A stretch of 64,000 bases of DNA from Skeletonema tropicum (lineage: Eukaryota > Bacillariophyta > Thalassiosirophyceae > Thalassiosirales > Thalassiosiraceae): assembly GCA_037178625.1 (NCBI GenBank), contig CM074133.1, positions 3,162,001-3,226,000 of the forward strand. The letters run 5' to 3'. The translations under genes and the position numbers were made by a program. Positions 1 through 64,000 of this stretch are shown here, piece by piece; the first letter of the stretch is position 1; every line of letters begins with the position of its first letter. A model generated the notes under the pieces. That model saw only the letters and a program-made list of their open reading frames with translations, made no database searches and was not told the origin of the DNA.

Positions 1-58
1 TGCTCCTATCTCGGTAGATGTCAAGAAAAGAAAAGCCATCGTCTGCAATGAAGGACAT
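1..58 (-). CDS. Acidic hypothetical protein, 5' end only (window edge)
   Basis: The complement of 1-58 encodes the first 19 residues of the protein found complete at 13071..13613. It starts with ATG at 58 and differs by one residue (Ile for Ala at position 14). The rest of the gene lies outside the window. It is in the inverted-repeat arm and reads outward, mirroring its partner. No function can be assigned. Confidence 0.6.
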   Translation of the reverse strand, partial: MSFIADDGFSFLDIYRDRS

Positions 59-568
59 ATTGGTGCTTTATAAGTAGGAATAATTGAACGATAGGTGGAT
101 ATTATTTATGTCGGCGTCAAGTTAGTTGTTGATGTGCAGGAATCGCCAAAAAACTGGCGCTGGCCAAATGGAGAAGCGGCGCCGCCTCAATGCCAGCCTG
201 ACCACAGAAGCACAACCAACAGTAGGAGGAGAGGACGGCGAACGATACTTAGTATGCTGCCCTTTCGAAGCGATGAATCATGGCTGCCATCACTATACCA
301 TCATCAATAGAGGCGGGTGCTTTGCTTGGCGGCTCGGTCACAAGTCACAACGATGTCACTACGTAGTGACAATGTAACTACCCGCGTAGTTACAATGTCA
401 CAACGCGGGTAGTTACATAGTGACAAGGCGGGTGGTTTTGTTGTGACATTGTAACTACACGTGTTGTGACAAGCCCACAGATTCACCCGCGGGCGAGTTG
501 TCAACGTCTAAAAAGGGGCTACAAAGGGGGCAAAAAGGGGGCACTGTGCCCCCGATCCATAATCCTCC
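1..568. repeat. Left arm of large inverted repeat (partner 12578..13128)
   Basis: This block is a near-identical reverse complement of 12578..13128. It runs from the window edge to the CCATAATCCTCC motif at 557-568, where similarity stops abruptly. It contains the start of an acidic-protein gene reading out of the window, that gene's upstream region, a cluster of interleaved palindromes at about 350-480 (for example GTCACTACGTAGTGAC and repeated GTAACTACCCGCG units), and a G-rich tract at 513-553. The arms are about 12 kb apart. They could be two copies of one mobile element in opposite orientation or the ends of a large composite element. The left arm continues beyond the window. Confidence 0.85.
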
Positions 569-1006
569 CGGCCCCAACGCCTAATTTTAGGTGTACATAG
601 GGTCATAGGCCCAAGGCCAAGGGCATAGGCCTATCACTGCCAGGTGGTCTGGACCCGCCACGATGAGTTCCGCCACGATTTCCGCCACGATTCTTAAAAA
701 GATATTCCTTACCTACTACTTATGATAGAGGGCTGATCTCAAATGGCAGTCCCTTTCATAATGGGAGTATTTTGTACATGGTCCTTTCTCATGAAGAATC
801 GCTGTGACATAGGCTAGGATGTTTCATTCTCACCTCAAAATCTCGGGAAGTGGATTTCTTACTCGCAAGAAAGAGTGAATTCAAAAGGCAACGGTGCGGT
901 GGCCAAGCAACGGCCACTCCAGCCACAACAAAATTCAAACAGCCTCCACACCATGACAAGACATGCTATTGTAAGCGCTGCCGGCGGCCGCCTAACCACC
1001 ATGCCT
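569..1006. other. Gap, no gene seen
   Basis: No supportable coding region. The only structure noticed is three close copies of CCGCCACGAT at about 656-695 and short ggcata/ggcc repeats at 600-640. Confidence 0.5.
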
Positions 1007-2495
1007 TCTCTCATCCGCATTGAATTTAACCACAATAATCAGCGATAGCACTGTTGCATGCGAAGATGAAGAAGAACTGATTTGGGACGAAAGGGTTGTC
1101 CATTATTTAGAGGAAAGATGAGTCATCAGTGTTGTGTGTTCAAGGTTCAAGTTTTGGCCTTATCACGACTACGTCATATATCACCATCATCTATTACACC
1201 AATAATACGACGTCGCAGCTGCATTTGATTGTGTCGATGATCCTTCGGCAAAAAGTCGTTGCTCCAGTTTGAAATGAATGGACATCAGCCTCAGCCCAGT
1301 GACGGAGAGAGGGAAGAAGACAATCTGTTCAAAAGGGTCGGTGTTATGAAGCATCCGACAATCAGCCTCGGCAACGTGCGGAATTCGAAGCAATATAAGT
1401 GAGCTGGTCACGTTCTTGTCGCACGTCAATAATATCGTAATGTATCGCCTCTTCTTTATTGAACGCACATCAACTTCTGCGAGGTTAATCCTCGATGAAT
1501 CGTTTGTTATCTCATTTAAATTCATACCTCTCTTGCAAATGTACTCTACAGATGTAAATGGACAACAATGAAGACAGTAACAATATCACGTCAACCACAA
1601 TCATGTTGCTCCCGATTGAATGCATAATTACTGCTTTAAACACTATTTATCGGATGACGATGCCTCGACCGTGACGAATTATATCCTTGTTGAAATCATG
1701 ATTGCTTTCATGATGCAGTCATTATCTCTATGCCATATATTCCGCTGCTATGAATGTCTCTGTTGGCAAATGCGGAAAATCTCTCTGTGTCATGTACCGC
1801 ATATTCGAAGTGTCATTGTTTCGTCATTAGTTTGTCAGGTTGAATGCATTGATAGCCGGTATTTCATAGTGTGTCAATACTGTAAGCATTGTGCATAAAA
1901 AGAATTGTGAAGATTGCTTTGTAATGTTCTATCTGTTATTCCTATCTATCAACAGTTATTGGAAGAGAGAAGATTGCATCGTAATGTTTCTCTCCGTTGT
2001 CGGATGAGATAGATTGCCATCGCCGATGGAAGCATTGGAAAGAAGAGGCCTTACTGGAGATCTGTTACGTCTAAAGAGCGCAATGGCAATGGATAGCCTA
2101 AGATTTAAGTGCGATAGGAGAAGCAATTGTTCATGATAATCGTTGTACTAACAATTGATTACATCTATTTTGTGCATAGGCGAAGTGCGTGCATAACATC
2201 ACACCAGCGCAGCCACTGACGTGCGTGAATTCAGACATGTGCAGTGTGCAGGGAGAATCCTTCATCTATTTCGTCGTAATAGGCTGCAACCTTCGGAGAC
2301 GTTTGACAGATGTCGTATACCCAGAGAAGACTACGACGTGGATAGACAACACCATAACAGAGCGAAATTGAATCCGTTTTCCAGCAGTGTTGTTAATAAT
2401 GGATAAACCTTCCGTCTCAAGTCAGTTCTTCTCCACCTTCGCACGCAACAGTGCTATCGCTGATTATTGTGGTTAAATTCATTGCGGACGAGAGT
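1007..2495. mobile_element. TIR element, about 1.5 kb, non-autonomous
   Basis: About 95 bp at 1007-1102 is repeated in inverted orientation at 2400-2495 with roughly 88% identity. Both arms share the core AACCACAATAATCAGCGATA. The 1.3-kb interior holds only short ORFs (for example 1187..1525 minus) with no recognisable transposase. It looks like a non-autonomous DNA transposon or foldback element. I could not define a target-site duplication, so the outer ends are approximate. Confidence 0.7.
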
Positions 2496-2801
2496 GGACA
2501 GGGGGTCTGCGTGCATCAGTACCAGAACCAGGAGCATCATCGTCGACATCATCTTGCTGGTTTCCAGGATGGTTTTCGTCAGTTTCTCTGATCACTGCAC
2601 TGGTAGTCCCGGAGGACAGAGGACAGATCACTGAGACAGAAGACATAACTAAGTATGTACATAAAGCCCCATTCATTCATGAAGAAACAACAAAACACAT
2701 ACATACTTGCCTTGACCTCGCTCATGGCATGAGATCCTCCCACCTCCCATCATCAAATCGTCATCGTGTCGTCTTCTCCTCGTCCTCTCACTCTCATCTC
2801 A

Positions 2802-3803
2802 ATGTCAATGCCAGTCTTCATCTACACGGGAGGGCGAGCCCCTTTCGTCCCTTTCGCAGAAGTACACCCGAACGTCACGTCCATCGCCGCCTTTGCCTTT
2901 GAAAGAAACGACTACCTCCAAGGCATACATCTCCATGACGATGTTGACACAATTGAGTCGCATGCGTTCGTTCTATGCGGTTTCTTACCAGAAATCGTGA
3001 TGCCTGGCGTCAAGAACGTTGAATATTCGGCGTTTTACGCGTGCTGGGAATTGTCTAGGGTGGAGTTTGGCAAAGACTTGGAAACAATCGGAGAGAGTGC
3101 ATTCGATCAGTGCACGTCTCTAGCATTCCTCAAGATGCCTTGTGTTAGAAGGATTGGACTCCGTGCCTTTCAAGACTGCGCCATCACTGAGTTGAACCTC
3201 CCCTTAGACCTCGAACTTGTTGAGGGATATGCATTTGCTGGATGCCATTCTCTTGAAAAAGTATCCATGCCGTTGAAAGAAGGATTGCTCCAGGATGGTG
3301 CGTTTATCACTTGTAGCCGACTTGTACGAATTGATCTGATTGGTGGCGTACACGACTTTGTGTCATCTCTGCACCTCGAGGAGTGGAGGAATGCAGCAAA
3401 TGACGAGATCAACCGTATCAATCAAGTTCTCCCCGTTATTGATGCACGAGCGGTGGACAAGACTAGAGCAATTCAAGAATGGATGCAATCAGTCCTGAAC
3501 AGCATGGATCGCTACAAAGCTGAGCACTATGCCTTACTAAAGGAGTGTATGACCATACTTGAACTCGCTCTTTGGGGGGCCAAAATAGCTGACGCAGAGA
3601 AGGAGAGAGATAATGATAACAAGTCTCTCGCGGCCATCTCTTCTGTCTCGCTCGAGGAGACCTTGTCAGAGAAACTCAACATCGATAACGATAACAATGA
3701 GGAATGGAGTTTCAGACAAGTTCAACGTGGTGTTTGTAGTGCTGACTTCGTGATTCAGAACGTCATCCCATATCTTACATGCAAAAAGCTTGACCAGGAA
3801 TAG
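2802..3803 (+). CDS. BspA-type leucine-rich repeat (LRR_5) protein
   Basis: A protein of 333 residues if the ATG at 2802 (MSMPVFIYTG) is the start; the frame is open upstream without another ATG. Residues 20-190 hold LRR_5 (BspA-like) units with the cadence 'I..+AF..C..L..+.+P..+..I...AF', such as IGESAFDQCTSL and VEGYAFAGCHSL. A conserved C-terminal module of this family in diatoms follows: an EWRNAANDEINRINQ segment, KTRAIQEWMQS, and KAEHYALLKECMTILELALW. There is no signal peptide or membrane segment, so a soluble protein is expected. Such repeats mediate protein interaction; the partner is unknown. The gene appears intact and single-exon. Confidence 0.85.
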   Translation: MSMPVFIYTGGRAPFVPFAEVHPNVTSIAAFAFERNDYLQGIHLHDDVDTIESHAFVLCGFLPEIVMPGVKNVEYSAFYACWELSRVEFGKDLETIGESAFDQCTSLAFLKMPCVRRIGLRAFQDCAITELNLPLDLELVEGYAFAGCHSLEKVSMPLKEGLLQDGAFITCSRLVRIDLIGGVHDFVSSLHLEEWRNAANDEINRINQVLPVIDARAVDKTRAIQEWMQSVLNSMDRYKAEHYALLKECMTILELALWGAKIADAEKERDNDNKSLAAISSVSLEETLSEKLNIDNDNNEEWSFRQVQRGVCSADFVIQNVIPYLTCKKLDQE

Positions 3804-4395
3804 TTGTTCATATTAGAATTATCATTATTTGGTATGTAATATGTACTAATATCTGAACCTGAATCTGAAGACTGAACTTTTTATTGAGTTTACGGTGTAA
3901 GTGGGTGTAGGACTGCCAGCCAGTTGTTGGATACAGAGCTTCCGTTCACGCCTTTATTTGCTAGAGCTCTTTTGTACTCTAACCGGGTTTCTGAAGAAGG
4001 CCGTATCGTAGGCCTTGACCGTGGCTGGCTTTGGAAGGGCTCGCTTTGGATAAAACCCGAGCTCGAGCGACGAGCGCGCGAGCATGCTATCTATGTATTG
4101 TACTGTCTCATTTTCATTTCAACGATCGTATCCATCGAAGAAGTTATGGCTTGGACGCTCGACCTACGAAGATATATACTGTTTACTACTCCATCCATCT
4201 AAGTACGAGTCAGGCAATATTGTAATTATTAGGAGCGGGTCTCATGTTGTTTGTTGATTGTGTCCCATCGTGAACTGTCTTTAGGGTTAGCCTTAAAAAC
4301 TGGATACCAGAGATAGAGACACCTCACCGCGCCGCGCGCGCTCGCGTTGACTCTGACGTCTCTGACGACATATATCCCTCTAGAGAGTGAGTTTT
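3804..4395. other. Gap, no gene seen
   Basis: No convincing gene. Short ORFs at 3924-4225 show no recognisable features. The sequence is AT-rich with a GC-rich, CpG-rich patch at 4320-4350. Confidence 0.5.
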
Positions 4396-4614
4396 GAGAT
4401 TGAGTATTCAATCTCATCCAGGATGAGATTGAATATTCAATCTCATCCATCGCCAGAAGCCGTTATCGCGTGTTTTTGTCGCGGTAAGAAATTGGCGGGA
4501 GGGTTGGACTGGGCCGGCCGACTCTCAGATTGCTGCGGTAGCTCTTTTATGTGCATGCACGTGAGCTACAAATACTAATTTTCAGGCAGATGAGATTGAA
4601 TATTCAATCTCATC
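4396..4614. repeat. Three copies of a 26-bp palindrome
   Basis: Perfect 26-bp palindromes (half-site GATGAGATTGAAT) lie at 4422-4447 and 4589-4614. A slightly degenerate copy sits at 4396-4419, directly next to the second. The identical palindromes bracket about 140 bp, so they may be the ends of a miniature element, or paired binding or hairpin sites. Nothing between them looks coding. Confidence 0.75.
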
Positions 4615-4712
4615 CACAAAAATAGCCCCCCAAAAACTCACTAGGGATATACAGCACACTACAGGTCTCGGTTATCTCTACTCAGCGATGGTTGGTTTGG
4701 GATGATGAGAGG

Positions 4713-4813
4713 TGATGATGCGGTCTGTCGTGCCTCCACAAACAAACAATATCGTAGCCTAAACTAACTCAGTGTGTTTGTTTGATCACCATGCAATCCG
4801 CATCGCTGCTACA
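4713..4813 (+). repeat. 5' LTR of TRIM-like element
   Basis: 101 bp, TG...CA ends, identical to 5518-5618. Confidence 0.88.
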
Positions 4814-5517
4814 GGTTCATGAGCCCACTACGGGCTTGGACCAGCCGCTCCGCTAGACGTGCGGTCCATTGCCCTCCATGTATTCACGTATGGGGGAAGT
4901 CAGCAGCAGTTGGATCCGAGCCACTTCCTCTGCAGTCGACTGCTAACGCATCCGAGATATTTTCACAACGTCATCGTTGTTCCTCCGCCCTTCCTACACA
5001 GGAGTCCCATCGTCGGAGTGTGGCCTCCGACATTACACCGTCGTGAACTTATCATACTCCTCCTGCATGGCGTTTGGAGGCCGTTATTGCTCGAACAGTT
5101 TGATACGCACCGATAATACCAGATGGGGGATATGAGCCACCTGCTTCGACAACCTCATTATCGCTCGACACAAGTGAAGATTTCTCACCCAACAACAACC
5201 ACTCCTACCAATTGTCGATTGGATCCATAATTGGTTCCTTGGCGTCTGATCAACGGCCAAGGTATAAAATTTTTATTTTATTTTTGTTCGATTACCAGTG
5301 GACGGAGCACTGCTATCGAAAGTGGGGGACATGGCACACAACATTTTATTCCCTGTCGAACATTTTATTCTTTCTGCGGGGCATTTAAGCAGATGTATTG
5401 ACAGCTATTCAACGGACTTCTTCCCATTTCATGTCCTATCATAGTTCTTTGCATCTCCTTCGATTATCCGCAAGGTATTCCAACCTTGACTCCTCAGTTG
5501 ACAGCAAAGATGGGGGA

Positions 5518-5618
5518 TGATGATGCGGTCTGTCGTGCCTCCACAAACAAACAATATCGTAGCCTAAACTAACTCAGTGTGTTTGTTTGATCACCATGCA
5601 ATCCGCATCGCTGCTACA
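5518..5618 (+). repeat. 3' LTR of TRIM-like element
   Basis: 101 bp, identical to 4713-4813. Preceded by a polypurine tract and followed by the AGAGG target duplication. Confidence 0.88.
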
Positions 5619-6057
5619 AGAGGGGTGAAAACAAGTGATTTGTGTAGGTGGTATCTATGGTTATGTACTTTGACGTATGTAGGAGCTGAGACTTCGAGAT
5701 AACAGATAGGAGTAACCATCATCACTAGCCTCGCTGGCGCTCGTGCTAGCCCGCTGCGCGGGTTAAAGCACCAAAATAGAGGAGAAAGACGTACAAAACT
5801 CTAGTTGCCTACACTTTTATTTACCTCTCTTACCCCGTGAGAAAAAACCGCGAAGCGGGCTTTTTCGAAACGCCCCGGGCGAGCTTGTGGACACCTCCAT
5901 CAGCAAAAATTAGTCAAGCCAATCAAAGAAAGAGTCGATCGAAAATGCCCGTGAAGGCCAAAGGACACGCCAAAGGGCCCGGACAGAACGACAGAACGAC
6001 AGAACGACAGAACGACCGACCGACCGAACGACTTAGCTCCTCTCATTATTTAGATTT
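5619..6057. other. Gap with short tandem repeats
   Basis: No gene is supported. There is a GC hairpin (AACCGCGAAGCGGGC, about 5847-5861) and a short tandem array of CAGAACGA-like units followed by CCGA units at about 5990-6032. Confidence 0.5.
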
Positions 6058-6673
6058 TCGTATCCTTCACAACACCTTGCCCACGAATAGCTGCTGCCAG
6101 TTTGAAGTGCGAAGCGGCATCACCCAATTAGCCTTTGTCCAACACTCAAATGCACTTCTATTCTTCCTTGCTGTATTGTTCAAATGCCACTCGCCTCATA
6201 GCAACTGGATCATTTGCCTCAACTCGTTTCATAAGTTGTTTCATAATTTCTTCACTACTTTCGAGCCTATGTTTGCGACAGAATAGGCACGATGGAACTA
6301 ATGAAGCTTCCACTTCTCGCTTATGATTGGCGTGAGCGCAGCCGTTACAAATCACTTTGCTGCAACAACTCATCATGATAGATTTCTCTGAATCGAGCGG
6401 GAGAGTCATCATACAGATCGGACAGTCCCCAAGATGCGTACTTTCCGGTTGCTTGAATAAAAGCTCGTTACGTAGTTCTGCGGCGCGTTCTTTGCACGCT
6501 TGTTTGTGTTTTGGTCGATGCTCCTTTTGGCATTCAATGCTGCAATATCGAACAAGATAACAAGCGGTGCAATTCTTCAATTTGATGTCATCATCATCAT
6601 TTTTTTCTGCGATGCCGGAGGAAGCACAACATAAAGTGCCCGCCTCATTACAATCTGCATTTGCATTCTTCAT
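6058..6673 (-). pseudogene. MYND/RING-like/Sel1 family pseudogene, 3' truncated
   Basis: Close copy of the 5' two-thirds of the intact gene at 25609..26529; similarity continues through the 5' flank to about 6770. From the ATG at 6673 it encodes the MYND finger, the RING-like finger and the first Sel1 repeat. A frameshift and stop follow at about 6158, and the last Sel1 repeats are absent. One MYND ligand is lost (CASC became CASS). High identity to its parent suggests a recent segmental copy that never had a complete 3' end. Confidence 0.85.
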
Positions 6674-6798
6674 TATCAATAATAATTCGAGCCCGCAGCT
6701 ATTATCTCTCCTCTGCTTCGTAATATATCGATCAGATTGACCCGCTCTCCGAGAGTAACGACGCCGCATTCAACACAGCGCTGCGCTTGGTCAGCTAA

Positions 6799-7015
6799 AC
6801 CGGCAATTGGTAGACCCAGCGTTCGACCCCTGGGCAATAGTCCCTCGGTAAACATTATATTTATATCTTTCTTATTAGGACCGACACTGTACGCATCTGA
6901 CTTAGACTGAATATAGTTCTCTGTGAGAGCAACGCTCCACTTAGAACATCGCATCGCTCCGTTCGGCTCATCTTCCCCATGGAGATGCTCCGCTCGCTGC
7001 GCTCGCTTCGCATGG
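6799..7015. repeat. 217-bp direct repeat, copy 1
   Basis: Matches 7945..8161 with only about two differences. It begins ACCGGCAATTGGTAG and ends CGCTTCGCATGG. It holds a stretch resembling a pol III B box (GTTCGACCCC), so a SINE is one possibility. The 1.36-kb spacing could instead mean terminal direct repeats, but the ends are not TG...CA. Confidence 0.75.
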
Positions 7016-7944
7016 ATGGAACAATAGTAAGTCAGGATCATTAAACTTCTTTATGGCTCAAACATCACCGCACACAATATCCAAAAATCCCCTCTCAGAG
7101 CACAGCTGAAAAGCGCCCCAACGATTTGTCCTCTCGCTCAGTTAATGCATACGCTCGCTGCCGCTGATGTCAACATGCATCACGTGGTTAGGGAAGCCAG
7201 CAGATGCACCTGCAGGTTCTGATGCCATGACATACATCGTTCAGTATGATTATATCTTACTGCATAAAGGAGTCAATTACGACAAAATGATCATAAGTAC
7301 AGGCTTGAACACCACGTGATGGACCCATCGAGGCCACCCAGCAAGTGGCATGGATTAATACCCACCCTGCGCCCCACAACCAGCTGGATATGGTAAGTAA
7401 AGTGCTATTCGAATGTGGAATGAGACAAACGAGAAATCGTCCTCTATGGCTCTACCCAAGAGCTAGCGACCGCTGCCAACATACAGTCATATATATACCA
7501 AGATAAGTGTCGCCCACACATAGTATATCGGTTAATTCTTCTCTAGTGATGAGTCTCTAATGAGAGGAGCTACGAGGAAGATTCATCAGATGATAAACAG
7601 AAAAACTATGATAGTCTCATCCCCAAAAGGAACCTATCCATAGCAACCTAGAAGTAGGAACTGTTGATGCTAGCATTAGCAGGAGATGAAGATCTCCCTA
7701 AGACTAAGCTACTCATCTCTAGATGCGGTTGTAGCAACAAAGTAGTGTAGTCTGATACCAGGCCGATACCAGGCCAGACTATCCCGCAAATATCCGACAT
7801 CATGGGCGATGTTTGGTGTTCGCACGATGTCACGCCCAGTCCCTACTTCCCATCAACTTAATGGACTGCTATTGCTTGCTGCAGGTAAGGAATATTGCAT
7901 TCTGTTTGCATGATATTATTGTTAGTTTAGTGGAAAAACAACCA
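7016..7944. other. Spacer between 217-bp repeats, no gene seen
   Basis: No recognisable coding sequence. Only short ORFs without features were found on both strands. It may be the interior of an element whose termini are the flanking direct repeats. Confidence 0.4.
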
Positions 7945-8161
7945 ACCGGCAATTGGTAGACCCAGCGTTCGACCCCTGGGCAATAGTCCCTCGGTAAACA
8001 TTATATTTATATCTTTCTTATTAGGACCGACACTGTACGCATCTGACTTAGACTGAATATAGTTCTCTGTGAGAGCAACGCTCCACTTAGAACATCGTAT
8101 CGCTCCGTTCGGCTCATCTTCCCAATGGAGATGCTCCGCTCGCTGCGCTCGCTTCGCATGG
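7945..8161. repeat. 217-bp direct repeat, copy 2
   Basis: Second copy of the 6799..7015 repeat, same orientation, with two visible base differences. Confidence 0.75.
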
Positions 8162-9620
8162 CCTACGCATAATGCTTCTATATCCAGAACTAATGATCTT
8201 CAACGTCAGCAGGTATCATGGGCTTGCTATTACTATAATTTCAACTGATACTTTGCCCTCGCTGGCGTTGATAATACCTCTACTTTAGAGTAGAAACATG
8301 CTGGAATGAAGATAAATCTTTGCATTATATGCAATTAGGTGCTCTGGACAATGAAGTGTATACCTTTCACAGTGCCTTATTGTACTTTATACTATTGTGG
8401 ATAATTCGATTGACGATCATGACATTTTATAATCAAATGGGCGTTGTTTCAGCGTAGTGAATAATTTTCACATTTATCCCCCACAAGTAGATATCCTTCA
8501 GCATTCACTCCACTGTCCATGATGAACGGCTACTTCCCACACAGCACTTCCCAATCCCCCTCAGTTCGCACTATTTTCGCCACAATCCAATATTTAAACA
8601 TGAAATAACACTAATCTTCTCCGTGTTTGCAGAAATAATACGCGCTTTTTTGAGTTGCCCTTCTGAAGACGACTTGTTGACTCATCATAACAGCGATAGT
8701 TGTGTCCATTCCACAAGCCCAGAGCATCCATAATGCTTTATTGTTCAATTTGGCTGCCCTCACTATCGTGTGCTGGCCATCTAAATCATTTCATTTGTCG
8801 ATGATCGACGATTATTATTGTGGGCGGAAAATAATACCGAGCGGCGATTATCGAATTAAGCATGAATACAAGCCCAAACCGAAGGAATACTGGCACCGAA
8901 ACATCCCCATATATATGAAGTATCATCGCGTGATGAAGGGGAGACGAGACGGACGTTTATAGTTGACGTAACCATCACCACAACTGCTTGGCGACGGCTG
9001 AAAAAGATGATGGCCGGTGCCGTGTGATGAGGCTACACCACAACCCCACACACACTACCGCGGCCCAAACCAACGGTCAACATTGATCATATTGGTCCAG
9101 TTGATGATCCTGATGCAGGGGTTAGACGGTTGGTGGCGTCTATGGCATCCATTATTGGCACAGCGCTAAGTGAGGTTTAAACCTCACTTAGATTCTAAAT
9201 GCGGGTAAAAACCTCACATAGGGGTAGGTAGGGATATGTACAGCTGCCATAGACAGGTGCGGTACCGGTATCTCGAGCTGGAGAGGTTAACGTTTTTAAT
9301 GAAGGATAATCGTTTTTAAGATATTTTCAAATTAGTGTATTTTCAATTGCAATCGGCGAGTTACAGACTTCGTCTTTAATCGAATAGACGACAATAATCA
9401 ATTTGCAATAATTTATCTCTGTTCAATATCTGACGAAGCTTAATGAAACTCAATCTCGTCGTGCGTAAGTGCTTCAAAATCTCTGTGCACCAGTGATTTG
9501 ACGAAAAAGCGAGATGACACCTCAGAGCAGCACACCTCAGAACTCTTTTCATCAATCATATACAATCATAATAACAACGACGCAACACACCTTCGGTGTA
9601 GATTAATCGACGGAAATAAA
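8162..9620. other. Intergenic stretch with a 26-bp perfect palindrome
   Basis: No gene is supported. An ORF at 8702-8962 lacks an early ATG and any recognisable feature. A perfect palindrome with half-site CTAAGTGAGGTTT lies at 9166-9191, with a partial third half-site (AACCTCACAT) about 18 bp downstream. The last few hundred bases presumably hold the sigma-factor promoter. Confidence 0.5.
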
Positions 9621-11874
9621 ATGGATAAATTGTCAAGAATAGACAATATAGAGATGGTCTCATCGGCCTTTACTGCTCTGTTAGACGGCAGCTGTGACGG
9701 TAGAACGTGTCGGCGGCGGCGGGCATCATCCCCAGAATCGGAAGACATCTCGTGCAATTGCACATTGGCAAACATTTGCTGCTCTAAGAACTGCAATGAG
9801 AGCAGCATCGATGGAAATGAGATTTGTATAGAGTTATCACCACCACCATTGTCATTATTGCAATCAGCTTCTTCGTCCTCTCGAGAGGTGAAATTACGGC
9901 GGCGGCGACACAGCTCGAACAAATTGTGTTCGCAAATCATCCTTGCCACGACGGCCTTGGTAGTACTGCTATTATTATCGCCATCAACCAGCTCCAATGA
10001 TGCCCCATCATTACTAGTTGCATCAGCATTCTCTCCGCCGCTGCCATCTGTTCAAATACCCACCTCAGCTAGACCACATCCCTCACGCTGTGCGACCATG
10101 ATACGGCTACACGCCGTCCGTAAACGAGTCGGAAGTCACCATCAACCCACCAATCAGAATTACATTGTGGCACCTTCACGCACCACCACCAGCAGCGCTA
10201 ATAATAATGCCCCGCGAAGTCGAAAGAATAATGTATTTGAACAATTCACACCAGATTACGTTGCTTCACCGTACGATGTTGATTTAGGTCCCACGGCGGC
10301 AGTGGGTAAGAATGGGCATGACAGTCAAGATACCAAGTCAAAGGGTGCTACTACAAGCACAAAGCGAAAGAGGGGCCGACCTAGAAAAAAGGACGCATCG
10401 ACTGTCGACACCAATGGCATTAAGAACGCCAACAAGGTCAATCTACGTCTACAATCTCTTCTACTGAACGATGAGGGTGAAATCAACCCCTATCTACCCG
10501 ATGATTCACCCGAGGCTGCTCAACAATTGGCTCAATTTCATACCTATTCCAAAGTTAGTGAGGAGGCTAGACGTAAGGCGAAGGAAAGTGTGAGTAGTCA
10601 TGCCGATGACGAAGAAGAGGAGGATGACGACGAGGGGGGAGTGGTAGCCACCACGAGGAATATTCATAACCTTCATGATACTTCTGCCGTGGCGGCACAA
10701 CGTCGGAATAGTAAACGACGAATGTCGATCCGTGCCACGGTGAAGGAGACGGGGTCAGATTCGATTTCTTCGTATACCAAGAGTTTGGGGCAGCATGAAT
10801 TATTGCACAAGGATGATGAGGTGTTGTTGGGACGGCAGGTGAGGATGTTGATGGTTTTGGAGGAGAAGAGGATGGAATTGGAGGAAGAGTTGATGCGGTG
10901 AGTCGAGTACTTTTGTGAATTGTGATGATGATATAATTCAGTTTCTTTGTTGTTGAACAAACGTCTCTCACATACATCATGTCTTTCTTCCCCTCCTCAG
11001 TCCACCAACATTTGCCCAATGGGCCGCAGCCACCAAACACACCGTCCCCTCCCTCAAACAACAAATCCGACGCTCCCAACGAGCCAAAGCCGCTTTAATC
11101 GAGGCCAACCTCCGCCTCGTCATAACCGTCGCCCGCCAGGCCGTCAAAAAATCACCCTTTGCATCCAAATCCGAAAACAACTCCATCCAATTCCAAGATG
11201 CATGTCAACAGGGTATCATTGGATTAACTCGTGCGACTGAAAAGTTTGATCCGGAATTGGGATTTCGTTTTTCGACTTATGCGATTTGGTGGATACAAAA
11301 GGAGGTGACGAAGAATGTGAGTGAGCAATCACGTGCGATGAGGGTTCCCGCGAGTGCGATTAAACGGATTAATGACATTCGGATTCAGGAACGTGTGTTG
11401 ATGACACAGTTGGGACGTAGGCCGAATGATGAGGAGGTGGCAGAGAAGGTGGGGATGACTGTGGAGAAGTTGAATTTCTACAGACAGTCTGCCAAGGGGG
11501 TGTCAAGTCTAGATAAGACAATTGATGCACGAAAGGGGAAGGGATCCAACTCGTCTGGGGGTGGTAGTGATGGAACAACGATGGATAATTTCGTTAAGGA
11601 TACTGATCAACCCTCACCATCAGAATTGATTGATCAACAAATGCTCAAGGAAGATATCAAGCGATTGGTGAAGACATTATCACCACGAGAGCAGGCGGTA
11701 ATTCGATTACGATTTGGTTTGGATGACGGCAAGCCGCAAACACTGGGGGATATCAGTGCTAAGTTTGGGGTGGAGAAGGAAAAGGTGAAGAAGATTGAGA
11801 CAAGAGCGCTATTGAAATTACGGCAGCCTAGTCGAAGCCAGGTTGTGAGATGCTATGTTTCTGATCATACATGA
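9621..11874 (+). CDS. Plastid-type RNA polymerase sigma-70 factor (two exons)
   Basis: Exon 1 ends at 10897 before GTGAGT; exon 2 runs 11001-11874; the 103-bp intron restores one frame (about 716 residues from the ATG at 9621). Exon 2 holds sigma regions 2 to 4: ANLRLVITVARQAV, the region 2.4 core FRFSTYAIWWIQKEV, region 3 (RRPNDEEVAEKVGM), and the region 4 helix-turn-helix with LSPREQAVIRLRFGL and TLGDISAKFGVEKEKVKKIE. It should confer promoter recognition on the plastid-encoded RNA polymerase. A hydrophobic stretch followed by VASAFSPP (about residue 133) resembles a diatom plastid presequence but sits behind a long N-terminal extension, so the true start or a 5' intron is uncertain. An AT-hook-like KRGRPRKK lies near residue 251. 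The 3' end is copied at 13713. Confidence 0.9.
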
Positions 11875-12275
11875 TGACTTAATCTGTGTATGTTGGGATA
11901 ATGAAAGTAAGCAGAATAATATTGCTATTGATTATCATGAATGCTAAGGTTTTGTTGAATGCACTTTGGCTATGACTCATCCTCGCCTCAACTGGCTTGA
12001 TCAAAGGACGATTGTATGCATGACGCTTCTACAGCGTACTCCCTCAGCGGACTCTTGGTTGCATCTACTGCTGCCTGGTGTGCACGAAGAGTAACAGCAA
12101 GGTCCTCTTTGCTGACGTATCCACTCTTGAATGCATCCATCAGTGCTTTGATTGAATCATCTTCTCCTTGTGTGGCAGCGATAATGAAATGTTTCACTGC
12201 TCTCTCGGCATTACAATTATGCCACTCTTGGCGTCCAAGTTCATGCCTAGCTCCGGGGTGCCCTCCGATTGCAGC
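11718..12275. repeat. 558-bp segmental duplication, copy 1
   Basis: Matches 13713..14270 without visible differences, in direct orientation with an offset of 1995. It covers the last part of the sigma-factor gene and the 3' end of a MYND/Sel1 gene. Confidence 0.95.
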
Positions 12276-12577
12276 CTCTTCCATATGGTACATTGCCTTC
12301 TCCATATCCTCCTCGACACCTTCACCATTTTGATACAAATATGCAATCCTAAGATGCGCCTCCACATGTCCCAATTCAGCAGCCTTTGCATACAACTCAA
12401 ATGCCCTACTGTAATTTCCTTTGGAGTAGTGGCTTACTGCCTCGAGGTGCATTGCTTCTGGGTCATTCGCCTCTATTCTTTTCACATTGTATTTATTACC
12501 TTCTTCGAGGGTCATCGACGCAGGTTCTCGACAGAATGGACATTTTTGTTGAAGATTCTCTTTCTTCTCTCTCATCA
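11988..12577 (-). pseudogene. MYND/RING-like/Sel1 gene truncated by inverted-repeat element
   Basis: The minus strand encodes the last cysteines of the RING-like finger (CPFCREPAS), then Sel1 repeats (AFELYAKAAELGHVEAHLRIAY, GARHELGRQEW) and the family C-terminus (LRAHQAAVDATKSPLRE). At 12578 the sequence switches into the inverted-repeat arm, so the MYND finger and most of the RING-like finger are missing. An ATG inside the repeat arm could give a 204-residue product, but this is a decapitated copy. Insertion or rearrangement by the repeat is the simplest cause. Confidence 0.85.
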
Positions 12578-13128
12578 GGAGGATTATGGATCGGGGGCAC
12601 AATGCCCCCTTTTTGCCCCCCTTTGCCCCCTTTTTAGACGGGCGACAAAGCGCCCGCGGGTGAATCTTCGGCGGGTTGTTTGGGTTGTCACTATGTAACT
12701 ACCCGCGTTGTTACATTGTAACTACGTAGTGACAATGTAACTACCCGCGTTGTTACATTGTCACAACGCGGGTAGTTACATAGTGACAAGGCGGGCGGGC
12801 GGTTTGATAAGCGATAAAACGCTGCATACTTATTACCATATCATCGATTCGAAAGGGCAGCCACGGGGGCAGCATACTAAGTATCGTTCGCCGTCCTCTC
12901 CTCCTACTGTTGGTTGTGCTTCTGTGGTCAGGCTGGCATTGAGGCGGCGCCGCTTCTCCATTTAGCCAGCGCCAGTTTTTTGGCGATTCCTGCACATCAA
13001 CAACTATCTTGACGCCGACATAAATAATATCCACCTATCGTTCAATTATTCCTACTTATAAAGCACCAATATGTCCTTCATTGCAGACGATGGCTTTTCT
13101 TTTCTTGACGCCTACCGAGATAGGAGCA
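12578..13128. repeat. Right arm of large inverted repeat (partner 1..568)
   Basis: Reverse complement of 1..568, beginning with GGAGGATTATGGATCGGGGG. It contains C-rich runs (12598-12635), interleaved GTAACTACCCGCG palindromes (about 12688-12790) and the 5' region plus first codons of the acidic-protein gene at 13071. Its left edge is the breakpoint in the MYND gene. Homology probably continues through 13613, but the left partner is cut by the window. Confidence 0.85.
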
Positions 13129-13613
13129 ATGGTGGGGATGAGAGCGAAAATGAACGGTCTCATGTGAGCTCAAAGAAGGACTTTGACTTTTCTTTCATTG
13201 GCTACCGAGATAGGATCGATGATGAGGATGAGAGTGACAGTGACCATTCTCATTTGATCCCCTCTTTTTCGATGTCCGAGGAAGAAGGCAACGATGAACA
13301 AGAGTGCATGTGTCATACTGGTGCTGATAGTTTCGAGCTACCTCAAAGTCCTGCCGCTGCTGAAACTCCGGTGGAGGGCCTAGAAGATAGTGATGATGAG
13401 GATGAAGGTGTAGAAGGAGGGTGGGGTGAACTAATTGCCTCATTCGGAGAACTGGATAAGTGTGATGAAGGGACAAGTGGAGAGGGGAGTGGCTGTCATT
13501 TTGATTTTAGTTTCTCCTTCGGCGAATCAAAATCCACAGAGGAGGAGGGTGATGATGACGAAGAAGAGATTTCGTCGGAGGGTGACGTTTTTCCACAGAC
13601 CAATACCAAATAA
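13071..13613 (+). CDS. Acidic Asp/Glu/Ser-rich hypothetical protein carried by inverted repeat
   Basis: 180 residues, strongly acidic, with a duplicated motif near the N-terminus (DAYRDRSNGGDESENERSH and GYRDRIDDEDESDSDHSH) and repeated FSFxxGES/FSFIGYR-like aromatic patches between acidic runs. No known domain, signal peptide or membrane segment. It starts with ATG at 13071 and the frame is intact. The 5' end recurs in the left arm with the same outward orientation, so the gene seems to travel with the repeat. Acidic intrinsically disordered proteins can bind histones or basic partners, but no function can be given. Confidence 0.6.
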   Translation: MSFIADDGFSFLDAYRDRSNGGDESENERSHVSSKKDFDFSFIGYRDRIDDEDESDSDHSHLIPSFSMSEEEGNDEQECMCHTGADSFELPQSPAAAETPVEGLEDSDDEDEGVEGGWGELIASFGELDKCDEGTSGEGSGCHFDFSFSFGESKSTEEEGDDDEEEISSEGDVFPQTNTK

Positions 13614-13712
13614 ATAAATACAAAATTAATCAGATTAGATATCTACACGAGTATAATCTGGACCTGCTTAGGTACAACGTACGGTCTTTTACTGCCGAAA
13701 GGATTACCAGAC

Positions 13713-14270
13713 TTTGGATGACGGCAAGCCGCAAACACTGGGGGATATCAGTGCTAAGTTTGGGGTGGAGAAGGAAAAGGTGAAGAAGATTGAGACAAGA
13801 GCGCTATTGAAATTACGGCAGCCTAGTCGAAGCCAGGTTGTGAGATGCTATGTTTCTGATCATACATGATGACTTAATCTGTGTATGTTGGGATAATGAA
13901 AGTAAGCAGAATAATATTGCTATTGATTATCATGAATGCTAAGGTTTTGTTGAATGCACTTTGGCTATGACTCATCCTCGCCTCAACTGGCTTGATCAAA
14001 GGACGATTGTATGCATGACGCTTCTACAGCGTACTCCCTCAGCGGACTCTTGGTTGCATCTACTGCTGCCTGGTGTGCACGAAGAGTAACAGCAAGGTCC
14101 TCTTTGCTGACGTATCCACTCTTGAATGCATCCATCAGTGCTTTGATTGAATCATCTTCTCCTTGTGTGGCAGCGATAATGAAATGTTTCACTGCTCTCT
14201 CGGCATTACAATTATGCCACTCTTGGCGTCCAAGTTCATGCCTAGCTCCGGGGTGCCCTCCGATTGCAGC
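13713..14270. repeat. 558-bp segmental duplication, copy 2
   Basis: Copy of 11718..12275. It ends at CGATTGCAGC, where it joins an unrelated coding exon. It carries a non-functional 3' fragment of the sigma-factor gene at 13713-13869. Confidence 0.95.
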
Positions 14271-15105
14271 TGGTTGATCCGTAGTAGCCCGTGTGCTTAA
14301 GTTTCCCACGAACTGGTCGCCCTCTGGATCGTAAAAGGGGAGGGTGCCATGAGTTAATTCGAACGAACCATCGGGTGACATAGTGATCAAGGAGATGCCA
14401 CAAACCAATGAGTGATCGGTCATGGTTGCGAGGCGTCCCTTATCCGTCCCTCCAAACTGGCGGAGAACTGCTTTCTTGAAGGCAGGGGTTGACAATGTGT
14501 CTTTGGAAGCCGTGAGGGAACCTCCCGCTCCGATAGTAGAAATGGCTGAAGAATAAAAAATTAGCCGATGAAAAGTTTGTAGAGAATAAGAGGTGAGAAA
14601 ATATTCCTTATGGATATGGTCAAGTCAGGGCATATGATCGTGATTTTAGACGCTGAAACATCCCCCTTGATATATATTCTGGGCGCCCCCAACCCCTAAG
14701 GGTCGCTGCAGTCCCCCCCGACGAATTAAAAAAAGACCGAAAGGTCAGAAAGAGCTGGTCTCACTGGCCGATAGAGAAGTGGCAGATATCATGCCGAGAA
14801 AAAAGCCTGACCAGGCTGATCGAGATATTGGGGCCGTTATAGACCGATAGGGGTTGGCTGATAGAGGCCATTGGCAGACTGCCAAGATATTGGGGCCGTT
14901 ATAGACCGATAGGGGTTGGCTGATAGAGGCCATTGGCAGACTGCCAAGATATTGGGGCCGTTATAGACCGATAGGGGTTGGCTGATAGAGGCCATTGGCA
15001 GACTGCCAAGATATTGGGGCCGTAAAGACCGATAGGGATTGGCTGATAGAGGCCGATTTTACTATGCTGACTTTGAATTGACTTACCGTTAGTGTTGACC
15101 GACAT
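13983..15105 (-). CDS. Chimeric gene: unknown two-exon protein fused to MYND/Sel1 C-terminus
   Basis: Exon 1 (15105-15087) encodes MSVNTN and ends before GTAAGT. Exon 2 begins after TTCTTCAG at 14545 and reads in frame through ISTIGAGGSLTASKDTL and MSPDGSFELTHGTLPFYDPE. At 14270/14271 it enters the duplicated MYND/Sel1 fragment without losing frame (RATTDQP then AAIGGHPGARHELG) and ends at 13983. The first part is not recognised. The fusion was made by the segmental duplication, which presumably replaced the original 3' end of the unknown gene. The intron (14546-15086, 541 bp) is long for this window and holds a minisatellite. Whether the chimera is expressed cannot be told. Confidence 0.6.
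14819..15055. repeat. 62-bp minisatellite (about 4 copies)
   Basis: Four near-identical 62-bp units (starts about 14819, 14881, 14943, 15005), each with GATATTGGGGCCGT and GACCGATAGGG, lying inside the putative intron of the chimeric gene. Confidence 0.9.
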
Positions 15106-15503
15106 GGTAGCAAAAAAAAGATGAACAGCTATAGGATTGTTCTACACGATATTGGTGCTTGATGAACAATTGATGTGCCGAGTGAAACTTCCCCCCGACA
15201 GGACCTGTCCTGATATGATTGACATACAGGATACTGACATTCCGATTCCCGCCAAGTTTTTTGAGCACAGCTCACTGTAGCCGTTGTGAAAGAAAGTGAA
15301 AGATGATTATGGATCTTTTCCATTGAGCTTCGTAATTTATTTCATAATTCTGAGATGCTTACGTAACGATTGTTATTTTTTGCTACAGTTTTACGAAGCC
15401 CTCTTCAAGTCGGCAGATGGCAGATGACACTTTCGTCAGCTTCCTTCCGGCTACCTTCCTTCCTCGCAACTTAGTACTCTAGCAAATCCAAATCCTTTTC
15501 ACC
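15106..15503. other. Intergenic region upstream of PFK
   Basis: Divergent promoter region between the chimeric gene and PFK. No ORF of note. Confidence 0.5.
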
Positions 15504-17192
15504 ATGTCAAAATATCTTCATGCTATGCGCATCACTAATGTTCAGTTACTCCTATTATTAACGCTATCGCTACTACTCCCAGCGACAGTGTGCTCATGGG
15601 CTCTCGTAGCACCGCTGCACTCAAAAAAACGAACCTCTTTGATAACAACAGCCCTATCATCCTCATCCTCAAAAAATAATGAATTATGGAACGTCGAAAA
15701 AGTCGATCACATCTCCGAATGGACTTCCAATCAAAATAATTCCTATCCAAACCCACTATCGCTCAAAGATAAGGTCCCTTCGTCATGGTTCGTGGGACTG
15801 AATGATGCAGTTGCCATGAATGTCAAGATTGATGCGCTTGAAACGCTGGATGACACTTGTGTTCTACCAGATGATATCAGTGATGAGAACTCCACAGCCA
15901 CTACAGAAGAAGAAGAAGAGTGCACAACACTAGTAGGCCGCGATTCAATCAACGCCGAAGCATTCATCCTAGCAGGCCCACGATCCCAAATCAGCTTCGA
16001 TCCATCCACCTCCAAGGCCGCCATTGTCACTTGCGGAGGCCTCTGCCCGGGACTCAATTCGGTAGTACGAGAAGTGGTCATGTGCCTCTCACGACAATAT
16101 GGAGTACAAGATATTGTTGGGATTCCCAAGGGATATCGTGGCTTTTTGTATCCCGAGGAATGGAAGAGGTTGGATGAAGGTGTGGTACAGAATTTACATA
16201 TGCAGGGTGGATCAATGTTGGGTTCGTCAAGGGGTGGGCATGATACTGATGCAATTGTAGATTCACTTGTCAAGGAAAACATCAACTTACTCTTTATCAG
16301 TGGTGGCGATGGGACTGTACGAGGTGCTGCGAAAATTGCCCAAGAAGTGAAACGACGTGGATTGGCGATTAGCGTGGCATGCATTCCCAAAACGATTGAT
16401 AATGATATACCACTGATTGATCGAACGTTTGGATTTGAGACTGCGTGTGAGGCGGCATGTGAAGCTATCAATGTGGCCAATACAGAGGCGGAGGGGTTTC
16501 CGTTTGGTTTGGGTGTGGTCAAGGTAATGGGACGAAATAGTGGGTTCATTGCAATGCATTCCGCTCTTGGAAGTTGTGTTGCTGATTTATGTCTTGTGCC
16601 AGAGGTGGATTTTTATTTGGATGGAAAGGGTGGCATTGTGGATCATTTATATGAGCGATTATTGGTGCATGATAAAGCGGTGGTGGTTGTGGCAGAAGGT
16701 GCTGGGCAGAAACTGATGGCGGAAATGGGCGCTGCAGGTGAAGAGGAGGTGAAAGATGCTTCTGGTAATGTACTGTTGGATGACATTGGCCCGTGGCTTT
16801 GCAAGCAACTCAAACGTAGATTGGACGAACGGCTAGAGGAAGCATCTCCTCATGGTGATAAATTGACATTGAAATATGTCGACCCATCCTACATGGTGAG
16901 AGGGATCCCACCAAATACTGCAGACAACTTGTATTGTCTACAACTTGCCCACAACGCCGTACATGGAGCAATGGCCGGGCTAACCAATTTCATTGTGGGT
17001 TCGGTGAATACCAAAGAGTGTTACGTCCCGATAAGCATGGTGGCAAACAAACGAAACGTTATTGATACCAGCCATCAGTCGTTGTGGGAAATGGTTGTTT
17101 TTTCAACGGGACAGCCGTCATTTCAGACCAACGATGATGGCACGGATGAGGATGACGCTATTACGACTGCATCAGGCGGTACTGCAATTTAA
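15504..17192 (+). CDS. PFK: 6-phosphofructokinase, plant-type, probably plastid-targeted
   Basis: 562 residues, one exon. It catalyses phosphorylation of fructose 6-phosphate to the 1,6-bisphosphate. Seen: TCGGLCPGLNSVVREVV (N-terminal nucleotide loop), SGGDGTVRGA at about 266, PKTIDNDIPLIDRTFGF at about 294 (catalytic Asp), and MGRNSGFIA at about 341. GGDG is typical of ATP-dependent enzymes and GGDD of PPi-dependent ones; with PKTIDND this fits plant-type (group III) ATP-PFK. The N-terminus has a hydrophobic signal (residues 14-28) followed by VCSWALVAP, an ASAFAP-type site with Trp at +1, so import into the secondary plastid is likely. A plastid location would place it in carbohydrate turnover there. 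It is convergent with the DUF819 gene, 59 bp apart. Confidence 0.93.
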   Translation: MSKYLHAMRITNVQLLLLLTLSLLLPATVCSWALVAPLHSKKRTSLITTALSSSSSKNNELWNVEKVDHISEWTSNQNNSYPNPLSLKDKVPSSWFVGLNDAVAMNVKIDALETLDDTCVLPDDISDENSTATTEEEEECTTLVGRDSINAEAFILAGPRSQISFDPSTSKAAIVTCGGLCPGLNSVVREVVMCLSRQYGVQDIVGIPKGYRGFLYPEEWKRLDEGVVQNLHMQGGSMLGSSRGGHDTDAIVDSLVKENINLLFISGGDGTVRGAAKIAQEVKRRGLAISVACIPKTIDNDIPLIDRTFGFETACEAACEAINVANTEAEGFPFGLGVVKVMGRNSGFIAMHSALGSCVADLCLVPEVDFYLDGKGGIVDHLYERLLVHDKAVVVVAEGAGQKLMAEMGAAGEEEVKDASGNVLLDDIGPWLCKQLKRRLDERLEEASPHGDKLTLKYVDPSYMVRGIPPNTADNLYCLQLAHNAVHGAMAGLTNFIVGSVNTKECYVPISMVANKRNVIDTSHQSLWEMVVFSTGQPSFQTNDDGTDEDDAITTASGGTAI

Positions 17193-17251
17193 ATGTTTAG
17201 TGTAATTTAGATGCTTGAGAATACATTCTACATAATATGCACAACCTTCAT

Positions 17252-18910
17252 CTACAACAATGACTTGTTCGCAGCTCCATAAAACAATAGCCCAATGAAT
17301 GTTGCTAACGCATAGCCTACATTTCCAACTAATAGGCTTGGCGTCAATAACGACTCCCATTGATTCGACTGTGCTAGAGCCGCAGCTGTGGCTGGTCCAC
17401 CAATAGCAGCCGAAGAAGCAGTCAACAGATGCTGAGGAGCAATTACTTTCTTCCAGTACTTGAATTTGTCCATCTTTGTCACCTCGATTAGCTTTTTGAG
17501 TGACCACAGCACAGATCCGTGAACTCCATATAATATTATCAAAAAAGTTGCGATCGATGAAAAAGATTGTTGAATAGATTCTTTTAATCGCCATCCAGGA
17601 GCCCCAGCTGTAGCAAAGAATAGATACAGTAATGACGTGCCAAGTGTTTCTCCAGCCTTTGCGATGCTGTTGCTTTTTGCATCAGAACTGCGTTTCTTTC
17701 TTGATGTTGGGGATAGAAACACGTTGGGTGGATAATATGTCGAGAAGATTACTGTCAGAAGTGTTGTAATCGGTAGGGATAGATTGAGGGGACTGGTTGT
17801 CACGTAATGTAGTTTGGAATTTATGAATTGCCCACCGGCAGTCAAAACTGCAGCTAGTGTGAATGCGTGTGAAAGTGATTCTACTGGTGATAGCTCACTC
17901 TTGTTTTCATTCTTGGCATTCGATTCATCATTACCTTCCTTTTCAATCAATCCATCATTATCATCATCAACGACATCTTTGTATTTTGAAGCGAGCACAC
18001 TCACAAGTGGAAAATAAACCAATGCCATGACATTATCAACACAAAGTCCTGCCGCAATACTCTCAGTACTTGCATTCAAACACGAACAAACAGCCATGTA
18101 GTTTATCCCACCTCCAATATTCTTCGCCAATAGGGCAGCTGCTATTTTCAACCCATCTTGATTAGGGACAGACATCAAAAGTGCTCGAGGGATGGTGGCA
18201 ATTGAGAAAGCAATTATTGCTCCAGCCAAAGTTCCAAACGATGCAACGAAGAACGATCCTAACAAACTGCCGCATTGCCTTAATGCATTTCCTCTGAGAC
18301 TTGTCCCAAGAAGAAGTAGCGGTGTTGCCATCGTCAGTGACAAATTTTGTAGGAATGAGGATGATGGACTTCCCCCCGGTGGAAGAACTGTCATCCATTC
18401 TTTTGCAGAAGTAGATGATAATGATGATGGTAGGAATCCTACACTGGATAAAACAAATGCTACTGCCATTGCAGTGACAGGAGCTCCGAGCAGTTTACCA
18501 ACTAATGTTTTCTTTCCCAACAGTTGAGCAAGAGAAGCGGTGAAGGATAATGCGGCGACATTGCCCCAGTGATTTGAGGACGATATGAGAGATGGTGACG
18601 GAGTAGCATAGAGAGCAGTGGCAGAGGATGATGTTTTTCTAGAAATTGCGATTTTGTTGAGGGATTGTGATGGCATCGTAGTCACTTTGTTGCGGAGGGA
18701 TGATGGCACTGAAAATGCATTTGCAGCTTGATGGCATGATAGATATGATGTGCCGATTGCAAGTGCGGCGCAAAGCCGAGGTCTTCTCTTTTGAGAAAAG
18801 TGGCAGCTACAACCCTTCATAGCAGGCATTATTCCGTTGTACGATCGTGCCTGGAGGTTTGCGGCTTTGAGCTTCATTCTTTGGGGCAAGTTATGTCCGG
18901 CATCCGGCAT
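17252..18910 (-). CDS. DUF819 (YjcL-like) membrane protein, plastid presequence
   Basis: 552 residues with about ten hydrophobic segments, for example MAVAFVLSSVGFLP, GTLAGAIIAFSIAT and MALVYFPLVSVLAS. GGGINYMAVCSCLNAS and a C-terminal GGPATAAALAQSNQW are typical of DUF819 proteins, which occur in bacteria and plant plastids and may be transporters. The N-terminus carries a hydrophobic stretch followed by ANAFSVPS (residues 63-70), an ASAFAP-type plastid import motif. The annotated start is the first ATG, but Met31 would give a neater signal peptide. A charged, low-complexity loop (VVDDDNDGLIEKEGNDES) lies mid-protein. Substrate unknown. Confidence 0.88.
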   Translation of the reverse strand: MPDAGHNLPQRMKLKAANLQARSYNGIMPAMKGCSCHFSQKRRPRLCAALAIGTSYLSCHQAANAFSVPSSLRNKVTTMPSQSLNKIAISRKTSSSATALYATPSPSLISSSNHWGNVAALSFTASLAQLLGKKTLVGKLLGAPVTAMAVAFVLSSVGFLPSSLSSTSAKEWMTVLPPGGSPSSSFLQNLSLTMATPLLLLGTSLRGNALRQCGSLLGSFFVASFGTLAGAIIAFSIATIPRALLMSVPNQDGLKIAAALLAKNIGGGINYMAVCSCLNASTESIAAGLCVDNVMALVYFPLVSVLASKYKDVVDDDNDGLIEKEGNDESNAKNENKSELSPVESLSHAFTLAAVLTAGGQFINSKLHYVTTSPLNLSLPITTLLTVIFSTYYPPNVFLSPTSRKKRSSDAKSNSIAKAGETLGTSLLYLFFATAGAPGWRLKESIQQSFSSIATFLIILYGVHGSVLWSLKKLIEVTKMDKFKYWKKVIAPQHLLTASSAAIGGPATAAALAQSNQWESLLTPSLLVGNVGYALATFIGLLFYGAANKSLL

Positions 18911-19232
18911 GCATCATGCATGGGCAATGGGTACATCATATCATGTCATGGTAAGTAGATGGATGGCTGGGTGATGGATGGTGAAGTGGAGAGAAAATGA
19001 GAATGTCGCAACGCAACTCAACGTAATGAATACTCGATTAGACACAGGCTACTTACACTTACAGGCAGCTATTTCACTTTTTCATCAGTGTCAACAGTGC
19101 TTGGGGCTTAAACCTTTATGCCAGGCATTACTTCATGTACGTTATTCTCATCAGAAAGTTTTACATATGTGTTATGTAGTTCGATTCATCTTATTTTGAA
19201 AGCTGCCTTGATGGGTTTCCACCAATCTTACT
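18911..19232. other. Intergenic, no gene seen
   Basis: No supportable feature apart from the presumed promoter of the DUF819 gene. Confidence 0.5.
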
Positions 19233-20231
19233 TCAGCATCCATAATATTGTGCAGCTGCCTCCCTCTGCGGACTCTTTGTTGCATCTACAGCGGCCTGGT
19301 GTGCACGAAGAGTAGCTGCAAGAACATCTTTTTCCACAAACCCACTCTTGAACAAGTCCATCAGTGCTTGTATTGAAAAGTCACAACCTTGCGTGGCGCC
19401 GATGATCCGATGTTTCACTGCTCTCTCAGTATTGCCATTTTCGAATTCCTCACTTCCAAGAAGGCATCTAGCACCGGGATCCCCTCTAATAGCTGCTTCT
19501 TCCAGATGATAAATTAGCTTCCCCTTGTCTTTCTTAACGACTTGTCCATTTCGATACATAACTGCCAGCTTACCATGCGCCTCCGCATCTCCCAATTTAG
19601 CAGCCTTTGTCCATAACTCAACTGCTTTGATATACTCTCCTTTCTCGTATTGAATTCCTCCCTCGTGGCGAATCGCAAGTGGATCATTTGCTTCAATTCT
19701 TTTCATCGTTTGTTTGTCGTGTTCTTCATCAGTTTTGGACAACGGCTCTCGACAAAATGGACATGCTTGTTCAAGCATCATTTCCCACTCTCGTAACTTA
19801 TTAGCATAAGCACAGCCTTTGCATATGACTTTGCTGCAGCATTTCATAATACAAGATTTTGTTTTATCAAGCGAGAGTGGTAAACAGCAGATGGGGCAGT
19901 CCCCGAGATAGCTACTCTCAGGTTCCATAAATAATGATTCATCTCGCAATTCAGCAGCTCTTTTTTTGCACCCCCGCATATGCTGATTCCTATGATCCTT
20001 CTGACATATCATATCACTTTGGAAATTAGGTAAATGTTGCATTATCACTACCTAGACATCATTGAACCAACATTTGGAGTCTTCATACGCCGAGGGCAGA
20101 ACCAAACAGCATATCGAACGAGATAGCAAGCGGTTCAATTCTTCAATTTTTTTGTCATCACTTTCAGCAATGCCGCACGAAGCACAACACCTTGATTTGT
20201 CAACCGCCGCATCAGCATTATCATCGCTCAT
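19233..20231 (-). pseudogene. MYND/RING-like/Sel1 gene with disrupted MYND finger
   Basis: From the ATG at 20231 the minus strand reads MSDDNADAAVDKSRCCASCG. It loses frame in an A-run (about 20150) relative to paralogs, and in the family frame a Cys codon has become TGA. About 70 unrelated bases then replace the second half of the MYND finger. The frame is open again from about 20048 to 19233 (271 codons) with RING-like cysteines (CPIC, CCSKVICKGC, CPFC), Sel1 repeats and the family C-terminus. A short intron bypassing the damage cannot be excluded (a GTATGA and a TATGTCAG flank part of the insert), so a shortened product is possible. Confidence 0.75.
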
Positions 20232-20619
20232 ATTAAACTCATATTAAAAAAATAACAATTATATCTCTCACCCTCTCTCTCCAAACGTAATTTAGAGAGC
20301 TATCTTACGATACATACATCAAGGGTAAAACATACATTACATTGGTCTATCAAAACATCTGTAAGTTAACGCCACTTCCTGCACCATTTCCATTAAAACA
20401 ACGTTGTATTGAAGCCTCAGAACTAACGGGCTTCGCTACTTACTAAATAGATCGTATCCCTAACATCTTAATTTATAACCTCCTACTTATGAACCTACCA
20501 GCTCACCCACCAGTAAACTGCGTCTGTTCTCGCTCTCCTCAAAAAATCAAAGCAAAACAAACAATCTACAATCTCCATGTCAGCAAATCGACGCTGTATG
20601 AACCATCATAGTCAACATC
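20232..20619. other. Intergenic between divergent genes
   Basis: Divergent upstream region of the MYND pseudogene and uL1m. No gene seen. Confidence 0.5.
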
Positions 20620-21595
20620 ATGTCCAACGTAATCCGCTGCACAGCTCAAAGGTTGGTGCTATGCCGCCCAGCTGCACCCGCCGCCCTTCACTTCCAAAGC
20701 TACGTCACTCGCGCCCATCCATCGCCGCTGCCCACCGCGCCAATTCAAGATGCACTGCAGCGGCTCCTCTCCGAAATGGACGAGCGACACCTCCACCGAT
20801 CGCAGCGATGGGAGAATAACAAAGAGAAGCGTGTCAATCAGCGCTCGACATATCTAACGGCGAGGGGGCGGCCGACCCATCCGTCGGAGGAGGAAGTGAG
20901 GAAAGAAGCCGCCGAGAAGGAATATCGACGAATGGACGAATCTGTGGAGGTGGCGCTGCAGCTCAATCTCGATCCTCGCAAGCCCGGTCAGGCGCTCAGG
21001 GGATCGCTCTCGTTGCCGCATGGTAATGGCAAGAAATTCGGTGTGGCGGTATTCACTGATAATATGGAGTTGGCCAAAGAGGCGCTGGCCAATGGTGCTG
21101 TCGTGGCCGGTGGAGCCTCACTAATTGAAGACATTAAAAATGGAAATGTGTCGCTCACTGCGTTCCAACGCACGATAGCCTCTCCTGAAATGATGCCAGC
21201 AATTGTCGTCCATTGCTCGATTGCTGGGTCCTAGGGGGCTCATGCCGAATCCGAAACTTAACACGATTCAACCGCAGGATCAGCTCCTTCAAACGTTAGA
21301 TCAACAGCAATCTGGAATTAGCAATTACCGAACAGACAAGGAGGGGATCGTCCGGATTGGAATCGGAAGAGGATCATTCGGCGTCGACAAATTAATGGAC
21401 AATATGAGAGAATTTATGAATGAAATCCAGAGCGTCAAGCCAGAGAGCTTTGGAAAAGGAAAGAAGGGGAAAGGGGGGAGTGCCAAGGGAACCAAGTATT
21501 ATTTGAAGGCTCATTTGAGTACTACTCAGGGTAAGGGGAGCGTGTTGGTTGATTTGAGAACGATCGATCCGACCAGTTCAGTTCTTTATGAGTGA
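20620..21595 (+). CDS. MRPL1: Mitochondrial ribosomal protein uL1 (one frameshift)
   Basis: Homolog of ribosomal protein L1, which binds 23S rRNA at the L1 stalk. The N-terminus (MSNVIRCTAQRLVLCR...) is Arg/Ser-rich without acids, like a mitochondrial presequence. VEVALQLNLDPRKPGQALRG and the hallmark LGPRGLMPNPK are present. The first half ends in frame 1 after ASPEMMPAI; the hallmark continues one base out of phase from about 21203 to the stop at 21595. A one-base slip near AGCAATTGTCG joins them. No intron of plausible length exists there, so this is a sequencing or assembly error, a real lesion, or less likely programmed frameshifting. Total about 324 residues if joined. Confidence 0.88.
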
Positions 21596-21688
21596 TCCTC
21601 AGTAGAGAGATGGATGATTGGTAGTGTGATAAGTTAATGATTAAATAGATAGGTAACACACACTTTGAGTATTACAAATTATTGTTGT

Positions 21689-22381
21689 CTAAGTTGGGAT
21701 AATTTTCACACCACTGAACACCGAAGGAGGAAACGGCCCCCGAGCATCCGGATCCAAACCCTGATACTCCATCGTCTCCCTATCCCCATTAAAATCCGGA
21801 CTTCGTTTATCCTCCACATACAACACCTCACCAGTAAATTCATCCGTCACCTCTTCAAAATCATTCAAATCCTCTGCCGATGCAACAGTTATTGACGTTA
21901 GCTCTGGTATCCTTGCATTCAGGTACATGGCCGCCTTCCCCAACACTGTTTCCCTCCGATGCCAAAACTTGCCAATTAATGATAATGTTGCCTCTGGTCC
22001 CTCCAGACTAATCAATTCTACAGTGCCCGTAATACCCACATTGGCTGCCATGTCATGCCTCCCGAACATAGTTTGTCCGTAATCACTATCCATCAATTCT
22101 TCGAGGCATTGCTCAACAGCTTCTTCATCACAGAAGGGGAGGATTAGATCATCGTAGGTGTAGGGGGAGGATGCTGTGGAGAGGAGATCTGTGGACCAAT
22201 CGTCGTAAATGTTGTTTAATTTTGTAGTTGTGGAAGAAGAAGGAAAGGGACGAAGGAGTAGTTGGGAGGTGGGAGGGGCAAAAGCTGATGATGATGAGGT
22301 GATTGAGCATAAAAGAAGAAGAAGATATGCAGCTAACTGCACCGATGAGGGTGATGGTAGCGATAAAAATTTCCGCATCAT
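21689..22381 (-). CDS. Plastid-targeted protein of unknown function
   Basis: 230 residues from the double ATG at 22381. The N-terminus is a textbook diatom plastid presequence: positively charged start (MMRKF), hydrophobic core (LAAYLLLLLCSIT) and SSSAFAPPTS, with Phe at +1. The mature part starts near LNNIYDDWSTDLL. It has acidic patches and a compact region MFGRHDMAANVGITGTVELI with ATLSLIGKFWHRRETVLGKA, which I do not recognise. No metal- or nucleotide-binding motif is evident. The 3' end faces uL1m (convergent, about 90 bp apart); the 5' end lies about 90 bp from the tRNA gene. Confidence 0.8.
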   Translation of the reverse strand: MMRKFLSLPSPSSVQLAAYLLLLLCSITSSSSAFAPPTSQLLLRPFPSSSTTTKLNNIYDDWSTDLLSTASSPYTYDDLILPFCDEEAVEQCLEELMDSDYGQTMFGRHDMAANVGITGTVELISLEGPEATLSLIGKFWHRRETVLGKAAMYLNARIPELTSITVASAEDLNDFEEVTDEFTGEVLYVEDKRSPDFNGDRETMEYQGLDPDARGPFPPSVFSGVKIIPT

Positions 22382-22473
22382 GGTGTTTGAATACAAGAAG
22401 GAAGTTGGATAATTCAAGTCAGGTTTGCGTTTTGCGGTGGAAGTAAAAATAATAAGAGGAAAAAGCAAAAGGA

Positions 22474-22553
22474 TGACATCGGCAGGATTCGAACCTGCGC
22501 CAACTAAGATTGCAGCCTAAATGCAACGCCTTAGACCACTCGGCCACGATGTC
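22474..22553 (-). tRNA. tRNA-Leu (anticodon UAG)
   Basis: 80-nt cloverleaf on the minus strand. The 7-bp acceptor stem is GACATCG/CGATGTC with discriminator A. The D-arm is GTGGCCGAGTGGTCTAAGGC. The anticodon stem TTGCA/TGCAA encloses loop TTTAGGC (anticodon TAG). A long type-II variable arm and a T-arm with GGTTCGAATCC follow. The long variable arm and anticodon fit leucine. No intron; CCA is not encoded. Confidence 0.95.
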
Positions 22554-23099
22554 TTGCACACTGGAGTAGGTCTCACACCAATACATAAATCATCTATTTC
22601 TGCTTAATAGCAAGCTACTTTCTACCAAACCATCGAGAAGTTATTATGTTGAGTTTGGAATTCATCATCATTGCGGCTACTTTCATGTAAGAGCAAGCAC
22701 AACTCATCACATTCTATCGCTGAGAAAAATGAGCAAATCCGCCTGCACTCTCAGCAGCCAGGCTAGTCGATCACCCATTCTTCAATTATTATCCATTGGT
22801 TGTTTAAGGATGAATTCCTCTTTATGTTATTCTCTGAATCATCACTTTCTCTCCCAACCACTCTCTTGACCCACTCTTGACCTTTCAACATTCTCTCAGG
22901 ATAAACCACTTCATTTCCTCAAATCTGCATTAGATAAGAAAGCAGCTATGCTCTGTAGCTTCCACTTTCTGTCCAACTACAACTTTATCCTCTTCCTTGC
23001 CTTGTTCAGTTTCACTCTCATACACTCCCAAAGGTACAATTTCAAAAGCTAAAAGTATGGCATGTGGCTAAAGTAACTGGCTTCAATAACAGCAATTGA
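22554..23099. other. Intergenic, no gene seen
   Basis: AT-rich, T/C-rich on the plus strand. No ORF or repeat of note. Confidence 0.5.
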
Positions 23100-23266
23100 G
23101 TTAAAATGGAAAACCTCTGGCTGAAGCAGCCATAGCTTCCTGCCTTCTCCCTATCAGGACTTTTTGTTGATCCATGGCAGGCAGATGTGCACGAAGAGCA
23201 GAACTTTCCCTTTCCTTTCTTTTTCTTGTCTTTTTCCACGCCATGCCCCAAAGTATACAAACACAT
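23100..23266 (-). pseudogene. Relic of MYND/Sel1 gene (3' end)
   Basis: The minus strand preserves a Sel1 fragment (MCLYTLGHGVEKDKKK, compare LLYTLGHGVEKD in the gene at 46485) followed, after loss of about two repeats, by a degraded C-terminus still similar to the family's RAHQAAVDATKSP. It lies 18 bp downstream of the intact gene at 23284, so it is probably a decayed tandem copy. Confidence 0.65.
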
Positions 23267-23283
23267 ATCGCGGCGGTGGTGAA

Positions 23284-24210
23284 TTATCTATTGCGAATCG
23301 AGCTGACTACCTCTTCGGCTATCTCGGCTTTCGCCCTCCGTGGACTTTTGATTGCATCTACAGCGGCTTGGTAAGTGCGAAGGGCAGCAGCAAGGTCCTC
23401 TTTCGACACAAATCCCCCCTTAAATGCATTCATAAGCGTTTCGATTGAATGCTCACATCCCTGTTTGACAGCGATGATGTAATGTTTCACTGCTCTCTCA
23501 ATGTTGCCATTGTTCAATTCCTCACAACCAAGAGCGTGCCTAGCTCCGGGGTGACCACCAATGGCAGCTTCTTCGAGATGATGATACATTTCCTTTCTCC
23601 TACTACCCTTCTCAACAACTTCCCCTCTAACATACAAACATGCCAATTGATAATGCGCCTCGGCATCTCCCAATTCAGCAGCCTTTGTATAATATTCAAC
23701 TGCACCACTATAGTCTCCCTTGGCGCGTTGTTCCACTCCCTCTTGCCTCATAGCAACTGGATCATTCATTTTCATTCTTTTCAACCTCAGTTTGTCACAT
23801 TCTTCAGCTGTGGAGGGCGCAGGTTGTCGACAGAATGGGCATGATGCAACCAGTGAAGCCTCCAACTCGCGTATACTATTGGCATAATAGCAACCACGAC
23901 AAATTATTTTGCTGCAACAACTCATCATGGAGGATTTGTCTACATCAAGCGACATTGGGATCAAGCAGATCGGACAGTCTCCCTTATGGCTGCTCTCCGG
24001 TTGCTTGAATAACAACTCATCACGTATTTCAGCCGCTCGTTTTTTGCACGCTCGTTTGTGTTTTGGCCTATGCTCCTTTTGACACTTGACGCTGCAGTAC
24101 TTAACGAGATAACAAGCGGTGCAATTCTTCAATTTGACATCATCTTTTTCTGCAATGTCGCAGGAAGCGCAACGCACCATGCCGCTCTCACTTCTTACAG
24201 CTGAGCTCAT
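23284..24210 (-). CDS. MYND / RING-like / Sel1-repeat protein
   Basis: 308 residues from the ATG at 24210 (MSSAVRSESG). MYND zinc finger: C14, C17, C30, C33, C39, C43, H51, C55. RING-like finger: C79, C82, C98/C99, C104, C107, C124, C127, in the pattern CPIC-CCSKIICRGC-CPFC. Sel1 repeats follow from about 165 (AVEYYTKAAELGDAEAHYQL, EEAAIGGHPGARHALG, IERAVKHYIIAVKQG), then the family C-terminus LRTYQAAVDAIKSP. MYND and Sel1 domains bind proteins. With a RING-like finger, a role as a ubiquitin-ligase adaptor is conceivable but unproven. All zinc ligands are present. One intact member among many copies in this window. Confidence 0.88.
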   Translation of the reverse strand: MSSAVRSESGMVRCASCDIAEKDDVKLKNCTACYLVKYCSVKCQKEHRPKHKRACKKRAAEIRDELLFKQPESSHKGDCPICLIPMSLDVDKSSMMSCCSKIICRGCYYANSIRELEASLVASCPFCRQPAPSTAEECDKLRLKRMKMNDPVAMRQEGVEQRAKGDYSGAVEYYTKAAELGDAEAHYQLACLYVRGEVVEKGSRRKEMYHHLEEAAIGGHPGARHALGCEELNNGNIERAVKHYIIAVKQGCEHSIETLMNAFKGGFVSKEDLAAALRTYQAAVDAIKSPRRAKAEIAEEVVSSIRNR

Positions 24211-24510
24211 ATTGTAATGATATGTAACAATTAATCGATTCGATGTTTTAATAAACCGAGGCTGCGATGGCCGGCTGTTGTAATTGTACTGTTGTATCGA
24301 CAAATAATGAATAAGATTCCACTCTCTATCCGGACGATGTACGTATGTTCATGTAGGTCAGATTTAATAACCTGAGGCAGTGATGACTAGAGCTGTTCTT
24401 CTTTCCTCTCGTTCTCGTTGCTGTTGCTGTTCGTTGTTGCCGAGATCTTGGATCCTGCATCTGCATCCTGCCGAATGCCGAAGGTTGCGCGTTCGTTCCT
24501 CCATCCAGAT
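24211..24510. other. Intergenic, no gene seen
   Basis: Upstream region of the MYND gene up to the hAT-like MITE. No ORF of note. Confidence 0.45.
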
Positions 24511-25110
24511 CAGGGTTGTGTACCCACCGTGGTACCCAGCCTGAAGTACCCGAAAAATGGGTAGGTAGCGGGTGTGGGTATACCCAAAAAGTACCTACCC
24601 GGCGGGTTTTTGGAATGGGTAGATACCCATACCCACCTACCCGAGAAGGTGCTCTTTTGGACACTGGATGGGTACGTTGAAAAGGGATCAAACGGACGCA
24701 AAAGGTGCTGGAGGAGGTAACAGGAGTAGTGAAAATGTGTATTGCAAGTAAACTCGATGCAGTTTCACTTGAACTGCATACAAAATGAATGCATATTACA
24801 TTCTCCACCACAGACCAGAATCTACAGCCGAGAGAAATAAGACGATGAGGACTCAATTTTTGCACATGATGATGATCAAACCAGGTGCATGTACTAAAGA
24901 AACCCTCGACGAAGGCGTTTGGTGCACGTAGAGCTGGAATTGACAGTGCTACACTGAAGATCTTTGTAGGTACCCACACCTACCCAAAACCCAGCAAAAT
25001 AGAGGTGGGTATGGGTAGATACCCACATCCACCTACCTATTGGGGTGAACATTTTGGATACTACCCATACCTACCTACCCAGGGGTATTTCACGTGGGTA
25101 CACAACCCTG
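24511..25110. mobile_element. hAT-like MITE, 600 bp
   Basis: Terminal inverted repeats begin CAGGGTTGTGTACCCAC at both ends and continue imperfectly for about 150 bp as GGGTAGGT/TACCCA-rich arms. An exact 8-bp target duplication, ATCCAGAT, flanks the element (24503-24510 and 25111-25118). CAGGG termini with an 8-bp duplication are characteristic of the hAT superfamily. The interior has no transposase. The exact duplication suggests recent movement. Confidence 0.88.
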
Positions 25111-25118
25111 ATCCAGAT

Positions 25119-25608
25119 GGCGCAGCATCGCATGCGAGCGCGATGCATGGTCAGTGGCTTGGATCCCGGATGCGCAGCTCTTCATGTCGCAGCGCTATTC
25201 TCGCGTGTTAGCCCATTATTCGCTCAGCTCTCAGCTGCTTGCTAAAAAAAATGCAAAAAAAGCCAGTCTCTCATGCATTGCTTATTGCTTCATCCCCGCC
25301 AAGAGACAAAGAATGAAATCCACATCTGTGCTTTGGAGGCTAGTTCATATATTCAAGAAGAGACACGATGTCCAAGCTGACTCTCGTCGTGTGATACTCC
25401 TATATATTGATATTCGAAGAATTTGAGAATGAGGATTTACGAAGGTCGAAGAGAAGGCAAAGGTATTCCCTTCTTGATTTACTGTTTCACTAATGCTAAT
25501 ATGTATGAGTTAGAGAAAAGAAAGGAGGAGATCATTGAATGCATCGCAATGCGATTTGAATCGACATTAATCAAAAAACCTAATACTCTCCACCATACCC
25601 CCGTTCTT
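25119..25608. other. Intergenic, no gene seen
   Basis: Only small ORFs without recognisable features. Confidence 0.5.
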
Positions 25609-26529
25609 TCACAAGTCGGAAAAAATCTTCGCTTCGGCTTCCTTCCTCTGTGGACTCTTGGTTGCATCTACAGCTGCCTGGTGTGCACGGAGATTTGCAG
25701 CAAGTACCTCTTTTTCGACCAATCCCCTCTTGAATGCATCCATCAGCTCTTTGATTGAATTATCATATCCCTGTTTGACAGCGATGGTCCAATGTTTCAC
25801 TGCTCTGTCAAAATTGCCATCCTCCCATTCGTAACATCCAAGATTGTGTCTAGCTCCAGGGTGACCGGAAAGAGCAGCTTTTTCGAGATGATGAACTTCC
25901 TTTTTTGTATCCTTCACAACACCTTGCCCACGATTATACATAGCTGCCAGTTTGAAGTGCGAAGCGGCATCACCCAATTTAGCAGCCTTTGTCCAATACT
26001 CAAATGCACTTCTATATTCTTCCTTGATGTATTGTTCAAATGCCACTCGCCTCATAGCAACTGGATCATTTACCTCAACTCGTTTCATAAGTTGTTTCAT
26101 AATTTCTTCACTACTTTCGAGCCTATGTTTGCGACAGAATAGGCACGATGGAACTAATGAAGCTTCCACTTCTCGCTTATGATTGGCATAAGCGCAGCCG
26201 TTACAAATCACTTTGCTGCAACAACTCATCATGATAGATTTCTCTGGATCGAGCGGGAGAGGCATCATACAGATCGGACAGTCCCCAAGATGCGTACTTT
26301 CCGGTTGCTTGAATAAAAGCTCGTTACGTAGTTCTGCGGCGCGTTCTTTGCACGCTTGTTTGTGTTTTGGCCGATGCTCCTTTTGGCATTCAATGCTGCA
26401 GTATCGAACAAGATAACAAGCGGTGCAATTCTTCAATTTGATGTCATCATTATCATTTTTTTCTGCGATGCCGCAGGAAGCACAACATAAAGCGCCCGCC
26501 TCATTACAATCTGCATTTGCATTCTTCAT
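25609..26529 (-). CDS. MYND / RING-like / Sel1-repeat protein
   Basis: 306 residues from the ATG at 26529 (MKNANADCNEAG). Intact MYND finger (CCASCGIAEK, CTACYLVRYCSIEC, HKQAC). RING-like finger with CPICMMPLPLD, SCCSKVICNGC and CLFCRKH. Then three to four Sel1 repeats (AFEYWTKAAKLGDAASHFKLAAMYNRGQGV, EKAALSGHPGARHNLG, DRAVKHWTIAVKQG) and the C-terminus LRAHQAAVDATKSP. It is the parent, or closest sibling, of the truncated copy at 6058..6673, sharing its 5' flank to about 26625. Protein-interaction role inferred from domains only. Confidence 0.9.
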   Translation of the reverse strand: MKNANADCNEAGALCCASCGIAEKNDNDDIKLKNCTACYLVRYCSIECQKEHRPKHKQACKERAAELRNELLFKQPESTHLGDCPICMMPLPLDPEKSIMMSCCSKVICNGCAYANHKREVEASLVPSCLFCRKHRLESSEEIMKQLMKRVEVNDPVAMRRVAFEQYIKEEYRSAFEYWTKAAKLGDAASHFKLAAMYNRGQGVVKDTKKEVHHLEKAALSGHPGARHNLGCYEWEDGNFDRAVKHWTIAVKQGYDNSIKELMDAFKRGLVEKEVLAANLRAHQAAVDATKSPQRKEAEAKIFSDL

Positions 26530-26648
26530 TATCAATAATAATTCGAGCCCGCAGCTATTATCTCTCCTCTGCTTCGTAATATATCGATCAGGGTGACCCG
26601 TTCTCCAAGAGTATCGACCTGCGCTTGGCGCTTGGTTCGCTCGTGCAA

Positions 26649-27168
26649 GCTACCGCGCTCAAAAAATCGCGACAATTTTTTTGTCGCGAATTAATTTTAG
26701 CTAGGCGACACAGCACAAAATACGAAACAACCATGTGAGTATGCCCTCCATAGAGCGCACCTATCAACACGTTGAACCCAAACTGACAGCCAGAATCCCT
26801 TGAGGAAGTATATTCAAATACAATTATTAATTAGTTGACCATTATATAGCTATTAGATAAAGCGCAAGCATCGGTCCAAAATGGCCTATTTCAGCTAGTA
26901 AATAGAGTGATTCTATGTATGACGCATGCGTATATGAGCACCTATGCAGCCGCTGTAGTGCGAGTATAGTGAATATGATGACTTCCAGCGGCATAATCGA
27001 AAGGTAATAACATGTACTATCAACCTATGGCCGATGGGCGTAGCCAGAGGGTCGATGTTGAGCGTATCGAGGCACTGGTTTCAGTCAATGTATGTTTTGT
27101 GCGTAGTTTGTTAGCAAAAAAATTTTGTCGCGATTTTCTGAGTGTCGCGATTTTTTGAGCGCGGTAGC
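26649..27168. mobile_element. MITE with 26-bp perfect TIRs, 520 bp
   Basis: The ends at 26649-26674 and 27143-27168 are perfect inverted repeats starting GCTACCGCGCTCAAAAAATC. Subterminal TTTTGTCGCGA motifs are repeated at 26675-26698 and 27122-27135. There is no coding capacity, and I could not settle a target duplication. The superfamily is left open. Confidence 0.8.
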
Positions 27169-27351
27169 AAGGGAATACGTTCGTGGTTCGCATTTGAATT
27201 TATGGGAGTCCATGATCATTGCGACTTTCCGCCATCCAATGCCAATGACAATGAGCATTTTTTGTCACATGAACAGGGAACCAGCTAGCGCTACCAAACA
27301 TCATCGTACTCAATCAAAGCACCATCCTCTATCACGAGATATCTGCGCACA

Positions 27352-28404
27352 ATGGTTACTGCATTCAAGGTGGAAGCGTCGTTTTTTGATGATTATGTTG
27401 ATGGAGGCGCAGCTTCTATCAGCGGCGGCGTGAATAGTAATTTGAAGTCCGAACATCATGAAGAGACAAAAAATGATGTTCCGACGTTGAAACGCTGTCA
27501 CCATGAGCAATCCAGCACATTTGCATGCAACAGCTTGGAAAGCTCAAACCAACCAATCAAAAAAGAAGGTGGACTATCATCGACGACCAATAACCCATAC
27601 AGCCGCGCAAGATATACGAGCTACTCCGAAATTGAAGCAATGTGCCGCGGCGACACTAGCATTGGGTACAGTTATTATGCGGCGCCACACGCCAATAATA
27701 TCGTGGCAGAGCCACCGGCGGTGAAAGGTTACGCAGAAGCAGCTGTAACAAAGCGCCGACGTTTGGAAAACGAAGCTGCTGTACTTCGACATGGAACGTT
27801 CAAAAATGATTGTATGAATCAGGCACAATTTGTATCACGAACGGGCTTTACGTGGAATACTAATCAGCATGGACGACAATTTTATCACTCACCTTTGCCA
27901 TCGTCTGCTGGTGGAAAGAAGACGAAGGCTTCTTCTGCTCCCAGGCAGCAAAAGGTAGGTTCAACCACGCCCAAAGCAACGCCAAAAATTGGAGCCACAT
28001 CCAAGCGACAGGTACAGCAAGAACAGCAGAAACTACTATCTGCTCTCAAAACTACGTCAAAAAATGCTACTGCACAAGATAAGTCTCATCACAGTGTTAC
28101 ATATGGCCAGCGAGGTGTTACCATGAGAGCTTCAACGAAGTGGCAAGTTCAGTACTTCTACTTTGGAAAATCACGTTACATTGGTGTCTTTGAGTCGAAA
28201 ACGAGAGCCTTGGTTGCCTATGAAACGATACGTGAGATTTTACAGAACTCTGGTCGAAAGCCATTGAGTGAAGAAGAAGCCAAATCCAATATCGACGCAG
28301 CAAAGAAGGCTGTAGTCGATGCGTTAGGTGCATCTTCTCGTAAAAGGAAGAAGGGTACTTCTTCTTCCAAGCGGCAGAAGGTGAAGCGGGTAACAAATGG
28401 CTAA
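27352..28404 (+). CDS. AP2/ERF-like DNA-binding domain protein
   Basis: 350 residues, single exon, starting at MVTAFKVEASFF. Most of the protein is Ser/Lys/Gln-rich and low-complexity. Near residues 255-310 is an AP2-like module: RGVTMRASTKWQVQ, YFYFGKSRYIGVF and a helix TRALVAYETIREIL. It matches the AP2 pattern of 'RGV...KW.A.I...GK..YLG.F.....AA.AYD.A'. A basic tail KRKKGTSSSKRQKVKR looks like a nuclear localisation signal. AP2 proteins bind DNA and act as transcription factors, and diatoms are reported to have them. A broken second AP2 unit follows directly downstream. Confidence 0.75.
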   Translation: MVTAFKVEASFFDDYVDGGAASISGGVNSNLKSEHHEETKNDVPTLKRCHHEQSSTFACNSLESSNQPIKKEGGLSSTTNNPYSRARYTSYSEIEAMCRGDTSIGYSYYAAPHANNIVAEPPAVKGYAEAAVTKRRRLENEAAVLRHGTFKNDCMNQAQFVSRTGFTWNTNQHGRQFYHSPLPSSAGGKKTKASSAPRQQKVGSTTPKATPKIGATSKRQVQQEQQKLLSALKTTSKNATAQDKSHHSVTYGQRGVTMRASTKWQVQYFYFGKSRYIGVFESKTRALVAYETIREILQNSGRKPLSEEEAKSNIDAAKKAVVDALGASSRKRKKGTSSSKRQKVKRVTNG

Positions 28405-28934
28405 CCCCCGGTTAGCAATTGGTGCCACAGTCAAACAACAGCAGAAGCTGCAATCTGCTCTACTCAAAACTGCATCGAATGTTACTACACAAGGGACGAA
28501 TGACGGGGCTGCACTTCCTCGTGGTAAAGATGGCCAGACCAAGCAGCAGGAATGGCAATCTGATCTACTCAAAATTACGTCAAATGCTACTACACAAGTG
28601 ACGAATGACGTAGGTAATGGTAATGTGGCCTACGAGGTGTTACATTCGTAAGATCGAAGAAGTGGCAAGTCCAATACTATTACTGTGGAAAGTCGCGATA
28701 CATTGGTTCCTTCGATTCGGAAATTATTGCCTCTGCTGCCTATGAAAAGGCAAGAGAGATTTTGGGGTCTGCAGCAGGAGGGAAACTGAATCAGAAACGG
28801 TTGAGTGAAGAAGAAGCCAACTCTAATATTCAATTAGCAAAGAACGCTGTATTTTTTGATGTGTTGCGTGCGGGCAAGTTGAGTGAAAAGGAAATCAAAT
28901 CCAATCTTCAATCAGCAAACGTCGCTCACGGGTA
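28397..28934 (+). pseudogene. Degenerate tandem copy of AP2-like gene 3' half
   Basis: Starts within the last codons of the preceding gene and repeats its linker (QQQKLQSALLKTASNVTTQ). It then carries an AP2-like module (GVTFVRSKKWQVQ, YYYCGKSRYIGSFDS, AYEKAREIL, LSEEEANSNIQ) that is one frame away from the upstream linker ORF, which stops at 28651. The AP2 frame stays open to TAA at 28934. It may be an eroded duplicate, or the second domain of an ancestral two-AP2 protein now cut off by the stop at 28404 and a frameshift. Confidence 0.7.
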
Positions 28935-29241
28935 AGACGCTCTAAAACCAATGCCATAGCGAGTAGGGGACGAATAGATACGTTCAAAGAGCACGTTCCA
29001 TGGTGACGATGATAACAAATCGCTAGAAGAATGATTTTGTTATTCATAGTGATAATGTAATTCCTAGAGATAAATTTTCATAGCAATGTTTACTTCATGC
29101 ATCTCTGCACTATGTTGCTGTCAAGTATGACTCAGATAGAGTTCATTTGAGAGTGGGGTCTTAGGTTTATTTCTACCTATTCATCTTTCTCATGGTATGG
29201 TATCTTTTCTTTCTCATTTCCATTCCACATTTCATGAACAG

Positions 29242-29670
29242 AGGCCCAAAACTGATGAAGAACGTGATAGACAAAGGATGAAAAGAATTGAGGCAAATGA
29301 TCCACATGTGATGCGAAAAATAGGAAGCATTCAATACATTGGATTATTTTACAAAGGCAGATGAGCTGGGAGAGATTGAAGCCCTTTTCAAACTGGCAGA
29401 GATATAGGGGGGAGATGATGTACCATCTGGAAGAAGCTGCGATTGGTGGTCATCCAGAAGCTAGGTATGGTCTTGGATGCGAGGAATGGGACGATGGCAA
29501 TATTGAAAGAGCAGTGAAACATTGGCTCAACGCAGCTACGCAGGGACATGATAAGGCAGTCAAAGCCCTCATGACATCGAGCAGAGATTTGTTGAAAACG
29601 ATGTTCTTGCTGCAACTCTCCGTGCAAACCAGGCCGCTGTAAATGCAACCAAGAAGAGTCCACAGAGGCA
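29242..29670 (+). pseudogene. MYND/Sel1 relic lacking both zinc fingers
   Basis: Plus-strand fragments read RPKTDEERDRQRMKRIEAND and, after frame breaks, YHLEEAAIGGHPEARYGLG, NIERAVKHWLNAATQG and a decayed C-terminus. MYND and RING-like regions are absent. The upstream 29165-29236 segment resembles sequence upstream of the gene at 45311, so this is an old, 5'-deleted copy. Confidence 0.75.
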
Positions 29671-29677
29671 GAGGGAG

Positions 29678-29742
29678 ACTGCCGACGAAGAAAATAGGAA
29701 AAGTCACAGAAGACTGCCGACGAAGAAAATAGGAAAAGTCAC
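29678..29742. repeat. Short tandem duplication (about 35 bp, two copies)
   Basis: Two adjacent copies of GACTGCCGACGAAGAAAATA plus AAGTCAC at the end of the MYND relic. Confidence 0.7.
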
Positions 29743-29819
29743 GGAAGTGAGTCTCGGGATCTCTCTAGGGAAACATTATTGAAGTAGATCATTGTTGTTA
29801 TTCTAGATAGATTAGAATT

Positions 29820-30654
29820 ATTTTTCTCTTCTGGAGAGGATTGACGATGGCCTTCCTAAATACATATCGCTCAGTCTTTTCTCATTGGATAGTAATAGTG
29901 AGAGAGCAGGAAGCAAGAGGGTCGCTGCGCGCTGATGAGCCAATCCCTTTCCTTTTCTCTTTTGACTTCGATGTGCAGTTCTCGTTCTTTGCCCCTTACT
30001 TGCTTTCTTAGATGGGCTACCAGATGAGCAAGCTTGCAATCCAAGTAATCTGGATATGAATATGACGATGTAACAAGAGGGCAGCTGCGCGTCGCTGTAG
30101 ACCTGAGCAAGTGTAAGGTCGAAATATTCAAGTAATCTGGAAAACAATGCCTCATCATCAATTGACGATGACGAACGTGGGAACATACTTTAGCATCTGC
30201 TAACGTCTCCGAGCTAGAGAGAGAGAAATGCAGCCAGGTGAGCCTCTCTTTAGGCTATGTATCTGTTACAGGTGCTAAGCTTCACGCTGAAATTCAAGTT
30301 TACTGAGCGGCCCTCTCTACGCCGTAGATACTACGGGAGGGAACGGCTACAAACTATTTACATAAAAGTGGGATTCAAAATCCTCGTAGAAATCACCAAC
30401 CCAGATCTTACGCATCCATCAGCATCTTTCGTATGATTTTGCCTCTCTGTGATATGAATATGATTTGCGTTTGACCCCTGCCTATCCGATCCGGCGAGAT
30501 AGAGGCAGGAAGGAGACTTAACCTGTTGCATGATTGAACGGAATAAGATTGTGAGCGTAGTACTGTGTAGTAATGGCCGAGGACGTCTACGTCAAGCTAC
30601 GTAGTGGACCATATAGCATAAAATTTAAAATGTCTCCTACACTACTTCTTACAG
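29820..30654. repeat. Left part of repeat unit A (split by 4.4-kb element)
   Basis: Homologous to 39890-40295 (flank of unit C): shared TCAAGTAATCTGGAAAACAATGCC, CAATTGACGATGACGAACGT and GTGAGCGTAGTACTGTGTAG. Relative to unit C it has about 215 extra bases (about 30313-30528), which include an inverted repeat CCTGCCTATC/GATAGAGGCAGG (about 30477-30511). The unit continues at 35061 on the other side of the mobile element. Confidence 0.75.
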
Positions 30655-31409
30655 TACCAGTCTAAAACTAGTGTGTCCCGTCATTTTCATCTCATCTTTG
30701 CGTTCTTCGATCTCGGTCAATATACGTCCGATTAAGCCGAGCCGTCCATTGAAGCTGGCTGCAGCTGAGATGATACTCTATCGATTATGCGTGTTGGGTT
30801 TGTCACCGGGGTCAATGTGGACGACTATATTGTGGCCGCGCCGAGACCATTTTGGTTGATATCGATCGATGATGGAGCTGAAAAAGTCTGTCCCGTTACG
30901 GATGAAGCTAGTAGACTCGCTAGCTTTAAGCGTGGAGTCACGGAAAACGTGACTGCTTTTTGCTCTCTGGAGTCATCTTCTCATCTTTTTATTTCATTTC
31001 AATGACTTCCTCCACACTGATGTTGTCATCTTGGCACCCTTTTCAATGGCAATGCAGGGACTAACACCACTAAAATACCACGTCCATTCCTCTATGGTCC
31101 CATAGCATCCTTCCGACTCCATTTTTGATGTCATCGGGTTTGCGAACAGCCTCTACTGCACCCAGAAATGATTTTGTGCCGTCAACTGAGCGTCGGCCAT
31201 GTCTCCACAATCAACATGTGGGGCACTTGGTGATTGTCTCATAGTCCCTCCCCCAGTCGGAATAGTTTATTATTGAGTCCGAGAGTGGTGATGAACTCAG
31301 CTTTTGTTGAATATCTGGATGTTCATTCTTTAGAGATGTAAATGTTGGAAATTATTTGGGTGTCCTTTGATTGTGTCGGAGGAGATTTCTTTCTTTAGTG
31401 TATGATGGC

Positions 31410-31910
31410 AGCAAAATTTGAGCCCACCTCCCTCTATCCATCACCACCATAATCAAAAGATACTACAGCTCTAATCTTCTACCGAAGCTTGGATCACCAC
31501 CATAATCAAAAGATACTACAGCTCTAATCTTCTACCGAAGCTTGGATATCCCCTAACCCTAACTTATCCACTTCTCATCTACCGATGATGCATCCGTAAA
31601 CCACCCTCTAAAGTGCGAAGAGCCAGAAATGATGGTGGGCATACAGGATGCTTAATCGGCCAACAGTTCAGACACAGAACCACAGTAATTCGAGATCGCA
31701 ATGTTAGTACTCTGCTGCAGTTGGAATCAGTGATAATTATGGTAGCAGACCCCAACGACCCCAAGTACAACTAGCCTAAGTAAGTATAATCACTCGATCC
31801 TTGAAAAGATTGTCTGTGTATTCTCAAATGGAATATTGTGAAGCTTACCAGAGAAAGAGAGAGCGGGAAAGGGAGAGGAGGCCGAGAGAGAGAGGGAGAG
31901 AGAGAGAGAG
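31410..31910. repeat. Dispersed repeat, about 500 bp (copy at 37796..38296)
   Basis: Nearly identical to 37796..38296 in direct orientation. It contains two tandem copies of a 52-bp unit starting GATCACCACCATAATC, a CCCTAACCCTAAC stretch, a degenerate piece of the WYT-family 3' end (TGTATTCTCAAATGGAATAT) and a GA-rich tail. Confidence 0.85.
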
Positions 31911-31911
31911 A
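31850..31911. repeat. GA-rich microsatellite
   Basis: Runs of AGAGAGAG and GGGAGAG at the end of the dispersed repeat. The same occurs at 38236-38296. Confidence 0.85.
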
Positions 31912-32224
31912 GCCTTAGAGCCCCCTTAGGACCAAAAAAACAAAAAACCATGAATTAGTGCCTCGTTCGAATCGCCTAACCCCCCCTGTGAATTACGCCG
32001 ATGGCGTCGAAAGACCGGCGCGTGCGGGGAGGGACCCGCGAGCGCCTGAAAAAAAAAATCTGGGAACTAGCGAACGGACCTGTCGATTCATGTTGTCCGC
32101 GAACGGCTTATTTCGAAGTTTCGAATGATTTTTAAATTTATCTAGTGTGTTACGTTATTGTTACATTTCGTTACCCGAAAATTCGAATCGTTACAAATGT
32201 TACATTCGTTTCGAGTCGCACACA

Positions 32225-33485
32225 TATTGTCGTTCTCACGCGACTGCGGTTCGAAAATATTTTTGAAATGTTTTTTTAGAGGACGTCTTTTTGAAGTCAT
32301 TTTTGAGCACTTTTGTCAAAATCATCACTCTCCGCCCTACTGCTTCGGCTACGGTGGGTGCATCCATTCGACTAAGGCATCGTTGGATAGGGAATGATCG
32401 ACTATATAATACTGCCGCCTCGAATCGAATCTAATTCTCTTTTTTTCACTTCATTTCAGACAGCCCAGACAGCAAACAGCGCTGATATCTGTTGCTTTCT
32501 GTGCTGTCGGGCGTCGATGTCGATGCAGAGGAGTTTGCAGCCCAAAATAGTGCTCTGATCAATCGGAATGGTGCGATGAACCTCCCTGGGCGTGTTCATT
32601 CTTACTTGAAGAAGCTCGAAGTTGCTCTCAGCTACCAATCTGCCCCATTTTTGTCGCCATCTGGCGCCCGACTCTCAAGTTGACCCCTTTCACCCTGAGA
32701 ATGTCAGGCTACTACTATACTTCCTCACTCAAATATTTCTCGCAGCACAAAAGTCAGGAGCTATTGATATGGTAGACAAATATAGCTAAGCATTAGCATG
32801 CTGTAAATAATACTATTACATAGAAGAAATTTACACTTGACGAATGCAATATGTATATGTATATATATAAGATAGAGTAGATGTAGAGTCGCTTGTCCTT
32901 GTCCGTCAACTAGAGAGGCATCTGATTTGTATCCATTCGTATTACCTTCTTCTGTGCGTCTGGTATGGCTCTAGCTAAGGCTGAGCGATCCACCGCGAAG
33001 CTCTGGCTATTCGAGCGGGAACAACTTGAATGAAGGAGATATGATTATGATATCAATAGTTGGTCATCCTCCAAGACCAAGAAACATGGCAGCAACAGAG
33101 AAACGACGTGTGAAGTGTCTGCATAGTAAGATAGTATGGTGTGCAATGTTTGCGAGCTGCCATTACCATACTCGCGAGTCGTCCCAATCTACTAGCGCGT
33201 GGTCCGTCCACAGTAAAGAACCTTGACAAAATAGGTTCACATAGCTGCCTAAATATGATAAGAAAAAAGAGAATTAGATTCGATCTGAGGTGGCAACACA
33301 AAGCGGTCGATCATTCCCTATCCAACGATGCCCTGGTCGAATGGATACACTCACCACGACAAAAGTACGAATGACGGAAGAGGTCTTTTGACAAAAGTGC
33401 TCAAAAATGACTTCAAAAAGACGTCCTCTAAAAAAACATTTCAAAAAATATTTTCGAACCGCAGTCGCGTGAGAACGACAATACA
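32225..33485. mobile_element. Nested inverted-repeat element inside the 4.4-kb element
   Basis: About 180-bp arms at 32229-32402 and 33302-33481 are inverted copies sharing GTCGTTCTCACGCGACTGCG, GACGTCTTTTTGAAGTCATT and CATCGTTGGATAGGGAATGA. The 900-bp loop has no recognisable gene. Both arms start at ATTGTCGTTCTC, so this is a foldback-type or TIR element of about 1.26 kb, or the duplicated core of the host element. Confidence 0.75.
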
Positions 33486-33785
33486 ATCAATTTCAATTCG
33501 AATGATCGAATAAAGAATGCTGCCCGATTAAGCAATGATAGCAATTCGAGAGAAAAGAAATAGCTTTTCATAGCAACATAAGTAGATTATAGTGGACTAA
33601 AATCTGCCGCCGACCCCACGCCTGCCTTTCGCAGGCATGGGGTCGGCGCTCGAAAATCGATGATGCCTGACTTCCTGCGGTTACCGCCTCACTTTCAGCT
33701 GGCGTGCAGGCGCCTACACTGCTTATCTCTTCTCTCTTCTAGCACATTTAGGGCTCTCTTGTTTGTGAGCTACTAAGAAGACAAC

Positions 33786-34590
33786 TCAAACTTCTTCTCT
33801 CTGCCCGATCTCATCGCATTCTTCTTCATCATCATCTCCACTCTCGTCATCGATATCAGCGTTGTATCGTGTCAAGAAATCATCGCTTTGCTCTTCAGTG
33901 CACTTAACATGAGGCTGTAGGTGACCCTTCAAATCAACTGGTTCGCAGGTAGCAAGACGGTGTTTCATTTGAATCAAATCATCATCTTTCTTGGTTGGGA
34001 CGGATTTCGTTCCTTCAACCGCCTCGCTTTGATAAACGCCTTCAAGTTGTCACAGTTGTAGGCTGATTTTCGGCCTTGTCAGATCGCAATCGCAAGAGCT
34101 TTCTGTATTCGTCGTTGACTGCATCGAATGCTACCGCCTCCTTCCTGAGTCTCTCGTACAATTTATCGACCTTCACCTGCGAAGATCGTTCTACCAGTGC
34201 AGGTACCTCACTATCAAGTGCAACAGTGCCACTTGAGAACAATCTGCCGGCAGTGAGTCTCCCCTTGATGTGTTCCAATGATCCAGCTGCTTGTTCACTT
34301 TCTCGACGACGCTCCGCTCGTGCCTGCTTGAGTGCCATATTTCTTTGAGTTGAAGAAGTCTCTCCGCAATCTCATCAACAATTCGTTTGCGCTGTGCTTC
34401 CTGTTCCGGGAGATTTGAGGAGCAGGTGGAGGATCGATGCCGCCGCCGCCGTCACCCCTTGGAAGAGGGGTTGACACAGTTGATTATTCCGCTGACGCAC
34501 TCGTGGACGATTTATTTCATCGTCATTATTATCATCAGCGTCATTTCTCTTTTGTGCGCTGTGGCGACTTACCCTAGATTTGGTGGGCAT
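33786..34590 (-). pseudogene. Broken element-borne ORF, unknown family
   Basis: Minus-strand pieces in shifting frames: MPTKSRVSRHSAQKRND..., MALKQARAERRRESEQAAGS...LTAGRLFSSGTVALDSEVPA...KLYERLRKEAVAFDAVNDEY, and IQMKHRLATCEPVDLKGHLQ...ending in acidic DESGDDDEEECDE. Order and spacing suggest one protein of about 270 residues disrupted by at least two frameshifts. It is charged and helical with no DDE or other catalytic motif recognised. It sits near the right end of the 4.4-kb element. Confidence 0.55.
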
Positions 34591-35082
34591 TGCTGAAGGA
34601 GAGTGGAAGTACGGGAGTGGAAATGCAGTGTAATAATGGATGAACAGTGGACACTAAAGCGCCTAACTCATTGACGATTATAATATTAATAATGCTGTAG
34701 TGCTGCTCTTGTGCTCATTGTCGTCTTCATGAGGGGAGGAGGAGTGAAATTCTCGTAACGCGGACGGAAAATGACGGTCGTCGGCGTGACTGAAACTAAA
34801 AAGATGAGATGAAAACTAAATTCACACATCAATTCACAGCACATTCGACTTCATCAGCAACACCGCCTCCGATAGCGCCTCGGTCGATGCGTTGGTGGCG
34901 GCCGATCATCATAACCTTCCATACATTGGCCTAGCTAACTCCCCCTGGCTTTACTGCGCTCAAATCGACCGACAAGGCGCTCGGAACGGACAGTCCGAAA
35001 ATTCATCTCATCTCAACGGGACAGACTCGTCCAACGGGACAGATTAGTTTTAGACTGGTACACCGTTACAATCTACTCGATC

Positions 35083-35559
35083 CTACAGATTTCCTGCGTA
35101 TTCTCGAATGGAATATTGATGAAGCTTACCGAGCTTCCTTGCTCTCAATACGGCCCTCCTTGTCTCGGCTGACGAGGCAAGAGCAATATCCTCAGACCTC
35201 GAACTTGCACTTGCAGACGGCCCCTGTATCGCCTGCTCTGCAAGAACTGCACGTACGCATCGACGTCTGCAAGCCTGCACCTCAACCGCAGAGGCAGGTG
35301 TGAGTAGATGAGAAATACCAATCCAGGAGCCGCTATCTTCTTCGGACCCCGAATCATTTGCACGAGCTCGGACTTGGAGGACTTCTTGCTTGATGTTTCG
35401 TTTCATTGAGTTGTATTCTGCCTTGGTGTACCACAGCTGGCTTCTGTTTTTGTCCTCGTGCCTAGGAACAATGTGAAGCTATGCTGTTTTGGCAAAACGC
35501 ACATCCACCTGCGCATGGTTGCGTTTGAGTGGGAAGTCTACGATCAATTCTGACGCCAC
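35083..35559 (-). pseudogene. WYT-motif family protein, copy A (inactivated)
   Basis: Copy of the family at 38959 and 40323. The start codon has become GTG (VASELIVDFPLKRNH), the frame has a TAG just after DVRFAKTA, and LWYTKAEYNSMKRNIKQEV onward is intact to EYAGNL at 35083. The 4.4-kb element sits in its 3' flank 25 bp from the stop codon. Confidence 0.75.
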
Positions 35560-35564
35560 GTTGA

Positions 35565-37554
35565 TGTCCTGTTGTGCATTTTTGAGATGATGTGAGATGT
35601 AATGATGTAAGTCAAAGCTGTACGAGTTGCATTCCAAGTAATCTGGATATTATGGTACAAGAGAGCAGCTGCACGTCAACAGCTGTGGCTAGCTGAGCCA
35701 ATCTACCTCAATCCCCGGTTCTCCCTTCAAATTTTGATGCACAGCTCTCTTTTTATTAACCCGGATTTGCAACCCAAGTAGCAAAAGCTACAGAGGAATT
35801 CGTAGCGTGATTGTACAAGAAAAATATATCACGGTCTAGAGCGTGATATGTCGGTCTTAATTGTGGTATTTTATGGTCATTTTGCAACCGAAGTTGCAAA
35901 AATCCTTGCAAAAGAGCATGCTTTTTGCAACTTTTGCAACCCAAAGTAAACGCAGTGTGACAGCGCAGAGCGGTCATTGGTCACACTTCTTTTCCATCGC
36001 TCCGGCGCCGATCACCTTCACCATACACCCAGCTAGATCAATACACTATATCTACGACCCTGCGATAGCAGAATACATTGTATGACGATCCCATAAGGCA
36101 GCTGAATCGAATGGTATGACTGATGTCGAACGTTGTATCGATCATCAAGTAGAGAGACGTATCGTCCGTACCATACATCAGCGGCTGACATGTATTGTGT
36201 ATGTGTGCCGACACAAATATCACGTTTGGTGTGATAAAAAACGAGTAATAGTATAGAGGATTATGTACGGGGTACAATGATGGCGCACTCACTAAATGGG
36301 TATAGCGTACTGATCGATGAGTCAGTTGGCAACAGAAGATGAAAATTGACTTGAAAAGCTAATTCAACACACATAATGCACACATGTTCATGGCATTGGG
36401 TAATAGGATATATTAGACCTTCCCGAGACACTGCAAATAACATAACATTAAATAGCAACTAATTTTTGACGGAAAGTGTGTACGACTTATCATAGAAAAG
36501 CATTTTGCCATATGATCGGATGTCAGGGATAAGCGCAACACACATCACCCTCTTAGACGACAACATTGACGACCACTCGTCTGAGCACACTCAGAGATAG
36601 CCACGATAACATTTCAAACAACATCTCACGTCCATGCTGTTGTCCTAGATGTGATCTTCCCTCTGGCTTGGATTGATTTGCTGTGAGAAACTTACATGCT
36701 GCAAGCACACGCGTGCCTCTTTTTCAATGATGCTCTCAGTGATTGTATAATAACGCTAATGACGACGATCGACGGCTCTGACGGAAGCTGACAATATGCA
36801 ATACCATTTCATGGCCAATGGCGATGGCTGAACGACGACCCAAGGGCAAAAGAAGCGGATGTCATGGTAGGCATGTCTTGTGTCTTTGTCTTGGTCATAG
36901 AGAAAAATCACATCTTGCAAATCTTTTTACGTGATTTGACATGTGTGACTACTATGTGACCATGTATGTGATTACACGGTTGCAAAAATAGTTGCAAATA
37001 TGTACTCCGAGTACAAGCATAATAATTGTGTATATGGTCCATAGATCTCAGGTGGCACTCTGGCACTACTACCATCTTCACTACTTGAACTTACGTAGTT
37101 TGAGGTCTTAGATACTTAGTTGCACGCGGAAAAATTGAACGATGATCCCATGCTCGTCGTCATTGATGATGAGGCTTAATCCGTGTAAAAGGCCTAGTAC
37201 AATCATAGAAGCAGTGAAGTTGTTTCGTTTCATTTTTAGCGTAATTTATCTCAACCCCTTGATTTTTCTTCCTTCAAATGTGCACGCACAGCTCTCCAAT
37301 ACTTCTTACATACAGACCCAAACTTGAACTTGCGTACTTAGTTCGAAGTCACGGAAGGCCTTATCATCTCAGATGTGCGAACTCATTTTGCGAACCCCTC
37401 TATCGAATTCGCTCATCCCAAGCCCCACATCACAGGCCACGCCACACAGGTATGCGTCACATAACACCGCGCGCTTGCTAAAATGCGAACTCTGGATTAT
37501 CCAACGACTACTTATACTTATCATACATACATCTCCTACATATCTCTATCAAAA
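35565..37554. other. Two-kilobase stretch without recognisable genes
   Basis: No supported gene on either strand. TTGCAA-rich segments occur at 35765-35945 (GTTGCAAAAATCCTTGCAAA, TTTTGCAACTTTTGCAACCC) and again at 36980-37000 (GGTTGCAAAAATAGTTGCAA), perhaps remains of one element. Confidence 0.45.
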
Positions 37555-37556
37555 TT

Positions 37557-37820
37557 GTGTGCGGCAGCAGCAAGCTTCGGCTCGAAACTCCAGTAGAGAC
37601 GGACTCCCAAAAATTCAAAATTTATCTGACGAAGGAGGAGGAGGAGGAGGAGGAGAAACACCGCAGCAATTTGAGCCCACCTCCCTCTATCATTGTGTGC
37701 GGCAGCAGCAAGCTTCGGCTCGAAACTCCAGTAGAGACGGACTCCCAAATTCAAAAATTATCTGACGAAGGAGGAGGAGGAGAAACACCGCAGCAAAATT
37801 TGAGCCCACCTCCCTCTATC
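37557..37820. repeat. About 130-bp tandem duplication
   Basis: Two copies of a block starting TGTGCGGCAGCAGCAAGCTT and ending TTTGAGCCCACCTCCCTCTA, each with a GGA microsatellite of different length. Open frames across it simply follow the repeat. Confidence 0.85.
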
Positions 37821-38296
37821 CATCACCACCATAATCAAAAGATACTACAGCTCTAATCTTCTACCGAAGCTTGGATCACCACCATAATCAAAAGATACTA
37901 CAGCTCTAATCTTCTACCGAAGCTTGGATATCCCCTAACCCTAACTTATCTACTTCTCATCCACCGATGATGCATCCGTAAACCACCCTCTAAAGTGCGA
38001 AGAGCCAGAAATGATGGTGGCATACAGGATGCTTAATCGGCCAACAGGTCAGAACAGAACCACAGTAATTCGAGATCGCAAATGTTAGTACTCTGCTGCA
38101 GTTGGAATCAGTGATAATTATGGTAGCAGACCCCAACGACCCCAAAGTACAACTAGCCTAAGTAAGTATAATCCACTCGATCCTTGAAAAGATTGTCTGT
38201 GTATTCTCAAATGGAATATTGGTGAAGCTTACCAGAGAAAGAGAGAGGGAGAGGGAGAGGACGAGAGAGAGAGGGAGAGAGAGAGAGAGAGAGAGA
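37796..38296. repeat. Dispersed repeat, about 500 bp (copy at 31410..31910)
   Basis: Second copy of the repeat inside the 4.4-kb element, ending in a GA microsatellite. Small indels distinguish the copies. Confidence 0.85.
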
Positions 38297-38958
38297 CCTT
38301 AGGACCAACAAAAAACCATGACCAGTTGTGGTGAAGTGGCAGAAGCGTCATTCGGTATGGCGTTGGGTCGGTTCTTTTAACTTGTATCGGGAGGGGAGAG
38401 GTACATTCCTTTACAGAAACAGAGATAGATAGAGCTGCCACTTGAAATGTGCATGGCATCTCTACGTGTTGCTGGCTAGGTACGTCTTGCTAAGACACAG
38501 AGGAGAGAGGAGTTGTGGAAAAAGAACTTTATGGTATCTCCGTGCAAAACATGCCGTACTCCCTCTGCCTTTGCAGACCTGTATCCAGAACAATTAATTA
38601 TAATGGCTTCTCTCCACACACTCACTCTCCAACCTGGTGCTCACCTTGATCGGCCATAAAGATGTTGCAGCATGGACAATTTGAATCTGGCAGATTACGA
38701 TAATCTGATAGTAATGATTCTGACTTCAAAATAACTCATTTAGCTACTTTAATTATGGCATACCAATTACAATATACTTGATCCTAGGCAGATGGTTGAA
38801 GGAATTAGATTGTGAGCGTAGTACTGTTTAGTAATGGCCGAACACGTCAACGCAAGCTACAGTAGTGGACCAAAATATAATATCATTAAGTCTGAAATGT
38901 CTATTAATTACACTACTTTTGTTACTCTTACAGTACACAGATTACAATCTACTCGATC
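38297..38958. other. Gap containing the flank of unit B
   Basis: No gene. From about 38790 it holds the unit flank (GATTGTGAGCGTAGTACTG, TTACTCTTACAGTACACAG), including the intact TA site corresponding to the insertion point of the 4.4-kb element. Confidence 0.5.
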
Positions 38959-39429
38959 CTACAGATTTCCTGCGTATTCTCGAATGGAATATTGATGAAG
39001 CTTACCGAGCTTCCTTGCTCTCAATACGGCCCTCCTTGTCTCGGCTGACGAGGCAAGAGCAATATCCTCAGACCTCGAACTTGCACTTGCAGACGGCCCC
39101 TGTATCGCTTGCTCTGCAAGAACTGCACGTACGCATCGACATCTGCAAGCCTCCACCTCAACCGCAGAGGCAGGTGTGAGTATATGAGAAATACCAATCC
39201 AGGAGCCTATATCTTCTTCGGACGCCGAATCATTTGCACGAGCTCGGACTTGGAGGACGTCTTGCTTGATGTTTCGTTCCATTGAGTTGTATTCTGCCTC
39301 GGTGTACCACAGCTCGTTTTTGTTATTATCCTTGTGAACAATGTAAAGCTGTGCTGTTTTGGCAAAACGCACATCCACATACGCATGGTTGCGTTTGAGT
39401 GGGAAGTCTACGATCAATTCTGACGCCAT
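38959..39429 (-). CDS. WYT-motif family protein, copy B (intact)
   Basis: 156 residues from the ATG at 39429 (MASELIVDFPLKRNH). Conserved features shared by all copies here: VDVRFAKTAQLYIVH, NELWYTEAEYNSMERNIKQ, QVRARANDSASEED, a His/Leu/Thr-Pro segment (GISHILTPASAVEVEACR) and the C-terminal block IALASSAETRRAVLRARKLG. I believe similar proteins of unknown function are common in diatoms. No signal or membrane segment. Only this copy keeps every block in frame. An upstream in-frame start at 39498 is possible. Confidence 0.7.
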   Translation of the reverse strand: MASELIVDFPLKRNHAYVDVRFAKTAQLYIVHKDNNKNELWYTEAEYNSMERNIKQDVLQVRARANDSASEEDIGSWIGISHILTPASAVEVEACRCRCVRAVLAEQAIQGPSASASSRSEDIALASSAETRRAVLRARKLGKLHQYSIREYAGNL

Positions 39430-39699
39430 GTTGCTGTCCTGTTGTGTATTTTTGAGATGATGTGAGATGTGAGTCAAAGCTGTATGAACTGCAAGCATTG
39501 CAACAATCGAAGTAATTTGGATTTACGATTAATAAGTAGTGGGCAGCAGCATAGCAGCAGCAGTCAAGAGATGAAGCTGGTAGGAGTATGATGTTTGATC
39601 CCCGGGAAAAACTCATACTTGAAGCTTGAACTTCAGTAACGAAATAAAGCCTATCATGAAAAGCCTTTCATGAATCCTGTGGACTTGATCTCGTTATCT

Positions 39700-39870
39700 A
39701 CGTAGGAGTACAACGCACAGTATGTAGCTTGAGGCAACGACAAAAAAATGGATTGCAAGCAAAGTATCCTTTACCAGCTCCTGCTTTCTCATGACTCCTA
39801 ACAAAGACCAAGTTGACTGCTTGTGTTGCTTGAGGGGAAAGTCTATCTACTATCAATCTTGATGACATGT
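39700..39870 (-). pseudogene. WYT-motif family relic (N-terminus)
   Basis: Minus-strand MSSRLIVDRLSPQATQAVNL resembles MASELIVDFPLKRNHAYVDV of copies B and C, but the rest of the protein is missing. Confidence 0.5.
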
Positions 39871-40322
39871 TCAGGTCCTGTTTCGTATACGAGCTGAGCA
39901 GGCGTGCAATCCAAGTAAGCTGGATAAGACGTTGGAACAAGAGGCAGCGGCGCGTCGCTGAGAGCTGAGCAAGTGTGAGGTCGCAATCTTCAAGTAATCT
40001 GGAAAACAATGCCTTATCAACAATTGACGATGACGAACGTGGGACCATACTTAGCATCCGCGTAATTTCTCCGAGTTCGAGAGAGAGAAATGCAGGTGAG
40101 TCTCTCTCTTTAGGCTATGTATCTGTTTGCAGCTGCTAACCAAGCTTCACGTTGAAATTCAAGTTGACCGAGCGGCATGATTGAAGGAATAAGATTGTGA
40201 GCGTAGTACTGTGTAGTAATGGCCGAACACTTCAACGCAAGCTACAGCATTAAGTCTGAAATGTCTATTAATTACACTACTTTTGTTACTCTTACAGTAC
40301 ACCGATTACAATCTACTCGATC

Positions 40323-40751
40323 CTACAGATTTCCTGCGTATTCTCGAATGGAATATTGTTGAAGCTTACCGAGCTTCCTTGCTCTCAATACGGCCCTCCT
40401 TGTCTCGGCTGACGAGGCAAGAGCAATATCCTCAGACCTCAAACTTGCACTTGCAGTCAGTACCTGTATCGCCTGCTCTGAGAGAATTGCACAGGTGAGA
40501 AGATGAGCAATTCCAATCCAGAAGCCTCTATCTTCTTCGGACGCCGAATCATTTGCACGAGATCGGACTTGGAGGACGTCTTGCTTGATGTTTCGTTCCA
40601 TTGAGTTGTATTCTGCCTTGGTGTACCACAGCTCGTTTTTGCTATTATCCTTGTGAACAATGTTGTGAAGCTGTGCTGTTTTGGCAAAACGCACATCCAC
40701 ATGCGCATGGTTGCGTTTGAGTGGGAAGTCTACGACCAATTCTGACGCCAT
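40323..40751 (-). CDS. WYT-motif family protein, copy C (internal deletion)
   Basis: 142 residues from the ATG at 40751. Same blocks as copy B (DVRFAKTAQLHNIVHKDN, NELWYTKAEYNSMERNIKQD, IALASSAETRRAVLRARKLG), but the TPASAVEVEACR.RCVRAV segment is missing: HLLTCAILSEQAIQ joins the flanks. The frame is kept. It may be a functional variant or an early decay product. The 3' flank holds an intact TA site, an empty version of the 4.4-kb element insertion. Confidence 0.6.
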   Translation of the reverse strand: MASELVVDFPLKRNHAHVDVRFAKTAQLHNIVHKDNSKNELWYTKAEYNSMERNIKQDVLQVRSRANDSASEEDRGFWIGIAHLLTCAILSEQAIQVLTASASLRSEDIALASSAETRRAVLRARKLGKLQQYSIREYAGNL

Positions 40752-41085
40752 GTTGATGTCCCGTTGTGTATTTTTGAGATGATGTGAGGTGTAGGTCAAA
40801 GCTGTATGTGAGTCAAAGCTTTACGAGCTGAGCAAGCGCGGAATCCAATTCATTTGTATGTAATAACGTTGAACAAGTCGGGCAGCTGTAGCTGCGCGTC
40901 AAGAGATGAAGCTGGTAGGAGTATAAGCCTGACCAGCCCAAACCTTCAGAGGAACAAAACCTCTTTTTCCTTTTTTTTTTGCCGCCACCGACCTGCCGCT
41001 GGTCACAAGACTGACATCATACACAAGACTCCTCGAGACTCATCTGTTCCAATGCGATGACCATAATACTATCGCAGTAGCAAAG

Positions 41086-41994
41086 ATGAGTGCCTCCATT
41101 ACTAGTGCAGCTATCCCTGCTACGGCGTTGCCACGCAGGCACACCTGTGTATGTGGCATTGAAGAGTGCAGACTCTTGACCATATGTTTTCAGAGTTGTA
41201 ATGACTTCAGGGGCCAGTTCATGCAGTTGCCGACAATTGATGGGGAGAGGCTCGCTGACCTCAAGGAATTCAAACTCAAAAGATCTCTCGTTCATCTCCA
41301 GATGGCGTCACCGAATACAAATAGAAAGAATTGGATATCTTCGACTGACAATCGGGACCAAAGGGCAAACGTAGTCTCGCCGGATTCGTCTAACACCGCA
41401 GCGGATAATGACAACAACAACTGCGAGGATGAGGTGGAGAGTGACGACACCAATAATATCAATACTACCGAGGTGAAGGTGCGTCTTAGAATGAACGGTC
41501 GTCTTAAACCGAAACCTTGCGCTGCAGTGCTAAACAGCATTGCGCTCAAAAACTGCAAAGAAGCATCATCTGCAGTGGAGAAATCGAAATACATTGCTAA
41601 TCACCACTTTCATCCTGCAATATTACAAGCAATGTTAGATCAGGGGAAGAGCAGCATTGATTGCATGCCCGTACAACTTATTCAGGATTTGGATTTGGTT
41701 GACAATGGTTATACCAACGCTGATCTGTTCCATGGTGAAGTGCCGGAAGGCAAAACTTCTCCGGTTTACGTCCCAGTACCCAGTTACAAAAATGCAAAAG
41801 ACGACTACAAATTAGTATCCAACCGGTGGCGATTGAATTGTATGATCAAAGAATGTCGCATGAAGCGCAGGGGCAACTCTACACTAGCTCCTAGAGGAGA
41901 GGATCATATTCTGAGACCAGTAGAGAAGCGTGGTAAAATAGATGCTCTAGCTGCGATGAATTATGAAAATGTTGAAGATGCTGGATTGTACTGA
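41086..41994 (+). CDS. Element-borne protein with Cys-containing N-terminus, unknown function
   Basis: 302 residues, single exon. The N-terminus has a possible zinc-binding cluster (HTCVCGIEECRLLTICFQSC). A low-complexity acidic and Asn-rich stretch follows (residues 100-135), then a C-terminal half with KSKYIANHHFHPAILQAM, DLFHGEVPEGKTSPVYVPVP and basic KECRMKRRGN. I do not recognise the family. Lying within the TIRs together with a nuclease, it is a candidate DNA-binding or transposition protein. Its 3' end overlaps the convergent nuclease gene by 34 bp, which argues that both are retained as a compact cassette. Confidence 0.65.
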   Translation: MSASITSAAIPATALPRRHTCVCGIEECRLLTICFQSCNDFRGQFMQLPTIDGERLADLKEFKLKRSLVHLQMASPNTNRKNWISSTDNRDQRANVVSPDSSNTAADNDNNNCEDEVESDDTNNINTTEVKVRLRMNGRLKPKPCAAVLNSIALKNCKEASSAVEKSKYIANHHFHPAILQAMLDQGKSSIDCMPVQLIQDLDLVDNGYTNADLFHGEVPEGKTSPVYVPVPSYKNAKDDYKLVSNRWRLNCMIKECRMKRRGNSTLAPRGEDHILRPVEKRGKIDALAAMNYENVEDAGLY

Positions 41995-43043
41995 TATGTT
42001 TCATTCAAGGACATACTGCAAAGCTTCACAGTGTATTCACCTGACAAGAATGCCGACTTCGGACTTTCGTCCGGACTAATTGGTATGACCTTGTATGCCG
42101 GCGCATGCTCCCAATAATTCATCGAGTGACGGCAATTTGCTGGTGTATCGTGGTTGTTAATATATTCATTTATGTACTCTTGCTTTTGTTGCTCGCTTAA
42201 ACGTAGATATACCTTCATCCGTGCTATGACATCTTTTGTCCCTGAGCCGGTTAGCCCTCCTGGTAGGTTGTCATTCCCCAACATCTGAACGAGGAATCTA
42301 AGATCACGACCGTCAACGGGTTCTTCCACATGAAAAAGATTGGGCAGAACTTGTGTTGTCAGTTTATGATAGCTCCTCACATCCACTTTGCCCTCTAGCG
42401 TCATTTCCGACACCACATACGTAACTCCCAATGCAGTGAAGTCACTGTCAGTAGATATTGCTGCATCAATGATACCTTGTCGTTGTAGAGAGACAACCTG
42501 GGTATCAGTCTCAAATGGAGATCCAACTACACTGACTTTGTCTGCTTTCTTTGCTACAGTAATGACTTCATATGATATGTCTTGTCGGGGAATCATCAGC
42601 TTCTTTTGGATTGCAAGAACAGATGAAATATCATGCGAATCGGGATCTTCAAACATTTCCTTGAGTTGTTGCTTCAGAGACACTAGATCTACTTGGGATT
42701 GGCGGATGTCATGCTCCTCGTTTTTCAGCGGATTGCGTTGCCCATCAAACACAAGAACGACATGGAACTTGTACTTATTGAGGAGTCTAATCCTAGACAT
42801 AAAGTAGTCAACAACAGCGGTCACAGGAACGGGTGGTTTCGCATGATATTGCGATAACACTTTACTATCACTCGTGGGATTGCTCAACGCACGACGAAGC
42901 CAAACAGATGCATCGACAGCTATCACCGGCCAATAGGATTTATCTTCTTTAAGAGTGCGTATTATTTCTAACCGCAGCTCGTGCAACGTGGTCTTATCAA
43001 GACAGAGCTGGGTAAACCATTTCTGATCGGCCTTAATTCCCAT
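41961..43043 (-). CDS. FEN1/XPG-family structure-specific nuclease, element-borne
   Basis: 360 residues from the only early ATG (43043), beginning MGIK like FEN1, whose N-terminal Gly lies near the active site. Metal-binding acidic residues of the family are visible: VIAVDASVWL (first Asp), VVLVFDGQRNPLK (second Asp), SPFETDTQ (E-x-D in place of E-x-E), and STDSDFTALG (D-x-D). The helix-two-turn-helix region is LRFLVQMLGNDNLPGG. No PIP box is obvious at the C-terminus. Family enzymes cut 5' flaps or exonucleolytically degrade DNA. Because it lies inside an inserted element, a role in transposition or flap processing of the element is inferred. A single acidic substitution aside, it looks catalytically competent. 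Confidence 0.85.
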   Translation of the reverse strand: MGIKADQKWFTQLCLDKTTLHELRLEIIRTLKEDKSYWPVIAVDASVWLRRALSNPTSDSKVLSQYHAKPPVPVTAVVDYFMSRIRLLNKYKFHVVLVFDGQRNPLKNEEHDIRQSQVDLVSLKQQLKEMFEDPDSHDISSVLAIQKKLMIPRQDISYEVITVAKKADKVSVVGSPFETDTQVVSLQRQGIIDAAISTDSDFTALGVTYVVSEMTLEGKVDVRSYHKLTTQVLPNLFHVEEPVDGRDLRFLVQMLGNDNLPGGLTGSGTKDVIARMKVYLRLSEQQKQEYINEYINNHDTPANCRHSMNYWEHAPAYKVIPISPDESPKSAFLSGEYTVKLCSMSLNETYQYNPASSTFS

Positions 43044-43423
43044 GGTTAGAGTAATGGAACAATTATTATTGGGTTGGTTGTTGGCAATGACATCCAATCT
43101 TGTTTGGTGTTGGAGGTCGCTTGGTCGGTCGTCGGTCAGAAAAAAATGAGAAAAAAGGTTTTGTTCCCCTCTTAGACGGTCGAAAGACAGGCTTATGATG
43201 TTTGATCCCGGATGTCATCGTCATCTGCTACTCCTCTTTGATTTTTGGATGTGAGTGTGTAAGTAGTAGTATCATCTAAGTTGTAGACTTCCTACAAGCA
43301 ACACACGCGATTTGGAGTTCTCATCGAAAGGATGAGAACACAACCAATCACCTTGCTTGCCACATCAGAAGAGTTGCGGATATTTACACAGCAACAAAAT
43401 ATTCGGTAGCAATAAAGAGAAAT

Positions 43424-45029
43424 ATGAGCGACAAAGAGAACAACAGCATCAAGAGAAGATGGCACGATGCCTACCAAAAGGCGCTAACTCAATCACCAAC
43501 TCGAAGAAAGAATGGAGCCGTCCGAATATTCGAGCGTATTGCCGGCTTGCCACCTCTTCCAACAGAGAAGCACGCATATAACCTCTATAATAGATTAATG
43601 TCGGATTTGCGAGAGATGGAGGAGTTTGAGGAGAGATACCCTGTAGCGATCGTTGCTTTTGGTGGAGCTCGATTGAGAAGTGATGATCCGTACTACTTTT
43701 TAGCCCAGCAGTTGGGAGGGATCTTGGCCATGGAGGGTTTCCTTGTTAGAACTGGAGCGGGTGAGTCATCATGTTTGCAATCGTGATATTATCAAGCTCT
43801 CGTATCGATCTCACCTGTTTTATCTCTTTGAAGGACCTGGAATTATGGACGCTGTGCCAGTGGGCTACAAACAAGAGCTGAAAAGATCATTGACGTCGGC
43901 AATTGATCGGCAAACTCAAGGGGTGAGTAGACAATGACGATTTAATGACACAGAATTCCTTACACTTCTCTCACCCATGTTCATGTAGATAAGAATAGAA
44001 CTTCCCTTCGAGCAAGTAATCTCGCCCAGCATTGATACCATTACAATGATGAAGACATTTGCCATTAGAAGAACAGCACTGATATGGAATGCAAGAGGTA
44101 TAGTTGTATTTCCTGGCGGGCTAGGAACATTGAATGAAATGTTTGAAGCATGGCGAGGTGCAATAAATCGAAAGGTGGATTGTCCGATCGTAGTACTGCC
44201 ATCTAAATTCTATGCTCCACTTCTAGATGCCATCGAAGAGGTTGCCGTCGTTGGACGCAGATTAATATCAGCCAGTGACTTTGGCTTGGTTCAAAAAGCA
44301 GAGAGTCCAATTGATGCAGAACGCTTATTAACGCAACCCCTGCGTGAGAAAGAAATGGGCACCCAATTAACATTGAGAGAGAAATTGATCTACCTTAGAC
44401 ATGAGTTAGGCAGAGGTCTGACTGTCATTTCGGAACTTCCACCGGCAGTTGTGCTCATTGGATCTAGATATTTCCTAAACAGAAATGACCCAGAAGTGCT
44501 CTTCTTGAGAGATCTTGTCAAAGCAGTCGTGACTACTTCAACTCTTGGTGTTAGGGTAGGAGTGCGTGGGCTTGTAGATGAAGTTGTCAATGAAGCGGTT
44601 GGTGAAGTAAGAGGATACAGAGAAGCTACCGACAACGTTATCCAAAGAGTCCTCATATCAGAAGACGTTGATAGCGGATGTCAAAATAGACCCGTCGATG
44701 CCTGTTTCAAGAGTCTTGTTGCACATAGAGAGACACTCAACCACAACGCTACCGCTGCCTTCTTCCTACCATCGGATCTACCCAGTTTGGACATTCTTTT
44801 CGCCTTGGTCTGCGAGATACAAACTAAGAGACGACAGAGGATCCCAGTATACCTTGTTGGACTTGAATTCTGGCAGCCAATAGTGGATGGACTAAGGGAG
44901 ACGATGAAGGGTGATTACGATGGGCAGTTCATAAAATACGATGATTTGGATATCATGACCGTGATAGGCACGACACCAAGAGATCTTGAGATTGCCATGG
45001 CAGAGATTCAGTCGACCAAATACAAGTAG
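43424..45029 (+). CDS. LOG-family (lysine-decarboxylase-like) protein with two LOG-like halves
   Basis: Three exons: 43424-43760, 43834-43922, 43989-45029, joined by GT-AG introns of 73 and 66 bp into 488 residues. The first half is a LOG/PpnN-type Rossmann fold: VAIVAFGGARLRSDDP, GAGPGIMDAV and the hallmark VFPGGLGTLNEMFEAW. Such enzymes (LONELY GUY, PpnN) hydrolyse nucleoside 5'-monophosphates to free the base, including cytokinin ribotides. The second half repeats the fold in degenerate form: VVLIGSRYFLNRNDPE, and FFLPSDLPSLDILFALV in place of the PGG.GT.NE loop, so it is probably non-catalytic. Cytoplasmic (no targeting signal). Activity on cytokinins is not established by sequence alone. 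Confidence 0.85.
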
Positions 45030-45310
45030 TAGAATATCGCAAAAATAGGAATATATTGCCATCCTCATCTCGTTCCTTTCTCTCGCGCCATCGATATTAA
45101 CTTTCATACCACTTTCGTGGGTAAATAGTATGGTATCTTTTCTTTCTCTCATTTCCATCACGTTTCATTTCTTTCATGTTTCATTTCATTCTCATGGTAC
45201 TGCCAATGCCAACGGGCAGTGAATAACTTTGTTTAGATCTCTACAGAAGTATATCTAGAGAGGGAGGCTGACCGACGACCAACAATATTATATTCTAGAA
45301 GCGGTTCGAA

Positions 45311-46279
45311 ATGAGCGAGGAAATTGAGGCGGTAAACAAATCAAGTTGTGCTTCATGCGGCATCGCAGAAGTTGATGACATCAAATTGATGAAAAGTGCT
45401 GACTGCGATCTCGTTCGACATTGTGTCGATGAATTTCAACGTGATCATGCATGGCAGCACGAAGAAGTGTGCAAGAATAGTGTGGCTGAATTGCGTGACG
45501 ATCTGTTATTCAAGCAGCCGGAGAGCACCCATCTTGGGGATTGTCCCATCTGCTGTTTACCTTTGCCGCTCTGTTGCAGAGATGAAGAACTGTCGGAATC
45601 TGTCTTGATGATGATGAGTACTTGTTGCAGTAAGATCATTTGTAATGGCTGCTGTTATGCCGATCTAATGCGACACGTTGAAGCGGGGAATCATCCGACG
45701 TGCCCATTCTGTCGAAAACCTGTGCCCGAAACGATTGAAGAAAATGATAAGCAAAGGATGAAAAGAATCGAAGTGAATGATCCAGAAGCTTTGACCTTTC
45801 AAGGTCGTGAGCATTACGAGAAAGGAGACTTTAGTGGGGCATTTGAGTTATGGACAAAGTCTGCTGAATTGGGAGATATGGAGGCTCATTTTAGCCTGGG
45901 ACGTTTGTATCATGAGGGTGAAGGTGTTGAGAAGGACAGCGGGAAGGAAATGTACCATCTGGAAGAAGCTGCTATTGGAGGGCATCCCAAAGCTAGACAC
46001 GATCTTGGGTATATCGAGTGGGGCAATGGTAATATTGAAAGAGCAGTGAAACATTGCATCATCGCTGCCACGCAAGGAGAAGATGATTCAGTCGAGGCTC
46101 TAATATATGTATATAAGAGGGGATTTTTCAGCAAAGAGGAGCTTGCAGTTATTCTCCGTGCACACCAGGCGGCTGTAGACGCAACGAAGAGTCCGCAAAG
46201 GGAGGCAGCCAAAGCAAGTGGTATGTTCTCACATGGCGTGCATGTAGGAGCCAAAGAATTAAGCTCAAACCGCTGTTAG
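45311..46279 (+). CDS. MYND / RING-like / Sel1-repeat protein with damaged MYND
   Basis: 322 residues, intact frame. CASCGIAEV and HEEVC keep the outer MYND ligands, but two inner cysteines are lost: the CTAC pair reads SADC and the C-x3-C pair reads HCVDEF. Thus the second zinc site cannot form as in its siblings. The RING-like finger is intact but longer (CPICCLPLPLCCRDEELSES, STCCSKIICNGC, CPFCRK). Sel1 repeats follow (AFELWTKSAELGDMEAHFSLG, EEAAIGGHPKARHDLG, IERAVKHCIIAATQG), then the family C-terminus and an extra tail to SNRC. First of two tandem copies sharing upstream sequence (GCTGACGACCAACAATA-like, GCGGTTC.AAATG). Confidence 0.85.
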   Translation: MSEEIEAVNKSSCASCGIAEVDDIKLMKSADCDLVRHCVDEFQRDHAWQHEEVCKNSVAELRDDLLFKQPESTHLGDCPICCLPLPLCCRDEELSESVLMMMSTCCSKIICNGCCYADLMRHVEAGNHPTCPFCRKPVPETIEENDKQRMKRIEVNDPEALTFQGREHYEKGDFSGAFELWTKSAELGDMEAHFSLGRLYHEGEGVEKDSGKEMYHLEEAAIGGHPKARHDLGYIEWGNGNIERAVKHCIIAATQGEDDSVEALIYVYKRGFFSKEELAVILRAHQAAVDATKSPQREAAKASGMFSHGVHVGAKELSSNRC

Positions 46280-46484
46280 CTCATCGATCACGAACAAGAG
46301 TAATGTATCCCGCTTTTTGGTCTATTTATCTCGCGGACAATCGCATTTCATGATTCACTCCATCATGGCACGACCAATGCCGACGGGCAACGAATAAAGA
46401 TAAAGCTACTGTAAACAACTCCATAGAAGTCTAATATCTTGGGCGAGCTGACGACCAACAATAAGTATTTCGAAGCGGTTCAAA

Positions 46485-47420
46485 ATGAGCGAGGAAAATG
46501 CGGAGGTAGATACGTCATCTTGTTGCGCTTTCTGCGGCATTGCAGAAGTTGATGACATTAAATTGAAGGAATGCGACGCTTGCGATCTAGTTCGATATTG
46601 CAACGATGAGTGTCAAAGAGAGCATCAATCAGAGCACAAAGAAGCGTGCAAGAATCGAGCGGCTGAATTACGTGACAATCTCTTATTCACGCAACCGGAA
46701 AGTAGCCATCTTGGAGATTGCCCGATCTGTATGATCCCTCTGCCGCTTGTAGACTCGGCAACTACCTTGAAGACTTGTTGCAGCAAATTAATTTGCAATG
46801 GATGCCGTTATGCTAACCATCAGCGAGAGATCGAAGCGAGGCTTGGACACACATGTCTATACTGTCGAAAAGCTGTGCCTTACACCGAGGAAGAATGTGA
46901 GAGTTACAGAATGAAAAGAATTGCGGTGAATGACCCAGTTGCTATGACCTTCCAAGGGATTGAACAATACAGCAAAGGAGATTTTACCAGTGCATTTGAG
47001 TATTATACAAAAGCAGCAGAATTGAGAGATGTAGATGCGCATTATCAATTGACACTGCTGTATACTTTGGGGCATGGTGTTGAGAAGGACAGGGATAAGG
47101 TAATGTACCACCTCGAAGAGGCTGCTATTGGAGGGCATCCCAAAGCTAGATGCAATCTTGGAGTTTACGAGTATGACAATGGCAATATTGAGAGAGCAGT
47201 AAAACACTGGATTATCGCCACCTCACAGGGGTACGAATATTCAATCGAACTGCTGATGAAAGCATATAGAGAGGGATTTGTCGAAAAAGATGACCTTGCA
47301 GCTGCTCTTCGTGCATACCAGGCCGCTGTAGATGCAACCAAGAGTCCGCAAAGGGAAGCATTCACACTATGGGAGGCAGCCTGCGAAAGCGATCAACGAA
47401 TGATTAATGTGCAAGATTGA
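46485..47420 (+). CDS. MYND / RING-like / Sel1-repeat protein
   Basis: 311 residues. Complete MYND (CAFCGIAEV, CDACDLVRYCNDEC, HKEAC) and RING-like finger (CPICMIPLPLVD, KTCCSKLICNGC, CLYCRK). Sel1 repeats: AFEYYTKAAELRDVDAHYQL, YTLGHGVEKDRDKVMYHLEE, IERAVKHWIIATSQG. C-terminus LRAYQAAVDATKSP followed by a unique tail. It lies 205 bp downstream of a sister gene in the same orientation with similar 5' leader, a tandem duplication. Confidence 0.9.
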   Translation: MSEENAEVDTSSCCAFCGIAEVDDIKLKECDACDLVRYCNDECQREHQSEHKEACKNRAAELRDNLLFTQPESSHLGDCPICMIPLPLVDSATTLKTCCSKLICNGCRYANHQREIEARLGHTCLYCRKAVPYTEEECESYRMKRIAVNDPVAMTFQGIEQYSKGDFTSAFEYYTKAAELRDVDAHYQLTLLYTLGHGVEKDRDKVMYHLEEAAIGGHPKARCNLGVYEYDNGNIERAVKHWIIATSQGYEYSIELLMKAYREGFVEKDDLAAALRAYQAAVDATKSPQREAFTLWEAACESDQRMINVQD

Positions 47421-47593
47421 GTGATTAATGAGTGATAGTTCCTTACAGTTGGTTGGGGTGCGTTCAGCAAAGAGAAACGTCAGTGTCAATTCAACAATTG
47501 TTAGATCGATGGAGATTGATATGCTAAAATTTTGAACATCTCAACATGTCTCTATTACGACTGCAACACGTCAAAAGAATTTCTCCTCTCCAC

Positions 47594-49603
47594 TCAGCAC
47601 TCCCATGCACTCGAAATAATCTCTTTCGCTTCCTTCACTTCCTTGAACTTTCTCGCGGCACGTTTCTTATTTCCCTTGTATTTGTCTGGGTGGTATTGCC
47701 GAACCAATGCTTTGAACTGTTTCTTTAACCACGCACACTTAATCTCCTTCGATCTTTGTTCAAGGTCAATCGGAAGCTGCAATATCTTGGCATGATCTCG
47801 TTCCGGGGGTCTACCATCGGGATAACCAGTGTTTTCATTGTAGCGGTAATCCTTCTCGCCCCCATTCCACAACTTTTGCTGATGCATCGCCTGCTGGAGC
47901 TTTTGGTGGAGCTCACGTTTTTCACCCGTTTGATCATCCTCGGGTACCAAATCAAAGGCAACTCGAAAGTCACTCACTGCCTCATCGTAATCCATATCAA
48001 GTAGGAGTGCCTCTGCCCTGACTAGATGTGCCTCCTTTCTAGATTCAGCTGAAACTACCGCACCATGCTGCTCACGCAATTCAACTGCAGTATCACAATT
48101 ATTCAAAGCCTCCTCGTACTTGCCCATGCCACTCAATATTGTACACTGCTTGAGTTGGATCTTACTACGGAAGAGCGGAGAATCCACATCCAAACCCCTC
48201 ATCGCTGAGAGGCATTCATCAACATGCTCCGAAGCCTTTTTATTGTACCCCTGTTGAATTTGTTCCTCGGCCTTGTTCAATTGCTTCACTACTTTCTTTA
48301 GTCCCCGGTACTGCTTACGTGCTCGTTCCTGCTCAGGATCGAATTTCAAGACAGTTTGATAAAAGGAGAGTGCATTATCCGACAATCCCAATTGCATCGC
48401 GGCATTCGCTCCAAGAGTTGCAGCAAGCATCCTCGGACTATCATTTAACCATGGATCATGATTGGCTGCTTTGGATATCAATTTACCGGCAGCCGAAAGA
48501 GCCTGTTGATGATTTCCCAAAGTCTCGTGACATCGTGCTTCAATGAGGAGTATATCAACAGTTTTGTCCGATGGTGACATCTTTTTGAGAAGTTGGAGAG
48601 TATCACTAACTTCTGCCCCCTCGATGAATGATTTTACCACACTCTCAACAAGTTCCTTGTTGGTTGCAACACTGTCATCCTCTTCAGTCTCAACTGTCCC
48701 ATCTGCACCAACCGTTGCCGATGCCGTAGTAGTTGCTGCTGCAACCAAACTACCACTCGACAACTTCTCCTTCATCTCCTCACCAAACTTTGCAAAATTA
48801 GCCTCATACTCCTTCCTCCTCTCCTCCGCCTCCTCCATGGCCAATTTCTCCATCTCCCTCCTCTGTTCCAACTTGGCCTCCTCCAACGCCGCCCTCGCTT
48901 CCCTCTCCCTCTGCTTTCGTACCGATCCTAATGCCCATTGTAGTGACCGTTCACATTTTTCTTTAAAATCCACCTCAATACCACTTTTTAATAGTGCTCG
49001 AATTAGATCGGCCCCCGCTTCATCGTGTACGTCTGCCTTGCGCATATCCTCGGCTCGCTTCCATAATTTACCTGCGGAGCATGGTCGACTCTTCTTTCCA
49101 CCACTTCCACCACAATGTGTAATGTCGTTGGGGGGAGTGTATTCACTGTTCGTATTACTCATCACCTCGTGTAAGTCACGTGCGACATTTAATACTGTCG
49201 AAATGGGTATCATATCATTCGTATAATGACGAGAATATTCTTCGGCAAAGCGGAAGGCTCCTACTGCAGCATCCTCGCCGTTGTAGATGTAGGCACTCCC
49301 CTTTGGAATTTCAACCTCCTCCTTTTCCTTTTCCTTTTCCTCCTCTTCGTCTTCAATATCGTCATCAGTGGTGGCACCATCTTGAGAGCAGGAGGCTGCA
49401 CAATTTTCGAGCATGTAGTTTGGATTCGCCTCACATTCTCCTTGATCTGCCCACTCTTGGCAATTTTCATTCTTGTCTTCGTCTTTGGTGGATTGCTTTC
49501 TTCTTCGTTTGGCCTTGATTTTGATTGGTAGGTCGACGTCAATTGAGGTGATTAGAGCAGCCTGTTCATCTGGTAGCAGAGGTGGCGGTGGCGCCATCTT
49601 CAT
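47594..49603 (-). CDS. TPR / J-domain co-chaperone with ShK-like domain (5' frameshift)
   Basis: 669 residues from the ATG at 49603. Near residue 50 is an ShK-like six-cysteine module (NCQEWADQGECEANPNY...ENCAASC). An acidic and Lys-rich stretch and a long coiled-coil follow (about 215-275, REREARAALEEAKLEQRREM). TPR repeats occupy about 320-580 (LSAAGKLISKAANHDPWL, ALSFYQTVLKFDPEQERA, ALNNCDTAVELREQHG, AVSDFRVAFDLVPEDD). A C-terminal J domain has the HPD motif (VRQYHPDKYKGNKKRA). This resembles ER DNAJC3/P58IPK-type co-chaperones of Hsp70. A signal peptide (MMIRLHSPTVKLVYSAILVLSIGCLI in two overlapping parts) lies directly upstream from 49709 but one frame off, so a frameshift or error near 49580-49605 probably hides the true start. 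Confidence 0.85.
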   Translation of the reverse strand: MKMAPPPPLLPDEQAALITSIDVDLPIKIKAKRRRKQSTKDEDKNENCQEWADQGECEANPNYMLENCAASCSQDGATTDDDIEDEEEEKEKEKEEVEIPKGSAYIYNGEDAAVGAFRFAEEYSRHYTNDMIPISTVLNVARDLHEVMSNTNSEYTPPNDITHCGGSGGKKSRPCSAGKLWKRAEDMRKADVHDEAGADLIRALLKSGIEVDFKEKCERSLQWALGSVRKQREREARAALEEAKLEQRREMEKLAMEEAEERRKEYEANFAKFGEEMKEKLSSGSLVAAATTTASATVGADGTVETEEDDSVATNKELVESVVKSFIEGAEVSDTLQLLKKMSPSDKTVDILLIEARCHETLGNHQQALSAAGKLISKAANHDPWLNDSPRMLAATLGANAAMQLGLSDNALSFYQTVLKFDPEQERARKQYRGLKKVVKQLNKAEEQIQQGYNKKASEHVDECLSAMRGLDVDSPLFRSKIQLKQCTILSGMGKYEEALNNCDTAVELREQHGAVVSAESRKEAHLVRAEALLLDMDYDEAVSDFRVAFDLVPEDDQTGEKRELHQKLQQAMHQQKLWNGGEKDYRYNENTGYPDGRPPERDHAKILQLPIDLEQRSKEIKCAWLKKQFKALVRQYHPDKYKGNKKRAARKFKEVKEAKEIISSAWEC

Positions 49604-49709
49604 CGGTTGCGGCAGCGACAGGAGAGGAGCAGATCAAACAGCCGATGGACAAGACTAAGATGGCTGAGTAAACTAGCTTGACTGTTGGTGAGTGTAGGCG
49701 GATCATCAT

Positions 49710-50019
49710 CTTCGTCCTTTGCACAGTTCACTCGGTAGGTGTTAAGTAGTAGTGGAAGATGTGTGGCTGTGGGCTGTGGCTACCACGAGTTATGTCATTT
49801 TGGATATCTTGCGAAGAAAATTGTGTAGTCGCAATGGCGGTGGACTCCCATTAGTTATCCCCCTACACCGACCCGCACCATAACATACTATCCACTATCT
49901 CTCAGCGTACACGACGATATCTTGGAGGGCGTGTCAACACTGATCGATATCTCTACTAGAGAGAGGAGAGATAATAGTTGCGATCTGAACAGACGTAGGT
50001 TCAAATAATCGTTGTCATT
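49710..50019. other. Shared 5' region of J-domain gene and MYND copy
   Basis: Divergent promoter region. Its left part and the adjoining signal-peptide codons recur downstream at about 51300-51545, and in part at about 54460-54540, as part of a tandem duplication. The GCGAAGAAAATTGTGTAGTC segment here is the uninterrupted form of the PIF/Harbinger-like insertion site. Confidence 0.7.
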
Positions 50020-50947
50020 ATGAGTGCAGATAACTAAAAGTAGTAACACTGAGGTGGATAATGCAGTGGACAAAACATCAACATGTTGTGCATCCTGCGG
50101 CATCACAGAAAACGATGACACCAAATTGAAGAATTGCACTGCTTGCTATCTCGTTAAATACTGCAGCATTAAATGCCAAAAGGAGCATCGGCCAAAACAC
50201 AAAAAAGCGTGTAAAAAACGAGCGGCTGAATTACGTGATGAATTATTATTCAAGCAGCCAGATGGTACCTGTCTTGGGGATTGTCCGATCTGCATGCTCC
50301 CTCACCCGTTTGAAGAGGAAAAAATAGTAACGACGGGATGTTGCAGCAAAGAGATTTGTAAAGGCTGTTATGTCGCCAATCAGAACCGAGAGCGCGACGC
50401 GAGACTCCACCACACATGTCCCTTCTGTCGAGAACGTGCGCCCGAAACAGAGGAGGGAGCTGATCGGCAACGAAGGAAACGAATTGCTGAGGCAAATGAT
50501 CCAGTTGCACTAAGAGAAGTGGGTTCACGACGCTGTGGGGAGGGGGACTATAAAGGTGCGTTTGAATATTGGACAAAGGCAGCTGTATTGGGTGATGTGT
50601 TATCGCATTTTCAATTATCGTGTTTGTATGATAGAGGGGAAGGTGTTGAGAAGGACAAGAAAAAGGAAGTGTATCACTTGGAACAGGCAGCCATTGGGGG
50701 GCATCCGGAAGCTAGACACATTGTTGGTCACATTGAGTTAGAGAATGGCAGGTACTGAGAGGGCAATAAGGCATTGGACCATCGCTGCCAATCTTGGTGA
50801 CGACCTGATCATTAGAAACTCTCAAGGCCTTATATAAAGATGGATTGGTGGTCAGTAAAGAAGACTTAATCGCTGCTCTTCGTGCACATCCAGGCTGCTG
50901 TGGATGCAACGAAAAGTCCTCATAGGGAGGCGGCTGAGGCTCCATAA
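50020..50947 (+). pseudogene. MYND/RING-like/Sel1 gene, frameshifted at both ends
   Basis: The paralogous start is present (ATGAGTGCAGAT) but runs into TAA after AAC. The family frame is open from about 50030 (TEVDNAVDKTSTCCASCG) to 50758, covering MYND, RING-like finger (CPICMLPHPFE, GCCSKEICKGC, CPFCRE) and two Sel1 repeats. A further shift at AATGGCAGGTACTGAGAG gives an early stop, and the last repeat and C-terminus (LRAHPGCCG in place of LRAHQAAVD) are out of frame. A 244-residue product from an alternative start is conceivable. Confidence 0.8.
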
Positions 50948-51542
50948 TGGAGCGGCTCTATAATGGATGTGGATACGTCACGCACAGTCGCAGGTATCCG
51001 TGCAGCTCATTTGTGGTTATATCTTTGGCCGTGGAGTGAAACTGAATAAATAGAAAAGAGGAGGAAAAGTTCAAACTCTACTAGATGAGGATGGAATCCT
51101 AGCTGTACAGAAAGTGGATATTGGAGCAGAAGTGAAGTGGTGTGATTGGGAAAGAATTGTGTCTTGAGAACTTTGTGATGAGGGAAGAGAACGTTTTGGG
51201 ATTGAGTTGATGGCCTAAAGTGAATATAAAATAGCTTTGAAGTGGTAAATTATGTCAATTTCGTTGATAGTTGGCTGGCTGTTCACCTAGAGTGGTGGTG
51301 GTGGCTTGCTTCATTGGCATTGGCAGCGGCAGGGTACGTGGTTGGATCGGAACAGATCAAACAACTGAGGGACAATTAATAGGTAGCTGATCGGATTTTG
51401 ACTGCTGCAGGGTGCAGGCGTATGTATCATCTTCATTCTTTGCACAGTTTACTCAGTAGTAGTAAGATAGATGTGTATGATATTATGTGGCTACCACGAG
51501 TTGTGTCATTTTTGCTATTGTGGGTCGCGAAGAAAAGTCGTG
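50948..51542. repeat. Tandem-duplicated flank including J-domain gene 5' fragment
   Basis: 50948-51250 matches 54088-54450 (3' flank of the next MYND copy). 51290-51542 matches 49596-49835 (signal-peptide codons and promoter of the J-domain gene), e.g. GAGCAGATCAAACA / GAACAGATCAAACA and GGCTACCACGAGTTGTGTCA. This shows that the duplicated unit was [J-domain 5' end - promoter - MYND gene - 3' flank]. Confidence 0.75.
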
Positions 51543-51545
51543 TAA

Positions 51546-52943
51546 GGGCCTTCCTATTGTGCTCGCCACGCCCGGTTTTACACCCGCCCGCCTAACGGTT
51601 ATTTACAGCCGACAGCACATCAGACATCAGATCACCTAAAATAATGGCTTCCCAGTTGCCTAACAAATACTAATGGCTCATTTATTACTATCTTCCGCCC
51701 ATTTATACGACCTCCTCCTAACATTCATTACTAACGACAATAAGGATTGGTCTTTTACGTGAACGAAAGCAGGAGGTAAACGTGACGTGCAGCGCAAAAC
51801 ATGACGATTGACGATGAGCATGAATATGATTTAAATTATCAAGCCAGAAGCGAAGAGGTGCAGCTGACGGAGGCATTGCCGTATTGATTGTATAATTGCA
51901 GAAACGGCAGCCTCTAACCATCGGAGGAGAGTATCGGGTGCTCAGACGGTATAAAGAGACAGCGGCTTGATATCGATGATTATTTGTGCCGAATAATATT
52001 GGGTATCTTGGAAAAAGACAGCTTCTGGAACCTCCTCCTCATATTATTGAGGATCATATCCGAACTACAGGCGAGAATAGAACCAATTGAGATGTTCCCA
52101 ATGGTGATTTATTTGTTAGTTGCTGGTTTAATAGTCATTATCTAAGAACTAGACTACTCTATATAATAATGACGTGGTGGCACCATAATTATTCTTCCCT
52201 TCCCTATCGCATAAATATGAATGATAATCCGTCAACTGTCTAGTATATGATCACAGATGAGTATATGTACTGTCAATGATTGTTTGATTCTTCGTAAATT
52301 GGCTTATTGTTGCGTTTATCATATTATTTGTTGCCCGATGTTTTTGCACAATAATTTGAAGTATGCCGTTTAAAGACATATCTGTCACATAAATGGGGTT
52401 CCATTGAGAGGTTTAATGATCATCTCATGGATATAATCGGCGGTCGATAAGGGAACAGCTTCAATCACCAGTATCACTAAATGGATGGACGAAGAGGATG
52501 GAATAATGTTGATGCGGCAGATCTTTATGAGGGGATTGGCGACTCGTTATTTCAATAATAAGGACGGCGACGATATTGTGCTACCTCCAATACCTTCCAT
52601 AGACGACATCTATTTGATCCTCACACAATATACCAAGAGATATGTTCAACATTGCAAGTAGATGCCTTGTTTTGGGGCGGATGTCATGATTATTGTTGTT
52701 GAAAGAGTGATGGAAAAGATCTTTTCATGGGGAGGTTTAGATCTAAAGCAAGACGGGTCGTCTAAAATAATAGTTTGATATGAGCAAACCAGGAGCGGGC
52801 ACGCCCGGTCCGGTTCGTGACAGGATTTCATTCACGAACCGGAGTCGACCGACCCGCTTTTTGACCGTTTTTTTACCGTTGACGGCCGTTTATCAAAAAC
52901 GGGCGGGTGTAAAACCGGGCGTGCGAGCACAATAGGAAGGCCC
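51546..52943. mobile_element. PIF/Harbinger-like non-autonomous element, 1.4 kb
   Basis: TIRs of about 45 bp start GGGCCTTCCTATTGTGCTCG at both ends (one base indel thereafter), continuing CGCCCGGTTTTACACCCGCC. The flanking TAA is duplicated (51543-51545 and 52944-52946). A GG(G/C)-start TIR with a TWA duplication is typical of PIF/Harbinger. The flanks GCGAAGAAAAGTCGTG and GTCGCAATGATGGTGGACTC correspond to an uninterrupted paralogous site at 49811-49850. No transposase or Myb-like ORF was found in the interior. Confidence 0.9.
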
Positions 52944-53169
52944 TAAGTCGCAATGATGGTGGACTCCCGTTGTGTTTTCCACTACACTTGCTCGCTTGCA
53001 TGCAGAGTATCTATACACACGCCAACAACACAATACCATCCACACGAATATTATTTTCATCTTGAGAGCAGGGAGCAGGTAGGATAATGATCGATATCTC
53101 TAGAGAGGATAGAAGAGACAATAACTGTTATCTCGACAGACGTAGATTCAAATAATAATCGCTGTCATT

Positions 53170-54087
53170 ATGAGTGCAGATGATAAAAGTAACAATGAGG
53201 TGGATAATGCGGCGGTAGACACATCATTATTTTGTGGTTCGTGCGGCATTGCTGAAAATGACGACGTCAAATTGAAGAAATGCAACGGTTGCTATCTCGT
53301 TCGTTATTGCAGCGCTAACTGCCAGACAGAGCATTGGTTGAAACACAAAAAAGCATGCAAAAAACGAGCGGCTGAATTACGTGATGAAATTTTATTCAAA
53401 CAGCCAGAGGGTAGCTGTCTTGGGGATTGTCCGATCTGCATGCTCCCTCACCCGTTTGAACCGGAAAAAACAGTAACGACAGGATGCTGCAGCAAAGAGA
53501 TTTGTAAAGGCTGCTTTCGTGCCAATCTGAAGCGAGAGGATGAAATGAGGTTGGAACATAAGTGTCCATTTTGTCGGCGCCTTGCACCATACACGACGGC
53601 AGAAGCTGACCGATACCAAAGGAAACGAGCTGAGGCAAATGATCCAGTTGCACTAAGAGAAGTGGGAACACAACGCTGTGAGGATGGGGATTATAAAGGT
53701 GCATTTGAATATTGGACAAAGGCAGCCAAATCGGGTGATGTTTTGGCGCATTATCAATTATCGGTTATGTATTACTTTGGCCAGGGTGTCGAAAAGGACA
53801 AGAAAAAGAGACTTCATCACTTGGAACAGGCAGCCATTGGAGGAAATCCAGAAGCCAGGAACAATGTTGGTCACATTGAGTTAGAGAATGGCAGGCTCGA
53901 TAGAGCAATAAAGCATTGGATCATCGCTGCCAAACTTGGAGAAAGCAAATCAATGGCATTACTCAAGAACGCATACAGGAGTGGATTGGTCAGTAAGGAA
54001 GACTTAGCCACCACTCTTCGTGCACATCAGGCTGCTGTGGATGCAACGAAAAGTCCTCATAGGGAGGCGGTTGAAGAAGCTCTATAA
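53170..54087 (+). CDS. MYND / RING-like / Sel1-repeat protein
   Basis: 305 residues (MSADDKSNNEVDNAAVDTS...). MYND ligands complete (CGSCGIAEN, CNGCYLVRYCSANC, HKKAC). RING-like finger CPICMLPHPFE, TGCCSKEICKGC, CPFCRR. Sel1 repeats (AFEYWTKAAKSGDVLAHYQL, YYFGQGVEKDKKKRLHHLEQ, LDRAIKHWIIAAKLG) and C-terminus LRAHQAAVDATKSPHREA. It is the intact sister of the pseudogene at 50020, produced by tandem duplication and separated from it by a PIF/Harbinger-like insertion. Shared 5' leader (GATCGATATCTCTA, ACAGACGTAG.TTCAAATAAT). Confidence 0.9.
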   Translation: MSADDKSNNEVDNAAVDTSLFCGSCGIAENDDVKLKKCNGCYLVRYCSANCQTEHWLKHKKACKKRAAELRDEILFKQPEGSCLGDCPICMLPHPFEPEKTVTTGCCSKEICKGCFRANLKREDEMRLEHKCPFCRRLAPYTTAEADRYQRKRAEANDPVALREVGTQRCEDGDYKGAFEYWTKAAKSGDVLAHYQLSVMYYFGQGVEKDKKKRLHHLEQAAIGGNPEARNNVGHIELENGRLDRAIKHWIIAAKLGESKSMALLKNAYRSGLVSKEDLATTLRAHQAAVDATKSPHREAVEEAL

Positions 54088-55220
54088 TGGATGTGATGGA
54101 TACGTCACAGTCGCAGGTGTCAGCCACATACTACAGCTTTTGTGGTTATTAGGAGTATATCTTTGGCAGTGGTATTAAACTGAACAGAAAAGTGGATGAA
54201 AAGGTCAAACTATAGAAGATGATGGAGTTATAGCTGTACGGAAAGTTGCATTGGCGAGGCAGCTTCTTCTTTATAAGAGATTGGAGCAGAAGTGAAGTGG
54301 TGTGATTCGGAAGGAATGGTGATTGAGAACTTAATTTGAGGTGAGGCAAGAAAGCGCTCTGGGAAGAAACAATATGATTGCCTGGGTAGTGAATAAAATA
54401 GATTGAACTGGTAGATTATGTCAATCTCGGTGAAAAGAGTTGGCTGGCTGTTCATGTAGTGGTGTTGGTTCGTCTTCATTGACAGCGGTACGATATGTAG
54501 TGGTTGGATCGGAACAGATCAAACAACTAAGGGAAAAATAGGGTGGCCACCTACTATGAGCTACAGAGAGCGGTATTATTGACGCAACAGACAATGGCAC
54601 AACACCTCCCGCACCGACTCTTCATCTGTAATCACAATAACTGGAGGAGGAGGGCTCCTCCAATCCAACATGCAACTCCTCCCATTCGCAATCAGTCCAC
54701 TCTCGGAGTCATCGGCCCTCCAATGAATCGCTTCCTCTTCGGCAAAAGCCCACCACAACCCACAAACAACTGTGCACAAAATCGATCTCTCCGAATTCCC
54801 CAACGCCTTCCGCATGGCCACTCAGACATACTCCCTCAAAACACCATTCACCCCACCATCGTCCAACAATCAGACAACATCTGGAAATCAAATCAAGCCA
54901 AATACCACTACAGCGGCTCATACAAAAGCCCAGACCTATCCACCTACTACACCCAACTCTTTGGCAGAGAAGTTGTCGTCATCCAGCACTAGTTGCCACG
55001 ATGAACACCTCTACATACTCGTTACTCAATTATAATAGGTGATAAGACTATGTACTTCGGACCGGCTTAGCCAATACTTCTGTCCACTAGGAGATTTCAC
55101 ATTCACCTAAACTTTCCCCAGAGACAGCCCTACCACAATGAACAACCGCGTGCGTATCAAATAACCTAAAACCCATCAGCCCTGGCATTCGCGATTCACG
55201 ATTCACGAACTATGACCAAG
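54088..55220. other. Intergenic with short overlapping ORFs, no clear gene
   Basis: 54088-54540 is the duplicated MYND 3' flank ending in a small third remnant of the J-domain gene 5' region. ORFs at 54543-54992 and 54772-55035 overlap in different frames. Pro/Thr/Ser-rich segments (DLSEFPNAFRMATQTYSLKT) could be exon remains of a gene I do not recognise. Support is weak. Confidence 0.4.
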
Positions 55221-55222
55221 TA

Positions 55223-55767
55223 CAGGGAAACTCCGCGAACTATCCACCTACTCGGCTTATACCCACCCTCGAAATTACAGCCTAGCCAAAGTATTTATAC
55301 CCACCTCCTCCGGTTTCAACCAGTAGGTGACTTAGTAAGGCGACCAATAGGGGGACAAATAAACAAAATGGACATTGCTCCCTGACCGCTCTCATCAGAC
55401 GCTGCGAGGTAGCTTCCGGCGGAGCTCGCCGCTCCCCCGGTTTCAACCAGTTACGCAGCATGACTTTTTATTATTGAGTGCTCGCTGTTTAATTTCAACC
55501 CACAGGCAGTCGAAACGCATTGGAGGAGGTGGTTCAAAAGCATTGGCATTGGAGGGTGGACAATTCAACGGACGCTTTCCCGATTTTAAACAAGATCCAA
55601 CTGCAGAATTGGATCCAGCTCCGCATCTATCAACGCACAACATCATGAAGGTGGTGGTTGCGGAGGGGGCGGGGACTCAGGGGTGAAAACTCAAGTTATA
55701 CCCACCTAGAGCAGGCTAGCCAAAAATTTTATACCCAGGGGGGGGTATAGTTCGCGGAGTTTCCCTG
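55223..55767. mobile_element. MITE with 21-bp TIRs and TA duplication
   Basis: The ends are inverted repeats starting CAGGGAAACTCCGCGAACTA. TA flanks both sides (55221-55222, 55768-55769). Internal TATACCCACC motifs repeat near both ends. 545 bp, no coding capacity. The TA duplication suggests a Tc1/mariner-type relative; an 8-bp duplication was looked for and not found. Confidence 0.8.
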
Positions 55768-55769
55768 TA

Positions 55770-56072
55770 ACAGAAATAACCTAAAGCCCCATGGGCCCAC
55801 ACACAAGTAAGTTTACCATCAACAGAGATGTTTTTATGACATTCATGAGGAGCACTTGCCTAGCACTTGCTCTAGAGACAGATTCAGGTAAATATATATA
55901 ACTTCCGAGACAAGTTTGCCACTCGCTCAACTTAAATTGAAGTAAGAAGGACGTGGCTACGCCCGCCCCAGTACACATCACAGACGGTAAAAGTATTCAA
56001 TCCATGCTTACAGCAGTAAGGTCATTCATCATTGTAATTGTAGATAAGTAGGGAACAGACATTATCTGTGTA
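55770..56072. other. Intergenic, upstream of fusion gene
   Basis: No gene seen. Presumed promoter of the VOC/CKX-like fusion gene, into whose upstream region the MITE has inserted. Confidence 0.4.
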
Positions 56073-59000
56073 ATGGTAATAATCAATGCCAATGCAAACG
56101 GCCATGAGGCCACCTTCAATTTCAATAATGGTAATGGTGTTGGAGAGGATAATATAACAGAAATTTTAAAGTACGTTAATGGTGTTGGAGAGGATACCGA
56201 AGAAGTAAAATCCTTTAAGCAATTGAAACTGAAAAAAGAGCAAGAGAGAAGCATTGGCAATGGCGAAAGCAAAAAATCTCTACCCCATGTCCATGCCCAA
56301 TATCAACATCCGATCCAACTAAAGAAATTAGATCACTACACTCTAATATGCAAATCATCCAAACAGATATCTGATCATCATTGCAACATTCTTGGCTTCA
56401 CGTTGGATAAGATTCAACCTATCAATTCGGGCACTGCTCCCGAAGGTGAAATTGATATGTTGAATTATATTTTACATCCTCCTGCCAACAAGGATATGGT
56501 CATGGTTGTCTGAGGGATTGAATGATAGGACCGTCTTTCGGAAGTATATGAAGAGTTTTGGAGAGGGTGTACACCATCTTGGTGAGTATCATATGATTCT
56601 TGTTAACTAGCTGTATGCATCGTAATGATATTCTCTGCATATGTGAGTCTAACCTAGCGTCCGACCTTGGAAATCACAGCCTTTGAGGTTGATGACGTAG
56701 ATTCTGCATTTGCGTACATCAAAGAGGCTGGCGTACAAACAACCTCAGAACGAGTAACTACAGACATGCTCAGTGGACTGAAGCAATTTTTCATTCTACC
56801 TTGTCATGCAGGGTTCTTCATTGAACTGATTGAGCGGCCTAAGAATGTTAGTGGTGGAGAAGAAGACGAAGGAAACGTCCATAATCGTCATGATGAATCG
56901 GCTCAAAGATTCTCAGACGGGAATATGGCGGAACTTGCCCAGTCAATTGGTGCGTTTGTTGAGGATGACTCAAGTCCTCTAGGAAAAGTGAGTGAAGGTG
57001 AAGAAGATACGAGTACTCAAGCTCAAGGGTATTCAGATTACAGATTTGCTGTTGGGTCCGTTGCAGCTGCTGAAATTTGTATTCAGGATATTGCCAAAGC
57101 AGCAGACTTTCTCACTCGTGTGCTAAGATTCCGTATGATACGCAATACTGGTGACAAGATACATCTCTGTCTTCGTGGCAGCTCTAGCGATGTTGCAAAC
57201 GATGTCAGTATTTTCCTCGTACAGGCTAATGCTATCAAGGAAGAGAGGCAAGTGACAATGATGTTCAATGCATCAGCAGTTATGGCTGAGAGTAGACCTG
57301 ACTTCATCGAGTACAAAAGGGATGGCTTGAACGGAAGAATGCTTTCTGAACAGTATTTCTCGTACAAGGTTGTACTTCTATCTTCGGTCCCCTACTTTCC
57401 AGTTGTAACGCCATATGAAGAGAACGGATTGGCTGTGGATATCCAAGCCGAAATGAAGACGGTAGTGGATTACTTAGCCAATCCTTCGAACTTGCCAAAT
57501 TGGACGGGACATAAAGCCATTCACTTTTCAAAGCAAAGGACTTCCTGGGTAGAGTCGCGGAAGGGCCCTGAAGGACAACTTGTTGATTATAACCTCCATA
57601 TCAGCGTGGAAGAAGATGCAAATGTGATTTTCTCTTGGCCAGATCTTGATGTAAAAGTTATGTTCCGCTGCACTGAAAAGGCTCCCGGCTGCACGATGGT
57701 ATGTGTTACATTGCCACCATCGATCACACCTGAGCGTCGTTTGGCAAAAATGAAGCGAATTGTTGCGTTGGAGCTGGATATTCTGAAAGCTATTTTTGAA
57801 GGTAATGCCTTGGAGTTTATATCTGATCGACACTACTGTCATATCCAAGACTACCACTTGAGTTTGTATGGAGCAGATTTAGCACCCATTCTACCGGAGA
57901 ATGTTTCTGATGAGTTCGGCTTCAGAGGAGAAATCTTACGGTCGGGAAGTTTACTTGAGAAGATGTCTACAGACTTTGCTTTGACTATTACAAGTCGGCC
58001 CGAAGCTGTTCTGCGACCTTCCAATCTTGAGGATGTTGCAGCAGCTGTCAAAATTGCAAATGAATTGCATATCCCTTTAGCTGCGAGAGGCTCTCAAGTT
58101 TCACATAGTGCGGGCGGGCAAGCGCAAGCAAACAATGGCATTCTCGTCGATATGTCATGTCTTTCATCAGTGGATTTTATCGATAATGACAGTGCAGTAA
58201 AGTGCGGCCCAGGTACGTTTTGGGATGAAGTCATTCGTCAGACTCTCCGAAAAGGCTTGATGCCGCCTGTAATTAATGATTACCAATACTTGTCAGTCGG
58301 AGGAACTATTTCAATGGGTGGTATTGGCTTTGTGTCTCATCAGTATGGCTTGCAAGCAGCATATGTTAAGGAGATGGATGTAATCACAGGACGTGGAGAT
58401 ATTGTGACATGTACGAGTGATATCAACAAAGATCTGTTCGATTGCTGGTAAGCTGTTTTGCTCTTTCGAGACTTCACCTTCGCATTATTTCACGTGTATG
58501 CTTACGAATGTTGTGTTGCTTTTATTTAAAGCCGAGGAGGCTTGGGGCAAGTCGGAATCATCGGATCTGTCACAATTCCTCTGGTCGCAGCCCCGACACA
58601 TATTTCAATATGCAAGCACATTTATAAGGACATTCATGCCTTCGTAGAAGATGTTCAGTTTTTTGTCAATGGCGGGAAAGTTGATATGATACACGCTTTT
58701 TTGAAGCCCTCGACTAGTGTGCCAAAGATTGTTGGAGGTAAACAATTTGAGGCATCCTCGGCAGACTTCCAGTCCGCTATAAAGTTGTGTGAATCGAGAG
58801 GAGATCTTGTCCTCTTTCTGGAATTGGGGCGTTATACATCATCGCCTGAAGCCAATAACAACAAAAGCTTCATGATGCCTCCTCAAACAAGGCACATTTC
58901 TGGTGAGATGTTTCATGAGGTACAGAGCTTCCAAAGTTATATCAAGAAGGACCCCCCAGTCGTCGAAACAAACAACTCTCACGGCAGCGTACCACACCCT

Positions 59001-59531
59001 TCATTTGCAACCTTTATTGATGAAGCTCATGTTGAGCAACTCCTTCAGCATCATATTCAATCAGATATTCGTGGCAATGATGACATGAATGAGATTCTTA
59101 TTATGCCGGTCAAGTCCAACTCAACCATAAAGAAAGGACAGCGTGTACCGCTGTGTCCACTTCCGGATAATTCCGGTCTCTCATTCTTCCTGTTATTTTT
59201 GGGCTCGGTGATAGATGATTCAACCCAGAAAGTCATGACTGAACTCCGCGCACACCACAGGAGCTGTAAGTATGGAGATTGCATAGTCATATCTTTATTC
59301 ATCATACGCAAAACTTACACTCTTGTAATTGCTTCACATACCCTTACAGTGTATCAACTTTCATTAGAACTCGGTGGTAAAAGATACAGCTACGACACAG
59401 TCACCAGTGAAGTCGCTGCTGATGCATGGAAGGAACATTTTGGAGCTGATGTGTGGATGGAGCTTCGTGCAGCCAAGCGTGCATATGACCCCAATCACAT
59501 TTTGTGCCCAGGAATCAAGATGTGGGGGTAG
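56073..59531 (+). CDS. VOC / SRPBCC-like / cytokinin-dehydrogenase-like FAD fusion protein
   Basis: Exons (last base to first base): 56073-56581, 56680-58447, 58532-59265, 59350-59531; introns of 98, 84 and 84 bp restore frame. In order: a VOC (glyoxalase/HPPD-type) domain (LDHYTLICKSSKQISDHHC; GEGVHHLAFEVDDVDSAFAY across intron 1; HAGFFIELIERP); a second, weaker VOC-like part (VAAAEICIQDIAKAADFLTR); an SRPBCC/START-like segment (MKTVVDYLANPSNLPNWTGH); and a flavin domain like cytokinin dehydrogenase: LAARGSQVSHSAGGQAQ (His for FAD), YLSVGGTISMGGIGF, MDVITGRGDIVTC, RGGLGQVGIIGSVTIPL, LVLFLELGRYT, DPNHILCPGIKMW. About 1,065 residues. A one-base shift at about 56512 (VVC TGA GGG) interrupts the first VOC domain. 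Role: oxidase of unknown substrate; the extra domains may bind it. Confidence 0.8.
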
Positions 59532-60005
59532 GGGTAGGGAGCATTGAGCCGCTACTTGTATATTTATACTTGGTACGATACCAAGAAGTGTATAAGCACT
59601 GCTCAGACTCAGACGGATTGTTCGAAAGCTAGAGCTAGAGATGCATTGGACTCGTAGATAACGTGGTTTCGACGAATTTGTAACTGTCACAGCACCTCAT
59701 TAATTGAACTAGGTCAAGATATCATGGAAATGTATTACCACTGCCAGACCGATTGAGCAGGCTGAAGCGATGCAGCTAGCTGAGCCGCTTCGAGTGGTTC
59801 ATTATCTTTGCCTTTTTGACGATAGCAATATATTAGAAACACTGCCCAGACGGAGAACGGAGACGGAGACGGATTGATGTTGCTGCCGTGGAAACGATGA
59901 TTGGACGTCGTAGATTGCCTGCTGATGCTCATTGGGATGGCCGGCAGCATCTCATCAAACTCCTACATCTCCTCGAGATCCTCTCTCCTTGTGATCAGCT
60001 CCCTT
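59532..60005. other. Intergenic, no gene seen
   Basis: No ORF or repeat of note. Confidence 0.45.
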
Positions 60006-60517
60006 GCTACCGGCGGGAAGAAATTGGAACCAGTTCCAGTCTCAAAACTACACACAAAACACTAACAAAATGAACAATGTCATAAACATGGCCATCATAC
60101 TCGACAAAAATACATAGAGCAGCCCCAGCTTAGAATCCCAAACAATATACATTAATTATCTGATGCATAAGAGACTATAATTCGTCGAGATAGAGCACCT
60201 ATCGACGAATTTGGAACCAATAACTGCTATTTTCGAGCTAGAATGACGCATGCCTACGGCATATCTGCATGCCTATGCTGCTGCTGCTATGCAAATATGC
60301 TACGTATAGGGTTGACCAGTGGTTCTATCGGAAGCTATTAGTCTCTACTATCATATTTTGGACGGGGATTGGGTTGGAAGGGCGATATGGACGCGCAGAA
60401 ACACCATTGGAAGGGTGTAGAATCGATGTGTTGTGTTTGTTAGCGTTTTGTGTGGAGATCCGAGTGGTTCCAAATTTTTCGGTACATACATAGTTCCAAT
60501 TTCTTCCCGCCAGTAGC
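60006..60517. mobile_element. MITE-like inverted-repeat element, 512 bp
   Basis: Ends are inverted repeats: GCTACCGGCGGGAAGAAATT at 60006 and GCTACTGGCGGGAAGAAATT read inward from 60517. Similarity continues through TTGGAAC and ACACAAAAC.CTAACAAAA blocks over about 70 bp. No coding capacity. It lies next to the hAT-like element. Confidence 0.75.
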
Positions 60518-60540
60518 TTAGAAAATTACTCAACTAGTAG

Positions 60541-61485
60541 TAGTGTAATGGAATTTCATACGGGTGAAATTTCACAACTGCAACTTTCAGGAAACTTTCA
60601 GGGTGCAATTTGTCACAATTTTGGCCAAAAATGAAATTTCACAAAAGTTTCAGCCATCAGCCATCAACCATCAACCACTTCCACTTTCATGATGACGATG
60701 ATGATGACGATCGTACCAACTCATGGTAGAACTATCCTCTCCCAAAGGTGGAGAATAACTACTTGATGAGCATCACTTGACGTGTTTCCTCTGCGATCCA
60801 AAGTCTCGTGTCTGGAGGGAGGTATTCCACCTGCAGACTAATAAGGCTGCACTTGTGAGAAAGATGGTCGAGTGGTATGTGCCCTTGGATGTGATGGATC
60901 TGATGAGATGCAGAAGAGAGTTATGAAGGATTTTGAGGAGTTTGACACTCAAGCCAATGGCTGGTTTGAATCCTTCGCAGATCCCCTTCCGCAAATTCTA
61001 TCTTTGGAGGAACTGCAAAAAAACAAGTCTTTTGGTATCAAAGATGTGGTAAAGTATGTGGAAACAACCGTTGCTATTTCTGGACGCTTGGGATCGTTTG
61101 AGTGTTATGCAGGGACGTCTGACTTCTATCGCTTGGTTGCTAAGCCTCTGTTGTCTATGGGAACTGTAGGATCCATGGATTGTGAATGTAGGGCCAAACC
61201 TTTGAAGAACACCATTCTTATGAAGGATCAGAATAGGATGTTGGATCCAACTGGTGTTGCACTTCTTCGAGGATACGAGAACCTTCGTCATATCATGCAT
61301 GCAAAGAAGGTGCTTGGAAAGAGGATTGCAGACTCCCTTAACCCTTAACTGGACTCGAGAATGGTGGACAGGGGTGCGTGCGAACAGTGAGGAAAATAAG
61401 CTAGTGACATTTGAAACTGAAATTCCATGACATTTCACCTTGAAACTTCCATGAATTTCAAAAAGGGTGAAATTCCATTACCCTA
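60541..61485. mobile_element. hAT-like element, 945 bp, with transposase-like remnant
   Basis: TIRs start TAGTGTAATGGAATTTC on the left and TAGGGTAATGGAATTTC on the right. An exact 8-bp duplication ACTAGTAG flanks the element (60533-60540, 61486-61493). TAG(T/G)G ends with an 8-bp duplication are typical of hAT transposons. The interior has an ORF remnant (see 60872..61348) and is too short for a full transposase. Confidence 0.88.
60872..61348 (+). pseudogene. Possible transposase remnant in hAT-like element
   Basis: An open frame of 158 codons without an ATG at its start. It includes DVVKYVETTVAISGRLGSFE, LLSMGTVGSMDCECRAKPLK and LLRGYENLRHIMHAKKVLG. A second frame just upstream (VWREVFHLQTNKAALVRKM) may belong to the same ancient protein. 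Assignment to a transposase rests mainly on location inside the TIRs. Confidence 0.45.
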
Positions 61486-61674
61486 ACTAGTAGTAGCTTG
61501 TCCAAGCTTCTTCAGAAGGCTAGAGTTATACCCGTCGGTCCGTCGCGTCCTCGGAGCGGCTCTAGTCCCGTATATTCGTGACTCACCTTTGGAAACGACG
61601 ATTAGCGTGCTTATCCAAAATGGGTGTTTATGTTGTTATTCATATCCATATCATACTTTTTTTGGAGGCAGCTG

Positions 61675-62205
61675 GGCCAGCGTCCAGCCACGGACAGGAT
61701 GGGTGTCGCAACCTGGCTCCCCCAAAATATGCGAGGGGCGGACAGAATTGATGACACCCGTCGGCAGCCCCTTCGGTGCCGCCAGGCCCGCCCCTTGACA
61801 CCCGTCTGCGTCTAGAGATAGAGAGCACTAAAATAAATCGAATAAATCGCAATCATTCGACGATGACACCAATAACATTGCCGTAATCGCTTCTAGAATG
61901 TATCCATGGACCTAAGTTGGGTGAAATGGAATGATTGGTGTCATCGTCGAATGATTGCGATTTATTCGATTTATTAGTGCTCTCTATCTAGACGCAGACG
62001 GGTGTCAAGTGTCAAGTTCAAGTAAGACAGGCGCAAATAAAATGAGCTAGGGTAATTTAAAAATATCTAGCGCCAAGCCTGCAGAACAAAATTTACCCTA
62101 GCACATTTTATTTGCGCCTGTCTTTAGTCATCAATTCTGTCCGCCCCTCGCATATTTTGGCGGGAGCCGGGTTGCGACACCCATCCTGTCCGTGGTCCAG
62201 CGTTA
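61675..62205. mobile_element. Long-armed foldback element with a nested palindromic MITE
   Basis: Outer arms: 61685-61760 and 62128-62205 are inverted copies (GGACAGGATGGGTGTCGCAA, AATATGCGAGGGGCGGACAG). Inner arms: 61795-61875 and 61938-62012 are inverted copies (GACGCAGACGGGTGTCAAG). Between right inner and right outer arms lies a further palindrome, 62024-62130, with ends AAGACAGGCGCAAATAAAAT, which looks like a separate MITE inserted into the arm. No coding capacity. Confidence 0.8.
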
Positions 62206-62214
62206 GGAGTATGA

Positions 62215-62469
62215 AGCTTGTTCCCGCCGCCGCAAACACAATATTTCTATGAACTACCATGCTCCTCGTCTATAAACACAATCCTGACCAAGAGTTCATG
62301 TACTAGCACAGCGTAGGCAATTGAGAATGATAAGAATAGAAGAGAACTCAGTAGTGATGTGATGGAGGGCTTATCATAGAAGTTCATGTGCATCAAATGT
62401 CTATTGAGATAGCTTACTACTAAGTAAGATACCGTTTTCTCTTTCAGCCGAATCAAGACCAAATCATGT
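62215..62469. other. Intergenic, no gene seen
   Basis: No ORF or repeat of note. Confidence 0.4.
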
Positions 62470-62828
62470 GAAGGCACATTATTTATTTAAGGTTGGCACT
62501 TTTGCATCGTAGTGGTGTAGGCGTTGAGAAGGACAAGGGGAAGGCAATGTACCATACGGAGGAGGCTGCTATTGGAGGGCATCCCATGGCTAGATACAAT
62601 CTTGGATGCGAGGAATGGAACAATGGTAATAATGAGAGGGCAGTAAAACATTGGATCTTGCTGCCAAACAGGGAGATGATAGATGATGATTCAATGAAAG
62701 CACTGATGGACTCGTTCAAGAATGGATTTGTCAGCAAAGAGGACCTTGCTGCTACTCTCCGTGCGCACCAGACAGCAGCAGATGCGACGAAGAATCCGCA
62801 GAGGGAGAAAGCTGAAAGATATTATTGA
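62470..62828 (+). pseudogene. MYND/Sel1 relic (Sel1 repeats and C-terminus only)
   Basis: The frame runs from a partial Sel1 repeat (LLHRSGVGVEKDKGKAMYHT) through EEAAIGGHPMARYNLG and NNERAVKHWILLPNREM to LRAHQTAADATKNPQRE and a stop at 62828. Both zinc fingers are absent, there is no ATG, and a frameshift lies at the 5' edge. It is a 5'-truncated copy. Confidence 0.8.
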
Positions 62829-62984
62829 TTAATTGTAATTGTTGATTAGATAAATAGATTTTAGATCGCGCAACATTGTGCTCTCTTGAGGATGAAGCAT
62901 ATTCCATAAAAGGAAGTATTTACCTTAACCTTAATTATTGTCCCCTTTGGACTGAACACTATTTTATTCCCCATTCCACAACAC

Positions 62985-64000
62985 TTAACGTTCGGGGAAC
63001 GCTGTCCATGGCCTCATATCATAGGCTGTCTGATATTCCAAAGGAACTGTAACTGCATTGTCTCCCTCCTTCTTCTCGTCATTAGAGTTCGCCTCTCCAG
63101 CAACACACCACTTCTGGACGAACTCCATTGCCTCAAGTACACGGGGGCGATTTTGTTCCGGGACATCCTTCAGTTCCGAGGTATAATCATACGATTCGTC
63201 ATAGGCGCACCCAGGCATCCAATTAAATCCTGGATTGGCAAACACATTCTCTTTCCAAGTTTTGTTAACATCCCATCTCTTTGAATTACCCGTCAAGGTT
63301 CCGTAACGGTCCTTGGCAAAATCTAACATGCCATACACAAGGATCGTGTTGTAAAGCCATACCATGTTACCAATCTGAGAGCCACGTTGTTCCGATTGGG
63401 TATAATTGGGTAATCCCATATGCCAAGTCTCTGCCCAGTCTTTACCCAACACTTGCTCTTTCCTCTCATTAATACGTCGTGACACCACCGCAAGATCCTC
63501 TTTTGCCTTATCGGTAGAAGAGCGGATTGCAGCCAACACTGGCTGATCTAAATCGGAAGGTCTCGCAGCACCACAAACGATCGTATGAGCACCCTTATCC
63601 CAAAGCCACAATGAACCATACTCCATTGGCTCTAAATCAGGCAACATGATCTCACGAGCCAGATTGGATGGGGCATACAACCTCCCACCCTTCTGTTGGT
63701 CCGGTAGAGAAATAAAAAAATGTTAGGCGATGACACTATTATCACAGCTCTTATGACTTATGACAAACAGTTGCAAACTTACGTCGTATGGAGAAATGAT
63801 AAATACACCCATGTCATGCTTTTTAGCAAGTTTGATATTCTCCGTATTGCCCTCCAATGATGCCTCAGTCCCATCACCACTGGCAGTGTAAGATCCCATG
63901 AAGTGATAATGCAAATTTAAATAATCAAAAGAATCAGTCTCAATCGCCTTCTTGATAATATGAGCAGGAGCATGAGTCGAAAAGCCAACATGACGAATTT
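62985..64000 (-). CDS. Aldo/keto reductase family protein (3' part, runs off window)
   Basis: Two exons visible on the minus strand: 64000-63783 and 63692-62985, separated by a 90-bp GT-AG intron. The first reads RHVGFSTHAPAHIIKKAIET, FDYLNLHYHFMGSYTASGDG and KLAKKHDMGVFIISPYD, characteristic of the COG1453-type aldo/keto reductase branch. The second continues KGGRLYAPSNLAREIML and SLWLWDKGAHTIVCGAARPS, a barrel-closing segment, then a variable C-terminal region. NAD(P)H-dependent reduction is the family activity; the substrate is unknown. The 5' part, including the catalytic Tyr, lies outside the window. Confidence 0.88.

Follow-up and report, generated by a model that had tools for sequence, protein, structure and literature searches.

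Which enzyme moves a mobile element whose two products are a nuclease and a Cys-containing protein without a Pfam match? This question is raised by an insertion found in the window, a stretch of 64,000 nucleotides (C7:3162001-3226000) of the genome of the diatom Skeletonema tropicum. A preliminary description of this DNA took the nuclease for the main enzyme of the element and considered a large transposase to be absent. The analysis presented here points to another answer. The element is probably (probability of about 0.8) a non-autonomous copy, shortened by an internal deletion, of a cut-and-paste transposon of diatoms in which a Harbinger/ISL2EU-type DDE transposase and a nuclease of the EXO1/FEN1 superfamily are paired.

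Ends, Target Duplication and Copies of the Element

The following features define the element and its insertion site:

40925..43194, no strand: whole element, 2270 bp, with TIRs, AT flanks and a paralogous empty site
40923..40924, no strand: left AT of the target duplication; both sides carry AT in 22/23 two-ended copies
43195..43196, no strand: right AT of the target duplication; both sides carry AT in 22/23, and the paralogous site has a single AT
40925..40969, plus strand: left end of the element, 45 bp, 91% identity to the MITE left end
43151..43194, minus strand: right end of the element, 44 bp, 91% identity to the MITE right end
39580..39603, plus strand: paralogous unoccupied site, from its alignment with the joined element flanks

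The left terminus begins with AAGCCTGACC at 40925, and the right terminus, read as the reverse complement from 43194, begins with AAGCCTGTCTTTCG. Both ends contain the AACAAAACCT block and are imperfect inverted repeats of which the left and right versions are distinct. When the flanks of the element were joined via one AT, they aligned to 38816-39602 over 809 columns with 82.6% identity; the homology was long on the left, and on the right it ended 13 bases past the junction. The uninterrupted paralogous target that had been noticed near 39580 was thus confirmed. Since only one AT (39588-39589) is present in this site, the duplication is AT, and TA was ruled out. A duplication had already been reported with a size of 2-3 bp; it is real, and its size is 2 bp. 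Diverged repeat copies, about 82-93% identical, were observed in the window at 38792-39602, 40186-40924 and also 35058-35631. Two of these copies contain ORFs on the minus strand (179 and 158 aa), and the element is located at the edge of one copy.

The genome was searched for further copies. The complete 2.27-kb interior was found only once, at 40925..43194, and the ends were found repeatedly. A total of 25 left ends were examined (all 24 of the left-end pattern search and the copy at C1:821 kb), and a right end at C7:3540939, which is weak and lacks a left counterpart, was excluded from the copy counts. For 23 of the 25, the corresponding right end was detected at a distance of up to 4 kb, and 22 of these 23 two-ended copies carried AT directly outside both ends, the frequency of this dinucleotide in the window being 8.2%. 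Control patterns for both end searches gave 0 matches. Therefore, these ends are not a product of chance, and the imperfect TIRs of the preliminary description do belong to a mobile element. The two-ended copies showed 21 different flank pairs, and two pairs of copies with common flanks resemble segmental duplicates. Eighteen of the 23 were MITEs of 464-482 bp (~0.48 kb). The copies of C12 (2.0 kb) and C15 (3.2 kb) were considered as autonomous partners and ruled out, as both are MITEs carrying foreign inserts. The matches listed for this assembly included no full-length transposase from the family of the window element; the next longer one shares 36% identity.

Products of the Two Convergent Genes

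The interior contains two convergent genes:

41086..41994, plus strand: transposase N-terminal remnant, with homology up to residue 298 and CxCx4C and NHHF motifs
41961..43043, minus strand: EXO1/FEN1-superfamily nuclease, 360 aa, with XPG_N and XPG_I (Pfam), C-terminal part missing

The plus-strand product had no match in Pfam, and eleven relatives of it were found in the databases. One of them, P0006, aligns over residues 40-298 and then extends beyond; another, P0009, aligns over residues 205-298 and then runs into a DDE_Tnp_4 region. This region, a hallmark of the PHIS transposons, was recognized by Pfam in the relative L005 above the cut-off (E 1.7e-7) and in P0009 below it (E 8.7e-4), and is absent from the window copy. 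Judged by these homologies, the Cys protein is what remains, at the N-terminus, of a transposase that has lost its DDE region, and the transposase thought to be absent is represented by this supposedly unknown protein. Comparison of the N-termini located the CxCx4C motif in the window product, in a second family of elements (family 2, see below) and in the related transposase L128, and HHF in the window product and family 2. No Pfam THAP match was obtained for the transposases, and HTH_Tnp_4 appeared in P0006 below the cut-off (E 0.012). The structure model of the N-terminus was unusable (pLDDT 40); profile searches of the PDB gave 0 matches with the transposase alignment and one chance-level match with the N-terminal alignment. 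Elsewhere in the genome, broken relatives of the remnant were observed on C13, C5 and C19; on C5, a retrotransposon-like frame of 1298 aa (L048:5882-9778) lies between two parts of the relative.

The minus-strand product is homologous over residues 1-355 to P0012 (93%). Seven acidic residues (D44, D100, E178, D180, D199, D201, and D258) were invariant across 12 aligned proteins, in agreement with the FEN1 residues that had been read in it before, and we take them to be the FEN1 active site. They are conserved between families that share about 20% identity. These residues, together with the predicted EXO1/FEN1-type fold, place the protein in the EXO1/FEN1 superfamily. It differs from Exonuclease 1/FEN1 (Rad2 family) itself in its identity of about 20%, in being transposon-borne, and in having relatives with a SWIM-like C-terminal motif. 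This motif, CxCx7CxH, follows the nuclease core in 18 of the 20 database relatives of the nuclease from a C13 element (P0018-P0037, by script) and, by eye, in L077, where the Pfam SWIM match was below the cut-off (E 0.022). A possible connection of this tail to YqaJ proteins was considered; at the sensitivity of the search made with it, the 20 proteins returned included none annotated as YqaJ. In the nuclease tree, host and transposon sequences were split with a support of only 84/93, and long branches meet; the nuclease may have been captured once or more than once.

Linkage of Transposase and Nuclease Across the Genome

In the same genome, 31 XPG_I, 43 P0009 and 47 DDE_Tnp_4 matches were compared, all among the matches listed. 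Fourteen of these 31 XPG_I matches, the window's included, had a transposase match no more than 3 kb away, the expectation for random places being 0.18, and a further six of those listed lay inside a TIR pair of family 2. Counted by family, the independent cases of linkage are four: the window, family 2 (its copies counted once, as they are not independent), C13 and C23. A fifth case, C4:498145, is doubtful, as its nuclease falls among the host rows of the tree. TIR elements of this genome repeatedly contain relatives of the two genes, and the single conserved loci without TIRs that would have spoken against an element did not emerge.

Family 2 has ends of the form GAACC...GCCTG, with 40 end matches and 17 pairs; AT was present on both sides in 14 of the 16 pairs that were read. 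The C13 element is 4579 bp long, with AT flanks and divergent open frames for transposase and nuclease, the former without the Cys N-terminal module. At the C23 locus the pair is rearranged; a single open frame there (L003:1405-3243) contains nuclease and transposase C-terminal sequence. The order of the paired genes is thus convergent in some cases and divergent in others. Other Harbinger-type families (L066-L071) were absent from the pairs among the matches listed, and viral contigs gave one pattern match and no relative.

The pairing was not universal. Among the matches listed, 27 of 39 transposase loci (30/43 matches) had no XPG_I within 3 kb, and 12 of 39 (13/43) had one. A related transposase family of 644 aa with a CVCGKPAC N-terminus (L128:911-2845 and L129) showed no nuclease ORF above cut-offs of 150 and 120 aa over the 4.5 and 3.5 kb that were read. 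The nuclease is therefore often lost or not always needed. Both observations would suit a passenger role, in which the nuclease gene was captured from the host and may aid the persistence of the element and not its movement. We regard this as rather unlikely. Against it stand the association of the two genes in four diverged families and in both gene orders, the invariance of the seven acidic residues at such low identity, and the conservation of CxCx7CxH in nearly all relatives of the C13 protein.

A Break Point Shared by Both Genes

The two genes of the window lose their homology at the same place:

41979..41980, no strand: inferred internal-deletion junction; transposase and nuclease homologies both end at 41979

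Alignments of the plus-strand product to P0006 and P0009 end at residue 298, and those of the nuclease to P0012 and P0013 at residue 355; both positions correspond to base 41979. Past it, either frame is the antisense of the other gene, and the final residues of the plus-strand product (AGLY) are read-through. The relatives P0006/P0009 and P0012/P0013 are longer than the window's two products, with 505, 570 and 430 aa in the nuclease relatives P0012, P0013 and P0015, compared with 360 in the window. Since both alignments stop at one base, we infer that one deletion took the 3' parts of the two convergent genes, and the window element is likely to be the internal-deletion derivative of a longer two-gene transposon. 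An NCBI contig of 3756 bp is given as the source of both P0009 and P0012, which points to this gene pair in another genome as well. Some family-2 copies, when compared by eye with one another, are apparently internal deletions too: the transposase lacks its 3' part in L076 and L077, and the nuclease lacks its 3' part in L076 and its I-region in L078.

These observations also bear on a new type of transposon in which the nuclease and a DNA-binding protein drive the movement without a DDE transposase. The window copy encodes these two products only, and copies bearing these ends did move. However, what was taken for a DNA-binding protein is a truncated transposase with a relative that has a DDE region, both genes end at one base, and the AT duplication is described as typical of ISL2EU in the passages of PMC4482050 that were covered. 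This explanation is therefore very improbable and was rejected. The two convergent genes said to fill the interior are both present, though not as whole genes, and the non-autonomous character proposed for an element with an XPG-superfamily nuclease gene is supported. A single deletion can trim two convergent genes together, leaving what appears to be a transposon free of transposase.

Place Among Known Transposons

Harbinger elements carry a Myb/SANT protein as the partner of the transposase. The window lineage resembles PIF/Harbinger in its related DDE transposase, its two-gene plan and its MITEs, and differs in its partner, which is a nuclease. The duplication also differs, being AT here and TWA in PIF/Harbinger, according to the parts of PMC4482050 that were covered. 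ISL2EU elements, according to the covered passages of two papers, duplicate 5'-AT-3' and encode a YqaJ exonuclease besides a transposase of the DDE/HTH/THAP type (PMC4482050; PMC9179366). The same passages support a likeness in the TIRs, the 5'-AT-3' duplication (22/23 window-family copies, 14/16 family-2 copies, and the C13 element), the related DDE transposase, and a nuclease as the second gene (PMC4482050; PMC9179366). By comparison, the second gene is of the EXO1/FEN1 type here and YqaJ in ISL2EU, THAP was not recognized by Pfam, and the window family does not preserve the extended target A|AT|T. In the 22 window-family copies with AT on both sides, read by eye, A preceded the left AT in 7 (C in 11) and T followed the right AT in 8; the single C13 element fits the extended target. 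A search of the S. tropicum genome for YqaJ (PF09588) gave 0 matches. Since the AT duplication and the DDE kinship are shared, and YqaJ and, in the window family, A|AT|T are not, the window lineage is read as ISL2EU-like within PHIS, and not as a member of ISL2EU, and its EXO1-type nuclease as the counterpart of YqaJ. KolobokE also combines a transposase with a nuclease, there a lambda-exonuclease-like one, and differs in its TTAA duplications, its transposase and superfamily, and its PD-D/ExK nuclease, as far as the covered part of its description goes (PMC9587614).

For ISL2EU or Harbinger, no description of a nuclease of the XPG/FEN1 type was found in the literature searched, which in part comprised the best 10-15 of hundreds to thousands of matches, and one may exist in Repbase. 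Nor did this literature yield an earlier description of the recurrent transposase-nuclease pairing; both negatives are weak evidence of absence.

XPG-type nucleases are reported from some Academ transposons, whose target duplication is 3-4 bp. The non-autonomous Academ-like relative suggested in the preliminary description, which this occurrence would favor, is not supported and is extremely improbable, since the duplication is the 2-bp AT in 22 of 23 copies and the transposase kin are of the DDE_Tnp_4, Harbinger/ISL2EU type.

Proposed Mechanism

If the element is a deleted copy of a transposase-nuclease transposon, the transposase would be provided in trans by a full-length copy. Its Cys/His N-terminal module would bind the ends of the element, and the enzyme would cut and join at AT, with the nuclease acting on 5' strands and trimming DNA ends during the movement. 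The nuclease might remove 5' flaps at the new insertion ahead of gap filling; alternatively, it might resect the donor break, leading to repair by copying. By analogy, it would occupy the slot of the ISL2EU YqaJ exonuclease. Degradation of 5' strands is a property of EXO1 and of lambda-exonuclease-type enzymes alike, and for this reason a common job at 5' ends may be proposed.

We tentatively suggest, as a possibility that falls somewhat short of even odds, that the diatom AT-targeting PHIS lineage swapped the YqaJ partner of ISL2EU for an unrelated EXO1-type nuclease, which would make a 5'-strand nuclease a real and exchangeable part of transposition. Two unrelated nuclease folds in one slot, if true, would suggest a real job that concerns 5' strands and is open to test. 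The literature passages covered offered no explanation for the role of the ISL2EU nuclease gene.

Neighboring Frames

Downstream frames were observed at 43424-45029 of the window, one of them with PGGLGTLNEMFEAW, a motif that presumably indicates a LOG-type lysine-decarboxylase-like protein. A further ORF of 322 aa at 45311-46279 contains what we take to be Cys-rich zinc-finger-like and Sel1-like stretches.
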